Below, piece by piece: positions 1 to 50,395 of a stretch of 50,395 bases of DNA. Both the position numbers and the translations under genes were made by a program. Source of the DNA: an uncultured Lachnospiraceae bacterium (lineage in GTDB: Bacteria; Bacillota; Clostridia; Lachnospirales; Lachnospiraceae); contig CADAKQ010000017.1 in assembly GCA_902788555.1 (NCBI GenBank), positions 1 through 50,395 on the forward strand, given 5' to 3'. Under the pieces are notes generated by a model. It was not told where the DNA came from. It saw only the letters and a list, made by a program, of their open reading frames with translations, and searched no databases. Position 1 is the stretch's first letter, and every line of letters begins with the position of its first letter.

Positions 1-116
1 GATGTTTTTTCATCCTGCCAAGATGAACACTCTAATCATACATCAGAGGTTTCTTTTTTTCTATTGACATTATTTCTGAATTACAGGAATGCTCCTTTAA
101 TTTATTTCTCACTGTA

Positions 117-261
117 ACGGTTCTCATTGACACACTTTACAAACTTCCGACTTTGTATAAAATGTACACGCATGGCACGTTGACACTTAACGCCATGCTT
201 AGCACATTTTTTACAAAGTCTGCTATAGTTCATAGTATAAAAATGTGTCAATGAGAACCGT
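117..261. repeat. 145-bp foldback (MITE-like) repeat element
   Basis: The ends are a perfect 18-bp inverted repeat (ACGGTTCTCATTGACACA at 117-134 and its complement at 244-261). Inside them a second pair of arms matches (GACTTTGT near 149 with ACAAAGTC near 220; GCATGGC with GCCATGC), so the whole element can fold back on itself. The right arm continues into TGACACA at 267-273, giving a short TGTGTCA...TGACACA unit of a kind seen elsewhere in the window. No gene is seen in 1-429. The element looks like a non-coding dispersed repeat. Confidence 0.7.
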
Positions 262-348
262 CCATGTGACACACAAATTCACTTTACAAGAAGACTATAA
301 CATGCAAATTATTAAAAAATAATTAAATGCGAAAAATGAGCAAAAAAA

Positions 349-388
349 TACTTCTTTGGAAGAATATACATTATACTTCCAAAGAAGT
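349..388 (-). terminator. Intrinsic terminator of the 2-hydroxyacid dehydrogenase gene
   Basis: A 13-bp stem (ACTTCTTTGGAAG / CTTCCAAAGAAGT) is followed on the minus strand by a run of Ts (342-348). It lies about 40 bp after the stop codon of the dehydrogenase gene. Confidence 0.8.
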
Positions 389-429
389 AATCTCATCTAT
401 AAAACATCCATTAAAGAAACTGTTTTATA

Positions 430-1383
430 TTAGCTTACCACATTTTCTTTTCGACCTTCCGTAAATGCCTTAAAGTTATTTGCCACGATATCGACAAGTC
501 TCTTTCTTGCATCTACACTTGCCCATCCCATATGTGGGGTAAAGGTAATATTGGGTGCGTCAAGCAAAGGATTATCTTCTTTCATCGGTTCAACCGAAAC
601 AACATCCACACCTGCTGCCGCAACCTTGCCGCTCTTAAGTGCCGAAGCTAAATCGGCTTCATCGACAAGACCGCCGCGACTTACATTTATTATAATCACT
701 CCATCCTTCATCTTGTTGATATTGGACTTATTTATTATCTTTTCAGTATCAACAGTCAGCGGGCAATGAAGCGATACTATATCCGCTTTTTCAAACAAGG
801 TGTCAATATCTGTAAACTGTACCTTATCATCCGTGTATTTTTCCGGATGTGCTGTATTTACAAGGACCTTCATATTAAATGCCCTTGCGATTTCGCAAAC
901 TCTTCTTCCTATATTTCCGTAGCCGACAACCCCTATGGTTTTTCCTGCAAGCTCGGTTACGGGAGCAAGCCAGTAGCAAAATATTTCCGACTTGATCCAA
1001 TCACCGTTATGTACACTCTCATTATGTCTGCTTATATGACAAACCGATTCAAGAATAAGTCCCCAGGTAAGCTGGGCAACAGAATCCGTACTGTACGCCG
1101 GAACATTTGTAACCGTTACATTGTGCCTTTTAGCCGCCTCAATATCAATCACATTATAGCCTGTTGCACAGACACCGATATAGCGGATGTTTGGACACCT
1201 CTCAAACACTTCCTCATCCATTTTTATTTTATTAACAAATAAAACATCAGCATCTCCTATATGCTCATACTTATCCTGCTCGGTTGTATTTGCATATATC
1301 TTTGTATCAATAAGCTTCGTCAACGGTTCCCACGAAAGGTCATTGTGATTAACCGCATCCCCTTCAAGCAAAACTGCTTTCAT
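430..1383 (-). CDS. D-isomer-specific 2-hydroxyacid dehydrogenase (glycerate/lactate dehydrogenase-like)
   Basis: NAD(P)-dependent reductase of 2-oxoacids to D-2-hydroxyacids, cytosolic, 317 aa, normal family length. The nucleotide-binding loop VVGYGNIGRR sits near residue 150. The family's catalytic Arg (NVSRGG), Glu (in VDVVSVEP) and His (TPHMGW) are all present. An in-frame TTG 15 bases upstream overlaps the ribosome site; the ATG at 1383 has GGAGG 8 bases before it and is the better start. It lies on the same strand downstream of the lar genes, and D-2-hydroxyacids are the substrate class of LarA-type racemases, which hints at a metabolic link. The exact substrate cannot be read from sequence. 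Confidence 0.88.
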   Translation of the reverse strand: MKAVLLEGDAVNHNDLSWEPLTKLIDTKIYANTTEQDKYEHIGDADVLFVNKIKMDEEVFERCPNIRYIGVCATGYNVIDIEAAKRHNVTVTNVPAYSTDSVAQLTWGLILESVCHISRHNESVHNGDWIKSEIFCYWLAPVTELAGKTIGVVGYGNIGRRVCEIARAFNMKVLVNTAHPEKYTDDKVQFTDIDTLFEKADIVSLHCPLTVDTEKIINKSNINKMKDGVIIINVSRGGLVDEADLASALKSGKVAAAGVDVVSVEPMKEDNPLLDAPNITFTPHMGWASVDARKRLVDIVANNFKAFTEGRKENVVS

Positions 1384-1461
1384 ACAAATTTCCTCCAATT
1401 AATTCTTTATTTCAAACTAAACTCGCACATCAGACTGTCTGTTCCCATGTTACATATAAGG

Positions 1462-2586
1462 TTATTCTTTTTCCATGCTTTTCCAGTAGCTGTGAAGCAT
1501 GATGAATATAATGAATATGTAAATTACAGTTATCGCTATATTTACATACATCAATTCACGGAAGACTATCATAAATGCCACAAACGTTATTATTAAAACA
1601 GCAGTATTTATCCAGAATCTCTTATCCGGTTTAAGTCTTTCCTTCGCATATCTGCCGGTTGCAAAAAGGAAGATATAATAAAGTAAAAATGAACCGGTTA
1701 AAAATAATGTTTTCGGCATTAAATCAATCTCTTCCTCACGCATAAACTCAAGAGCGGTTGTTATATTATTTAATGCAAATATGATAAACACATGAAGCAT
1801 CATATAGCCTGTTCCGTTGGTAGTCATTTCACGGTCAATCAGATGGTCGTATATCGTACCGTAGCAAAGGAATAGACCGACTACAATCAAAAATCCCATA
1901 ATGGAAAAATAAATTGTATTAAATCCTATCTCGCCTTCAAAATAACCGGAAACGGCAATTATCATTTCACCAAAGGTAAATACCACGTAAAGCATCGCTC
2001 TTTCCGTAAGGTGTGCAAAATCAACCGTCACCAGACTGTTAATCCTGCCCGAAAAAGAGGTTGCAACTATACCAAACAAAATCGGAAGTGCAGCAATCGC
2101 AGCTCCTGTCATATGATAAACAGGTATGGAGATAAATACCATAAGCGACTCCACAAAAATTATGATCATACTTCTTTTAATCTGTACGGACTCCCATGGT
2201 GCCTTTTTTCTACATTTATTAAATTCTATAAAATACTGCAAGCCTATATTTAAAAGTATCAGCCCCCATGCGACATTGTATCTGTTAAAATGAGTCTGCC
2301 AGTGAATCCTTGTTCCATCCGCCATGTAGTACAAAAGGTACATATTTATAAACAAAAAAATATGATCTCTTAATCCGTTTGTACCGTATCTGTTTATGTA
2401 AAAGGTTGTAAAATTCCATATCTGAATAATCGCAAGCGTACATAAAACATATGTTAAAAAGAGGTCTCCCGAAATAAAACCATCCTCCACATGATGAAGT
2501 AAAGAATTATTGCGGCCGATAAGATATACAAATATCAAATCATATATAAGCTCCAGATATTCAACTTTCTTTTCTTCCTTATCCAT
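1462..2586 (-). CDS. LtrA-family (low temperature requirement A) membrane protein
   Basis: Integral membrane protein of 374 aa with about ten hydrophobic segments. The N-terminal pattern VEYLELIYDLIFVYLIG and the central HLTERAMLYVVFTFGEMI match the conserved blocks of the LtrA/COG4292 family, whose biochemical role is not established. The start overlaps the end of larE by 8 bases, with GGAG ahead of it inside larE, so the two are translated as one unit. That coupling is the most informative fact: it suggests a role related to the nickel-pincer pathway or its substrates (for example transport), but this is inference. Confidence 0.75.
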   Translation of the reverse strand: MDKEEKKVEYLELIYDLIFVYLIGRNNSLLHHVEDGFISGDLFLTYVLCTLAIIQIWNFTTFYINRYGTNGLRDHIFLFINMYLLYYMADGTRIHWQTHFNRYNVAWGLILLNIGLQYFIEFNKCRKKAPWESVQIKRSMIIIFVESLMVFISIPVYHMTGAAIAALPILFGIVATSFSGRINSLVTVDFAHLTERAMLYVVFTFGEMIIAVSGYFEGEIGFNTIYFSIMGFLIVVGLFLCYGTIYDHLIDREMTTNGTGYMMLHVFIIFALNNITTALEFMREEEIDLMPKTLFLTGSFLLYYIFLFATGRYAKERLKPDKRFWINTAVLIITFVAFMIVFRELMYVNIAITVIYIFIIFIMLHSYWKSMEKE

Positions 2587-3400
2587 TTTTGTCTCCGATA
2601 TTCTTATTCATGCTTCCCATCTTATATCCACCCAGATCAAGTGTTACATATGAGAAACCAAGCTCTTGAAAATATTTATTAATAAATTCAGAAATCTCCG
2701 GTCTGATTATTTTTTCAAAATCCTTCTTTTCAACTTCAATCCTCGCCATATCACCATGTATGCGGACGCGCATCTGCCTAAAGCCAAGCTCCAAAAGCTT
2801 TTCCTCTGCCTTTTCCACCATACCGAGTTTTTCCTTTGTGATGGTTTCGCCATATACAAATCTTGATGCAAGGCACGCATAAGAAGGCTTGTCCCATGTA
2901 GGAAGATTAAGTTCCTTTGAAAGCTTACGTATATCCTCTTTAGTAAGCCTTGCATATCTTAACGGGCTTTTAATCTCAAGCTCAGCTACTGCCATAAGCC
3001 CGGGTCGGTAATCTCCTTCATCATCCACGTTTGAACCCTCGGCAACATATTCTATGCCACGCTCGGAAGCGATATCCTTTATTTTGGAAAAAAGATTTTT
3101 CTTACATAAGTAGCATCTGTTTTTTGGGTTCTTGCAAAAGCCGGGAACCGAAAGCTCATCCGTCTCCAAAATAATCTGCTCTATACCCTCTGCCTCACAA
3201 AAAGCCTTTGTCTCCTCAAGCTCCCTTGTAGGAAATGAGCAGGACTGCGCAGTTACCGCCACCGCTTTATCACCTAAAACCACGTGCGCTTCCTTTAACA
3301 AAAAGGTCGAATCAACCCCCGACGAAAATGCAACCAAAACACTTCCGAGCTCACGCAGGTATTCTTCTAACTTTTCCTTCTTTTTATATAATTCTTCCAT
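2579..3400 (-). CDS. larE: LarE, ATP-dependent sulfur transferase for the nickel-pincer cofactor
   Basis: 273 aa PP-loop protein. The ATP-binding SSGVDSTFLL is at residues 27-36. LarE adenylates the carboxylates of P2CMN and inserts sulfur to make the dithiolated pincer ligand. Cys176 (in YACLASRF) corresponds to the sacrificial Cys176 of Lactiplantibacillus LarE, but a CYLC pair at residues 96-99 is also present. Three such cysteines are the mark of LarE forms that carry a [4Fe-4S] cluster and use external sulfide, so this copy is probably catalytic rather than sacrificial (inference). It follows larC after a roughly 106-base gap and overlaps the ltrA-like gene. Confidence 0.88.
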   Translation of the reverse strand: MEELYKKKEKLEEYLRELGSVLVAFSSGVDSTFLLKEAHVVLGDKAVAVTAQSCSFPTRELEETKAFCEAEGIEQIILETDELSVPGFCKNPKNRCYLCKKNLFSKIKDIASERGIEYVAEGSNVDDEGDYRPGLMAVAELEIKSPLRYARLTKEDIRKLSKELNLPTWDKPSYACLASRFVYGETITKEKLGMVEKAEEKLLELGFRQMRVRIHGDMARIEVEKKDFEKIIRPEISEFINKYFQELGFSYVTLDLGGYKMGSMNKNIGDKNG

Positions 3401-3506
3401 AAGTATCCAAATATCCCTTTCCTATTTCAAGTATTCATGTAACAAGTTGCCTATCCCAATGTCACAATTTATGACATGGCCCACGCTCCTGTATCACTCG
3501 CATATG

Positions 3507-4727
3507 TCACATGCTAATCAGTTTCTTTGCTTCTTCAATGCTTATATTTTTCTCCCTTGCTATGCGTGCCAAATCTTCGTATTCATATTTGCATCTTTTA
3601 ACACCGTAACCGGATGATATTTTTTGTCTTACCTCGCCATAAGGAGTTTCCACAGACTCTATCCGACGCTCCAACACATATCTCTTTGTCTCGGTCTCAC
3701 GAACTCCGATAGTTGTTGTATATTTAAATATCAGTTCTATCATTTTCTCTTTGATTTCTTCTTTGCACATAACCCGTATGAGGGTGCCCGGTCTTGATTT
3801 TTTCATACCGATCGGAATAGTATAAACCTCAAGTGCACCGCCATCAAACAGCCTTTCTGTTGCAAAGCTGATTTCCTCCGCAGTCATATCATCCACATTA
3901 CAGGATAGCTCAAGAACGGTATCCGTCTTATCATCTGCTTCGCCCATCATAGCCCTTACACAGTTAGCAGCTTCAAAATCCTTCTTGCCCATTCCGTATC
4001 CGATAGCCTGTGTTTTCATAACCGGCATCTCGCCAAAGCTGTCTGTGAAATATTTCAATAAAGCAGCTCCGGTAGGAGTACAAAGCTCTCCGTTTATCTT
4101 ACCTCCATAAATCGGTACGTCCTTTAAGATATAAGCTGTAGCCGGTGCCGGCACCGGAAGTATGCCGTGTGCACACTTGACCTGACCGCTTCCTACATGC
4201 ACAGGTGATGCAACAATTCTTTCAGGCGCAAGCTCTTCCATAAGCATACATACCATCGTAACATCCGCAACTGCATCCATGGTTCCAACCTCATGAAAAT
4301 GTATCTCGGACACAGGTCTTCCATGCGCATGGCTCTCTGCTTCGGCAATCAACCCATATACTGTCAGTACATAATTTTTCACTTTATCAGAAGCATTTAA
4401 ACTATTAACAATATGCTCTATATCATGCATGCTTGCATGGTGATGATGTTCGTGCTCGTGATGATGTTCGTGCTCGTGTTCTCCATGGTCGTGGTGATGG
4501 TGCTCGTGCATATTTTCATCTTCCAGGGTACCGTTTACCCTAACTGCGATATGTGTTCCGGTAATTCCGCATTTCACCGAGCTTTCCTTTTCAACCACCA
4601 CACCGGGTATCGAAAGAGCATTTATTTTATCTATAAATTTATCAGGTTCAGGCAAAAGCTCAATCAACGCTGCCGCAAGCATATCTCCCGCTGCCCCCAT
4701 ACTGCAATCCAAATATAAAGTTTTCAT
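3507..4727 (-). CDS. larC: LarC, nickel insertion protein for the pincer cofactor
   Basis: CTP-dependent cyclometallase that places nickel in the pincer ligand; 406 aa, a single uninterrupted reading frame. In L. plantarum the gene is split and read through by a frameshift, which is not needed here. The N-terminal block YLDCSMGAAGDMLAAAL is typical of the DUF111 family. Residues 74-97 are a histidine-rich stretch (16 His in 24 residues), plausibly a nickel store. ATG 4727 has GGAGG six bases upstream; the TTG two codons earlier is too close to it. larB lies 25 bases upstream on the same strand. Confidence 0.92.
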   Translation of the reverse strand: MKTLYLDCSMGAAGDMLAAALIELLPEPDKFIDKINALSIPGVVVEKESSVKCGITGTHIAVRVNGTLEDENMHEHHHHDHGEHEHEHHHEHEHHHHASMHDIEHIVNSLNASDKVKNYVLTVYGLIAEAESHAHGRPVSEIHFHEVGTMDAVADVTMVCMLMEELAPERIVASPVHVGSGQVKCAHGILPVPAPATAYILKDVPIYGGKINGELCTPTGAALLKYFTDSFGEMPVMKTQAIGYGMGKKDFEAANCVRAMMGEADDKTDTVLELSCNVDDMTAEEISFATERLFDGGALEVYTIPIGMKKSRPGTLIRVMCKEEIKEKMIELIFKYTTTIGVRETETKRYVLERRIESVETPYGEVRQKISSGYGVKRCKYEYEDLARIAREKNISIEEAKKLISM

Positions 4728-4752
4728 CTTCAACCTCCAAATTAAATTAGTT

Positions 4753-5496
4753 TCACCTGTGATTAATCATACTTGCAAGATATCCTGCTCCAAATCCGTT
4801 GTCGATATTTACAACCGACACTCCGCTGGCACAGGAATTAAGCATGGATAAAAGTGCGGAGAGTCCCCCGAAGGATGCCCCATATCCGACACTTGTCGGT
4901 ACTGCTATGACCGGGCAATCGCAAAGTCCTCCAACTACGCTTGCCAAAGCGCCCTCCATACCGGCTATGGCAATCACTACGCTTGCATTCATAAGCTCCT
5001 CCTTATACGCAAGCAGCCTGTGAATTCCTGCGACTCCGACATCATAGATTCGCATTACTTCATTTCCAAGTGATTCTGCAGTAATGGCAGCTTCCTCTGC
5101 AACAGGTATGTCACTTGTTCCCGCAGTCGCAACAACAATCTTTCCTATACCGTCCGCCTTTGGAAATGTACCGTAGAATCCAATTCGCGCATCAGCATAA
5201 TAAGTTACAGGATATTTCTTTGATAAAGCCTCTGCCTTATCAGGTTCAATCCTGGTTATCAGAATTTTATCCTGACCGTTTTCCTTCATCACATCAATAA
5301 TTCCGCTTATCTGTTCGCAAGTTTTTCCAGCTCCGTATATAACCTCCGGCACTCCCTGTCTTATCTTGCGGTGATTATCAATCTTTGCAAATTCAATATC
5401 CGTAAACGGTTCAACCTTTAACCTTAAAAGTGCATCATCAACCGAAAGCACACCGTTTTTTACATCCTCAAGTATACGTTTAGTCTCATTTACCAT
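4753..5496 (-). CDS. larB: LarB, nicotinic acid adenine dinucleotide carboxylase/hydrolase
   Basis: First enzyme of nickel-pincer cofactor synthesis: carboxylates C5 of NaAD and releases AMP. The C-terminal half is PurE-like, with the conserved NSCASG and VVNIDNGFGAG. With the start at ATG 5496 the protein is 247 aa and the active-site Cys falls at 222, 25 residues from the end, essentially as in the characterised L. plantarum enzyme (246 aa, Cys221). A longer GTG start at 5538 lacks a good ribosome site, whereas GGAG lies 11 bases before 5496. It heads a larB-larC-larE-ltrA set. Confidence 0.9.
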   Translation of the reverse strand: MVNETKRILEDVKNGVLSVDDALLRLKVEPFTDIEFAKIDNHRKIRQGVPEVIYGAGKTCEQISGIIDVMKENGQDKILITRIEPDKAEALSKKYPVTYYADARIGFYGTFPKADGIGKIVVATAGTSDIPVAEEAAITAESLGNEVMRIYDVGVAGIHRLLAYKEELMNASVVIAIAGMEGALASVVGGLCDCPVIAVPTSVGYGASFGGLSALLSMLNSCASGVSVVNIDNGFGAGYLASMINHR

Positions 5497-5637
5497 ATAA
5501 TCATATACTCCTAACTTTTGACTAAAGTTTATTCTCACTTCTAACTAACAATAATTATAAATAAGAAACTACTTATTAGTTTTCTTGTTATCTTCACAGA
5601 TTAAACTCCTGACAAAACAAATTTACCCTCTTATTAT

Positions 5638-5668
5638 AAAAGCGGTTTTGCATTTTGCAAACCGCTTT
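5638..5668 (-). terminator. Intrinsic terminator
   Basis: A near-perfect hairpin (AAAGCGGTTTTGC / GCAAACCGCTTT) followed on the minus strand by TTTTATAAT. It ends the two-gene membrane-protein unit at 5680-6436 and separates it from larB. Confidence 0.8.
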
Positions 5669-5679
5669 TTATAAAAATT

Positions 5680-5997
5680 TTAGTTTTTATTTTTCATAAA
5701 AGAAGCTCTTACTACACCCTTTGGATCTTTAATGATAAGAATTATAAGCCAGATGATAAGTCCAAGCGCAACTACCGAAAGGCCGAGGAATAAATCATTT
5801 AACATATCCGCAGGCTCCGGAGTAAAATACGCGCTCTTTAATTCTATGAATTCCGCTATCGCATCCACCATCCACATAAGGGATGCACCCCAGTACATAA
5901 GTGCAAGAGTTCCAAGCTTCATCTCATTTTTCGGAGCATTTTTATACCACAAAATTGTTGTTATGATTGCGGCAAATACTGTAGTAAGCAAAGTCAT
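5680..5997 (-). CDS. Small membrane protein of unknown function (three predicted helices)
   Basis: 105 aa. Hydrophobic stretches near residues 2-18, 29-48 and 68-90; the C-terminus is basic. I do not recognise the family. It starts one base after the stop of the upstream gene at 5999-6436, with a strong GAGGAGG ribosome site inside that gene's end, so the two are co-translated and probably act together. WYKNAPKNE and WMVDAIAEF in the loops and second helix may be conserved positions. No function can be assigned. Confidence 0.7.
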   Translation of the reverse strand: MTLLTTVFAAIITTILWYKNAPKNEMKLGTLALMYWGASLMWMVDAIAEFIELKSAYFTPEPADMLNDLFLGLSVVALGLIIWLIILIIKDPKGVVRASFMKNKN

Positions 5998-5998
5998 T

Positions 5999-6436
5999 TT
6001 ATGCCTCCTCTAAACTGTCATCGGACGGTTCTTCCATAGCATCCGACTTCTTTTCCATCGCGGAAGAAACTGCAACCATACCAAGCCAAACTGCCGTAAC
6101 AAGCCCTGCCATGCCTACACCTACTGTTGACATCTCATGGAGCATTTCGGCTGCATCGGTCGGATTACCCGCCGCAGTTAAAAATGGGAACCACGGAACA
6201 ACCTCTCCATGCCACAGATGTTCAAATGCAAGAAGTCCCGAACCACCCCAAAGAAGATTATTAAGCCATCCAAGCTTATGTGAAAACGGAACCTTTTTTG
6301 AAGCTTCGACAGACTCTGTATCCTTTGAATCCAAGCTGATTTCTAAATTCTCACTTTTTGTTTCCTTTGATTTAACCACCTTGGTTGCAATTGTTGTAAC
6401 CACTGCCTCAACAGCAGGAACGATAAAACATGCCAT
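5999..6436 (-). CDS. Membrane protein of unknown function
   Basis: 145 aa. There is a hydrophobic N-terminus, a charged Ser/Glu/Lys-rich stretch near residues 22-50, a Gly/Trp-rich segment (KLGWLNNLLWGGSG) and one long hydrophobic helix near 105-125, then an acidic tail. AGGAGG lies 7 bases before ATG. It is the first gene of a two-gene unit with the small membrane protein downstream. I do not recognise the family and assign no role. Confidence 0.7.
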   Translation of the reverse strand: MACFIVPAVEAVVTTIATKVVKSKETKSENLEISLDSKDTESVEASKKVPFSHKLGWLNNLLWGGSGLLAFEHLWHGEVVPWFPFLTAAGNPTDAAEMLHEMSTVGVGMAGLVTAVWLGMVAVSSAMEKKSDAMEEPSDDSLEEA

Positions 6437-6781
6437 AAAATAACCCTCCTTAAAATAAATAAAAGGTATACGTTATCTTTTCTAAGAAAACATACACCTT
6501 CATAGCATACTATTATTTCAATATTTCAAAACACTTTAAAATACATATTCAATTTAATTTCAAAATTCAAGTATCAAAAATCTTCAATTTTATAAATTGA
6601 AACATAATTTTAAAGTTTGCACTTCTGTGCGTTAAATCGGCTTCATACCGACACTGATATTATATAATAATATATTTTTTCAAGCAAGCTTTTATTTCAC
6701 TCAAAAATTTCGCTTGCAAATCATTCACTCACACTATCTTGCTTCACTCGCAAATCAAATTTGCTCATAATTACGCTGTAA
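6437..6781. other. Gene-free stretch with an inverted repeat in the 5' leader
   Basis: 345 AT-rich bases between the membrane-protein pair and the DUF3842 gene. At 6463-6500 there is an imperfect inverted repeat (AAGGTATACGTTATCT against AAGGTGTATGTTTTCT read from the other side, 13 of 16 matching), about 30 bases before the start codon at 6436. It could be an operator or an RNA hairpin. Nothing else is recognised. Confidence 0.4.
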
Positions 6782-7192
6782 CTATAAATCGGTAAATTTC
6801 TTTATCTCATCTATCGCCTGCTTTATAAGCTTTCCTGTCGAAAAATCATCTATTCCGACTATTATGTTGTCACAATGATTAAACGGAATCAGAATCCTCT
6901 TTGCATTACTTTGGGAAACAGCGAGAGCCATCTTAGGAGTAACCTCTCCCAAAAGTGCATCAGCTATTATAATCCCTATCGGGCCAACAATTATATCTGC
7001 TTTGCGGCATCCAACCATAACAGAATTTTCTCCGGTTGCTGCCTCATCCGCACCTGCCTTAAGCATGGCAGTTGTTGCCGTACTGTTGGTACCCACTGCA
7101 AGCACATATGCTCCCTCAATATTTTGCTTTATAGCTGTAACAAGCTGTTTTCCTACACCGCCACCCTGGGCATCAATAACAAGTATCGTCAT
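6782..7192 (-). CDS. DUF3842 family protein
   Basis: 136 aa, cytosolic. The N-terminal VIDAQGGGVG is glycine-rich like a nucleotide-binding loop, and the blocks ADEAATGEN and GPIGIIIADALLGEVTP are those I associate with the DUF3842 family found widely in Clostridia. The family has no established function. GGAGAAG precedes the ATG by 7 bases. It stands alone between a gene-free region and a methyltransferase gene on the same strand. Confidence 0.8.
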   Translation of the reverse strand: MTILVIDAQGGGVGKQLVTAIKQNIEGAYVLAVGTNSTATTAMLKAGADEAATGENSVMVGCRKADIIVGPIGIIIADALLGEVTPKMALAVSQSNAKRILIPFNHCDNIIVGIDDFSTGKLIKQAIDEIKKFTDL

Positions 7193-7297
7193 ATTATCTT
7201 CTCCATAAAATAAAAATCAATCACTAAATAGTTTAACACCATAAAAAACAGAAAACAATAATTATATTAATTCATCCCATTTTACAATGAACCTTTA

Positions 7298-7957
7298 TTA
7301 CTCCAGCCCTTTTTCACAAATTACAAGAAGCCCGTATTTGTTTCCTAACGGCTTTATATCCACTTTTGTAAATCCTGCGTTAATTCCAAGTTTTTTATAC
7401 TCGTCTTCATTAAACTTCTTAAACCCGCTTTTAGTGTAAAACACCTTATCAAGATTTTCCTTTGTCAAACTTGCATTATAAAACACCCCACCCGGTTTCA
7501 GCACACGAAATATCTCAGACATACCTTTGTCGGTCTGATTCCAAAAATATATCGTATTCATTGTTGTTACAACATCAAACGATTCATCCTCATAATCCAT
7601 TGAACAACAGTCCCCTATTCCAAATTTTATATATCCGTCCTCAACATATTTTCTGTTATTATTCGTCGCTGCATTTACCATATCTTCAGAAATGTCTATC
7701 CCTTCAATGTTGCACTTTCCCTTTTTCATTATCAGCTTCTCCAGATATCCATTTCCGAAACCTATATCCAGAATCCGAAGACTGTCTCTGATATTAAGTT
7801 CACTTACAATACCTTTATACATAACATTGTTCGCACGGTTCATTGACCAAGTCATAATCCTTCCGATTACACCCCTCGGATTTCCACACTGACTCGCTAT
7901 GTATTCACTGATTTTCATCCTTTTTGCTTTCCTCCACGCTTCAATTAATTCTTGCAA
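7298..7957 (-). CDS. Class I SAM-dependent methyltransferase
   Basis: 219 aa. The SAM-binding motif I is ILDIGFGNGY (about residues 62-71), followed by an acidic motif II (IEGIDIS), GDCCSMDYEDESFD for post-II/III, and FRVLKPGG for motif IV/V. This is a methyltransf_11/UbiE-like small-molecule type; the substrate is unknown. The longest start is TTG 7957 with AGGAG five bases upstream; ATG 7918 (beginning MKISEY) has GGAGG 12 bases before it and is an alternative. The core fold is complete either way. Confidence 0.82.
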   Translation of the reverse strand: MQELIEAWRKAKRMKISEYIASQCGNPRGVIGRIMTWSMNRANNVMYKGIVSELNIRDSLRILDIGFGNGYLEKLIMKKGKCNIEGIDISEDMVNAATNNNRKYVEDGYIKFGIGDCCSMDYEDESFDVVTTMNTIYFWNQTDKGMSEIFRVLKPGGVFYNASLTKENLDKVFYTKSGFKKFNEDEYKKLGINAGFTKVDIKPLGNKYGLLVICEKGLE

Positions 7958-8217
7958 CTCAACTCCTAAAGAGCCTAAAATTATAAAAAACTATAATCAG
8001 TAATCACAGTAATCAAAATAATAATTACTAAATAAGTTTAACGCTATTAAAAAGATAATACAATAATAATATAAAACAAAATAATAATTTTTAAAGCAAA
8101 ACTCAAACACAAGATACAGTTATAGCTCAAACATAAAATACAGTTAAAATCAAACATAAAATACAGTTAAAATCAATCACAAGATACAGTTATACCTCAA
8201 GCGCAAAATTGTTTGTA
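7958..8217. repeat. AT-rich gene-free stretch with a 23-24-bp tandem repeat
   Basis: Between about 8102 and 8197 four copies of a 23-24-bp unit built on CAAACATAAAATACAGTTA lie head to tail (ATACAGTTA at 8114, 8138, 8161, 8184). The flanks are simple AT-rich sequence. No reading frame or RNA is recognised. It sits just upstream of the mntP promoter. Confidence 0.6.
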
Positions 8218-8246
8218 TTGACTAACCGTATATTCAAATGTTAAAT
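8218..8246 (+). promoter_or_regulatory. SigA-type promoter of the mntP leader
   Basis: TTGACT at 8218-8223, a 17-base spacer, then TTAAAT at 8241-8246. Predicted transcription begins about 8252, exactly where the riboswitch P1 stem begins. Confidence 0.65.
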
Positions 8247-8252
8247 TGAAAT

Positions 8253-8345
8253 TCCATGAGGGAGTAGCAGGCACATTTATAATGTGCAGTAAGTCAACAT
8301 ACTGATTATTATAATCTGGCTTACTTTAATTTGCGAGACTCATGT
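8253..8345 (+). ncRNA. yybP-ykoY manganese riboswitch
   Basis: The conserved GGGAGTAGC (8259-8267), TCAACATACTG and GCGAGACTCATG blocks of the yybP-ykoY class are present. P1 pairs CATGAG (8255-8260) with CTCATG (8339-8344). The class binds Mn2+ and turns on exporters such as MntP, which is the gene directly downstream. A terminator hairpin follows at 8391-8418 as expression platform. Confidence 0.9.
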
Positions 8346-8390
8346 ATGACGTTAGTTATGCATGAATTCCCTTTATTTATAGAATTTTCA

Positions 8391-8418
8391 GGTATAGCTT
8401 ACGGCTATACCTTTTTTT
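8391..8418 (+). terminator. Riboswitch-controlled terminator upstream of mntP
   Basis: GGTATAGC / GGCTATACC stem followed by seven Ts, 46 bases after the aptamer. It is probably the expression platform: when Mn2+ binds the aptamer this hairpin should not form and transcription continues into mntP. Confidence 0.85.
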
Positions 8419-8420
8419 AT

Positions 8421-8511
8421 GCGCAGAGCCTCCGAAAGGAATATGCCAGCTAAAGCTGACCGTCGGCTCGCGCACGAGTAGGGTGCGATTACATCTTCCC
8501 TACTCAATTTG
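8421..8511 (+). ncRNA. Unassigned structured leader element between the terminator and mntP
   Basis: GCGCAGAGCC (8421-8430) can pair with GGCTCGCGC (8465-8473), closing a junction that holds a CC-GAAA-GG hairpin and a CAGCT-AA-AGCTG hairpin. Immediately after, GAGTAGGG (8476-8483) pairs with CCCTACTC (8498-8505). This is much more structure than expected of a plain 5' UTR. I could not match it to a known riboswitch class. It lies in the mntP transcript after the Mn-controlled terminator, so it could be a second control point. Confidence 0.5.
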
Positions 8512-8546
8512 ACTCAAGGATAAAATTTAAAAAACAGGAGAAAAAA

Positions 8547-9233
8547 ATGTTAGAATTCGCTTTTATCGCAAATAGCATATTGCTCGGAATAGGTCTTGCC
8601 ATGGATGCATTTTCCGTATCCGTTGCTAACGGACTAAATGATGCAAATATGAAAAAATCCGGCAAGATAAAAATAGCCGGAACCTTTGCATTTTTCCAGT
8701 TTATTATGCCGCTTATCGGTTGGTTTCTTGTAACAAGGATTGCAGAAAAATTTGAAAAGTTTCAAAAATTCATACCCTGGATAGCTTTATTCTTACTTTT
8801 ATTTATCGGAATTGATATGATAGTTGAAGGTATTAAGGATTCCGGTGAAGAAAGCGAAATCAAGGACGATAAAAAGGTTCAGAAATGCGAACATAGTTTA
8901 CCCTCAGATAAAACAAAAAATAATTTTGAAAAATCATTCTCTTCGTCACAAAAAAAAGAGGCGGTAACCCTTAGTCTCATGACACTTATGCTTCAAGGTA
9001 TCGCAACCTCTATAGATGCTCTATCGGTTGGCTTCACCATATCCGATTATGGTTTTAAACCGGCATTATTATGCTCTCTCATAATAGCAGTCGTAACATT
9101 TATAATCTGCATAATCGGACTCCGCATAGGTATACATTTCGGTAATAAACTTTCCAAAAAAGCAGCTATACTTGGTGGCTCCATTCTCATATTTATAGGT
9201 CTCGAAATATTTATTAAAGGTATTTTTTTATAA
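8547..9233 (+). CDS. mntP: MntP, manganese efflux pump
   Basis: 228 aa, six-helix MntP (DUF204) exporter in the cytoplasmic membrane. The two family repeats are clear: GLAMDAFSVSVANGL near residue 17 and GIATSIDALSVGFTISDYG near 150, with the paired aspartates expected to bind metal. It is longer than the usual 180-190 aa because of a charged, Lys/Glu/Ser-rich insertion of roughly 40 residues between the halves (about 92-135). AGGAG lies 6 bases before ATG. Control by the upstream manganese riboswitch is expected from the sequence. Confidence 0.93.
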   Translation: MLEFAFIANSILLGIGLAMDAFSVSVANGLNDANMKKSGKIKIAGTFAFFQFIMPLIGWFLVTRIAEKFEKFQKFIPWIALFLLLFIGIDMIVEGIKDSGEESEIKDDKKVQKCEHSLPSDKTKNNFEKSFSSSQKKEAVTLSLMTLMLQGIATSIDALSVGFTISDYGFKPALLCSLIIAVVTFIICIIGLRIGIHFGNKLSKKAAILGGSILIFIGLEIFIKGIFL

Positions 9234-9281
9234 TTTCAACTAAATGCTTTCAATTTGAAATCTTAAAGGTATAAAAAATTA

Positions 9282-9797
9282 TTAACGCAAATTTTCAAAG
9301 TCAAATTTTAACTGCTCATACTCATCTTTCTTTTTCTGACCGACATGCTCCTCTTTCTTCTGTCCAACATACGCTTCTTTCTTAGCCTGAAAGACATGCT
9401 CCTCTTTCTTCTGTCCATTATACGCTTCTTTCTTAGCCTGACCGACATATCCTTCCATCTCTTTGTCAATCCATTTCATAATGACCTCAACCACATAGTT
9501 TTTTTCTTCATCGGTCAATTCCTTACCCGGCTTGATATGATGCCACTTCTCAAGACACCCTCTGCAACAGCAGGCTGTGGCGTGCTGTGCTATAAACACA
9601 GGATGACCTTTCATTGGAGTCTGTTTTCCGTCATTTGAAATAAAAGCAGCGGCGATTTTTTTATTAATCAAATCCTCCGCATGCTCTCTTATGGTCTCTA
9701 TTCCCTTATCAATCACATACTGCTTATCCTTATCCTTTAAATGAAATCTGCTTCTGAACTTCGACCTTGAAAGTCTTTCAAATAAATCCTCATACAT
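9282..9797 (-). CDS. DUF4186 family protein with a repeat-containing C-terminal tail
   Basis: 171 aa from ATG 9797 (beginning MYEDLF), which has GAGAGG about 9 bases upstream; a longer ATG start at 9839 lacks one. Residues 1-110 match the DUF4186 pattern: RSKFRSRFHL, KHP-like GHPVFIAQHATA, and a CCCRGCLEKWH cysteine cluster that could bind metal. The tail after about residue 115 is an acidic/basic coil with two copies of a 17-residue repeat built on GQKKEEH and QAKKEAY. No function is known for the family. Confidence 0.78.
   Translation of the reverse strand: MYEDLFERLSRSKFRSRFHLKDKDKQYVIDKGIETIREHAEDLINKKIAAAFISNDGKQTPMKGHPVFIAQHATACCCRGCLEKWHHIKPGKELTDEEKNYVVEVIMKWIDKEMEGYVGQAKKEAYNGQKKEEHVFQAKKEAYVGQKKEEHVGQKKKDEYEQLKFDFENLR
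9340..9450. repeat. 51-bp in-frame tandem repeat in the DUF4186 gene
   Basis: The segment starting ACATGCTCCTC at 9343 recurs at 9394 with few changes (period 51 bp, 17 codons), followed by a partial third copy. It encodes the QKKEEH / QAKKEAY tail. Repeat number is likely to vary between strains. Confidence 0.75.
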
Positions 9798-9898
9798 AAT
9801 ATTATTCCTCTCAAAGTGTATCATGGGCAGGTGTGACATATGATGTTCAAGATGGTGTTACATAGTGGAAGACACTCTATCACAACTTCCTTCTCTAG

Positions 9899-10110
9899 TC
9901 CGGCTATAAATTGGTGCATTTTCTCCTTTTCTGTTAGCCGGTATCCACTTTTTTTCTCTTTTCCTTCTTCTATCCGGCTATAAATTGGTGCATTTTTCCC
10001 TTTTCTGTTAGCCGGTATCCACTTTTTTTCTCTTTTCCTTCTTCTATCCGGCTATAAATTGGTGTATTTTCTCCTTTTCTGTTAGCCGGTATCCACTTTT
10101 TTCTTTTTAG
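9899..10110. repeat. 74-bp tandem repeat, three copies
   Basis: Copies begin at 9899, 9973 and 10047 (period exactly 74 bp) and are nearly identical; the last is incomplete. Each carries the inverted pair CCGGCTA...TAGCCGG around a 28-base AT-rich middle. There are no unique spacers, so it is not a CRISPR array. The period is not a multiple of three, so the small minus-strand reading frame across it is not a gene. Confidence 0.85.
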
Positions 10111-10132
10111 ACAGATATATAATGGCAATGTC

Positions 10133-10261
10133 ACACTGTCCATGTCATGACACATATCACAACTGTCTCATTTACACACTGTCCATCTCATGACACATAT
10201 CACAACTGTCCCCATTACACACTGTCCATGTCATGACACATGTCACAACAACCCCTATTAC
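10133..10261. repeat. 43-bp tandem repeat, three copies
   Basis: Copies begin with ACACTGTCC at 10133, 10176 and 10219 (period 43 bp). Each contains the palindromic core TGTCATGACA (TCTCATGACA in the second). It abuts the cysteine synthase stop codon and, with the 74-bp array, fills the whole 9798-10264 gap. Confidence 0.85.
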
Positions 10262-10264
10262 ACT

Positions 10265-11194
10265 TTAGTGTGAAAAAAGCTCCGTGCTGAAGTATCTTTC
10301 TCCTGTATCAGGAAGCACTGTCACAACTCTCTTGCCCTTACCCAAGAGCTTTGCCATACGAAGTGCCACACACACATTTGTACCGCTTGAGATACCGCAG
10401 AGTATACCTTCTTTTTTCGTAAGCTCTTTGGTTGTATTTAGAGCTTCCTCGTCGGTAACTATTTCAAGCTGAGAGATAATCTCCCGGTTAAGTATCGGTG
10501 GTATAAGACCGTCGCCTATACCCATCTGAAGATGTGAGCCAATGGAGCCTCCGGAAAGTATGGCAGCATTTTCCGGTTCTGCTGCCCATATAAGAGTATC
10601 AGGATTGGCTTCCTTAAGAACCTTACCTATACCGGTAATTGTTCCGCCTGTTCCTATACCGGAGCAAAAGCCGTCTATCTTTCCTTCTGCCTGAGCAAGA
10701 ATTTCTCTGCCTGTATTTTCAAGATGTGCATTTACATTCTCATAGTTGGAAAATTGGTCCGGTACAAACACCTTGGAATCCTCATCACGCATTTTCTTTG
10801 CAAGCTTTATACATTCATCTATGCACTCGCCGATATTGTCATCATCATGTACCAATATAAGCTCGGCACCGTACTGCTTTATCAAAAGCCTTCTCTCCTC
10901 GCTTACGGAATCCGGCATGATAATTATAACCTTATAGCCCTTGACTGCACCCACGAGTGAAAGTCCTATCCCTTGATTTCCACTGGTTGGCTCAACGATA
11001 ATTGAGTCAGGCTTTAGTATGCCCTTTTCCTCTGCTGTCTCAATCATTTTAAGAGCGGTTCTTGTCTTAATCGAACCGCCCACATTTAATCCTTCATACT
11101 TTACAAGAATTTCTGCATCCTCCGGTCCGGTCATGTTATTTAATCTTATAAGCGGAGTATTTCCCACCGCATCCAATACCGTATTATAAATCAT
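10265..11194 (-). CDS. cysK: Cysteine synthase (O-acetylserine sulfhydrylase family)
   Basis: PLP-dependent beta-replacement enzyme making cysteine from O-acetylserine and sulfide; 309 aa, cytosolic. The PLP lysine is K43 in GGSIKTR, the substrate loop is TSGNQG (70-74) and the phosphate-binding loop is GTGGT (181-185). The usual KDR after the lysine is KTR, a variant seen in a clostridial subgroup, so a related beta-replacement reaction cannot be excluded. ATG 11194 gives the family's usual N-terminus; an ATG four codons earlier is possible. Neither has a strong ribosome site. No cysE is adjacent. Confidence 0.82.
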   Translation of the reverse strand: MIYNTVLDAVGNTPLIRLNNMTGPEDAEILVKYEGLNVGGSIKTRTALKMIETAEEKGILKPDSIIVEPTSGNQGIGLSLVGAVKGYKVIIIMPDSVSEERRLLIKQYGAELILVHDDDNIGECIDECIKLAKKMRDEDSKVFVPDQFSNYENVNAHLENTGREILAQAEGKIDGFCSGIGTGGTITGIGKVLKEANPDTLIWAAEPENAAILSGGSIGSHLQMGIGDGLIPPILNREIISQLEIVTDEEALNTTKELTKKEGILCGISSGTNVCVALRMAKLLGKGKRVVTVLPDTGERYFSTELFSH

Positions 11195-11238
11195 AATATT
11201 TCTCATCTTTCTTTAATTTAATATACTCAGCAATTCTA

Positions 11239-12480
11239 CTACCTGCTTAAATTATCTTCATCTTTCTTTTTTTCTTTCTTATCCAGATACATCTGAGCAT
11301 CGGAAAGAGCTATATAATCCTGAATCGGAAGCTTCCCGTTTTCCATAGTACTGAGTCCGAAGGAAACACTCAACTCCCTGTCCTTTATTATAAAAATCTT
11401 TTCCATCTCATTAAGCTTATTTATATAATCTCTTGCCTCTGCCTCAGATACCCCCGGTAAAAATATCACAAACTCATCTCCTCCGGTTCTGAACATAATA
11501 CTTTTTTCCGGAAGAATAGTTCTAAACAGCATAACTGCCATCCTTATATACTCATCACCGACCATATGTCCGTAAATGTCATTTATCTCCTTAAGTCTGT
11601 CGCAATCCGCGGTTATTATACTAAGTGGATATGTGGATTCACTTATCCGTTCTACAAATTCATCAAAATATGATCTGTTATATATACCTGTAAGTTCATC
11701 CGTAATGGCGCGGTTTTTCAGCTCTCTTTTCAAAAGCTCCTGTTCGGTGACATTATTGATAATCGCAATAATTCCTCTTACTCTTCCATCAGGATATTTT
11801 AAAGGCTCCTTTATTATCTGCAAAAACTCCTGCTTACCATCTTCATTTTCTTCAATAACATAGGAGGTTCCTATTCCGGTTTCTATCAGCTTTAGGTCAC
11901 TCTCAAAAGCTGCCCTTGCATTTTCCTTATCCCTACGGATTTCCATATCCGTCTTACCTCGTATGGTCCAATCCGGATCGTCATAGTTGTCAAGATGATG
12001 CCAATACTGCGAACAAAAAACATATCTGCCATTGGAATCCTTAAGATAAATAAGTGACGAAAGAACCTTTAGCATATTGCTTATTTCCGAAAATGAAACG
12101 GAATTAATGCTCTCTACCGCCCTCTCAATTCTGTTAAGTACAATCCTGTCCGATTGCCCTGCTTCAATTACATCCGCAACCGCATCTCCCAGATATAGCT
12201 CATCCTTATCTGCGTTTTCCTTATCTGTAAGAGCCAATGCCAGTATTGCAAAAATATATGTATTGGATTCGCTGATAAAATCCAAAAGTACATTGATATT
12301 ATTAATCGATGAAGGATTGTCTATTATTACCGCAGTGATACCATCCAACAATTCCTTAAGCTTTTCCAGTGCTCCCTCAATGTCATATACTCTGATAAAT
12401 TTGTATTTTTCCGAAATAATCTTATTAATATAAGTCAGCCTGTCACTTTCATAGGCTGCCAATACAAGTATGCTTTTCAT
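11239..12480 (-). CDS. Diguanylate cyclase with receiver-like and PAS domains
   Basis: 413 aa, no membrane helix, so cytosolic. Residues 1-120 resemble a response-regulator receiver (VLAAYESDRL; VIIDNPSS with D54). Residues about 140-245 form a PAS domain ending in the linker VTEQELLKRELKN. The GGDEF domain spans about 252-405, with NRSYFDE, DCDRLKEINDIYGH and an intact GGDEF. The upstream RxxD inhibitory site is not seen. It should make c-di-GMP in response to a phosphorelay or ligand. AAGGAG lies 8 bases before ATG. The MCP gene is divergent from it. Confidence 0.85.
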   Translation of the reverse strand: MKSILVLAAYESDRLTYINKIISEKYKFIRVYDIEGALEKLKELLDGITAVIIDNPSSINNINVLLDFISESNTYIFAILALALTDKENADKDELYLGDAVADVIEAGQSDRIVLNRIERAVESINSVSFSEISNMLKVLSSLIYLKDSNGRYVFCSQYWHHLDNYDDPDWTIRGKTDMEIRRDKENARAAFESDLKLIETGIGTSYVIEENEDGKQEFLQIIKEPLKYPDGRVRGIIAIINNVTEQELLKRELKNRAITDELTGIYNRSYFDEFVERISESTYPLSIITADCDRLKEINDIYGHMVGDEYIRMAVMLFRTILPEKSIMFRTGGDEFVIFLPGVSEAEARDYINKLNEMEKIFIIKDRELSVSFGLSTMENGKLPIQDYIALSDAQMYLDKKEKKKDEDNLSR

Positions 12481-12817
12481 TCAAATCGCTCCTTAATGAA
12501 AAATGCTTCGTCAATGCACAAAGATAACATATATTATAATCCTAAATCAGCCATAACTCAACCTTTTTATCGGCAATATTGTTTAACAAAATACCTATCC
12601 ACCTGTCAACTGAGTTATGACAAAATGCCTGCACCATGTCAACTGAATTGTGACAAAATGCCTGTCCATCTGTCACAAAATCATGATATAATTTAACCTG
12701 ATAATATTGCTATGATTTATACGCTGTGATAAAATACAGTATAGTATTTATATATGGTTTCTATCCGAAAATTGATTAAAAAGCAACCCAAATCAGTACG
12801 TAAAGGAGTAATAAATA
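12481..12817. repeat. Divergent intergenic region with a 33-34-bp tandem repeat
   Basis: 337 bases between two divergent genes. Three copies of a 33-34-bp unit begin with GTCA at 12605, 12638 and 12672; each of the first two has TGTCA...TGACA as an inverted pair (TGTCAACTGAGTTATGACA). TATAAT at 12687-12692 follows but no good -35 box. These repeats could be operator sites for one or both genes, or a dispersed repeat; I cannot tell. Confidence 0.55.
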
Positions 12818-14530
12818 ATGCAAACCAGAAAAAGAAGCATATCATTTAAAATACAGCTTTTGCTAATTTTAGTAATAGTAATCTGTGTTGCAGCGCTTTC
12901 GATATTCTTAAGAATAATATTAAAATCCTATCTTCTTGACGAAAAAAAGGACAGCACCAAATCCATAGCCGAGCTTGCCGCAAATGATATCGATACAGAG
13001 GATTTTATGACAATAATCGAAGAAGTCGGTGAGTCCGATGCCTATGACAGAATTCTTGAAACCCTCTCTCCATATATGGATGTGGAAGGTGTAACCTTTG
13101 TCTACACCATGACCAAGGATGAAAATGATACTCTTTATTATGTAGTTGATGCCGATCCTGATGACCCTGCTGAGGCTGGTGAGGAATACGATGATACCAC
13201 AGATATTATGATAAAAGCCTTCGAAGGTAAAGCCATATCCGAGGACGAAATCACCTCTGATGAATGGGGAGATTTTATGTCCAGCTATGCTCCTGTTTTC
13301 AAGGACGGAAAGGTAATCGGTATAGTCGGCGTGGACTGTGATGTTACATACATCGGTGAAGAGCTTAATACTATTATGAAGAGATTTATAACAGTAGCAT
13401 GCTGCTTCCTTATTTTAGGAATTATATTCGCATTTTTCATGAGCAAGTCATTAAAGAAAAACTTTGTTATGCTCAACAGCAAAATCCTTGATATAGCAAG
13501 CGATGACGGAGACCTAAGAAAAACCGTTGACATACGCACCGGCGATGAATTTGAGGTTGTAGGAAGCAGTCTTAACAAGCTTCTTGAAAAAACAAGAAGC
13601 ACCATGAGCATTGCTCAAAGCTCATCAAGCAAGATAAGTGGCGGCTCCGGTGAGATTGCCATGTCGGTAAATGAGGTCGGTGAGCAGATTAGTCAGATTA
13701 AGACAGCGGCAGCCGAGATTACCAAAGCAGAAAGCAACGCTCTTGATAATATGGAGGAAATGACCAATCAATCCTCATTAGCACTTGAAAATACGGAGAG
13801 CGTTGAACGGGAGCTTGCGGTAACAGAAGAATTAATAAACGAAATCACAAACCTTTCAAGGGAATTAAGTGATTTTGTCAATGATGCTGCAAACAACTTA
13901 AGGCAAAAGAATGACGAGATGTCCGTAGAACTTAACAACAGTCTTGAAGCAGCAGAAGCAGTTGCAGAGATAAAGACACTTACTGCCGCCATACTTGATA
14001 TAGCTGAGCAAACCAATATGCTTTCTTTAAATGCAAGCATCGAAGCAGCAAGAGCCGGTGAAGCAGGCAGAGGCTTTTCGGTTGTTGCAACCGAAATTGC
14101 AAAGCTCGCAAACGACTCGGGAGAGGCTGCAGAAAAGATAAGCGTAATCGGTGAATCAATCATAAGTATAGTTGAGAACTTAGGCTGTGTATCAAGTGAG
14201 ATGATGATGTTTGTATCAGACCATGTGATGAATGACTATGAGCAGTTCCAAAATTATGGCAACGAGTATTATGAAAAAGCTCAGGATATCTCTGAGCGTA
14301 TAAAGCTTATATATGAAAGCACGCAAGCCTTAAGAAACGGTATGAACAGCATGTCAGACTCGGCTACATCCATGCTTGCCACATCAGAGGAAAATCTGGC
14401 AACAATTCAGAGTATAGCAGACAATCTGCGTGATATAGATAATTCCATGCAGTCGGTAAAGGCGAAAACCAACGACAATCTTAATGCTGTAAATAACATG
14501 AATTCGGTTGTTGGAGGATATAAGCTTTAA
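12818..14530 (+). CDS. Methyl-accepting chemotaxis protein
   Basis: 570 aa transmembrane chemoreceptor. Membrane helix 1 is about residues 12-31 and helix 2 about 188-208, with a roughly 155-residue extracellular CACHE-like sensor between, rich in Asp and Glu. A HAMP segment follows (about 208-262), then the signalling domain. Its hairpin tip, [20 protein letters not shown], is the kinase/CheW-contact region and is well conserved. It should bias CheA activity on ligand binding. GGAG is 8-9 bases before ATG. The next gene starts 58 bases later with no terminator between, so the soluble sensor downstream is probably co-transcribed. Confidence 0.92.
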
Positions 14531-14588
14531 AATTTATTTGATAATTTACATATAAAGTGGTTTAATACAAATAAGGAGGTTTACTTAT

Positions 14589-16325
14589 ATGGACAATAAT
14601 CAAAAAACTATCGCACTATTATTAAGTGCTCTTGATAACAGCTATGACGAATCCTTATGCAGGGGCGTTAATATTGCATGTCAGGAGCTCGGCTACAATC
14701 TTATAGTTCTTCCGGGAAATTATATAAACAGGGAAGTAACGGCAAAAGATCAAAAGCCATTTATCTATCAGTTCAACACCATATACGATTGCGTTAATTC
14801 AGCCAATATATCAGGTATAATTATAGCAGCAGGAAGTATAGGTGCCTTTACCAACGAAACAAAAATCCGTGAATTTCTTGATAAATATAAGGATATACCT
14901 ATGGTTCTTGTATCTTCATTATTTGATGGATATACATGTATAAATTATGATAATTCAAATGGAATACGTGATGGTTTAAGGTATCTTGTTGAGACCTGTG
15001 GATGTAAAAAATTCGGTATGCTTAAAGGTCCGTCCGGCAATACTGACTTTATCCAAAGATATAATACTTTTATGGAAACAATGGATAAATACAATATAAA
15101 AATAACAGATGACAATATATGCAATGTACATCCTTCAGACGATAACCATGAGGCCTGCAAACAATTCCTTAAGAAAAACCCTGACATAGAAGCAGTTTTT
15201 TGTATAAATGATTATTCTGCACTTGATCTTTGTGACGAAATTAAAGCTATAGGAAAGACACCGGGAAATGAAATCAAGGTGCTTGGTTATGATAATACAA
15301 TTCAAAGCTCTAAAGCAATCCCTCCGCTTGCAACCATAGCAGCAGACCCGGTAACGCTCGGTCACGAGGCGGCTGCCTATCTGGATGTTAAAATGGCAGG
15401 AAATAAGGTTGATTCCATCAATCTTCCGGCAACTCTTGTCAAACGAGATTCACTCGGAACAAATGACAATGCATATATCGGTTCAAGCAGCACAAGACAT
15501 CTTGCAGAGATGGATATTGACGAAGCCTTTGAATACATTTTCTATCGTCTGAGAAGAAGCGGAAAAAACAAGCAGCAGCTTCCGGAATATAAATCCTTTG
15601 TAAAATTGATTGAAAGCTTAAGACTTCTTATGGATATAGAAAATGTTGATGATGATACTTATATAATGATTTCAAGATATTTTGGTGAATTTATAGAATG
15701 TAACGCAACAAGATATGCTGATATCGAAAATCTGATAAGATATATTGACCAGATAAAAGTCGATTCCATTACACGTATGGATACTGAATCACAGGTTAAT
15801 TTTGAATACATATATCAGGATCTCTATAAAACAATATTGCAGTCAACAGATAGTGATATAAGAGCCTCGGAGGATAAAAATATTTATACCAGAGAGGACA
15901 TAAAAGAATTTGTTCAAATAACCGGTAATATAAAAGACGGTAGTGATGAAAGCTATTCAAAGCTGCTTTCACACTTAGAAGGTCTTGAAGCAAAGAACGG
16001 ATATATTTATATGCTTGAGGAACCTTTGATACATGAAAACATGGAAAAATTTATTCCTAACGGCAGCTTAAAGCTAAAAGCCTTTATACAGGATGGTTCC
16101 ATCTGGAACATACCTGCCGACAATCAAAGTGTAGAATTAAACAACATTTTTAACAATGACTTTTTAGGCGGCAATCACTTCTCTATGGTAATGCTCCCGC
16201 TTTACTTTGACAAAACCATTTTCGGCTTTATACTGCTTGAGCTTACTGACAAAATATATCCAAACTGCGAATTTATATCCTTCCAGTTAAGTCAGAGTGC
16301 AAGATTAATAAATCTCTTAAAATAA
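14589..16325 (+). CDS. Cytosolic LacI-type ligand sensor lacking a DNA-binding domain
   Basis: 578 aa. Residues 5-290 are a periplasmic-binding-protein/LacI-like sugar sensor (IALLLSALDNSYDESLCRG, GIIIAAGS, FGMLKGPSGN, VFCINDY, VLGYDNT, PPLATIA). There is no signal peptide and no helix-turn-helix. Residues about 310-578 look helical followed by a GAF-like region. In related Lachnospiraceae proteins this two-part sensor is fused to GGDEF; here it stops before any output domain. The likely partner is the chemoreceptor encoded just upstream or a diguanylate cyclase in trans (inference). AAGGAGG lies 8-9 bases before ATG. Confidence 0.7.
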   Translation: MDNNQKTIALLLSALDNSYDESLCRGVNIACQELGYNLIVLPGNYINREVTAKDQKPFIYQFNTIYDCVNSANISGIIIAAGSIGAFTNETKIREFLDKYKDIPMVLVSSLFDGYTCINYDNSNGIRDGLRYLVETCGCKKFGMLKGPSGNTDFIQRYNTFMETMDKYNIKITDDNICNVHPSDDNHEACKQFLKKNPDIEAVFCINDYSALDLCDEIKAIGKTPGNEIKVLGYDNTIQSSKAIPPLATIAADPVTLGHEAAAYLDVKMAGNKVDSINLPATLVKRDSLGTNDNAYIGSSSTRHLAEMDIDEAFEYIFYRLRRSGKNKQQLPEYKSFVKLIESLRLLMDIENVDDDTYIMISRYFGEFIECNATRYADIENLIRYIDQIKVDSITRMDTESQVNFEYIYQDLYKTILQSTDSDIRASEDKNIYTREDIKEFVQITGNIKDGSDESYSKLLSHLEGLEAKNGYIYMLEEPLIHENMEKFIPNGSLKLKAFIQDGSIWNIPADNQSVELNNIFNNDFLGGNHFSMVMLPLYFDKTIFGFILLELTDKIYPNCEFISFQLSQSARLINLLK

Positions 16326-16330
16326 AGAAC

Positions 16331-16384
16331 AAAGAGTGTGTCACGGAGACAGGCTCCCTGCCTGCCCATAACACACTTTTTTTT
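16331..16384. terminator. Bidirectional terminator between convergent genes
   Basis: AAAGTGTGT-type arms (AAAGAGTGTGT / ACACACTTT) enclose an inner GACAGGCTCCCTGCC hairpin and are followed by eight Ts on the plus strand. It ends the sensor gene and also faces the minus-strand gene ending at 16383. The outer TGTGTCA and ACACA pieces resemble the dispersed repeats elsewhere in the window. Confidence 0.8.
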
Positions 16385-17684
16385 ACTCTGTTCCTTCTAT
16401 TATTTCGTTTATTTCATCACATATTGCATCCGCGCATTCTTCTGCGGTCGCCTTTTCAAATATATACTCATCAGCACCCTGTTTAAAGGCATCAATTATG
16501 CTTTCATTTTCTATGTTTGGAATTATGAGCTGCAGGTTTTCCTGATGCTCGTTTACCTCTTCAATAGCTTTATATTCATTGGTTTCGGATAAGCCCTCTT
16601 CATTCAGTATTTCAATCGCCTTTTTGCTTACCGGTACTCCCTTTTCAGTCTGCTGAAGCTTAACCATATACGGATCATTTAAAAGATAGTTAAGAAGCTT
16701 CGCTGCTTCCTCAGGATGCTCCGTATTTGCACTTATTGCCCACATGGTTGCCGGCTTTGTATACCATCCCGAGCGTTTGGCATTTGGAAGTGTAGGATAC
16801 ATACAGCGGCTTACATTTGCACCGGTCTCAGCAAGGCCATCACAGTAAATTTTTGTATCACTTACCCAACACATGGTACCGGCTATTTCTCCCGACATAT
16901 ATCTGTTTCTGTCAAAGGTATCAACAGGACAAAGAACATGACCATCAATAAGGCTTCCGTAAAACTCTATCAGCTCTGCCATTTCCTCCTTGCTTATCTC
17001 AAGAGTTCCATCCTGATTAAACATCTGTTTTCCACTGCTTTGCTCATAGTAAGAAATGAGTAAAATAAACATCTGCTTTTTACTCATGCCGAGTACATAT
17101 CTGTCATCCTTAGACAGAGCCTCTCCCATTTCAAATAAATCATCCCAGGTTTCCGGTAAATTTAAGCCATACTCATCAAGCACATCCTGATTATAATAAA
17201 ATACATGTGTATTCATAGCTATGGGAAGCGCATTTAGCTTTCCGTTTTTTGTTCCGTATGCTTTTTCCTCTTCGGTAAAATTATCAAGATCTATATATTC
17301 GGAAAGCTCATTTAAATCGTAAAAGCCTTCACCATCAGGAGAATATATATCAAGCCATGCATAATTAATCTGCATTACATCGGCCTCATTGTCAGATTCC
17401 ATCCAAACCTTGGTACGCTTTTCATAGCCATTCCACTCACCATATCTGTATGAAACTATAACTCCCTGCTCCTGCTCCTGAAAATTATCTACACCCTCCA
17501 TAGTATATGCATGTCTCGCATCATTTCCCCACCATGAAAGCTGTATCACATTTTCACCCTGATGAGTGGTTGTATAGCTTTTTCCATATCCGGCATTAAA
17601 ATTAACCTTTATAAGTGAAAAAACAAGAAGTGCAGTCATTATGAAAAATATAATTATAAATGTAAACAGTGCTTTATTTTTCAT
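16383..17684 (-). CDS. Membrane-anchored extracellular solute-binding protein (family 1)
   Basis: 433 aa. An N-terminal signal anchor (about residues 5-27) has no lipobox Cys, so the protein stays tethered by a helix. The rest matches ABC sugar-binding proteins: IQLSWWGNDARH, an early NALPIAMNTHVFYYNQDVLDEYGL-like block, ETWDDLFEM, and EEAAKLLNYLLNDPYMV. No permease or ATPase gene is nearby. Its ATG overlaps the end of the upstream CACHE-GGDEF gene by 11 bases, so the two are translated together. This points to ligand sensing for that cyclase rather than transport (inference). Confidence 0.82.
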   Translation of the reverse strand: MKNKALFTFIIIFFIMTALLVFSLIKVNFNAGYGKSYTTTHQGENVIQLSWWGNDARHAYTMEGVDNFQEQEQGVIVSYRYGEWNGYEKRTKVWMESDNEADVMQINYAWLDIYSPDGEGFYDLNELSEYIDLDNFTEEEKAYGTKNGKLNALPIAMNTHVFYYNQDVLDEYGLNLPETWDDLFEMGEALSKDDRYVLGMSKKQMFILLISYYEQSSGKQMFNQDGTLEISKEEMAELIEFYGSLIDGHVLCPVDTFDRNRYMSGEIAGTMCWVSDTKIYCDGLAETGANVSRCMYPTLPNAKRSGWYTKPATMWAISANTEHPEEAAKLLNYLLNDPYMVKLQQTEKGVPVSKKAIEILNEEGLSETNEYKAIEEVNEHQENLQLIIPNIENESIIDAFKQGADEYIFEKATAEECADAICDEINEIIEGTE

Positions 17685-19200
17685 CACCTTCTGCCTCCTC
17701 TCCATAGAAAGTATAGCAAGACTTTCCATTATTTTTAGAGATATAAAGCGCACTATCGGCCTTTTCATACAAGTCCTTGAAGTTCGTATCCTTCACTTCT
17801 CTTATATAAACTCCGGCACTTATGGAAAGCTCGCACTGTTCTCTTTCGTATTCAAATTCTTCTGCAAATGCAAGAATTACCTGCTCCATTCTTTCAATTG
17901 CAGCAGCCTTTATATCCTCCATAGGAACATCCTTACATCCGGTATAAAGAGCGAATTCGTCTCCACCAAGACGTCCTATTATCGTCTGACTATTATATAG
18001 CTTTCTCAACAGCTTACCCATACGAATAATGACCTGGTCGCCATAGCTGTGTCCAAGTCTGTCATTTATCTGCTTAAAGTTATCCATATCCATCATTACA
18101 AAAACGATGAGGTCATCAGCAGGATTCTTTTTAAGCTCATTTTCCACAGTTTCCTGAAATGTAGCCTTATTCATCACACCCGAAAGTCTGTCAATCTCCG
18201 CCTTGTCCTGAAGTGATGAAACCATACCATCCATCGGTTTTGACAGCTTCGTTATTATGATAAGACCGACAAATACAAACAGCATGGCAAGAGCGCCCGA
18301 AATCCTTAATGTAAAGGATTTAAGCTCCTGATTTTCCTTTAAAATAATATCTGTAGGCACAGAACACACAACTCTCCAGCCGTTAAAACAGACATTAGTA
18401 TTAATCAAATAATCGCGGGTAACTATACTGCTTGAATTTCCCGCATCAAAAAATTCACTCTCTATATTTTTAAGTATATCCTCCGGAAGCTTTTCTCCGA
18501 TTTCAGAATTATCCGAGGAAAACATAATAGTATTTTCCTCATCGACAAATCTTATCGTCATCTCTTCAAGCTGCTCAGGATATACAAATACAGATGCAAG
18601 CTCTCTTGTGTAAATCGAAGATATTAAAATAGCATTCGGATTAAGTCTTTTAATATAATACATACGGTCGGAATTACCATTCACACCAAAGCACCAACCA
18701 TCATTTTTCTTAGTGTTTGTTATATAGCTCGAAAATGTATCATAGATACCGCCATCCTTAAACAAATCCTGTGTTCCGTGTGAAACCCACCCAACCTTGT
18801 GATCATCAGCATAGACAATTCCAAAGTCGGAATAATTATCCATAAGTCCTATATCAACAATTCGGTTCTTTATCGTTTCTTCATTTTTAACCTTATCATA
18901 ATCCTCAATTTTTTCGTCGGTTTCATCATAAAGATAGTAGACTTCATCAGAAAAAAGAAGTGTAGGTGTAGTCTCCATACGCTCCAAATACGAATTGATA
19001 TTGAGTTCAAGCTGCCTGCTGTTTGCTGCAATCAAATCAGAAACCTTCTCCTGCATAGCTCTTCCGGTACGGTCAAGAATAACATAGTCAAGAAAGGCCG
19101 TAACAATAATTATAAGCATGGCAAATACAAACAGCACCTCATATTGAAACAAGCGAAAACGTTCATCTGAGCGTTCACGTTTACGATTTTTATCTGGCAT
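17674..19200 (-). CDS. Membrane diguanylate cyclase with extracellular dCACHE-like sensor
   Basis: 508 aa. Membrane helix 1 is about residues 22-44 and helix 2 about 300-322; between them is a roughly 250-residue extracellular sensor of double-CACHE type. The cytosolic GGDEF domain (about 340-500) has DMDNFKQINDRLGH and an intact RLGGDEF; no RxxD inhibitory site is seen. It should make c-di-GMP in response to an external ligand. ATG 19200 has GGAGG 9 bases upstream; earlier ATG and TTG codons are too close to it. The substrate-binding protein downstream overlaps its end. Confidence 0.88.
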   Translation of the reverse strand: MPDKNRKRERSDERFRLFQYEVLFVFAMLIIIVTAFLDYVILDRTGRAMQEKVSDLIAANSRQLELNINSYLERMETTPTLLFSDEVYYLYDETDEKIEDYDKVKNEETIKNRIVDIGLMDNYSDFGIVYADDHKVGWVSHGTQDLFKDGGIYDTFSSYITNTKKNDGWCFGVNGNSDRMYYIKRLNPNAILISSIYTRELASVFVYPEQLEEMTIRFVDEENTIMFSSDNSEIGEKLPEDILKNIESEFFDAGNSSSIVTRDYLINTNVCFNGWRVVCSVPTDIILKENQELKSFTLRISGALAMLFVFVGLIIITKLSKPMDGMVSSLQDKAEIDRLSGVMNKATFQETVENELKKNPADDLIVFVMMDMDNFKQINDRLGHSYGDQVIIRMGKLLRKLYNSQTIIGRLGGDEFALYTGCKDVPMEDIKAAAIERMEQVILAFAEEFEYEREQCELSISAGVYIREVKDTNFKDLYEKADSALYISKNNGKSCYTFYGEEAEGDEK

Positions 19201-19240
19201 ACACATGAACCTCCACAAAAATCAAGCCATATAGCACAAG

Positions 19241-19873
19241 CTATTTTGTACCGAAAATTCTGTCTCCGGCATCTCCAAGTCCCGGACAGATATAAGCATC
19301 ATCATTAAGGCATCTGTCAACCTGCGCCACATAAATCTGAACATCCGGATGCTCACCTGCAACCTTATCAAGTCCATCAGGTGAAGCAATAATAGTCATG
19401 TATTTGATATGTGTCCCACCTGCTTTTTTAATCTGTGCCAAAGCATCACAGGCAGAACCGCCTGTTGCGGTCATCGGATCAAGTACAATTATAAGTCTGT
19501 CCTCTATAGGCTTTGGAAGCTTGCAATAATACTCCTGCGGTTCCTTTGTATCCTCATCACGATACATACCGATGTGTCCAACCTTTGCAGCCGGAACAAG
19601 TGTAAGCATACCGCTTACCATACCAAGACCTGCTCTTAGGATAGGAACCAATGCCGGTTTTTTGCCCGCAATAAACGGTGCCATGCATTTCTCCAAAGGT
19701 GTTTCAATCTCTACCTCCTCAGTAGGTAAATCTCTAAGTGCCTCATATCCCATAAGCATAGCCACTTCCTCAGTAAGCTTACGAAACTCATTGGTACCTG
19801 TATTTTTATCTCTCATCATGGAAATTTTATGCTTTAAAAGCGGATGATTAATTATTGATACATTCTCTCTCAT
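19241..19873 (-). CDS. upp: Uracil phosphoribosyltransferase
   Basis: Converts uracil and PRPP to UMP (pyrimidine salvage); 210 aa, the usual length. The PRPP loop [11 protein letters not shown] is near residues 130-140, and the uracil-binding C-terminal [12 protein letters not shown] is intact. GGGGAGG lies 8 bases before ATG. It has its own promoter at 19907-19935. The cyclase gene follows 40 bases downstream on the same strand. Confidence 0.96.
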
Positions 19874-19906
19874 ATAAATATTTCCTCCCCATGTAAACTA
19901 AGCATT

Positions 19907-19935
19907 ATTATATACTTAATTCGTTTCAGATTCAA
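19907..19935 (-). promoter_or_regulatory. SigA-type promoter of upp
   Basis: Read on the minus strand: TTGAAT, a 17-base spacer, then a perfect TATAAT about 35 bases before the upp start codon. Confidence 0.65.
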
Positions 19936-19979
19936 GTGAAGCAGGGAAAAATGTCTTAATGAGAACGGGTTACACATTT

Positions 19980-21374
19980 TTACTCTTCAACAGTCAGCTC
20001 TTTCATCGTTCGAGCAATAAAGAATATTGCTATTAAAAAGGCAAGAAAATCAGATACCGGCATAGAGTAAAGCACTCCGTCAAGTGCAAAGGCCCTTGGA
20101 AGCAAAAGTGCAAAGCCTACACCAAAAATTATTTCCCTTGCCATAGAAATAATAGTGGATTCTTTGGCCTTTCCAACCGCCTGTAAAAATATAAATGTAC
20201 CCTTGTTTACAGTCGCAAGTATCATCATACAAAGATAAATTCTAAAGGATTTAATCGCAAAATCCGTATAATATATGCTTTCATTTGCAGCCCCAAATAT
20301 ACCGATTAACTGCTTCGGCAAAAGCTCTACTATCAAAAGTGCCACTGCACCAAGTATAGCCTCACACTTAAGTAAAAGTTTAAATAAAATCTTTACTCTG
20401 TCCTTTCGTCCGGCACCGACATTGTAGCCGACAACCGGTATACAGCCTGCCGCCATACCTACCGCTATAGATATAACTATCTGAAAAAACTTCATAACTA
20501 TACCAACAACCGCCATTGGTATCTGAGCAAACTGTTCCTGACTGAAAATTTCATCAAGGGCTCCGTATTTTCTTATCATATTATTTATAGCCGCCATAGC
20601 AGCAACAAGAGAAATCTGTGATAAGAGTGAGGTAACGCCAAGCGGTATAAATCTTTTAACCAATTTTCCATCCGGCCTAAAGCTTTCTTTATCGAGCTTT
20701 ATCTCCTTCATATGAACGAGATACCATACAGATAAAACAGCCGTTACAATCTGACCCATATCAGTTGCGATAGCTGCACCCATCATCCCCCACTTTGTTC
20801 CATAGATAAATATAGGATCAAATATTATATTGACAATCGCACCGATAACCGTTGAAAACATAGCAAACTTAGGGCTTCCGTCTGAACGGATAACCGGATT
20901 CATCGCCTGACCGAATACATAAAAAGGAATACCAAGTGTAATCCAGAAAAAATACTCCTTAGACTGAACAAAGGTTTCTTCATTGACTCTTCCGCCAAAC
21001 ATTGTAATAATACCTGTTTGAAAAATGAGATAGATAAGCATTATCAAAATGCCTGTTATCACGCTAAGTGTAACCGCACTTCCGACACTCCTTCTCGCCT
21101 CGTCACGTCTTTCCTGTCCAAGACAAATCGAAGTAAATGCACAAGCACCGTCACCTATCATAACGGCAAAAGCAAGCGCAACCACCGTAAGCGGAAATAC
21201 CACGGTATTGGCAGCATTTCCATAAGAGCCGAGATAAGCTGCATTTGCTATGAAAAGCTGGTCGACGATATTGTAAAGTGCTGCCACAAGAAGTGAAATG
21301 ATACATGGTATCGAATACATCCTCATAAGCTTTCCCGGTTCTTCTGTTTCTAAAAATCTGTTATTTTGTTCCAT
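19980..21374 (-). CDS. MATE family efflux transporter
   Basis: 464 aa, about twelve membrane helices in two related halves, as expected of MATE drug/metabolite exporters coupled to Na+ or H+. The N-terminal block PGKLMRMYSIPCIISLLV, NPVIRSDGSPKFAMF and GCIPVVGYNVGAGRKDRVK are typical MepA/DinF-subgroup signatures. ATG 21374 has AGGAG 8 bases upstream; the GTG seven codons earlier lies on the other side of that site. A structured leader and a consensus promoter lie upstream, so expression is probably RNA-controlled. Substrate unknown. Confidence 0.93.
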   Translation of the reverse strand: MEQNNRFLETEEPGKLMRMYSIPCIISLLVAALYNIVDQLFIANAAYLGSYGNAANTVVFPLTVVALAFAVMIGDGACAFTSICLGQERRDEARRSVGSAVTLSVITGILIMLIYLIFQTGIITMFGGRVNEETFVQSKEYFFWITLGIPFYVFGQAMNPVIRSDGSPKFAMFSTVIGAIVNIIFDPIFIYGTKWGMMGAAIATDMGQIVTAVLSVWYLVHMKEIKLDKESFRPDGKLVKRFIPLGVTSLLSQISLVAAMAAINNMIRKYGALDEIFSQEQFAQIPMAVVGIVMKFFQIVISIAVGMAAGCIPVVGYNVGAGRKDRVKILFKLLLKCEAILGAVALLIVELLPKQLIGIFGAANESIYYTDFAIKSFRIYLCMMILATVNKGTFIFLQAVGKAKESTIISMAREIIFGVGFALLLPRAFALDGVLYSMPVSDFLAFLIAIFFIARTMKELTVEE

Positions 21375-21397
21375 AAAAAACTCTCCTTTAAACACAC

Positions 21398-21470
21398 GAA
21401 GAGCACGGTGGAGATATCTGCCAACGGAGTTTTAGTCTTCCAACTCGTGAAACATCTCACCATGCTCTTC
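21398..21470 (-). ncRNA. Structured leader of the MATE gene, candidate guanidine-IV (mepA-type) riboswitch
   Basis: The arms GAAGAGCAYGGTG(G)AGAT at 21398-21414 and 21455-21470 pair over about 17 bases with one bulge. An inner hairpin (GAGTT / AACTC) carries a GGAAGACTAA loop. The element lies between a consensus promoter and the MATE start codon. Leaders of this size before mepA-like exporters in Clostridia include the guanidine-IV class; I propose it from context and architecture only. The closing stem is not followed by a strong U-run. Confidence 0.5.
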
Positions 21471-21503
21471 ACATAAAATTAATATTCTTTTTTAACTTCG
21501 TGT

Positions 21504-21534
21504 ATTTTACAACCTAAAAGCGAAAAATGTCAAG
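21504..21534 (-). promoter_or_regulatory. SigA-type promoter of the MATE leader
   Basis: On the minus strand TTGACA (21534-21529), an 19-base spacer to TAAAAT (21509-21504). Predicted start is near 21497, giving a leader of roughly 120 nt that includes the whole hairpin element. Confidence 0.65.
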
Positions 21535-21557
21535 AACTATTTCTTTTATCTCAATAC

Positions 21558-23159
21558 CTACCTTTTTATTAATTTATATACAATCATGCCAAATATTGTA
21601 TCAAGTGATAAAAGCATCAGCAAAGCTATATTTATAGGCTTTGAGTTATCACCTGTTTGTGTTTCAGTAGATGTACTTTTACTTTTTGCTACATCAGTAT
21701 CAGTATCCGTAGTTGATGTTACTACCGTTACTTCCTCTGTTGTTAATTCCTCTGTTGTGACAGTCTCTGTTGTCTCTTTTTCGGTAGTAATCTCTGTTGT
21801 TTCTTTTTCGGTAGTAGTCTCTGTTGTCTCTTCTTGGGTAGTGGTTTCCGTTGTTACTTCTTCCTTGTTTTCTTCCTCTTTTGTTTCCGTAACTTCTTCC
21901 AATTCATTATATACAATTATAATTCCATCCTCAAGCTTCGCATCTTCAGAGGTTACTTCTCCGCTTTCACTTACCGAAAAACGTATATCACTTTTTAGCT
22001 TGCTATATCCTTCAGGAGCAATAGTCTCGCGGATAATATAGTCATTATCAGCAGCAAGCTTTGCCTTAATCACATGACAAGTGATATCACCATTTTCATC
22101 AACATCCGAACCACTTACCCATGTTTCAACAGGCGCGGCATCGTTAATAACATTTCCTTCATCATCTATATCTGATGCGTTATATATTTCCAAGGTCGCT
22201 CCTTTTAACTCATCGGACTTTCCTATCTCCCTCTTACTTATGCTGACACTGGTTTCCTTATTGGCTATACTTATGGTATTTGTAGAAGCATCAAGTGTTA
22301 CGCCTTCATATTCATCATTAAGAATCACTCTGTTATTTTCATCAATATAAAATGATATCTTTGAAGTAATGGATATATATCCATCCGGCGCCTCAAGTTC
22401 TATTAAAGTATAGTCAGGACCGTAAGAAAGATTATAAAGCGTATAACTTGACTTAGTTAAATCATCAAACCTTCCTTCTGAAGCGTTCTTATTATTACCA
22501 TCACGAAGTTCAAACTTAGCTCCGGGTACCGGATTGCCTTCTGAATCGGTTTTCACAATTGTAACAAATGTTCTGTCATTTTTTATCTTAATAACTCCAC
22601 CCGTCAAAACCTCAGCATCATCCTGACCGGATAATAAGGTTATACCATTTTCTAAGCTTATACTAAATTTTATATCCTCAGATACAGGTATATATCCGGC
22701 AGGAGCGGATTCCTCTATGGTATACTCCTTGCCTATATCAAGATTATTAATTGTAAGATAGTTTTCTCCATCTGATTCCCACCCATCTACAATTTCATTA
22801 CCATCCTCATCTTCAACATAAAAAACCGCACCCTCTACAAGATTACCGGCATCATCGACCTTAGCTAACTTTACATTTAAAAATACTGCGTCACATATAA
22901 TATTCTGGTTACCATCATCAATTACATAAATCCATGCATCAAAGCCCATAGCATAATAATCCGGCAATGTATCGATATAATCAAAAAGCGGCTTATAAAA
23001 CATATTCCACAATGAAGCATCATCATTTACATAACTGTGTGCCGGATCATTGGATGTATACCATTTTTTCTGCTGTGTAACATATTCTGTCGGATCAAAA
23101 TCAGGAAATGCTTGTACTGCATTCAATCTAACATCTTCAGGATAAATACCCATCCACAT
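21558..23159 (-). CDS. C-terminal part of a thioester/SpaA surface adhesin (cell-wall anchored)
   Basis: 533 aa. It opens in the middle of a thioester domain (GIYPEDVR, then VTQQKKWYT, like the TQxxxW motif). Three SpaA/CnaB isopeptide domains follow, each ending in the Glu signature: EESAPAGY, IELEAPDGY, RETIAPEGY. Then comes a Thr/Glu repeat stalk, a sortase-like QTGDNSKP, a membrane helix and a basic KLIKR tail. There is no ribosome site before its first ATG. It is in the same frame as the upstream 202-aa part, separated by a single TAG at 23214-23216 and 18 codons. So it is almost certainly the rest of one gene broken by a nonsense codon. Confidence 0.8.
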   Translation of the reverse strand: MWMGIYPEDVRLNAVQAFPDFDPTEYVTQQKKWYTSNDPAHSYVNDDASLWNMFYKPLFDYIDTLPDYYAMGFDAWIYVIDDGNQNIICDAVFLNVKLAKVDDAGNLVEGAVFYVEDEDGNEIVDGWESDGENYLTINNLDIGKEYTIEESAPAGYIPVSEDIKFSISLENGITLLSGQDDAEVLTGGVIKIKNDRTFVTIVKTDSEGNPVPGAKFELRDGNNKNASEGRFDDLTKSSYTLYNLSYGPDYTLIELEAPDGYISITSKISFYIDENNRVILNDEYEGVTLDASTNTISIANKETSVSISKREIGKSDELKGATLEIYNASDIDDEGNVINDAAPVETWVSGSDVDENGDITCHVIKAKLAADNDYIIRETIAPEGYSKLKSDIRFSVSESGEVTSEDAKLEDGIIIVYNELEEVTETKEEENKEEVTTETTTQEETTETTTEKETTEITTEKETTETVTTEELTTEEVTVVTSTTDTDTDVAKSKSTSTETQTGDNSKPINIALLMLLSLDTIFGMIVYKLIKR

Positions 23160-23213
23160 AATACGTTGAGGCGCATTTTTCTTACCACCGGTGTGTAAAT
23201 TGACTTCAGTATC

Positions 23214-23822
23214 CTAATAATTTTTAAAAATATAATAAGCTATTTTTTCTTTTAATTCATCAATTGTTATCAGACCGGCATCATAATCTGCTTTCCATTC
23301 AGCCAAGGATTTCTTCACGCCATTATATGTTCTTTCTTTTGACAACAACGAACTATTTATCGTTATAGTCCCATCAATATATCTGTCTATAATAGAGCCG
23401 GTCATACCGGTTAAATCTACATTTCCTCTTCTGGATTTTAAATAATTAATGATATCATCCTCATGTATCAATATCTTTATAAGCCTTGACTTAACATCAT
23501 CCGTAAGCGTCTTATCAAAATTATTACCATTATTTTCTTTGGTATATCCATCAAGCTCCGAAAGTCGAACTCTTGTATAAACATCACCTGTGCCGGGAGC
23601 ATCACATAAGCCATCAAGACAATATGAATGTCCTGAAATTGTTATTCCATTTGAATCGGTAATATTATTATCTTTATTATAGCCGCTTATCGTATAAGTT
23701 ACCTCATCGCCTTCGGCATACACAGTTTTAACACCTGCATCTGTAGAAACAATGCAGGTCATAATAACAAAAAATACAAGTAACCATGCACATACCTTAT
23801 TAATTTTTTCTGATTTAAACAT
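23214..23822 (-). CDS. N-terminal part of the same adhesin: signal peptide and thioester domain start
   Basis: 202 aa ending at an amber codon. A signal peptide (hydrophobic about residues 11-28, likely cut after VYAEG) is followed by the start of a thioester domain: ISGHSYCLDGLCDAPG supplies the Cys that would form the Cys-Gln thioester used for covalent host or surface attachment. Its Gln partner lies in the downstream part. Reading through the TAG gives DTEVNLHTGGKKNAPQRI then the downstream frame, which continues the domain sensibly. Alone this product would be secreted but unanchored. The ribosome site is weak (AAAAAAGG next to ATG). Confidence 0.78.
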   Translation of the reverse strand: MFKSEKINKVCAWLLVFFVIMTCIVSTDAGVKTVYAEGDEVTYTISGYNKDNNITDSNGITISGHSYCLDGLCDAPGTGDVYTRVRLSELDGYTKENNGNNFDKTLTDDVKSRLIKILIHEDDIINYLKSRRGNVDLTGMTGSIIDRYIDGTITINSSLLSKERTYNGVKKSLAEWKADYDAGLITIDELKEKIAYYIFKNY

Positions 23823-23953
23823 CCTTTTTTACATACCATTTTCTCCATTAATTAAATACTAAGCACTACAGTTACAACTATTTTAGATAAAAAATCATTA
23901 TTTTTTATTGTACCATAACTGTTAATTTGTCGCTACCCAAGGTATAAAATGAA

Positions 23954-23991
23954 AAGGTATTACATAATTTTTTTTGATTATGTAATACCTT
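23954..23991 (-). terminator. Terminator hairpin after thpR
   Basis: A perfect 15-bp stem (AAGGTATTACATAAT / ATTATGTAATACCTT), followed on the minus strand by TTTTCATTTT. It lies about 35 bases past the thpR stop codon and before the adhesin gene. Confidence 0.75.
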
Positions 23992-24026
23992 GAAAATAAT
24001 GCTTATTATATAATATTGGATTTCAT

Positions 24027-24530
24027 TTATACTCTTCCAATCTCTGTATAAATCATCCCATTTTTCCCACGCTCCGAGCACATAAGCGAAACCCCTGATG
24101 CCACCATACTGCCTTTCGGAGGTTCAGACACAGGAATCGGTTTACCGTCCTTATATGAACTCTTTCTAATCAGGGTAATGTGCGGCGAGAATCTCTTTTT
24201 ATCAAACGGTATGCCCTGTTCGGAAAGCTCTCGGCGCAGCCTCCTCACATACCCTGTAAGCTGCGGATTATCAGCAAGTCCAACCCAAAACAAATCTCCA
24301 AAGCTTCCGACTCCGTTCAAGCTGATTTTAATCGGACGAAAGTCCACCCGCTCCATAGCATCAAGAACCCTTTCAGGATTGCCGTAATCACCGATAAATG
24401 CCAGCGTGATATGCAGATTTTCACGTTTGGTATAGTTTCCGGTCACGCCCTGTCTTTTAAGATTATCCTGAAAGTCAGTCAATGCGTTAATTATATTTTC
24501 TTCAAATTGAATTGCTATGAATAGTCTCAT
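24027..24530 (-). CDS. thpR: RNA 2',3'-cyclic phosphodiesterase (2H family)
   Basis: 167 aa, the normal size of the LigT/ThpR family. The two catalytic HxT motifs are present: HIT at 40-42 (LHITLAFIG) and HIT at 117-119 (SPHITLIRK). These enzymes open 2',3'-cyclic phosphates on RNA ends in vitro; the physiological role is unclear. The gene starts 10 bases after the Fic gene stop, so both are probably in one transcript. Confidence 0.92.
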   Translation of the reverse strand: MRLFIAIQFEENIINALTDFQDNLKRQGVTGNYTKRENLHITLAFIGDYGNPERVLDAMERVDFRPIKISLNGVGSFGDLFWVGLADNPQLTGYVRRLRRELSEQGIPFDKKRFSPHITLIRKSSYKDGKPIPVSEPPKGSMVASGVSLMCSERGKNGMIYTEIGRV

Positions 24531-24540
24531 ATCTCAATAA

Positions 24541-25482
24541 TCAGACACATTTGCGCCAACAGTTTTCTTTCAAAAAGTCACTGATGTCGCCAGTGTCGCC
24601 GCTTTCATAATATTTTACAAGTTTCTTTTTAAAATCCGGAATATGATTTTCCGGAATAATTATTAGTCCAAGACCATGAGCAATCATATAATGATTTGCA
24701 AATATCACAGATGCCCGTTTATTACCATCTATAAAAATCTGCGTTCTCATACAATACATACAAAGTTCGATTGCTATATCAATAGTCTCCTTATCCGAAC
24801 CAAGAATATCATTAATGTGTTCTATAACCTGTAGCTCAATAGGAATTGGCGGTACATAACTTGTTCCACCGATTTTTACCGGTACTCCTCGTACCCTTCC
24901 ACCATCATAAAAAAATCCTTCATTTACCAGCTTAGCTATACGGCATAATAGATAGTAATTACTATCCGATTGAATTACATCCTTGTCAAGAATGAACTCC
25001 CATGCATGTTTCAAATTTAGAATTTTCTGTACATCATCAGCAGTCATTCCGTTAACTGTTCCATTTTCAATGATTTCTTCTGTTTGAGGAAATGTCGTGG
25101 CAACTCCTTCCAAAATAGCCTGATCATAAATATTTGATTTTAAGTTTGCTCTGGCAAAATCTATGTTAACAATAACATCTTTAGACAGTTCATACCCCTT
25201 ATATCCGTTTAAAACCAACTCTTTGTCGACTCTTCGAATTTGTTTTTTTAATTCTCGTGCTTCTTTCGCATTACGAAGCAACAATTGATGTAATTCCTCA
25301 GAATATACATCCACATAAGTAGATGTCAATCTTCCGTTAACCCTTTTTCTGATATACAGATATTTCCCGCTGCTGTTCTCCTTAACCTCAGGAGAACCGT
25401 CATATGGAATAAGATTCAACCGTGCCTGATAATCTGCCTTTTCCTGTAGTAACTGTTGAATTGTATCAAAAGAGTTCTCCAT
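24541..25482 (-). CDS. Fic family protein with substituted catalytic His
   Basis: 313 aa. The Fic motif region reads QIFIDGNKR at residues 248-256; the phosphate-binding DGNKR is intact, but the catalytic His that begins HPFxDGNKR is Gln248. A class II-like inhibitory block ILEGV lies at 123-127, and a clamp-like VPVKIGGTSYVPP at 200-211. The N-terminal 100 residues are a charged helical region. Normal Fic proteins AMPylate hydroxyl side chains; without the His this one may be inactive or use different chemistry. AAGGAGG is 8-9 bases before ATG. An inverted repeat sits directly upstream. Confidence 0.82.
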   Translation of the reverse strand: MENSFDTIQQLLQEKADYQARLNLIPYDGSPEVKENSSGKYLYIRKRVNGRLTSTYVDVYSEELHQLLLRNAKEARELKKQIRRVDKELVLNGYKGYELSKDVIVNIDFARANLKSNIYDQAILEGVATTFPQTEEIIENGTVNGMTADDVQKILNLKHAWEFILDKDVIQSDSNYYLLCRIAKLVNEGFFYDGGRVRGVPVKIGGTSYVPPIPIELQVIEHINDILGSDKETIDIAIELCMYCMRTQIFIDGNKRASVIFANHYMIAHGLGLIIIPENHIPDFKKKLVKYYESGDTGDISDFLKENCWRKCV

Positions 25483-25497
25483 ATTATATTACCTCCT

Positions 25498-25539
25498 TAG
25501 GGAACTTTTACATTGTATATAATAACATAAAGTTCCCTA
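25498..25539 (-). promoter_or_regulatory. Inverted repeat flanking the Fic gene ribosome site (putative operator or hairpin)
   Basis: TAGGGAACTTT and AAAGTTCCCTA form an 11-bp perfect inverted repeat around a 20-base AT-rich core containing TATTATATA. The distal arm runs straight into the AAGGAGG ribosome site. It could be an autoregulatory operator or a hairpin masking translation. Confidence 0.5.
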
Positions 25540-25633
25540 AAAATCTATATTATCCTATTTTTTATATTTTATTCTTAATTTTTCTGAATCAATTATTCCG
25601 TTAACCGGTATAGGCCTATACGCCCCATACATT

Positions 25634-26728
25634 TCACTCCCCAAAATACTCTTTTATCTCCTGCATCCTGCTCATCTGATCCACTCCGAACATACAACGG
25701 CTGTTGCAATGTCCACAACGGATACAATCGCCCGCTTTAGTGTCGAGTGCATGATAATGCTCCCTTGCCATATCATCTCCGATTTTTGCCAAATCGTAGA
25801 ACTTATTGATCATCCCGATATCAAGTCCCACAGGGCATGGCTTACAATGGTTACAATATACGCACTTTCCGTTTGCCTCCGGCGGAGCAAAGCTTCCAAT
25901 GATGCTGTAATCCAGCTCCTCCTCGCTTAGCTCATAAAACTTCAGCAAATGTTTAATCTCTTCCACACTCTGCGCTCCCGGCAGAACTGTGAGGACACCT
26001 GGCTTATCTAAAGCGTATTTTATACACTGGTACTGTGTCAGCGCCTTACCGAATGGAGATGTCTTTGCAGACAAAAGCTGTCCACCCGAAAATGGCTTCA
26101 TCACTGATATCCCTATACCCAGCTTCTCACATCTTTTATACACATCCGCCCGCTCATCCACGCCACCATAAGCATAATCTCCATGATTATAATCATACGC
26201 AGAATTCACAGAGAACATAAGCATATCAATCAAATCAGTATCGATAATCTCCTGTATCACGGAAGGTGTATGTGAAGAAGCCCCTATATGCTTCACAACT
26301 CCCTGTTCTTTCATCCCCAGAAGATAATCAAGCACTCCATTATTCTGATACTTCTCCCAGTCCGAGCTCTCATCCTGACAATGGATGAAACCGTAATCGA
26401 TATAGTCCGTCTTCAGATCATGCAGCTGCCTGTCAACAGATCTTTTAATCGTATCAAGATTAAGCGTCCACCCATAAGTCCCTTTGGAATAATCCGCTCC
26501 AAAATGTATCTGATACATCACCTGATCACGAACATCCGAAATAGCTTCTCCAAATATATCAAATGCTCTTCCATCACCGGCAGCAAGGTCAAAGTAATTG
26601 ATTCCATGCTCATAGGCATAACGCACGGTTTTGACAGCTTCACTATGCTCTGCCTCTCCGATATAAGCAGTCCCCATACCAATCTCGCTGATTTTATCAT
26701 TCGTGCGTTTGTTTGTTCTGTATTTCAT
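25634..26728 (-). CDS. Aldo/keto reductase-fold protein with two C-terminal 4Fe-4S motifs
   Basis: 364 aa. The N-terminal 270 residues are an AKR TIM barrel (GMGTAYIG, GINYFDLAAGD, DYIDYGFIHCQD, KHIGASSHTP). Cysteines 289/292/295/298 and 335/338/341/345 make two ferredoxin-type clusters (COG1453-like). Within the AKR tetrad, Asp47 is present but the expected Tyr is Asp52, so hydride chemistry of the classic kind is doubtful; electron transfer through the clusters is more likely. AGGAG lies 13 bases before ATG, rather far. A promoter, leader hairpins and a terminator-like stem precede it. Confidence 0.85.
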   Translation of the reverse strand: MKYRTNKRTNDKISEIGMGTAYIGEAEHSEAVKTVRYAYEHGINYFDLAAGDGRAFDIFGEAISDVRDQVMYQIHFGADYSKGTYGWTLNLDTIKRSVDRQLHDLKTDYIDYGFIHCQDESSDWEKYQNNGVLDYLLGMKEQGVVKHIGASSHTPSVIQEIIDTDLIDMLMFSVNSAYDYNHGDYAYGGVDERADVYKRCEKLGIGISVMKPFSGGQLLSAKTSPFGKALTQYQCIKYALDKPGVLTVLPGAQSVEEIKHLLKFYELSEEELDYSIIGSFAPPEANGKCVYCNHCKPCPVGLDIGMINKFYDLAKIGDDMAREHYHALDTKAGDCIRCGHCNSRCMFGVDQMSRMQEIKEYFGE

Positions 26729-26773
26729 GTTCTTATGGTTGCTCCTTTCTATTACGTGATTTTTTTTGAATTA

Positions 26774-26821
26774 AAAATGTATTTGTATTTACGTATTTAG
26801 TTTTGTAAGCATAACATAAAA
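26774..26821 (-). pseudogene. Remnant of the 5' end of an MBL-fold hydrolase gene
   Basis: About 48 bases match the first codons of the MBL gene at 27797-27844 with few differences, including the ATGCTTAC start region and AAATACAAATACATTTTTAA; one base is missing, so the frame is broken. It lies between the leader terminator and the aldo/keto reductase start. It suggests a second copy of that gene was once here and was deleted. Confidence 0.6.
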
Positions 26822-26905
26822 GGCAGGTCATTGTTCCGACCTGCCTCTTCTTAGTTGGGAATCTATACCCATGATTCTCAAGTAGAGCATTTCGCTCTTT
26901 TCTTG
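26822..26905 (-). ncRNA. Structured leader with terminator before the aldo/keto reductase gene
   Basis: From a predicted start near 26905 the RNA holds a hairpin AGAGC-GAAA-TGCTCT, a second short GGG...CCC hairpin, the string AACTAAGAAGAGG, and a terminator stem GGCAGGTC / GACCTGCC (26822-26845) followed by TTTTATG. The layout is that of an attenuator or riboswitch, but I cannot assign a class. Confidence 0.5.
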
Positions 26906-26911
26906 ATTTGA

Positions 26912-26940
26912 TTATAACATATTGAATTAATAAATACAAT
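26912..26940 (-). promoter_or_regulatory. Promoter of the aldo/keto reductase leader
   Basis: On the minus strand TTGTAT (26940-26935), a 17-base spacer and a perfect TATAAT (26917-26912). Confidence 0.65.
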
Positions 26941-27021
26941 TAAAACTAGTGTTACTCTTTTTATATTTCGAACAGGTCATGATAAAAAACGTTCAAGTAT
27001 CTGTTCCATGCAATCCTCCAT

Positions 27022-27202
27022 AAAAAAGGCTGTTCATATGAACAGCCCATCAACTTCCACTTTTGTTGGATAGAATCCCTCACGGTAGGACTCACCGCTG
27101 TTACAACTGCCACTTTGATGGTCATGCCATCCAGTAGGCCTCACTGCTCTTACAACTGCCACTTTGATGGTCGTGCCATCCAGTAGGTCTCACTGCTTTG
27201 CA
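27022..27202 (-). ncRNA. Candidate non-coding RNA of three 49-nt structured units with terminator
   Basis: Transcript of about 180 nt between a perfect promoter and an intrinsic terminator. Units start at 27195, 27146 and 27097 (minus strand), period 49. Units 1 and 2 each hold hairpins CAGTGAGRCCTACTG and GATGGCAYGACCATC, then AAAGTGGCAGTTGTAA. In unit 3 the first stem is CGGT/ACCG instead of CAGT/ACTG, a compensatory A-U to G-C change that supports real RNA pairing. The terminator stem is GGCTGTTC / GAACAGCC (27028-27047) with six Us. No reading frame with a ribosome site is present. I do not recognise the class. Confidence 0.65.
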
Positions 27203-27207
27203 ATTAA

Positions 27208-27237
27208 ATTATACAATCCATAATGATAGAATGTCAA
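27208..27237 (-). promoter_or_regulatory. Consensus SigA promoter of the tandem-unit RNA
   Basis: On the minus strand a perfect TTGACA (27237-27232), an 18-base spacer and a perfect TATAAT (27213-27208). It starts transcription just before the first hairpin unit and just after the MBL gene's stop codon. Confidence 0.8.
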
Positions 27238-27259
27238 GACCTCTTTACAAATTGAGCCG

Positions 27260-27844
27260 TTAAAATCTCTTCTCATTTGCATGTGCATAATAAACCACCT
27301 TAGGCTTATACGACATCACCCTTTCCCAATCCTTGGCAAGCTCTTTGTTATCTTCATAAGCCGCAAGAAACGCAAGCGGTTCCAAATCTCCCACAATGCA
27401 TATCCCCTCATCAAGAACAACCGACACGCTATCCACACTATGGCTCGGAGTCCGGATAATCTCTCCGTCTACACCAAGCTTTCCAAGAAATGCTCTGCTC
27501 TCCTCAAAGGAAAGCAAAATCGCCGCACTTTCATCTATCGGCTTATATCTGAGTCCCGGTTCCCTTGCAAATATCTCATCGGAATAATGAACCGCTCCTG
27601 CTTGTGATTCCATAAGAATCAGTCCCACTCCCTGCTCCATAAGCTCACTTACCAGCCCGATATGATCAGGATGATAATGTGTAGCAAGAACGTAGTCGAT
27701 ATCCTTTACAGTTATACCATTCTCTTTTATGCTTCGGTAGAACATAGAAAGCGTACCGGCATAATCGGTATCTATTAGAATATTTCCGGATTTGCCATGA
27801 ATTAAAAATGTATTTGTATTTCCGTATTTTAGCTTGGTAAGCAT
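27260..27844 (-). CDS. Metallo-beta-lactamase-fold hydrolase
   Basis: 194 aa. The metal-binding motif THYHPDH gives H56, H58, D60 and H61; further ligands are H135 (TPSHSVDS), D153 (IVGDLEP) and H188 (YYAHAN). So all MBL ligand positions are filled and the enzyme should be active, probably a glyoxalase II-like or other thioester/ester hydrolase; the substrate is not evident. GGAG lies 8 bases before ATG. A 48-base remnant of its 5' end occurs about 1 kb downstream. Confidence 0.88.
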   Translation of the reverse strand: MLTKLKYGNTNTFLIHGKSGNILIDTDYAGTLSMFYRSIKENGITVKDIDYVLATHYHPDHIGLVSELMEQGVGLILMESQAGAVHYSDEIFAREPGLRYKPIDESAAILLSFEESRAFLGKLGVDGEIIRTPSHSVDSVSVVLDEGICIVGDLEPLAFLAAYEDNKELAKDWERVMSYKPKVVYYAHANEKRF

Positions 27845-27963
27845 AGGGTGGTCTCCTTTGGGGGGTATTTTTAGGAATATTATATATTAGTTTTACACGT
27901 TTTTCAAAGCTTTTGATGTTCTGCTTATAAATGAATTATCATTCTATTTCTCATTCAAAATAA

Positions 27964-28012
27964 AAAAGAGAACAGTGTGCCGCATATATTCAATGCAGAC
28001 CTGTTCTCTTTG
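27964..28012 (-). terminator. Intrinsic terminator at the left edge of the accessory island
   Basis: An 11-bp stem with a 27-base loop, followed on the minus strand by TTTTTTATTTT. Confidence 0.7.
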
Positions 28013-28039
28013 TAAGATTATAATATACTTGTTCACTTA

Positions 28040-28129
28040 TTAAAGCCACAAACTTTTTATAATATTTTTTCCTTTCTCTTCTGAAGATTTCATTTCCCAC
28101 GAAATATCCTGCATAATTATGTCTATCAT
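28040..28129 (-). CDS. Possible 29-aa small protein
   Basis: A short frame (begins MIDIIMQDISWEMK, ends KSLWL) with AGGA six bases before ATG, lying between the membrane-protein gene and the terminator at 27964-28012. It is amphipathic and charged. It could equally be chance or the remnant of a larger gene. Confidence 0.22.
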   Translation of the reverse strand: MIDIIMQDISWEMKSSEEKGKNIIKSLWL

Positions 28130-28288
28130 TCAAAGTCCTTTTCTTACTAATATGTATAAGCATTATGAATTATCTTAATCTTAACGCTATATGCTTTAAT
28201 TATAACATTCGAAACACAACATAATTTATAAAACATATAACACTTTGCAAATACACATATCTAACTATTTAAATAACCTATATCGTTC

Positions 28289-28915
28289 CTATTTTTTTAA
28301 ATTTTCAATATCATTTACAAAAAAAGACAGCATATCGCCTCTTTTAAGTCTTCTTCCCAATCCCACATCTTTTCTTATTTCATAAATAATATCTTCCATT
28401 TCCCACAACATTTTTTCATCACCTTTTAATGAAAATTTTCTATATTTCAACCATTTTTTTACGACATTATTAGAGCCCCAAAGTGTAAGACCTTTTGAAA
28501 AAGATGAAATCATATTTACCATTTCTTCTTCTGTCATTTTCTTATCATCTTGTCTTTTTGTATCTTCCATCATTTTATAAATCATTTCTATAAATTGTTT
28601 ATATGGTTCTTCACGCTTATCATATAAGTATTTTTTAACATTATACTTATAATCTACTATTTTTGCCACAATAGAACTAATTACAACACCAGTAATTGAA
28701 ACTGTACCTGTTATCATAGCAACAACAATAACTTGATCAGAAGTCTTAACAAAACTTTTTACATATTTTGTAGCTTTTATAAATAATACTCCTATAAGTC
28801 CCAATATCCATTTTACGAAAAAAAATATTCCTATAATAAAAGTTATCAATAATAACAGCCCTATCAAAAAATTAATCTTAGGATGTTTCTCAGCAAAAGT
28901 TTTTTTATCTTCCAT
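28289..28915 (-). CDS. Membrane protein of unknown function (accessory island)
   Basis: 208 aa. Two closely spaced hydrophobic helices (about residues 15-50) and a third near 63-86 precede a cytosolic, charged C-terminal domain of about 120 residues (YKQFIEMIYKMMEDTKR; FSKGLTLWGSNNVVKKW; MEDIIYEIRKDVG; KRGDMLSFFVNDI). I have an impression of a widespread hypothetical family with this C-terminal pattern but cannot name it. AGGAAG lies about 9 bases before ATG. It is the last gene of the AT-rich island. Confidence 0.65.
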   Translation of the reverse strand: MEDKKTFAEKHPKINFLIGLLLLITFIIGIFFFVKWILGLIGVLFIKATKYVKSFVKTSDQVIVVAMITGTVSITGVVISSIVAKIVDYKYNVKKYLYDKREEPYKQFIEMIYKMMEDTKRQDDKKMTEEEMVNMISSFSKGLTLWGSNNVVKKWLKYRKFSLKGDEKMLWEMEDIIYEIRKDVGLGRRLKRGDMLSFFVNDIENLKK

Positions 28916-29013
28916 TTTTTATTCTTCCTGTTTGTTTGATTTATTTTAATAAGTATTTAAATATAAAAAACACAATAAATATTAGATTAAAATGCTCAAT
29001 TCATATTTAAATT

Positions 29014-29038
29014 AACCTGTCGATATTTCCGACAGGTT
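29014..29038 (-). terminator. Terminator after the island's membrane-protein gene
   Basis: Stem AACCTGTCG / CGACAGGTT about 80 bases past the stop codon of the 29118-29603 gene; the following minus-strand sequence is AATTTAAAT, a weak U-run. Confidence 0.5.
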
Positions 29039-29117
29039 ATATATTTCTTAACTTTCCATTAACGAAATAGCATAATTATTGATTTTAACAAATTAACTAT
29101 AAATTATAAAATATTCT

Positions 29118-29603
29118 TCATTTGCTTATAATTTCTATTCTATTATTAATATATTTTGTCTGCTTCCGATACGATAAAATAAAAATAATAAATACACAAA
29201 ATATAATTACCCAATTCGATATATACGAGAACCATAGCACCTTTTCTAATAATAAAAACAATTTGACAAGCATCAATGCTATACATAATGCTACTATGGT
29301 CCTATATGTATTATTACTCTCCAATAAAGCCAATATAGTATCATCATTTTTTGAAGCATTTAAATAATCTGTATACGAAGAATATTTTATTATTTTGAGT
29401 TTTATACATATAGGTTCAACTACTAATGACCCAATCCTACTTATTAACATTCCTATAAAATAAAAAATAAACAAATTATCTACTAAACTATAGTTCGCAA
29501 CATTCACTTGCCAAAGCCTATTGCATAAATAACAAAAGACCACTCCCGGTATAACGTTATTCAATATATTATATGAACTCAACTTATCAATAAACTTTTC
29601 CAT
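29118..29603 (-). CDS. Membrane protein of unknown function, third gene of the MBL cassette
   Basis: 161 aa with about four hydrophobic segments (near residues 13-28, 40-62, 100-118, 124-146). The N-terminus KLSSYNILNNVIPGVVFCYL is a pattern I associate with small membrane proteins found in phage-defence neighbourhoods, but the family has no name I can give. GGAGG lies 11 bases before ATG, 26 bases after the preceding gene. It would be the membrane component, perhaps the effector, of the three-gene cassette (inference). Confidence 0.62.
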   Translation of the reverse strand: MEKFIDKLSSYNILNNVIPGVVFCYLCNRLWQVNVANYSLVDNLFIFYFIGMLISRIGSLVVEPICIKLKIIKYSSYTDYLNASKNDDTILALLESNNTYRTIVALCIALMLVKLFLLLEKVLWFSYISNWVIIFCVFIIFILSYRKQTKYINNRIEIISK

Positions 29604-29629
29604 TGACTATATTTCCTCCTAAACCTTTT

Positions 29630-30166
29630 CTATATATAATTAACTCCATACACCCCTGATATTTTATTAAATGAAACATTTAACGCATCCATAAATCCTT
29701 TTTTCCTATTTATGAACATTAATCTATCCGATATGGAGGTCATAAATCCAAAATTCCCCACATCTTTTATAGTATTAGTTTTCCTAAATACTCGATCCGT
29801 TGTAATTTCAACTTCTTGCTTTGCATAATACATAGCAATATTTTTATTAACTTTTCTTAAATTATACATAATATTCGTGTCAAAGTCTTTCTCATAAACA
29901 CAAGTATTTGCAATTACAAAATCTATTTTACTAATAAAATTACATAAGCTTAAGTATTCAACTTCACGATTATGAGCAGTAATATATATTCCATTAATTC
30001 CATCATTTGTTTTGCAAACTAAAAAAGTCATTTTGTACGGGCCCAATTTTGTTATTTTCCAAAGTGTTGGTTCAACACCTGTTATATCATTAATGAATTC
30101 AAGTCGAGCCATAATATTATGATAAGTTCCCATTACTTCTTTTCTAGTACTCAAGAGAAATATCAC
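29630..30166 (-). CDS. Protein of unknown function, second gene of the MBL cassette
   Basis: 178 aa, no signal peptide or membrane helix. I recognise no domain. The GTG start at 30166 has AAAGGAG nine bases upstream and overlaps the end of the MBL gene by 23 bases; ATG 30133 (MGTYHN) is an alternative with a weaker site. Notable features are a run of aromatic residues and Asn (YHNIMARLEF, NGIYITAHNREVEY) and a C-terminal FNKISGVYGVNYI. Tight coupling on both sides says it acts with the MBL hydrolase and the membrane protein. Confidence 0.62.
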   Translation of the reverse strand: MIFLLSTRKEVMGTYHNIMARLEFINDITGVEPTLWKITKLGPYKMTFLVCKTNDGINGIYITAHNREVEYLSLCNFISKIDFVIANTCVYEKDFDTNIMYNLRKVNKNIAMYYAKQEVEITTDRVFRKTNTIKDVGNFGFMTSISDRLMFINRKKGFMDALNVSFNKISGVYGVNYI

Positions 30167-31076
30167 CCAATCGCACTCCTTTCCCCCTGGTAAAAGATCT
30201 GTTAATTATTTCATCCGGTAATAAGACAATGTCATTCAATGTATTAAATGCAGGATCATACTTTTCTTTATCCATGTATTCAACCAATTCATCTGAACCA
30301 CCACTTGTTTTACTACTTCCGGTATTATCTGAAATCAAATAATTTTTACTATAAGACTCATATCCTAACCTTTCAAGTATTTCCACCCCATCGTTATATT
30401 GTCCGTGATGTGGAAACTGTATTACATCATAATTATTTAAGTTTTTAAGATATCGTGGAGCTGCATCTCCGCAAAGTAATACCTTACTATCATCCTCTAA
30501 AACAACTTTTAATTGTACACTTGCAGCATTCATAATAGTTTCGCCATTTATTGTTCCGGTTCCATCTTCTTTAATTGCTTTAGCAACTACTTCAACAAAT
30601 TCTTCTTTTAACGGTCCAACTATTTCTGCTCTTGAAAAAGTCACACCTTTTTTTGCATCCATAACAGAAAAGCCAAATTCTTCTGCCTTTTGTATTATTT
30701 CAGCGAAGCGATCAAAAACATTTAAAATATTATCGCATATGGATTTTTTACTTCTTCGACCATCATTTAATAGATCTTCGATTTCAGATACATATTTTAG
30801 ATATAGTGAAGTATAAATCTTAGCTTGATAACCTTGATTTAATAAATAATTCATTAATGGTATAATACCATCAGTATGATCGGAATCATTATGAGAAATA
30901 ACTATGTAAACATCTTGAATTAACGGATTGTTTCTCAAAAAATTTCCCACTTCTTCAGCGTGTTTTTCATGTCCACAATCATAAACAATTAATTGAGTTG
31001 AATTACTAATGATTATGCAATCACCATAACGAGTGTCTTTGTCGCCATTATAATGGCTTAATGCTTTTAATTTCAT
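30144..31076 (-). CDS. ComEC-like metallo-beta-lactamase-fold hydrolase, first gene of the island cassette
   Basis: 310 aa, soluble. SHNDSDHTDG (residues 61-70) gives the HxDxDH metal site, LLCGDA the bridging Asp and FPHHGQYND the later His pair; this is the ComEC/Rec2 soluble type, a group that includes nucleases and cyclic-nucleotide hydrolases. A C-terminal SDNTGSSKTSGGSDE stretch is Ser/Gly-rich. ATG 31076 has AAAGGAGG 8 bases upstream; the longer frame start is not needed. With the two following genes it forms a co-translated unit in an AT-rich island next to restriction-modification genes, which is why a defence role is suspected. Confidence 0.78.
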   Translation of the reverse strand: MKLKALSHYNGDKDTRYGDCIIISNSTQLIVYDCGHEKHAEEVGNFLRNNPLIQDVYIVISHNDSDHTDGIIPLMNYLLNQGYQAKIYTSLYLKYVSEIEDLLNDGRRSKKSICDNILNVFDRFAEIIQKAEEFGFSVMDAKKGVTFSRAEIVGPLKEEFVEVVAKAIKEDGTGTINGETIMNAASVQLKVVLEDDSKVLLCGDAAPRYLKNLNNYDVIQFPHHGQYNDGVEILERLGYESYSKNYLISDNTGSSKTSGGSDELVEYMDKEKYDPAFNTLNDIVLLPDEIINRSFTRGKGVRLGDISLEY

Positions 31077-31106
31077 AAAAAAAGCCTCCTTTAAATATAA
31101 TATTTT

Positions 31107-31235
31107 AAAGAAAGCCGAATTCGAACATACATTTCTTGTCAAATTTACTCTTATGCGTTATAATTACTGTGCCAATAATGTTTATAACACATAGAGAAAG
31201 CCGTTCGAAATATATTTTTTGTTCGGTTTTCTTTT
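31107..31235 (+). ncRNA. Candidate plus-strand small transcript with promoter and terminator
   Basis: TTGTCA (31136-31141), a 17-base spacer and a perfect TATAAT (31159-31164) point rightward. About 30 bases after the predicted start lies AGAAAGCCG / CGGTTTTCT with a following T-run (31195-31240). The RNA would be roughly 65-70 nt, opposite to the surrounding genes. The string AAAGCCGAATTCGAA (31111) recurs as AAAGCCGTTCGAA (31197) and, inverted, at 31221-31235. They might be operator sites of the nearby HTH protein. The hairpin may simply terminate the HTH gene. Confidence 0.4.
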
Positions 31236-31951
31236 TATTTATTAAGTTTATTTAGCAAAGCTTTCAAAATTTCAGTTTCTGTTACTTCTATTCCGTTATC
31301 CTCTAAATTTTTTCTTGCTTCAACAATCAAACCTTTTATATTTTCTTCTTTTATTTTATTCTCCTTATCTCTATCATTAATTATTTCTACTCGTCTTTTC
31401 ATAAAATCATCAAAGTCTGACTTATCATATAATGTTGGATTGTCTCGTAATGAAGCAAATGCCCTGTAAAATTGAGCGAAATAAGGAATTTGTTCATCTA
31501 AAATAACATCTTCTAGCTTACTTCTGTTTAAGTATGAAAAATACTCCGCAAGTTTTTCTAATGTTGTATTCTTTCTATAATCCTTTATAAGCATATCAAC
31601 AAATATATATACCTGCTTATTCCAATCTCCTTTTGACATATCCGCAAGTATCCGCTTATTTATCCTAGAAACTATATCTGCCGCTTCCGTTTCCAGCTTA
31701 TCTGTTCCCAACCTTTCATCTCTATTTAAAAGATTTTTTATTTCACCAAGCCTTTTTTTAAAAACATCTTCATCTAATTCCTCACTAAAGAGTCTATTAA
31801 AAATTATTTGATACCTATCTCTTGAAATAATTTCTCCATTCTCAAATGCATTAATATACGTATCAAGTGTCGGTCTTGAAAGCTTTATCTCATTAGCAAA
31901 ATCTTGTTTTGATACCCCTATTTTTTTTAAATAATTCTTTATATCAATCAT
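31235..31951 (-). CDS. XRE-like helix-turn-helix regulator with a long helical C-terminal domain
   Basis: 238 aa. Residues 3-35 form a helix-turn-helix (VSKQDFANEIKLSRPTLDTYI). The remaining 200 residues are charged and helical, with no domain I recognise (ETEAADIVSRINKRIL; EKLAEYFSYLNRS). It has its own promoter (32032-32060) and lies between the MBL cassette and the restriction-modification genes, so it may regulate one or both. A TAA directly precedes the ATG, so no longer start exists; the ribosome site is weak. Confidence 0.72.
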   Translation of the reverse strand: MIDIKNYLKKIGVSKQDFANEIKLSRPTLDTYINAFENGEIISRDRYQIIFNRLFSEELDEDVFKKRLGEIKNLLNRDERLGTDKLETEAADIVSRINKRILADMSKGDWNKQVYIFVDMLIKDYRKNTTLEKLAEYFSYLNRSKLEDVILDEQIPYFAQFYRAFASLRDNPTLYDKSDFDDFMKRRVEIINDRDKENKIKEENIKGLIVEARKNLEDNGIEVTETEILKALLNKLNK

Positions 31952-32031
31952 TTATCTGTCACAAACATTACTTACAAATGCTTGTCTCCTTACATTGTTG
32001 CAAATCTAATAATAGCTCTATATTCATTTAG

Positions 32032-32060
32032 AATATATCACACAGCAAAAAATTTGTCAA
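32032..32060 (-). promoter_or_regulatory. Promoter of the HTH regulator gene
   Basis: On the minus strand a perfect TTGACA (32060-32055), a 17-base spacer and TATATT (32037-32032), preceded by three tandem ACATTTT units (32067-32088) that could act as an A/T-rich upstream element. Confidence 0.75.
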
Positions 32061-32180
32061 GCTTTTTACATTTTACATTTTACATTTTTGACATCACACA
32101 AATAACTCCGATTACATTTAATGAACTAATGCAATCATAATCAGAATATATTATCCAGTTAACAAATACAGCTTGCATAA

Positions 32181-32224
32181 AATAATAGAAATGAAACTGT
32201 TACCGCAGAATCATTTCTATTATT
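32181..32224 (-). terminator. Terminator of the restriction-modification genes
   Basis: A 14-bp stem (AATAATAGAAATGA / TCATTTCTATTATT) directly follows the methyltransferase stop codon; the minus-strand tail is TTTATG. Confidence 0.75.
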
Positions 32225-32225
32225 A

Positions 32226-33176
32226 TTAAATCTTTATGTTATAATCTTGAAAAATTGATGTTTGTCCCGTTTCAATCATCTTTTTAAGATATTTTTCTTT
32301 GACTTCCGTTAAGAAATCCGGTATTGAATCTTTATGATTCATCAAAAACCATTTTATATGGTTGTAAATATATTCCTGACGAACATCAGCGTCATTTAAA
32401 TCATTTGGACAGCGGGTCATTTTTTCATCCACTGAATCAAATCCATTAAACGGCTCTTTTAATCTTTCTTCTGTCATTTTACAATATTCAGGATTCAATT
32501 CTATTGAAATTCCTTTTCTATTGGTATTCTGACATACTCTCAAACAAGTTCCAGAACCTCCGAATGGATCAAGTACCACGTCACCCTCGTTAGATGAGGC
32601 AAGAATCATTCTCTCATATAACCCTTCAGGCTTTTGTGTTGGATGCTCTTGTCTATTTGCATTACAGTAATGCATATGAGAGAACTCCCATACATTTCCT
32701 GGATTTGCTCCCCTCATATTATTTATACTTCTATAAAACTTTTGAGGGACTCGGATATCATCAAGATTAAAAGTAAACTTCTTTGCATCTTTTGTGAACA
32801 TCAGTATATCATCATGCCTTGGTGAAAAACCCTTTGTCTTTCCTATTCCCTGAGTATAAAACCAAGTTATCCAACTATTAAATGTAAATCCCATATCCTT
32901 TTCTAATATTTGATAGATATAAGAAATGTAACGCATTCCCATAAAAACATATATTGTTCCATTTTTTTTTAAAACACGGTTGCACTCACTCAACCATTTT
33001 TTTGAAAACTCTATATATTCGTCAAAGTCTAACCTATCTTGCGTTTTAACATAATCTTTATTTAGATTATAAGGAGGATCTGTAACTATTAGATTCACTG
33101 AATCGCTTTGAATTTCCTTTAGTCTTTCTAATACATCTCCACACATTATTGTTTGATTATCTATTATTTTATCCAT
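32226..33176 (-). CDS. Type II DNA methyltransferase (beta class, probably N6-adenine)
   Basis: 316 aa. The catalytic motif TDPPYNL is at residues 32-38 and the SAM-binding FGGSGT at 205-210; this order marks the beta class. DPPY rather than SPPY favours adenine N6. HPTQKP (179-184) is the usual motif X-adjacent block. About 90 extra C-terminal residues follow (ERLKEPFNGFDSVDEK). It should protect host DNA at the site cut by the nuclease whose gene overlaps it by 13 bases upstream. The recognition sequence is not readable from here. Confidence 0.9.
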   Translation of the reverse strand: MDKIIDNQTIMCGDVLERLKEIQSDSVNLIVTDPPYNLNKDYVKTQDRLDFDEYIEFSKKWLSECNRVLKKNGTIYVFMGMRYISYIYQILEKDMGFTFNSWITWFYTQGIGKTKGFSPRHDDILMFTKDAKKFTFNLDDIRVPQKFYRSINNMRGANPGNVWEFSHMHYCNANRQEHPTQKPEGLYERMILASSNEGDVVLDPFGGSGTCLRVCQNTNRKGISIELNPEYCKMTEERLKEPFNGFDSVDEKMTRCPNDLNDADVRQEYIYNHIKWFLMNHKDSIPDFLTEVKEKYLKKMIETGQTSIFQDYNIKI

Positions 33177-33925
33177 CCGTTTTTCTGCGCCTCTCTAATA
33201 AAATCATCCATTGTTCTACGACTACTATGTAAATACTTTGCATCCAGTAGTTGACACATTTCCCATGTAGTACGGTATTGATATGTAATATAATGAATAT
33301 CCTTGATTTGTATTTGTCCTGTACCTAAAGCAGGATTGTAATTTATGTCTGCATCCGAAATAAACTTCAAATCATATTCATTGTGGTCAACAACTTCCAT
33401 GATTCCATCCATCAAACCAGTCTTTTCATTTCTTTTTACATATACCCTATGTTTTATTGACAGAATTATAAACATAAAATCAGGATTTTGAACATATGCT
33501 GTTCTAATTCTAGAAAACGATGTTATGTTCGGACCCTTTCCGCTATTGAGTATATCATTTGCTGTTGCTTTTACATCAACATTTCCTGTTATAGCTGTTC
33601 CTTCTTTCTTAAATTGTAGAATAATATCCGCCATACCAAGTCTCTCTTGCGCCTCGACATTCAACAAATAATATGGATTATTCATATCATCTCTTATACC
33701 AGCAAAAACCTCTCCTGCCCACGCTTCTAACATCGGTCCAGCAATCTTGTTTATATTCTCTAATGGTAAACCCATTTTAAGATTTGTGTTTATAACTATT
33801 TTGTTATCTCCTGATTCCATCTGTGAATCAAGAATACTTTTCATTTGTCCAATAACAAATTCTGAATCTTCTTTATATGATTCAGACTCAACCGGTACTT
33901 TAAAATTCAATTCTTCGTACTTCAT
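33164..33925 (-). CDS. Putative type II restriction endonuclease (PD-(D/E)xK)
   Basis: 253 aa. The candidate catalytic core is D100 (LGMADIILQF) with D117-V-K119 (GNVDVKATAND), the spacing of a PD-(D/E)xK nuclease; E67/E72 lie in the preceding helix. GPNITSFSRIRTAYVQNPDF recalls one type II family whose name I cannot supply. ATG 33925 has AGGAG six bases upstream; the ATG two codons earlier overlaps it. The methyltransferase gene overlaps its 3' end by 13 bases, and a broken ribbon-helix-helix gene ends 13 bases upstream of its start. Confidence 0.8.
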   Translation of the reverse strand: MKYEELNFKVPVESESYKEDSEFVIGQMKSILDSQMESGDNKIVINTNLKMGLPLENINKIAGPMLEAWAGEVFAGIRDDMNNPYYLLNVEAQERLGMADIILQFKKEGTAITGNVDVKATANDILNSGKGPNITSFSRIRTAYVQNPDFMFIILSIKHRVYVKRNEKTGLMDGIMEVVDHNEYDLKFISDADINYNPALGTGQIQIKDIHYITYQYRTTWEMCQLLDAKYLHSSRRTMDDFIREAQKNGWIK

Positions 33926-33937
33926 AAACATCTCCTA

Positions 33938-34135
33938 TCATGCTTTTATTAAAAAAGCCAAATAACTACTTTTCTTTTCCTTCTCATGATTATAAATTAT
34001 TTTGGTTTTCTCCATTAAAAACGTTTTTCTGAATAATTCATTGTATGAATAAAGCACTTCAAAACGAGCTGCTTTCTTATACTTTTCTAATTATTTTTCA
34101 CTTACCCTTATACTCATTAAAATCGTCTTTTTCAT
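33938..34135 (-). pseudogene. Ribbon-helix-helix regulator gene broken by an in-frame TAA
   Basis: Frame of 65 codons: MKKTILMSIRVSEK, then TAA (34091-34093), then LEKYKKAARF and 40 more residues ending at TGA 33938. The beginning (ILMSIRVSEK, then LEKYKKAA) is the strand-helix pattern of RHH antitoxin-like DNA-binding proteins. It lies directly before the restriction enzyme gene behind a good promoter, the place of a controller gene. As it stands only a 14-residue peptide can be made, unless the stop is read through. Confidence 0.6.
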
Positions 34136-34155
34136 GCTAAAATCTTTCTGACACA

Positions 34156-34183
34156 ATTATACATCAATGCATCACATTCTCAA
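34156..34183 (-). promoter_or_regulatory. Promoter of the restriction-modification operon
   Basis: On the minus strand TTGAGA (34183-34178), a 16-base spacer and a perfect TATAAT (34161-34156), just upstream of the broken RHH frame. Confidence 0.65.
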
Positions 34184-34205
34184 TACAATTCACTACTTTA
34201 AAATA

Positions 34206-34244
34206 TAAAAATAGAATCCCTTAAACAAGAGGGATTCTATTTTT
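34206..34244 (-). terminator. Terminator after lysS
   Basis: A strong stem (AAAATAGAATCCCTT / GAGGGATTCTATTTTT) with T-runs on both strands, so possibly bidirectional. It marks the border between the accessory island and the core genes. Confidence 0.85.
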
Positions 34245-34325
34245 AACTTGTTCTCTCAACCGGTCATATATCATTATCATATTTAGACCTAAAACGACAA
34301 CGAACTTTTAATTTTACTACATTTT

Positions 34326-35945
34326 TCAGTTCAAACTCTTCATTGTCGGGAACAATAACACATCCCTTATCGCCGGACTATCCGTCAACAACATACACAA
34401 CCTATCAATTCCATAACCGATACCACCCGTAGGAGGCATACCGATTTCAAGTGCGTTTAAGAAGTCCTCGTCGGTGTGGTTGGCTTCCTCGTCACCTGCG
34501 TCGGCGAGCTTGTCCTGCTCGGCGAAACGCTCTCTCTGGTCGATCGGGTCGTTAAGCTCTGAGTATGCGTTGCACATCTCCCATCCGTTCATGAACATTT
34601 CAAAACGCTCTACGTATTCCGGATTCTCAGGCTTCTTCTTGGTAAGAGGTGAGATTTCGATAGGGTGATCCATTACAAATGTAGGCTGGATAAGGTGCTC
34701 CTCTACATACTCCTCGAAGAAGAGGTTAAGTATGTCGCCCTTCTTGTGTCTGTCCTCATACTCTACGTGCTTTTCGTCTGCAATCTTTCTTGCATCCTCA
34801 AGTGTCTTTATCTCATTCCAGTCAACGCCTGCGTACTTCTTAACAGCGTCAATCATGGTTATTCTTTCAAACGGCTTGCCGAGATCCATCTCCACGCCCT
34901 GATAGGTGATGGTGGTTGTGCCGAGCACCTCCTGTGCCACGTAGCGATACATTTCCTCAGTCAGATCCATCATTCCGTTGTAGTCGGTGTATGCCTGATA
35001 AAGCTCCATAAGTGTGAACTCAGGATTGTGTCTTGTATCAAGTCCTTCATTTCTGAATACTCGACCTATCTCGTACACTCTTTCAAGTCCGCCGACGATA
35101 AGTCTCTTTAAGTATAACTCAAGTGAGATACGAAGCTTAAGGTCCTCGCCGAGTGCGTTGAAATGTGTTTCAAACGGTCTTGCTGCAGCACCGCCCGCAT
35201 TTGACACAAGCATCGGAGTTTCAACCTCCATGAAGTCCTTGCCTGCAAGGAATTTTCTTATGGCTGCGATTATCTTGGAACGCTTGATAAATGTATCCTT
35301 AACATCTGCATTCATGATAAGGTCGGTATATCTTTGTCTGTATCTCATGTCGGTATTGGTGAGGCCGTGATATTTTTCAGGAAGTATCTGAAGTGACTTG
35401 GTAAGAAGTGTCACCTCATTTACATGAACGGATATCTCTCCAGTCATGGTTCTGAACACATATCCCTTTATACCAACGATATCGCCTACGTCATATTTCT
35501 TATATTCTGCGTAGTTTTCCTCGCCGATATTGTCTCTTGCAACGTATATCTGAATATTGCCGAGCTTATCCTGTATATTTGAAAATGAAGCCTTACCCAT
35601 GATACGCTTGCTCATAAGACGGCCTGCTATGCTTACCTCGATAGGTGAAGCATCCATGATGGCGCGACGCTCCTCGTAGTCCTTCTTTCTAAGAGGTCTT
35701 GCCTCCTCCTCAGGAAGTCCGGTTACGTCCACAGGAGTTCTGCCTGCAAGTAACTCGCTCTCTAATTTTTCATATAAAGCTACGCAGTCGGCAGTATGAT
35801 GTGTCACATCATACTTGGTTATTACAAATGGATCCTTGCCGTTTGCCTGAAGCTCTGCAAGCTTTTCTCTTCTTACCTTAAGAAGCTGGTTTATGTCCTG
35901 CTCCTTAGGCTGTTCGTTGTTATTCTTATTTTGGTTTTCTGCCAT
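34326..35945 (-). CDS. lysS: Lysyl-tRNA synthetase, class II
   Basis: 539 aa. N-terminal OB-fold anticodon-binding domain (about residues 80-185: [18 protein letters not shown]) and class II catalytic core with motif 2 [20 protein letters not shown] and motif 3 [10 protein letters not shown]. Charges tRNA-Lys with lysine in the cytosol. The length is somewhat over the usual 500 owing to a Asn/Gln/Glu-rich N-terminus and insertion. TAGGAAAG precedes the ATG. greA lies 147 bases upstream on the same strand. Confidence 0.97.
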
Positions 35946-35978
35946 ATCTTTTCTTTCCTAACTTTTTCATTAATTTAT

Positions 35979-36013
35979 TATCGGTTCCTTCTTAGTCAAA
36001 AAAGGAACCGATT
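35979..36013. other. Inverted repeat between greA and lysS
   Basis: A 10-bp inverted repeat (TCGGTTCCTT 35981-35990 / AAGGAACCGA 36002-36011). Neither strand has a clear T-run after it, so it may be an mRNA-processing or weak termination site between the two genes. Confidence 0.4.
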
Positions 36014-36092
36014 AATCATCATACTTCATTTACCTTAAGTAACCTCAGCCTTAAAAAAGTTCAAGCTGTCTCTACTTACATTTTATAATCAA

Positions 36093-36572
36093 TTACTTCT
36101 TCCTTATATCAAGTATCTTATACTGGAACTCTCCGTCCGGAGCTTCGATGGTAACTATATCACCGATTTTCTTTCTCATAATTGCTGCACCGAGAGGTGA
36201 TTCATTTGAGATTTTGCCCTTAAGGAAGTTAGCCTCGGTTGAACCTACTATCTTGTACTCAACAACCTCGTCCATATCGATATCATGAAGTACAACCTTT
36301 GAACCGAAGTTTACTGTTCCTGCCTCTGACTCTTCCTCATCAAACACCTCAGCATTTTTAAGTATCTTCTCTATCTCTTCAATTCTTGCTTCGATATCAC
36401 GCTGTTCATCCTTAGCAGCATCATACTCAGCATTTTCAGATAAGTCACCCTGTGCTCTTGCTTCCTTTAACTTTTGAGCAACCTCCTGTCTTTTATTAAC
36501 CTTTAACTCCTGTAACTCATCCTCTAACTCTTTAAGACCTTCATAACTAAGAATATTTTTCTTCTCTGCCAT
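36093..36572 (-). CDS. greA: Transcription elongation factor GreA
   Basis: 159 aa, standard length. The N-terminal coiled coil contains the conserved AREQGDLSENAEYDAAK-like block (here ARAQGDLSENAEYDAAK), whose acidic tip stimulates transcript cleavage by stalled RNA polymerase; the C-terminal FKBP-like domain ends with NESPLGAAIMRKKIGD. AAAGGG is about 7 bases before ATG. The neighbouring lysS is a common companion in Firmicutes. Confidence 0.97.
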   Translation of the reverse strand: MAEKKNILSYEGLKELEDELQELKVNKRQEVAQKLKEARAQGDLSENAEYDAAKDEQRDIEARIEEIEKILKNAEVFDEEESEAGTVNFGSKVVLHDIDMDEVVEYKIVGSTEANFLKGKISNESPLGAAIMRKKIGDIVTIEAPDGEFQYKILDIRKK

Positions 36573-36708
36573 ATCAAAATCCCTTTCTACATATCGATGA
36601 ATGAATTTAGATTCGTATCATTTGTCATATCATTCATCATATTATTCACAAAAATTCAATGCAACAATTATACTCCATTAAAGCTATATTGTCAAAGAAT
36701 AAATAGTA

Positions 36709-37167
36709 TTAAAACACTATCCTTTGTGCGAAGTAATCCTTGTCCTTTTTACTATCCATGAATGATGCCATATATATAGGTAAATAACTAATCTTCCCCT
36801 CTTTTGATACATTACAATTTGCAAATACAAATCCCTCATCAACACCATATTCTTTATTATTCAAACAATTATTTAGTGCTGAATGTTTTGTATAATCCTT
36901 ACCGCTCTTAACTTCAATAGGTGCTAATTTGCCGTTATATTCTATAACAAAATCCAACTCTCCCTGCCGTTTTGAATTATAATAATAAACATTAAAGCCC
37001 TTACTTATAAGCTCTTCAGCAACAGCATTTTCATATATTCCTCCACCATTTAAATTATTATCATTATTTAATATCTTCGTTTTAGTATTCATTCCATAAA
37101 CTGATGTTAGCATTCCAACATCAGAAAGATACAATTTAATTTTTAAACTTTTTGTCAAAAATTCCAT
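36709..37167 (-). pseudogene. C-terminal fragment of a DUF4143-type ATPase
   Basis: 152 aa. Family members are about 400-470 aa with an N-terminal AAA ATPase; here only the DUF4143/PD-(D/E)xK end remains: IKLYLSDVGML, GGIYENAVAEEL, then GELDFVIEYNGK with PIEVKSGK (D73, E86, K88). No Walker A lies upstream. The first codons are formed by the third copy of a 32-bp tandem repeat, so the 5' end has been lost or rearranged. It may still be transcribed, but a functional ATPase cannot result. Confidence 0.72.
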
Positions 37168-37228
37168 CAAAAAAATCTCTTTTTTGTCAAAAATTCCGCC
37201 TAAAAACTCTCTTTTTTGTCAAAAATTC
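37153..37228. repeat. 32-bp tandem repeat with TTGACA in each copy
   Basis: TGTCAAAAATTC begins at 37153, 37185 and 37217 (period 32). On the minus strand each copy reads GAATTTTTGACAAAAAA, which carries a perfect -35 hexamer; no matching -10 is evident. The third copy encodes the first residues of the DUF4143 fragment. Confidence 0.7.
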
Positions 37229-37231
37229 TTT

Positions 37232-38305
37232 TTAAAACAATATATCCCTAAAACACAAAATCGGTTCATTCTTTTCAAAGTCCCAGCTATGGTAGGAATC
37301 TCCGTGGCATCTGTCCTTTTCACCGCAGTCCTGACATTTGGTGCATCTATCGCTTAGGTCGATTCTGAATTCCTTGAATTCATTTTCCCAAACATCCTTA
37401 AATCTGTCCTTTAATATATTTCCCTGCACGAGCTCCGGTCTTCTCTCGATATCAAGGCACGCTATTATATCTCCGCTTGCGGTTATGCTTGCAACGTAAA
37501 GACCTGCAGAGCATATGAAGTACCAATCCCTTATCTCACGCTCGTACTCGGTGCCCAGATAGTGACTGCAGCCGTATTCCACAGGCTCCCCGGCCATTCT
37601 CTTATTTCTGATAAACTCCACCAGATATCGATAATCCTCCTTGGTTAAGATAAGCTCAGGATGAAGCTTCGCCCTTCCCATAGGCTCGATATTTATTACT
37701 CTCCATGAATCGATATCCATCTTGTCAAATATTTCGTAAAGCGCATCCAACTCGCCTATATTCTGATGTGTAACCACGGTCGTAACCTGAATGGCTTTGA
37801 ACTTGCCGACATTTATAAGATTTTGGATCCCCTCCATAGCCTTCCTGTATCCGCCCGGAGTCTGCCTGAAAGCATCATGCGTTTCCTCCAAACCGTCTAT
37901 GCTGACGGATATGGTACTCATACCGGTCTCGTATAGCTTACGAGCAATTTCAGGCGTAATCAATATACCGTTACTCGTCATTCCCCACTTAAATCCAAGC
38001 ATATGAGCATAGCCCATAATCTCAAAAAAGTCTTTTCGAAGAAGTGGTTCTCCACCGGTTATGCAGAGCATATAACCCTTTGTACCGAAGTCTTCCTTTA
38101 CCTCATCCAAAAATGCTTTGTACTGTTCTAAGGTTAATTCTTCGCTTTTAACATCTCCGCAGGAGCTTCCGCAATGAAGACAACGCTCATTACACCGAAG
38201 TGTAAGCTCCAGAAACAGATTTTTGAGCAACGGCTTTTTCTTCAGTTCTTCCCTGTACTCGGCAAGCTGCTCCATATGCTTATACTTTGTATCAACATTT
38301 AACAT
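37232..38305 (-). CDS. Radical SAM/SPASM enzyme paired with a lipoprotein
   Basis: 357 aa. The SAM cluster motif is TLRCNERCLHC (C38, C42, C45), followed by ITGGEPLLRKD and SISVSIDGLEETHD. The C-terminal SPASM region has cysteines in FICSAGLYVAS, ACLDIE and a dense CTKCQDCGEKDRC, enough for auxiliary 4Fe-4S clusters. From memory it resembles the rSAM_w_lipo type (TIGR04133) that accompanies small lipoproteins. ATG 38305 has GGGG seven bases upstream. The lipoprotein gene ends 51 bases upstream on the same strand, so that protein is the likely substrate: probably a peptide-backbone or side-chain modification (inference). Confidence 0.85.
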   Translation of the reverse strand: MLNVDTKYKHMEQLAEYREELKKKPLLKNLFLELTLRCNERCLHCGSSCGDVKSEELTLEQYKAFLDEVKEDFGTKGYMLCITGGEPLLRKDFFEIMGYAHMLGFKWGMTSNGILITPEIARKLYETGMSTISVSIDGLEETHDAFRQTPGGYRKAMEGIQNLINVGKFKAIQVTTVVTHQNIGELDALYEIFDKMDIDSWRVINIEPMGRAKLHPELILTKEDYRYLVEFIRNKRMAGEPVEYGCSHYLGTEYEREIRDWYFICSAGLYVASITASGDIIACLDIERRPELVQGNILKDRFKDVWENEFKEFRIDLSDRCTKCQDCGEKDRCHGDSYHSWDFEKNEPILCFRDILF

Positions 38306-38356
38306 GCAAATTACCCCATACAATCCTTAGGTATTTTTTCAGCTTGATTAATCGCA

Positions 38357-38629
38357 TTACTCAAAATCCTCCGGCGGTCCGTACACGTCCTCCGGTACCT
38401 CATCCTCCGGATTATACTTCTCGGTAGTTGTCTCCTCCGTAGTTGTATCATCAAAGTCTGTAGGAGGACCATACACCGTCTCCGGCTCCGTTATCTCGAT
38501 GTCCTCGGTTGTGGTCGGCGCAGCCGTCGTGTTATCATCTTTATGCGATCTGCAGCTTGTAAATCCCGCCAGAAATACTCCACTGGTCAAAGCTGCCGCT
38601 ATCAGTTTTGTTTTGGTTGTTTTTTTCAT
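38357..38629 (-). CDS. Small lipoprotein with two VYGPP motifs, candidate radical SAM substrate
   Basis: 90 aa. A signal peptide with lipobox ends at Cys26 (AGFTSC). The mature part is Thr/Glu/Asp-rich and low in complexity. Two near-identical motifs, VYGPPTDF at 52-59 and VYGPPEDF at 82-89, are 30 residues apart; the second ends the protein. Nothing else in it looks structured, so these motifs are probably the functional sites. GGGAAGG lies about 6 bases before ATG. It sits between the AICAR transformylase gene (27 bases) and the radical SAM gene (51 bases). Exported and membrane-anchored; modification would have to occur before export. Confidence 0.8.
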   Translation of the reverse strand: MKKTTKTKLIAAALTSGVFLAGFTSCRSHKDDNTTAAPTTTEDIEITEPETVYGPPTDFDDTTTEETTTEKYNPEDEVPEDVYGPPEDFE

Positions 38630-38656
38630 ACTTTACCTTCCCTACATTTATCTTCC

Positions 38657-39835
38657 TTAATGATGGAATAATCTTATTCCTGTAAATGCCATAACCATAT
38701 CGTAGCTGTCGGCACACTCGATTACAAGGTCATCTCTTACCGAGCCGCCCGGCTGAGCTATATACTTAACGCCACTCTTCTTAGCTCTTTCGATATTATC
38801 CGAAAATGGGAAGAACGCATCAGAACCGAGAGTAACGTCCTGATTTTTAGAAAGCCAAGCTTTCTTTTCTTCGCGTGTGAATACCTCAGGCTTAACCTTG
38901 AATCTCTTCTGCCATTCGCCCTCACGAAGTACATCCTCGTACTCGTCACCCATATATACATCGATTGCATTGTCTCTGTCTGCACGTCCGAGTGAGTCGA
39001 TAAACTGTAAACCAAGCACCTGAGGTGACTGACGTAAGAACCAGTTATCAGCCTTCTGTCCGGCAAGTCTTGTACAGTGAATTCTTGACTGCTGTCCCGC
39101 ACCGATACCGATTGCCTGACCATTCTTTACATAGCAGACTGAGTTTGACTGAGTGTACTTTAAAATGATAAGTGAAATCTTCATATCGATAAGTGCCCAG
39201 TCAGGTATTTCCTTATTCTTTGTAACTATATTGGAAAGCAAATCACCGTTTACATCCAGTTCATTTCTTCCCTGTTCAAATGTAATTCCGTAAACCTGCT
39301 TCTTCTCAAGTGCAGCAGGAACATATGATTCATCTATCTGAATAACATTGTAGTTACCCTTCTTCTTAGCCTTTAAGATTTCAAGTGCCTCGTCCGTATA
39401 ACCTGGAGCGATTACACCGTCTGAAACCTCTCTTTTGATAAGCTTTGCTGTATCCACATCACACACATCCGAAAGTGCTATAAAGTCACCGAAGGAAGAC
39501 ATTCTGTCTGCGCCTCTTGCTCTTGCATAGGCACATGCAAGCGGTGATAACTCACCCAAATCATCCACCCAGTAAATCTTTGCAAGTGTATCCGAAAGCG
39601 GAAGTCCCACTGCAGCACCTGCAGGAGATACATGCTTAAATGAAGTAGCTGCCGGAAGGTTAGTCGCAGCCTTTAACTCCTTAACCAACTGCCAGCCGTT
39701 AAATGCATCAAGGAAATTGATATATCCCGGCTTGCCGTTTAAAACTGTAACAGGAAGCTCACTTTTGTCCTCCATATATATTCTTGATGGCTTCTGATTC
39801 GGATTGCATCCGTACTTTAATTCTATCTCTTTCAT
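38657..39835 (-). CDS. Stand-alone AICAR transformylase (PurH C-terminal domain type)
   Basis: 392 aa. Transfers a formyl group from 10-formyl-THF to AICAR, the ninth step of purine synthesis. The catalytic Lys-His pair is in FKHVSPAGAA (about residues 67-76); GSDAFFPFSDNIERA and YIAQPGGSVRDD are the substrate-binding blocks. The IMP cyclohydrolase domain normally fused in PurH is absent; the next upstream gene (39874-40587) supplies that step. GGAGG is close before ATG. The product is FAICAR. Confidence 0.9.
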   Translation of the reverse strand: MKEIELKYGCNPNQKPSRIYMEDKSELPVTVLNGKPGYINFLDAFNGWQLVKELKAATNLPAATSFKHVSPAGAAVGLPLSDTLAKIYWVDDLGELSPLACAYARARGADRMSSFGDFIALSDVCDVDTAKLIKREVSDGVIAPGYTDEALEILKAKKKGNYNVIQIDESYVPAALEKKQVYGITFEQGRNELDVNGDLLSNIVTKNKEIPDWALIDMKISLIILKYTQSNSVCYVKNGQAIGIGAGQQSRIHCTRLAGQKADNWFLRQSPQVLGLQFIDSLGRADRDNAIDVYMGDEYEDVLREGEWQKRFKVKPEVFTREEKKAWLSKNQDVTLGSDAFFPFSDNIERAKKSGVKYIAQPGGSVRDDLVIECADSYDMVMAFTGIRLFHH

Positions 39836-39873
39836 ATCTTTCCTCCTAATTTCTACTTCTGACTGACTCTTTT

Positions 39874-40587
39874 TTACTTATTCTTATTTACTATCCTTGT
39901 CTCATACTTTCCGGTTGCGATATCGATGTATCGCACGAATAAAGATACTTTGTTATCTTCATTCAAGTTACTCCATACTTCGTCTGTGAAGGTGTCGATA
40001 TCGCCTGATATTTTGACCCACTTCGGTTCGCCCTCGAAGCTTGGGAGCGGATTGCCGTCATGCATATATGTATGGATGAAATGTCCCTCGCCCGCTACCG
40101 GATTTTCGTATGCAAAGGTATATCTGTTGCACGCATCAGGATTTCCGTTATTGCTCTTTAAAATTGACATAGCATAATTGTAACGTCCGTTTTCGATATG
40201 CATTATTCCTGATATTCTCGGAGTATAATTCGGACCGTCAGGTTCGAATTCACGTGAGCGGAGTGACTGTTCAAAGGTATTTTGTCTGTCCATACCGTCA
40301 TAGATAGTGTCCGTCTGGTCACCGTTTGTAACTATGGTCTTATTGCCAAGCACTCTTACAGGTGCGTATATTATGAGGCTTGGGTCCTCAAGCTTGGAAG
40401 GATCAAAGGCTTCGGTACGTATGCCCTCTCCTTCTTCCACAAATATTCTGTTTCTGCTGTTTGAGCTTCTTCCCATTATGAAGTAAGCGGTTACTGCCTT
40501 GGTACCGTCCTCGGAAACTCCGATTACAATACCTCTTCCCGGGTAAGCGTTCTCCTTTAACTCATTTGCAAGTGATAACATTTCCAT
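39874..40587 (-). CDS. IMP cyclohydrolase, PurO type
   Basis: 237 aa. Closes FAICAR to IMP, the last step of purine synthesis. The N-terminal YPGRGIVIG carries the GRG block of the archaeal-type PurO fold (NTN-hydrolase-like), unrelated to the PurH cyclohydrolase; FIMGRSSNSRNRIF, IYAPVRVLGN and NGDQTDTI are further blocks. ATG 40587 follows GGAGG by seven bases; the earlier ATG five codons up overlaps that site. It sits 38 bases upstream of the AICAR transformylase gene, so the two reactions of PurH are encoded side by side by separate genes. Confidence 0.88.
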   Translation of the reverse strand: MEMLSLANELKENAYPGRGIVIGVSEDGTKAVTAYFIMGRSSNSRNRIFVEEGEGIRTEAFDPSKLEDPSLIIYAPVRVLGNKTIVTNGDQTDTIYDGMDRQNTFEQSLRSREFEPDGPNYTPRISGIMHIENGRYNYAMSILKSNNGNPDACNRYTFAYENPVAGEGHFIHTYMHDGNPLPSFEGEPKWVKISGDIDTFTDEVWSNLNEDNKVSLFVRYIDIATGKYETRIVNKNK

Positions 40588-40693
40588 CAAAAAAACCTCC
40601 ATATTCTATCTTGTATATAAATCAGCAGCCTGTGCTGTTTTTATCATAACTGTTTTCCAAACCTGTCGGTAATAACTTCCATATATAATTGCT

Positions 40694-41407
40694 CTATTGG
40701 TCGCTATCCTTAATAATATCCCCACCTTGGTCGTTGGTCACATCACCGCTTTGATTAAGTGGTATTTTTTCTCCCATGAATATCGGTTCAAACTTAAAAA
40801 GTGACCAGATAAAATCCTTGTCAACCGCAACTATCTCTCTGAAATCTCTCTTGGTCTGTCCGTGATATCTGGCATCCTTGGCTGCCACACCGTATGCATC
40901 CATGCCAAGACTCTTTGCAACATAAACCGAGCGGTAAAGATGATATCTCTGTGTTACTATAACAACCTTCTTGGCACCGAATATTTCCTTTGCGCGATAC
41001 ATAGTATCATAAGTAGAAAATCCGGCATGGTCCATGAAAATATCCTCCGAAGGAACACCTCTTGCTATGGCATAATCCTTCATAACCTGAACCTCATTAT
41101 AATACTTGCTGCCATGGTCGCCGCTCATAATAATCTTAGGCGCCACACCCGCTTTATATAACTCAATCGCCCTATCGAGCCTGTCACTAAGCATAAGACT
41201 CGGCGTATTGCCATTCTTGACCGAAGCCCCCAGCACGATAATACAATCCACCTCCGCAAGGTCTGCCGCCTCATCCGCATCTATTATTCTATTCTTCGTG
41301 CTAATTCTCACAAATGCATTAATACCCAGGGTAAAAACAATCACCACAAGCACAACCGCACCGATAACAATAGCAAATATCTTAACAATCTTCTTAAAAG
41401 TCTTCAT
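40694..41407 (-). CDS. SanA/YdcF-like DUF218 membrane protein
   Basis: 237 aa. One N-terminal membrane helix (about residues 8-32) then a DUF218 domain: VDCIIVLGASVKNGNTPS, LSDRLDRAIELYK, IIMSGDHGSKYYNE, VTQRYHLYRSVYVAKSLGMDAYG. This pattern is that of SanA, linked to envelope permeability and vancomycin resistance in enteric bacteria; the biochemical function is unsettled. The C-terminal 20 residues are polar and acidic and not part of the family domain. It ends 106 bases before the purO gene. Confidence 0.85.
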   Translation of the reverse strand: MKTFKKIVKIFAIVIGAVVLVVIVFTLGINAFVRISTKNRIIDADEAADLAEVDCIIVLGASVKNGNTPSLMLSDRLDRAIELYKAGVAPKIIMSGDHGSKYYNEVQVMKDYAIARGVPSEDIFMDHAGFSTYDTMYRAKEIFGAKKVVIVTQRYHLYRSVYVAKSLGMDAYGVAAKDARYHGQTKRDFREIVAVDKDFIWSLFKFEPIFMGEKIPLNQSGDVTNDQGGDIIKDSDQ

Positions 41408-41739
41408 ACAAAATCCTACATATAATATGTCAGGGGAATAATTCCTTCTGACACACTTGTTATTATCTGATATGATACGAAATTATAATTAATAACGGGT
41501 TATAACAGCATTTTGTCCGATTTGTGCAAAATCAGCAATGAAGCATCGCATATATTTGCTCAGAAACCGAACTGTCCGAGCGAAGCGAGTTTTCGGTTTC
41601 GTGCAAATATAAAGATGTTGAATGTACTGATTTCACAAATCGCTGACAAGCTGTTAAAACTCGTTGATAATTATATTTCGTATCTATTAAAACCATAAAT
41701 ATGTGTCAGAAGGAAACATCCCCCTGACACATTTTTAGT
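41408..41739. repeat. About 304-bp foldback element (imperfect palindrome)
   Basis: From 41428 to 41731 the sequence is nearly its own complement: outer arms TGTCAGGGG...TTCTGACACA and TGTGTCAGAAGG...CCCCTGACA; middle arms ATACGAAATTATAATTA and TAATTATATTTCGTAT; CGATTTGTG... and ...CACAAATCG; apex GAAACCGAA and TTCGGTTTC around 41580. The outer ends share TGACACACTT and TGTGTCA with the 117-261 element. There is no reading frame. It looks like a miniature inverted-repeat element; as RNA it would be one long hairpin lying between glgB and the SanA-like gene. Confidence 0.8.
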
Positions 41740-43968
41740 TTATTTTTTGTCTGTGTAATCGTATCTGAATACCATCACCGAAAGCGGTGGTACATTTACG
41801 CAGATTGAATTCTTCATTCTGTCGCACGGCTGCGGAAGTGCAGTAACGGTTCCGTTTACATTTCCGTGTCCACCGAACTTCTCATCGTCTGAGTTTAATA
41901 TCTCTTCATACTTTGTAAGGCAAGGTGCACCTATCATGTAATTATTTCTTTCAACAGGTACGAAGTTGCAGATGAACATAAGCTGATCCTTGGCGGTCTT
42001 TCCTCTTCTCATAAATGCCACGATACCTTCCTTGGCATCATCCACCTTAATCCACTCAAAGCCCATAACCTCATTATCATTATAATAGAGTGCATCGTAC
42101 TTGGTGTACATATGGTTGAGTGCTGCCACAAAGTCCTTCATCTTGCTGTGAAGCGGCTGGTCAAGAAGATACCAGTCAAGACTTCTTGCCTCGCTCCACT
42201 CACGAAGCTGAGCAAACTCCTGTCCCATAAATAAGAGCTTCTTGCCCGGATGTCCAAGCATAAATCCGTATGCGGCACGAAGGTTTGCAAATTTATCAAA
42301 CTCAAAGCCCGGCATTTTATTTATCATCGAACACTTAAGATGTACAACCTCATCATGTGAGATTACAAGTACATAGTTCTCCGAATAGGCATATGACAAG
42401 CTGAAAGTAAGCTTATTGTGGTTAAAGGATCTAAAATACGGATCAAGCTTCATATACTCAAGGAAGTCATTCATCCAACCCATGTTCCACTTAAATAAGA
42501 AACCGAGTCCCTTAAGCGAAGCCGGTGCGGTAACGCCTGCCCATGCAGTAGACTCCTCAGCGATAAGATATGCTCCCGGATTTCTCTCCTCCATAACAGA
42601 ATTAATCTTCTGCAAGAGTTCGATGGCATCGTAGTTTTCATTTCCGCCGTCCTTGTTAGGAAGCCACTGTCCGCTCTGCTTACCGTAGTCAAGGTAAAGC
42701 ATGGATGCAACCGCATCTACACGAAGAGCATCAATATGGAACTTCTCAACCCAGAACAAAGCATTTGCAGTAAGGAAGTTACTAACCTCTTTTCTGCCGT
42801 AATCAAATATATAGGTACCCCAGTCAGGGTGCTCGCCTCTTCTTGAATCCGGATGCTCATATAAAGGCATACCGTCAAATCTTCCAAGTCCGTGTGCATC
42901 TCTTGGGAAATGTGCCGGTACCCAGTCAAGGATAACGCCTATTCCCTTACTGTGCATATAATCAACAAAGTACATAAAGTCATCCGGCGCACCGTATCTT
43001 GAAGTAGGTGCATAATAATTGGTTACCTGATAACCCCAGGAACCGTCAAACGGATACTCTGCGATACCCATAAGCTCAATATGTGTATATCCCATCTCCT
43101 CAACATAATCGCCGAGCATCTTTGCAAGCTCACGATAGTTGTAAAAGCCGAAATCCGAATCCTCAATCTTTTTCTTCCAGGAACCGAGATGAACCTCGTA
43201 TATAGACATCGGACTCTTCATCCTGTCAAGTCTTGAAATCTTATCTCTGTCCTCGACCCACTTGGTATCGGTCCATTTGAACTTATTAAGATTTGCTACG
43301 ATATTGGCATTGTCCGGTCTAACCTGATTGTAATTTCCGTATGGGTCAGCCTTGTATAAAAGCTCACCGTCTCTTGTAAGTATCTGGAACTTGTAAACCG
43401 CACCCTCTTTTACATCCGGTATAAAAAGCTCGTGAATTCCGGAAACGGAATGAAGCTGCATCGGATTGAGTCCGCCATCCCACATATTGAAATCACCGAC
43501 AACGCTTACACGTCTTGCATTCGGTGCCCATACTGCAAAGTATGTTCCCTCAACTCCGTCTATCTTCATCGAATGTGCTCCGAGCTTCTCATATATATCA
43601 TAGTTCTTACCCTCATTGAAAAGGTAAGTATCATAGTCGGTTATAAGCCCGTCAAAGGCATAAGCATCAGCGGTTGTAACCGTAGTTCCGTCCTGATAGT
43701 TAGTCTGAATACGATACTTATTGCCCTTATATTTTTTCTTAGGGAAATATGCTCCGTAAAAGCCCTCTGCAAGCTTAACCATTTCCACAGGACTCTTACC
43801 TGTAACCGATGTTACAAATACCGAATCGGCATGAGGTCTGTACACGGTTATAACCTGTCCCTCTCCGTAATCATGTATTCCGAGAATATGTCTTGGTGCA
43901 TTTATCTCGCCCTTTGCAAGCTCATCATAAAGCACCCAGTTTACCCAGTTTTCAAGTCTCTCGTTCAT
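41740..43968 (-). CDS. glgB: 1,4-alpha-glucan (glycogen) branching enzyme
   Basis: 742 aa. An N-terminal extension and CBM48 domain (about 20-230; SVVGDFNMWDGG) are followed by the GH13 catalytic barrel. The nucleophile Asp lies in ALRVDAVASMLYLDYG, the acid Glu in YLIAEESTAW, and the third carboxylate in VISHDEVVHLK. Adds alpha-1,6 branches to glycogen. GGAGG lies 8 bases before ATG. No other glg genes are adjacent; a membrane-protein gene lies 17 bases upstream on the same strand. Confidence 0.97.
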   Translation of the reverse strand: MNERLENWVNWVLYDELAKGEINAPRHILGIHDYGEGQVITVYRPHADSVFVTSVTGKSPVEMVKLAEGFYGAYFPKKKYKGNKYRIQTNYQDGTTVTTADAYAFDGLITDYDTYLFNEGKNYDIYEKLGAHSMKIDGVEGTYFAVWAPNARRVSVVGDFNMWDGGLNPMQLHSVSGIHELFIPDVKEGAVYKFQILTRDGELLYKADPYGNYNQVRPDNANIVANLNKFKWTDTKWVEDRDKISRLDRMKSPMSIYEVHLGSWKKKIEDSDFGFYNYRELAKMLGDYVEEMGYTHIELMGIAEYPFDGSWGYQVTNYYAPTSRYGAPDDFMYFVDYMHSKGIGVILDWVPAHFPRDAHGLGRFDGMPLYEHPDSRRGEHPDWGTYIFDYGRKEVSNFLTANALFWVEKFHIDALRVDAVASMLYLDYGKQSGQWLPNKDGGNENYDAIELLQKINSVMEERNPGAYLIAEESTAWAGVTAPASLKGLGFLFKWNMGWMNDFLEYMKLDPYFRSFNHNKLTFSLSYAYSENYVLVISHDEVVHLKCSMINKMPGFEFDKFANLRAAYGFMLGHPGKKLLFMGQEFAQLREWSEARSLDWYLLDQPLHSKMKDFVAALNHMYTKYDALYYNDNEVMGFEWIKVDDAKEGIVAFMRRGKTAKDQLMFICNFVPVERNNYMIGAPCLTKYEEILNSDDEKFGGHGNVNGTVTALPQPCDRMKNSICVNVPPLSVMVFRYDYTDKK

Positions 43969-43985
43969 CCAAATAACCTCCGTAT

Positions 43986-44690
43986 TTAAAATTTATGCGG
44001 TCTTCCGCAGAATAATATAAACCATCTTATTAATATCATTAAAACTATAAGTACTGCCACAAAAAGCAAATAAGCAATCGCCATCCATCTTGCATATGAA
44101 GGCGGAAGTATCCGAATCAGTATATCCTTATCACTGAAATATCTGTAGTTTTCTCTGAAAACCATATCCCTTGCTGCCGAATAAAACTCGCGGTCAGACC
44201 TTATGAATATAACTGTGTTGACAGCCGTAAAGAATGCAGAAAGCACTCCTCCGTATATAAACGGCATAAACATTCTTCGCTTTGACAATATGATAAAGCA
44301 GTGAATCATACCTGCAAGTGTCGCTATCGAAGCTATCCAGGCAAGCCTGTAAAACCACTTTATATGATTTAATCTATCCACATTATGCTCATCTAATTCA
44401 TATCCGATAAGCTCATATTTCCCCTTAAAGAAAGCTTTAAAATCATCGGAAAGCTTTTCAAAATTGGCTTTCATTTCAAACGGTTCAAGCTTTATCTCAT
44501 AAGCAGTATCCGATTTTTCAGCACCGGAAGCCTCTATCGGTATATCTATATCCTTTTCTGACCCGGTGTAATTATCAAAGCATTTTTCATAAACAGTCTT
44601 ATTCATGCAGAGAATACAGAATGCAAAATTAATGATAAACAGTGCAACACATATTGTTGCCCAAAATGAAATCTTTCTGTATCTTTCCAT
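43986..44690 (-). CDS. Integral membrane protein, DUF1461-like
   Basis: 234 aa. One N-terminal helix (about residues 8-30), an extracellular stretch of about 80 residues, then three further helices (about 115-136, 140-165, 200-225). The loop sequence YELDEHNVDRLNHIKWFYR with its His/Asp residues resembles the conserved middle of the DUF1461 (TIGR01906) family of about 220 aa; the match is from memory and tentative. It lies 17 bases before glgB and could be co-transcribed with it. Function unknown. Confidence 0.6.
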   Translation of the reverse strand: MERYRKISFWATICVALFIINFAFCILCMNKTVYEKCFDNYTGSEKDIDIPIEASGAEKSDTAYEIKLEPFEMKANFEKLSDDFKAFFKGKYELIGYELDEHNVDRLNHIKWFYRLAWIASIATLAGMIHCFIILSKRRMFMPFIYGGVLSAFFTAVNTVIFIRSDREFYSAARDMVFRENYRYFSDKDILIRILPPSYARWMAIAYLLFVAVLIVLMILIRWFILFCGRPHKF

Positions 44691-44806
44691 AGCTCTCTTC
44701 TTTTCGCATATAATATAATAATCATTTTACCATTTTTTTGGTTATCTGTAAAGGAAACTTTGGTTTTTAAACTTGCTTTGTTCTTTGTTTTTTATATGTA
44801 TTTCCC

Positions 44807-44836
44807 TTGCCATAGCCACTTATTCCATGATATAAT
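44807..44836 (+). promoter_or_regulatory. Promoter of the large GGDEF/EAL gene
   Basis: TTGCCA (44807-44812), an 18-base spacer and a perfect TATAAT (44831-44836), 30 bases before the start codon. Confidence 0.7.
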
Positions 44837-44865
44837 TTTACATATTTTGTTAGGGTGGTGAAATT

Positions 44866-47800
44866 ATGGCAACGGCAGGCAGACCAAACGAAAATGTAGT
44901 AGCAACCTTTGTTCTTGATACGGCTGTACCATACAATATACTTGATTTTGATCAGGGGTTATGCATTATGACAGGCTATTCTCCGAGAGAATTGGCAAGT
45001 AAAATCAATACTCTTGATAAGCTTCTTTATGTAGAGGATTTTTCCGAAACAATAACTTCAATTAATTATCAGCTTAGTATATCCAATCTGATATCCTTTC
45101 AAAACCGAATAGTAAAAAAGACCGGTGAAATACTGACGGTTCTCTGTAACGGACAGGCTTTTTCCTTAAACGACGGCAGAGATGTACTTCAATGTGTCTT
45201 CACGGATATCACACACCTTGAAAATGCAGCAAACGAAACCGCTCAGGCAAAAACGGATCTCGAAATTTTCGCCAACACCGTTCCAAGCGGCGTAAGCAAG
45301 CATCTCCTTGACAACAACCTAAGTCTTATCTGGGCAAATAATTATTTCTATAATATGTGTGGATATAGCAAATCTTCCTACGAAGAAAAGTTCGGCAGAA
45401 GTATGCTTACGCTTATTTTTAGCGAAGATCTTGCAACAGTTATTGATGCACTTGCCGATTTAAAGGAAGAAGGAAAATCCCAGATAGTTAATTTCAGAAT
45501 TAAATGTGCGGACGGCAGCATCAGATGGGTCAATGCAGTCTTTGCCAACGCAGGTGAAACTGCTGAAAACTTTCCAGTTGTAAATATAGTTATGTCAGAT
45601 ATTACTAACCTCAAAGAGGCAGAGATGAAGGCTGCTTTAGAAGAACAGAAGTATCTGATTATCTCAGACATTTCGGAAGAGCTGCCTTACGAATACGATA
45701 TCGCAACCGACACCATCAAATTTGCAGATAAATTTACTAATATTTTTGAAGGAAGCTCGGTTATAACCAATCCATCCGTCAATATGATAAGCTCCGGACT
45801 TGCTTCAAAGGACAGCAAGCCTGCTATTGAGGAGCTGTTTTATCTTGCAAAAGCAGGTACCGAATATCACGCATCCGAGTTCAAGCTAAATACAAAAAAC
45901 GGAGGATATCAATGGTACTTTACCTCTTTTTCTACCATCTATAATGAAAAGGAAGAGCCTGTTAGAGCCATCGGTCTTTTGCGAAATATTCACGCACAAA
46001 AGGTCGAGCAGCAAAAGCTCATAGAAAAATCAGAAAAGGATCAGATGACCGGACTTTTAAACAAGGTCACAACCGAAAACAAAATCAAAACCGGACTGCG
46101 TGAGCTTGACGGCAATTCCTATGCTGTTTTTATGCTCATTGATATAGATGATTTTAAAATAATCAATGATACCTACGGTCATCTTGTAGGTGATGATGTT
46201 ATTATTTCAATAGCCGATGCCATAAAGGAATATGCCGGAGAATACGGCTTCGGAGGGCGTCTCGGCGGCGATGAATTCTGCCTTTTTTTAACCAATGTGC
46301 TTGATATGAATCTTGCATGCGAAAAGGCCGCCTACATAGCAGAAAAGCTAAGAATTCTTTATCCCGGAAGTGAAAGTATGCCAAAGGTTACCCTGAGTAT
46401 CGGTATCGCTTCAACAAAAGAGCAGCTTCCTATGAATGTGCTTTTTGAAAATGCGGATACCGCTCTTTATCAGGTTAAGCAACGTGGAAAAAACGGGTAC
46501 TTCTTGTATGAGGAAGATATGGAACGCGCCAAATACAAAAACGACCGTGAAAATGCAACACAAAAAAGTACTATTAACGAGATAATGTCCACACTATTTA
46601 CCGGGAGCAATACATACACCTGTATAGAACGTTCACTTAAGCTTATCGGCGCTTCATACCCGGTAGATAAGATTTGCATTTACGAATATGGTTTCAATAA
46701 AAAATTTGTAGATTGCACCCACCAATGGTGTGCTGAGGGAATAAAAAATGACATAACCAGAAAACAGCATACTTCGGGTACTATATTTGAAGAGATAAGT
46801 GCGATGGGCAATGACGGTATCTCATATTCATCTGATACTTCCTTGCTTAAGCTCAACAACTCAAGCATGAACCCCTCCCTTGAAGGTATCAAAAAGCTGG
46901 TACAGTCAGATATAACTTCAACGGGAAAGGTTATAGGCTATATATGCTTTTATTCAATGGATAACAAGGAGGGTTGGTCTTCGGAAACACTTTCAACCTT
47001 TAAACTCTTGTTTAAGCTCCTGGCTGAAGCCATATGCACCAAGCAAAACCAAAAGGCGCTCGACTTTTTGAGAGATGATACTGCCACTGCCTTTGATATA
47101 GTCCAGAATCCTATGATTATCATAGATAAAGATACCTACGATATAGTCTACTGCAATGACATAAGTCACGATTATTATCCTGAAATTTCCGTAGGTTCAA
47201 AATGCTATATGTGCATTTCCCAGAAGAATTCTCCTTGTGAGGACTGTCCTATGTACAGAAGCAGTGATAAAGCCGTAACTATTTCCAGACATAACAGAAC
47301 CTTTGATGAAAGCTTGGATGCCAAATTTATTCCCATAAAATGGAGTATGGGAAAAAACACATATCTTATGTCTATGGCTGCCCACAAACAGACGAAAGCT
47401 GAAAGGCTTAAGCTTGAACTTGAACAAAATATCAATATTGAAAAAAGAATTGCCGAGGCTTCCTATAAGGATATGGTTACCGGATATGGAAACTTTGAAA
47501 AATTCAAGCTGGATGCCCAAAAGCTTCTTGACGAAAACCAAAACGAGAATTATGTTTTATGTTATTTTAACATAAAGAGCTTTAAATACATTAATGAAGC
47601 CTATGGTTACTCTGTCGGTGACACGACACTTAAGACCATAGCTGATATTTTAAATAAATATACCGGTGAAAATGAAGCTTTTTCCAGGGTAATAAATGAT
47701 ACCTTTATCCTGCTCATGAAATATTTTGATAACGCAAGCTTTATGCGGAGCTTTGAAAATATAAAAAATGAAGTTCACGATGCCTGCAAGCTTATTCAGG

Positions 47801-48750
47801 ATAAATTTTCCGTTGATTTTATCACCGGAATACTTATCATTGATGAAAGCTTACGAAGCTATGATATAATGCATCTTGTTGACCGGGTAATCATGACCGA
47901 AAAATCCATTGATGAAAAGTCAGGTATCAGCTTTGCTTATTATGACGATGATTACCATAAGCGGATATTAAATGCCGCACAGATTGAAAACAGCATGTAT
48001 GATGCTCTTGAGAACGGAGAATTCTGTGCTTATGCACAACCAAAATTTGATATAAGTTCCCAGAAGCTTATAGGAAGTGAACTTCTGGTAAGATGGCTTT
48101 CACCTACCCGTGGCTTTTTAGAGCCGGGAAGCTTTATACCAACCTTTGAGAAAAACGGATTCATATATAATATCGACTTCTTTATGCTCGAAGAGGCCTG
48201 TAAATCTATCCGCAAATACCTCGATGCGGATATCGAAGCACTTCCGTTTTCCGTAAACCTGTCAAGGGCAACTGTCTCTCACAAGGACTTACTTACACGA
48301 ATACAAAATACGGTAGACAAGTATTTTATTCCTCATCATTACATAGAGTTTGAGATAACAGAAAGCGTTTTTGCTGAACACTATGATGAAATGATAAATG
48401 TTTTAAAAAGACTCAAGGATATGGACTTTTTAATCAATATGGACGATTTCGGCTCAGGGTACTCTTCTCTTACGCTGCTTAAGGACTTGCCTGTCGATAT
48501 AATAAAGCTTGACCATGACTTTTTATCACGTTCTGCCGCCAAAGATGAACGTGCAGTCAAAATTCTTCAGGGAATTATCGATATGGCTCATGCAATGGAT
48601 ATAAAAATAGTAAGTGAAGGTATAGAAACCGATGAGCAGCTTGAAATGCTGCGTTCCATCAATTGTGAAATCGGTCAGGGCTTCCTCTTTGCAAAGCCAA
48701 TGCCTATAGATGACTACGATAAACTGATGCTTGCAAATTCAAAGGAATAA
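44866..48750 (+). CDS. Multi-domain PAS-GGDEF-GAF-PAS-GGDEF-EAL c-di-GMP protein
   Basis: 1294 aa, no membrane helix. Order: PAS repeats (about 10-120, 125-250, 265-385), a GGDEF domain (about 390-555) with intact RLGGDEF near 468, a GAF-like region (about 575-715), a Cys-containing PAS-like region (about 725-850; CYMCISQKNSPCEDCP), a degenerate GGDEF (about 870-1030; VINDTF in place of GGDEF), and an EAL domain (about 1040-1290). EAL catalytic residues look complete: ELLVRW, DDFGSGYSS, IKLDHDF, SEGIET, GQGF. It could both make and degrade c-di-GMP. AGGGTGG precedes ATG. The CxxC-rich PAS may bind a metal or redox group. Confidence 0.9.
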   Translation: MATAGRPNENVVATFVLDTAVPYNILDFDQGLCIMTGYSPRELASKINTLDKLLYVEDFSETITSINYQLSISNLISFQNRIVKKTGEILTVLCNGQAFSLNDGRDVLQCVFTDITHLENAANETAQAKTDLEIFANTVPSGVSKHLLDNNLSLIWANNYFYNMCGYSKSSYEEKFGRSMLTLIFSEDLATVIDALADLKEEGKSQIVNFRIKCADGSIRWVNAVFANAGETAENFPVVNIVMSDITNLKEAEMKAALEEQKYLIISDISEELPYEYDIATDTIKFADKFTNIFEGSSVITNPSVNMISSGLASKDSKPAIEELFYLAKAGTEYHASEFKLNTKNGGYQWYFTSFSTIYNEKEEPVRAIGLLRNIHAQKVEQQKLIEKSEKDQMTGLLNKVTTENKIKTGLRELDGNSYAVFMLIDIDDFKIINDTYGHLVGDDVIISIADAIKEYAGEYGFGGRLGGDEFCLFLTNVLDMNLACEKAAYIAEKLRILYPGSESMPKVTLSIGIASTKEQLPMNVLFENADTALYQVKQRGKNGYFLYEEDMERAKYKNDRENATQKSTINEIMSTLFTGSNTYTCIERSLKLIGASYPVDKICIYEYGFNKKFVDCTHQWCAEGIKNDITRKQHTSGTIFEEISAMGNDGISYSSDTSLLKLNNSSMNPSLEGIKKLVQSDITSTGKVIGYICFYSMDNKEGWSSETLSTFKLLFKLLAEAICTKQNQKALDFLRDDTATAFDIVQNPMIIIDKDTYDIVYCNDISHDYYPEISVGSKCYMCISQKNSPCEDCPMYRSSDKAVTISRHNRTFDESLDAKFIPIKWSMGKNTYLMSMAAHKQTKAERLKLELEQNINIEKRIAEASYKDMVTGYGNFEKFKLDAQKLLDENQNENYVLCYFNIKSFKYINEAYGYSVGDTTLKTIADILNKYTGENEAFSRVINDTFILLMKYFDNASFMRSFENIKNEVHDACKLIQDKFSVDFITGILIIDESLRSYDIMHLVDRVIMTEKSIDEKSGISFAYYDDDYHKRILNAAQIENSMYDALENGEFCAYAQPKFDISSQKLIGSELLVRWLSPTRGFLEPGSFIPTFEKNGFIYNIDFFMLEEACKSIRKYLDADIEALPFSVNLSRATVSHKDLLTRIQNTVDKYFIPHHYIEFEITESVFAEHYDEMINVLKRLKDMDFLINMDDFGSGYSSLTLLKDLPVDIIKLDHDFLSRSAAKDERAVKILQGIIDMAHAMDIKIVSEGIETDEQLEMLRSINCEIGQGFLFAKPMPIDDYDKLMLANSKE

Positions 48751-48771
48751 AAATCTTTTTTTATTTTTTCC

Positions 48772-48800
48772 TTGACAGGAAGCGCGCTTTTTGATATCCT
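48772..48800 (+). promoter_or_regulatory. Promoter of rpsT
   Basis: A perfect TTGACA (48772-48777), a 17-base spacer and TATCCT (48795-48800). It gives a leader of about 135 nt before the start codon, long enough for regulation. Confidence 0.7.
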
Positions 48801-48943
48801 ATGTGTTGCGTGTTTGATAACGTAAGGTTAGATATTTTCGATTGGTCCAATATATCTGGTGGTGTGGGTATGTTGTACGTGTCTTGACCAAATTGAAATT
48901 ATATACATACTGTAAATTAATTTATTTTATGGAGGTGTCTGAT

Positions 48944-49204
48944 TTGGCTAATATCAAATCTGCTAAGAAGAGAATTAAGGTTATCGAGACCAAGACTATG
49001 AGAAATAAAGCTATCAAGTCTAAGGTTAAGACAATGATTAAGAAGGTTGATGCAGCTATCGAAGCAAAGGATAAGGCAGCAGCTGAGGCAGCACTTAAGG
49101 TTGCAATCTCAGAAATCAACAAAGCAGCATCAAAGGGAATTTACCACAAGAACAATGCAGCTAGAAAAGTATCCCGTTTAACTCTTGCAGTTAACCGTCT
49201 TTAA
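48944..49204 (+). CDS. rpsT: Ribosomal protein S20
   Basis: 86 aa, highly basic and helical, binds 16S rRNA in the 30S subunit (ANIKSAKKRIKV at the start, KNNAARKVSRL at the end). The start is TTG at 48944: it is followed by GCTAAT, gives the family's usual N-terminus, and has GGAGG eight bases upstream. In E. coli rpsT also starts with UUG, which is tied to its autoregulation. The leader of about 135 nt could serve the same purpose. Confidence 0.96.
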   Translation: MANIKSAKKRIKVIETKTMRNKAIKSKVKTMIKKVDAAIEAKDKAAAEAALKVAISEINKAASKGIYHKNNAARKVSRLTLAVNRL

Positions 49205-49205
49205 T

Positions 49206-49239
49206 AAAAAACAGCGAGCCGATTGGCTCGCTGTTTTTT
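49206..49239. terminator. Bidirectional terminator between rpsT and holA
   Basis: Stem AACAGCGAGCC / GGCTCGCTGTT with T-runs after it on both strands, placed between the two convergent stop codons. Confidence 0.92.
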
Positions 49240-49274
49240 ATTGTTATAAAGAAAGCCCTTTGAATTTAAGTGAT

Positions 49275-50291
49275 TTATTTAATTAAGTTAAGTATCAGCA
49301 TCTCGACGGCAAGGTCTTTTTTCATACGTCCTTTTTTGATGCTGTTGTCTGTGTCTATGCACATGTTTACTTTTTCAACCAGCATTTTCGTATTATAGTT
49401 TCTACATAAGCCGATGTATTTTTTTGCAAGCCAGTCAGGAGACTTTAATACGGTCGCAACCTTTCTCACATCATTTCCGTCACCCATAGCCTCTGAGGTT
49501 TTAAGCAGTCTGTTATATTGATTTGTTGTAAGTGCAAGTATGCTCATGGCATCTGTTTTAAGATATTTCAAATCGTCATAAAGCTTAAGCACACGCGCTT
49601 TATTTTTCTTTGATATTTCCTCAATCATTTCAAATATCTTATCTTCGACAACATCCGCACTTAAAGCATTTACATCCGCAAGAGTTATTTTTTTAGTTTC
49701 GTATCCGTAAGCCTTAAGCTTTTCGACCTCAGTATATATTCGATTCATATTACTGCCGGTATTTTCAAGAAGTCGTAATATCGCACCTTCCTCGATTGAT
49801 ATTTCATCCTCCCTGAAAAGTCCCTGTATCCATCTGATAAGGGTTCTTGAATCAGGCGCATCAAATCTGGCTATAATTCCGTTTTGGGAAAATATATTAT
49901 AGAGCTTGAGCTTTCCGTCAGTCTTACTTTCCACAAATATTATAACTGTGGTCTCCGGAATATCACTCATAGCCGTGACAAAAGCATCATCTGTTTTCTT
50001 AGCAAAGAACCCGCTCTCCTCAACAACAATCACTCTTCTTTCAGCAAAAAAAGGCATAGTCTGCGCAATGGATATAATCTCATCCTCCGATATACTCTCA
50101 TCTCGAAAAAGAGAATAATTCATAGTATCCGTCTTATCTATAATAGCCTCCACGAGCTTGTCCCTGTACTGAAGAATCAGATATTTCTCCTCGCCCGTTA
50201 AAAGGTACAGATTACTAAAGCTCCCACTCTCTATATGCGAGTTAATTATCTGCATTCCGTTATTAACTTCCTTTTCCTTTTTTGCTGCCAT
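49275..50291 (-). CDS. holA: DNA polymerase III subunit delta
   Basis: 338 aa, the clamp-loader subunit that opens the sliding clamp. N-terminal YLLTGEEKYLILQYRDKLVEA is the family's opening block, and the domain II/III pattern ENTGSNMNRIYTEVEKL, VEDKIFEMIEEI, LALTTNQYNRLLK matches Firmicute HolA. Delta lacks a working ATPase site and none is seen. A GAGAG site is about 5-8 bases before ATG. The gene faces rpsT, the usual neighbour in Firmicutes. Confidence 0.93.
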   Translation of the reverse strand: MAAKKEKEVNNGMQIINSHIESGSFSNLYLLTGEEKYLILQYRDKLVEAIIDKTDTMNYSLFRDESISEDEIISIAQTMPFFAERRVIVVEESGFFAKKTDDAFVTAMSDIPETTVIIFVESKTDGKLKLYNIFSQNGIIARFDAPDSRTLIRWIQGLFREDEISIEEGAILRLLENTGSNMNRIYTEVEKLKAYGYETKKITLADVNALSADVVEDKIFEMIEEISKKNKARVLKLYDDLKYLKTDAMSILALTTNQYNRLLKTSEAMGDGNDVRKVATVLKSPDWLAKKYIGLCRNYNTKMLVEKVNMCIDTDNSIKKGRMKKDLAVEMLILNLIK

Positions 50292-50395
50292 AGCTACTCT
50301 CTACACTTTCTTATTTATTTTGCACAAAAAAGCCTTGATTTTAAGCCTTTCGTACAATGGTTTATAAAGTTACATCCATGACAAAGTTGTTTAAT

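What the first reader, a model, noticed from the sequence alone, without database searches (positions are those of the whole stretch)
37232..38629. Radical SAM/SPASM enzyme coupled to a lipoprotein with two VYGPP(T/E)DF motifs
A 90-aa low-complexity lipoprotein with two near-identical eight-residue motifs (residues 52-59 and 82-89, the second at the C-terminus) sits directly upstream of a radical SAM enzyme with a cysteine-dense SPASM domain. The enzyme resembles, from memory, the rSAM_w_lipo group whose partner lipoproteins in Bacteroidetes carry a related YGxP-type motif near the lipid anchor. Here the motif is repeated and placed distally. The Tyr-Gly-Pro-Pro site is a natural candidate for a cross-link, epimerisation or thioether-type change, giving a modified surface lipoprotein of unknown role.
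Basis: partly seen in the sequence, partly recalled or inferred. Interest (0 to 1): 0.82.

Follow-up and report, generated by a model that had tools for sequence, protein, structure and literature searches.

The report
Tyrosine-glycine editing of surface lipoproteins
A two-gene cassette in a gut bacterium encodes a surface lipoprotein with a repeated Tyr-Gly-Pro-Pro tag and a radical enzyme related to ones that cut tyrosine out of protein backbones at Tyr-Gly, so it may rewrite the backbone of surface proteins, and in related bacteria of fibre-degrading complexes.

Summary
In detail: a 90-aa lipoprotein (38357-38629, -) with two VYGPP motifs lies 51 nt upstream of a radical SAM/SPASM enzyme (37232-38305, -). 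Enzyme and motif travel together. A same-strand YGPP protein accompanies the enzyme in 90 of 93 wider loci (138 proteins, 354 motifs). A VYGPP[E/D] codon pattern occurs in 11 of 17 enzyme-bearing relatives and 0 of 128 without the enzyme. In 7 orthologues the motif core is 97% identical, the linker 58%. Of 138 such proteins 54 carry a dockerin, in Ruminococcus/Oscillospiraceae loci, not in the window's kin.

The enzyme is near, but not a member of, TIGR04133 (273.8 bits, cut-off 425). Both group with the PlpX 'splicease' family and its relatives (100/95 support), apart from MftC and AhbD/NirJ. Splicease sites are X-Tyr-Gly; a Nostoc PlpX-family precursor ends ALYGLPPELF. Best reading: multi-site modification at Tyr-Gly without a RiPP leader, most likely tyramine excision leaving a ketoamide (-135.0757 Da per motif). 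The coupling is well supported; the chemistry is inferred and untested. New variant of a known kind. Boldest reading: ketoamide protease traps on cell surface and cellulosome.

The parts
38357..38629 (-). Substrate lipoprotein, 90 aa: signal peptide with lipobox-like FTSC (Cys26), Thr/Glu-rich linker, two VYGPP motifs (residues 52-59 and 82-89)
   Evidence: no Pfam or NCBIfam family at a meaningful score
38453..38476 (-). first motif, VYGPPTDF
   Evidence: (YGPP codons at 38463-38473)
38363..38386 (-). second motif, VYGPPEDF, one residue from the C-terminus; preceded by a Y-x-P element exactly eight residues before YGPP
   Evidence: (YGPP codons at 38373-38383)
37232..38305 (-). Radical SAM/SPASM enzyme, 357 aa: CxxxCxxC (C38, C42, C45), SPASM-region cysteines C246, C265, C283, C324, C327, C333, C351; in the model only a helix precedes the radical SAM core, no RRE-like domain
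38306..38356 (-). 51-nt spacer between the two genes with a GGGG ribosome-binding-like stretch before the enzyme's ATG

Best explanation
The two genes form a substrate-enzyme cassette. The radical SAM/SPASM enzyme, cytosolic as it has no signal peptide, recognises the short motif X-Tyr-Gly-(Pro)-Pro in the newly made, disordered lipoprotein before export, without a RiPP leader, and modifies the copies. [quoted passage not shown] The product is a surface lipoprotein carrying one ketoamide per motif (two here, -270.151 Da in all). Shown by computation: linkage, motif conservation, clade with PlpX-type enzymes, shared XYG-type motif. Inferred: modification before export, the tyramine-excision chemistry, any biological role.
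For: Linkage: 90 of 93 loci have a same-strand YGPP protein; none lies on the opposite strand in the 91 loci scored for strand. VYGPP[E/D] codon pattern in 11 of 17 enzyme-bearing genomes and 0 of 128 without (Fisher p 1.2e-12). The 3 exceptions have variant YG proteins downstream of the enzyme: LYGVPSYM lipoprotein (L123), MYGSPELG at a contig end (L124), AYGIDIDE (L125, weak). Motif core 97% versus linker 58% identity in 7 orthologues; YGPP codons synonymously diverse over 354 motifs. Tree: window-type enzymes + TIGR04133 = 100/99; these + PlpX/GDL/Firmicute PlpX-like = 100/95 (ultrafast bootstrap/SH-aLRT, 45 rows); 99.7 SH-aLRT with SCIFF rows added. Motif sharing: TIGR04133-type partners CEYGSPHANF, CYGMPENYY, CEYGTPSADY; Nostoc nif11 precursor ALYGLPPELF-stop; Firmicute NHLP-type precursors AYGVPI and AYGIAR. 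A .YG.P ORF lies within 1.5 kb of 23 of 30 rows of this clade and 1 of 15 other rows; without the 19 lipoprotein-type rows, most of them picked from loci known to hold YGPP, it is 6 of 11. [quoted passage not shown] G077, with no YGPP neighbour, has an enzyme without CxxxCxxC.
Against: No product has been seen. The enzyme scores only 114.9 bits against TIGR04103 (cut-off 725), below AhbD 157.4, MftC 153.2, NirJ2 142.4 and TIGR04053 128.1, and level with the cross-linking WgkB profile, 115.7; WgkB and StsB were not in the trees. PlpX was characterised together with the RRE protein PlpY (PMC11002830 passage); none is seen at this locus and I did not look elsewhere in the genome. PlpXY is context-sensitive: most FtsZ tag constructs, including ones with LYGLPI, were not modified. 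Of 8 DUF1843 precursors beside GDL enzymes only 4 contain YG. G065 (L017) has no clear YGPP protein; no YG precursor was found within 1.5 kb of L197. Pro-Pro after YG is not known to be needed by PlpX. A clade can hold several chemistries.
Confidence: 0.5

Rival explanations
1. The enzyme joins the Tyr ring to a nearby side chain (e.g. the Pro two on, a three-residue cyclophane), a -2 Da cross-link in each Y-G-P.
For: Some peptide-modifying radical SAM enzymes cross-link Tyr (PqqE, the RRR peptide; review passages). The cross-linking WgkB profile scores 115.7 bits, level with PlpX's 114.9. The residue two after Tyr is P 86%, then A, T, N, D, V, S, all with a beta-carbon.
Against: PqqE and PapB profiles score lower (82.8 and 80.4); SCIFF rows fall outside the clade. 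The Gly is kept like the Tyr, which an XYG splicease explains and a Tyr-X-X cyclophane would not demand.
Confidence: 0.2
2. MftC-like chemistry at Val-Tyr: oxidation or desaturation of the Tyr or Val-Tyr pair without tyramine loss.
For: V precedes Y in 66% of YG sites; MftA ends in GVY; the mycofactocin profile is third best (153.2 bits).
Against: MftC rows lie outside the clade. The Tyr that MftC decarboxylates is C-terminal in MftA, whereas the sites here are internal. Residue -1 is tolerant (V, L, A, E, D, I, T), as in XYG.
Confidence: 0.12
3. Epimerisation or another mass-neutral or small modification at Val, Pro or Gly next to Tyr.
For: Radical SAM epimerases share the fold (EpeE among the PDB matches).
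Against: Gly has no chirality; EpeE matches worse (7.2e-10) than SkfB, SuiB and CteB (from 1.2e-16); the motif centres on Tyr-Gly.
Confidence: 0.08
4. YGPP is only a binding tag; the enzyme modifies something else, or a partner binds the proteins through YGPP.
For: The modified site has not been shown. A Y/F-x-P element exactly eight residues before YGPP precedes 112 of 354 motifs, so recognition elements may exist.
Against: By eye, the window-type, TIGR04133-type, nif11 and NHLP-type partners share little besides YG, often with Pro after it.
Confidence: 0.1

Closest known systems
TIGR04133 (rSAM_w_lipo) with TIGR04134 (lipo_with_rSAM)
   Same: One enzyme clade (100/99); adjacent lipoprotein with a YGxP motif at or just after the lipobox in Parabacteroides, Phocaeicola, Treponema saccharophilum and a Firmicute (L122).
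   Different: Window enzyme 273.8 bits, cut-off 425; window lipoprotein has no TIGR04134 match at E up to 1. Partners here are disordered-looking proteins with 1-6 motifs rather than one motif before a folded domain (carboxypeptidase-regulatory-like in L122); 54 of 138 carry dockerins.
PlpX spliceases (NCBIfam TIGR04103, nif11-class peptide radical SAM maturase 3) and GDL/DUF1843 maturases (TIGR03913)
   Same: Same larger clade (100/95); X-Tyr-Gly sites; YGLP in tags built on a PlpA2 core and in a Nostoc precursor (LYGLPPELF); ketoamide formation is leader-independent.
   Different: No nif11/NHLP leader, no RRE partner at the locus, lipoprotein or secreted targets with up to 6 sites each; 114.9 bits against a cut-off of 725.
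MftC (mycofactocin), AhbD/NirJ (heme)
   Same: SPASM-type radical SAM enzymes with the next-best profile scores.
   Different: Outside the clade; different substrates; 1 of 15 rows of this outer set has a .YG.P ORF nearby, which I take for chance.

Membership tests
TIGR04133 rSAM_w_lipo | score at or above the curated cut-off of 425 bits | tested here: not met
   273.8 bits over residues 12-352
TIGR04133 rSAM_w_lipo | same clade as family members | tested here: met
   three loci (two annotated TIGR04133, one unannotated Phocaeicola) and 19 window-type rows form one clade, 100/99; inside it the window's 15-row group, the TIGR04133+L122 group and L119-L121 are separate and their order is unresolved (71/18)
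TIGR04133 rSAM_w_lipo | adjacent lipoprotein with YGxP motif | tested here: met
   window, and a YGPP protein in 90 of 93 related loci
TIGR04134 lipo_with_rSAM | score at or above 39.8 bits | tested here: not met
   no match for the window lipoprotein at E up to 1; the L122, L194 and L195 partners do reach it
PlpX splicease (TIGR04103) | score at or above the curated cut-off of 725 bits | tested here: not met
   114.9 bits
PlpX splicease (TIGR04103) | X-Tyr-Gly site in the partner | tested here: met
   two VYG sites; YG 471 times in 138 partner proteins (chosen for YGPP) against about 65 expected from composition
PlpX splicease (TIGR04103) | nif11/NHLP leader and RRE partner at the locus | tested here: not met
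   no leader family match; no RRE-like domain in the model; none evident among neighbouring ORFs, which were not scanned one by one; the rest of the genome was not searched
PlpX splicease (TIGR04103) | tyramine excision, -135.0757 Da per site | not testable with these tools
   needs mass spectrometry
SPASM radical SAM enzymes | CxxxCxxC plus SPASM cysteines | tested here: met
   invariant in 32 of 32 aligned rows, window plus 31 of the 80 loci; Pfam matches; SkfB, SuiB and CteB are the best PDB folds. The usual CX3C second Cys is Ser/Ala here (SPASM pattern recalled)

The most novel reading that the evidence does not exclude
Radical-SAM protein splicing is not confined to small RiPPs: in rumen and gut Firmicutes it writes arrays of backbone ketoamides, one per YGPP tag, into export-bound lipoproteins and dockerin-bearing proteins, displaying covalent-reversible protease traps (P1 mostly Val) on the cell surface and on the cellulosome, a chemical counterpart of the dockerin-borne serpins of R. 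flavefaciens.
Probability: 0.18. Interest if true: 0.93.

Novelty: new variant of a known kind. Interest (0 to 1): 0.77.

Why it matters
In what I read here, tyramine splicing is documented for a cyanobacterial peptide cluster (one review calls it widespread). If this cassette does it, the chemistry also acts on full-size surface proteins of gut and rumen bacteria, at several sites per protein, without a RiPP leader. It would give a function to two named but unexplained families (TIGR04133, TIGR04134), explain some dockerin proteins of unknown function in R. flavefaciens (118 proteins with unknown regions were counted in FD-1; PMC2930009 passage), and supply a short genetically encoded tag and perhaps a single-enzyme tool for making ketoamide proteins.

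Tried and rejected
Thioether type: rejected for the window, no Cys in or near its motifs; SCIFF rows fall outside the clade. For a minority of partners it is not excluded: 29 of 354 motifs have Cys at -2 beyond residue 45. Chance or low-complexity artefact: rejected. A genome-wide PTM of many unlinked proteins: little support. In G000 the only other YGPP codons lie in two ATPase-like genes. In 8 other genomes clusters of YGPP codons lie mainly at one place each, but I read only part of the scattered single sites. Unlinked or distant YGPP genes do exist: a zinc-ribbon protein (L187), a second YGPP lipoprotein on another contig of R. flavefaciens FD-1 (L190), and a short peptide 4.4 kb from the enzyme (L188). 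Filing under TIGR04133 or TIGR04103: rejected by score.

Literature, all within the open PMC library. YGPP + radical SAM + lipoprotein: 0. TIGR04133/TIGR04134 and similar names: 0. YGPP anywhere: 818 papers, 40 listed, none seemed relevant by title. Splicease searches: listings. Dockerin + radical SAM + R. flavefaciens: 0. Dockerin + radical SAM: 4, none relevant by title; one graspetide paper, listing only; 49 papers, 10 listed. Passages only were seen of PMC10533398, PMC11002830, PMC8326336, PMC2930009 and PMC5301203. No claim that this is unpublished goes beyond these searches.

Other searches: viral contigs gave one related locus, L193, not examined, 20 weak matches to the Nostoc enzyme, not used, and none for the Phocaeicola enzyme. 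Phages: none for L122's enzyme.

Rows dropped or limited: the tool kept the 80 best of 392 confirmed genome-contig loci, so the survey leans to near relatives, mostly Ruminococcus/Oscillospiraceae. L029-L034 look like the same genomes as L002-L007; the class loci may overlap others. L109 (the window itself) was left out. L105 and L108 escaped my enzyme regex but have YGPP ORFs; they count in 90 of 93, not in the 91 scored for strand. One fragment (L112) was left out of the 138-row Pfam alignment, which has the window lipoprotein instead. My own dockerin HMM, seeded from three Pfam-positive proteins, found 51 of 138, against Pfam's 54. L016 was not in the trees; two Rhizobium rows were dropped; two TIGR04053 rows (L238, L240) were not extracted. 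Of the six loci fetched with the AhbD profile only L201 passes its cut-off. Several control rows had flanks under 1 kb. The printout was cut; its counts come from the script.

Full report
What is there. On the minus strand the window holds a 90-aa lipoprotein gene (38629-38357) followed after 51 nt by a radical SAM/SPASM gene (ATG 38305 to 37232). The lipoprotein has a signal peptide ending FTSC, a Thr/Glu-rich linker and two motifs, VYGPPTDF and VYGPPEDF. The enzyme has Pfam Radical_SAM and SPASM domains; an AlphaFold model (mean pLDDT 84.0) is closest to SkfB, SuiB and CteB in the PDB, with only a helix before the core, so no RRE-like domain.

Coupling. Among 145 genomes of relatives, 17 (own included) have the enzyme at E up to 1e-40. 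Fourteen of these show a YGPP ORF beside it; a fifteenth, G029, is cut by a contig end but has the motif there and most of the gene at another contig end. The remaining two are G065 and G077; the G077 enzyme lacks its CxxxCxxC motif. Searching from the motif side, the codon pattern for VYGPP[E/D] occurs in 11 of 145 genomes, all among the 17, none among the 128 without the enzyme (p 1.2e-12); the reversed control pattern gave 11 scattered matches in 10 genomes. The genomes are related, so they are not independent trials. In a wider set of 93 loci (80 kept of 392 from genome contigs; 13 from the class search) 90 have a same-strand YGPP protein, none on the opposite strand in the 91 scored, usually directly upstream. 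The three exceptions have variant YG proteins downstream, the last of them weak.

Substrates. The 138 partner proteins hold 354 YGPP motifs, one to six per protein (136 counted); 63 of 90 loci have one such protein, 26 two to four, one has eight. YG occurs 471 times where about 65 are expected from composition. Position -1 is V in 66%, +2 P in 86%, +3 P in 78%; these proteins were chosen for YGPP, so the Pro figures are inflated. In seven close orthologues the VYGPP core is 97% identical, the eight-residue motif 85%, the linker 58%, the signal peptide 97%. Rough N-terminal classes: 71 lipoprotein-like, 56 signal or membrane segment without lipobox, 11 without either, the last partly mis-started or truncated ORFs. 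Pfam finds a type I dockerin in 54 of 138 (E up to 0.001). By my own HMM the dockerins (51 of 138) lie in 34 of 90 loci, 28 titled Ruminococcus and 6 Oscillospiraceae, none Lachnospiraceae. The window's own kin have none. So in Ruminococcus many of these proteins could dock on cellulosomal scaffoldins; which cohesins they bind is unknown.

Kinship. The best NCBIfam profile is TIGR04133 but below cut-off; AhbD, MftC, NirJ2 and TIGR04053 follow, with cross-linking WgkB (115.7) and PlpX's TIGR04103 (114.9) level further down. That PlpX is TIGR04103 is my recall; the paper gives IPR026482. The Nostoc protein used here is annotated as nif11-class maturase 3 and scores 853.1 bits against TIGR04103. 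A careful tree of 45 enzymes puts the window-type enzymes with TIGR04133 (100/99) and both with PlpX, GDL and Firmicute PlpX-like enzymes (100/95), apart from MftC and the AhbD/NirJ group. The order inside the first group is unresolved (71/18). Adding SCIFF and one TIGR04053 row keeps the clade (SH-aLRT 99.7). L122, with the highest TIGR04133 score of the Firmicute enzymes tested, has TIGR04103 as its second family, and L236 and L197 have TIGR04103, TIGR03913 and TIGR04133 as their best three; but for the window enzyme, L119, L094 and L017 the runners-up are heme or mycofactocin families. WgkB, StsB and PqqE rows are missing from the trees.

Shared site. The partners of enzymes across this clade share, by eye, little but Tyr-Gly, often with a Pro after it: CEYGSPHANF, CYGMPENYY and CEYGTPSADY (TIGR04133 type), ALYGLPPELF at the end of a Nostoc nif11 precursor, AYGVPI and AYGIAR after NHLP-type leaders (the second leader by likeness to the first), and YG in 4 of 8 DUF1843 peptides. 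A .YG.P ORF lies within 1.5 kb of 23 of 30 clade members and 1 of 15 others; leaving out the 19 lipoprotein-type rows it is 6 of 11, one of them in a phosphotransferase that may be chance. PlpXY excises tyramine at MYG and LYG sites, with loss of 135.0757 Da; tags built on a PlpA2 core read PIRP(L/G)YGLPI; the leader is not needed, though most tags tried in FtsZ failed (PMC10533398, passages). This is why tyramine excision is my leading chemistry, and why I hold it at one half.

How it may work. Inferred: the enzyme is cytosolic, so it must act before export, on disordered chain. Each site becomes X-ketoamide-Gly-Pro-Pro. The group has been used as a moiety for protease inhibition (PMC11002830 passage); that ketoamides react reversibly with protease nucleophiles is recalled. 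R. flavefaciens carries a dockerin-serpin thought to protect the cellulosome from proteolysis (PMC5301203 passage). Hence the bold reading of protease-trap arrays. It rests on two untested steps, the chemistry and the role; anchoring by reaction with amines, or signalling, would fit equally well.

What stays open. An element Y/F-x-P exactly eight residues before YGPP precedes 112 of 354 motifs, in the window also (YNPEDEVPEDVYGPP): perhaps part of the recognition site. YGPP genes away from the enzyme exist in some genomes (L187, L188, L190), so the enzyme may act in trans.

Noticed in passing
window 37150-37235: Three direct repeats of a tttttgtcaaaaattc unit lie between the enzyme's end and a truncated-looking ORF (36709-37170) that I take, from memory, for the C-terminal part of a DUF4143-type ATPase.
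   Followed up: no
window 21558-23159: Large surface protein that looks, from memory, like repeated SpaA-type domains with a Thr/Glu-rich stalk and a C-terminal anchor.
   Followed up: no
L016 1501-2514 (G077): Enzyme homologue without the CxxxCxxC radical SAM motif and with no YGPP protein nearby, among genes that look like polysaccharide or cell-surface functions.
   Followed up: partly
L069 50-4979: Eight tandem YGPP genes upstream of one enzyme.
   Followed up: partly
L098 4132-4326, L101 4114-4335, L104 3522-3905: YGPP proteins without an evident signal peptide in the same operons, so some targets may stay in the cytosol.
   Followed up: partly
L188 4800-4961; L187 1561-2217; L190 1867-2196: YGPP genes away from the enzyme: a leaderless peptide of about 47 residues, a zinc-ribbon protein with two YGPP sites, and a second YGPP lipoprotein on another contig of R. 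flavefaciens FD-1.
   Followed up: partly
L229 1706-2677: A phosphotransferase next to a PlpX-like enzyme has FYGLPPG near its N-terminus; may be chance.
   Followed up: no
L021 3993-4397 (G065): A zinc-ribbon protein with IYGPKPEK directly follows an intact enzyme homologue that lacks a YGPP partner.
   Followed up: no
G000 C33 9106-10458 (L243): The own genome also encodes a SCIFF-type radical SAM maturase (772.2 bits, over cut-off).
   Followed up: no
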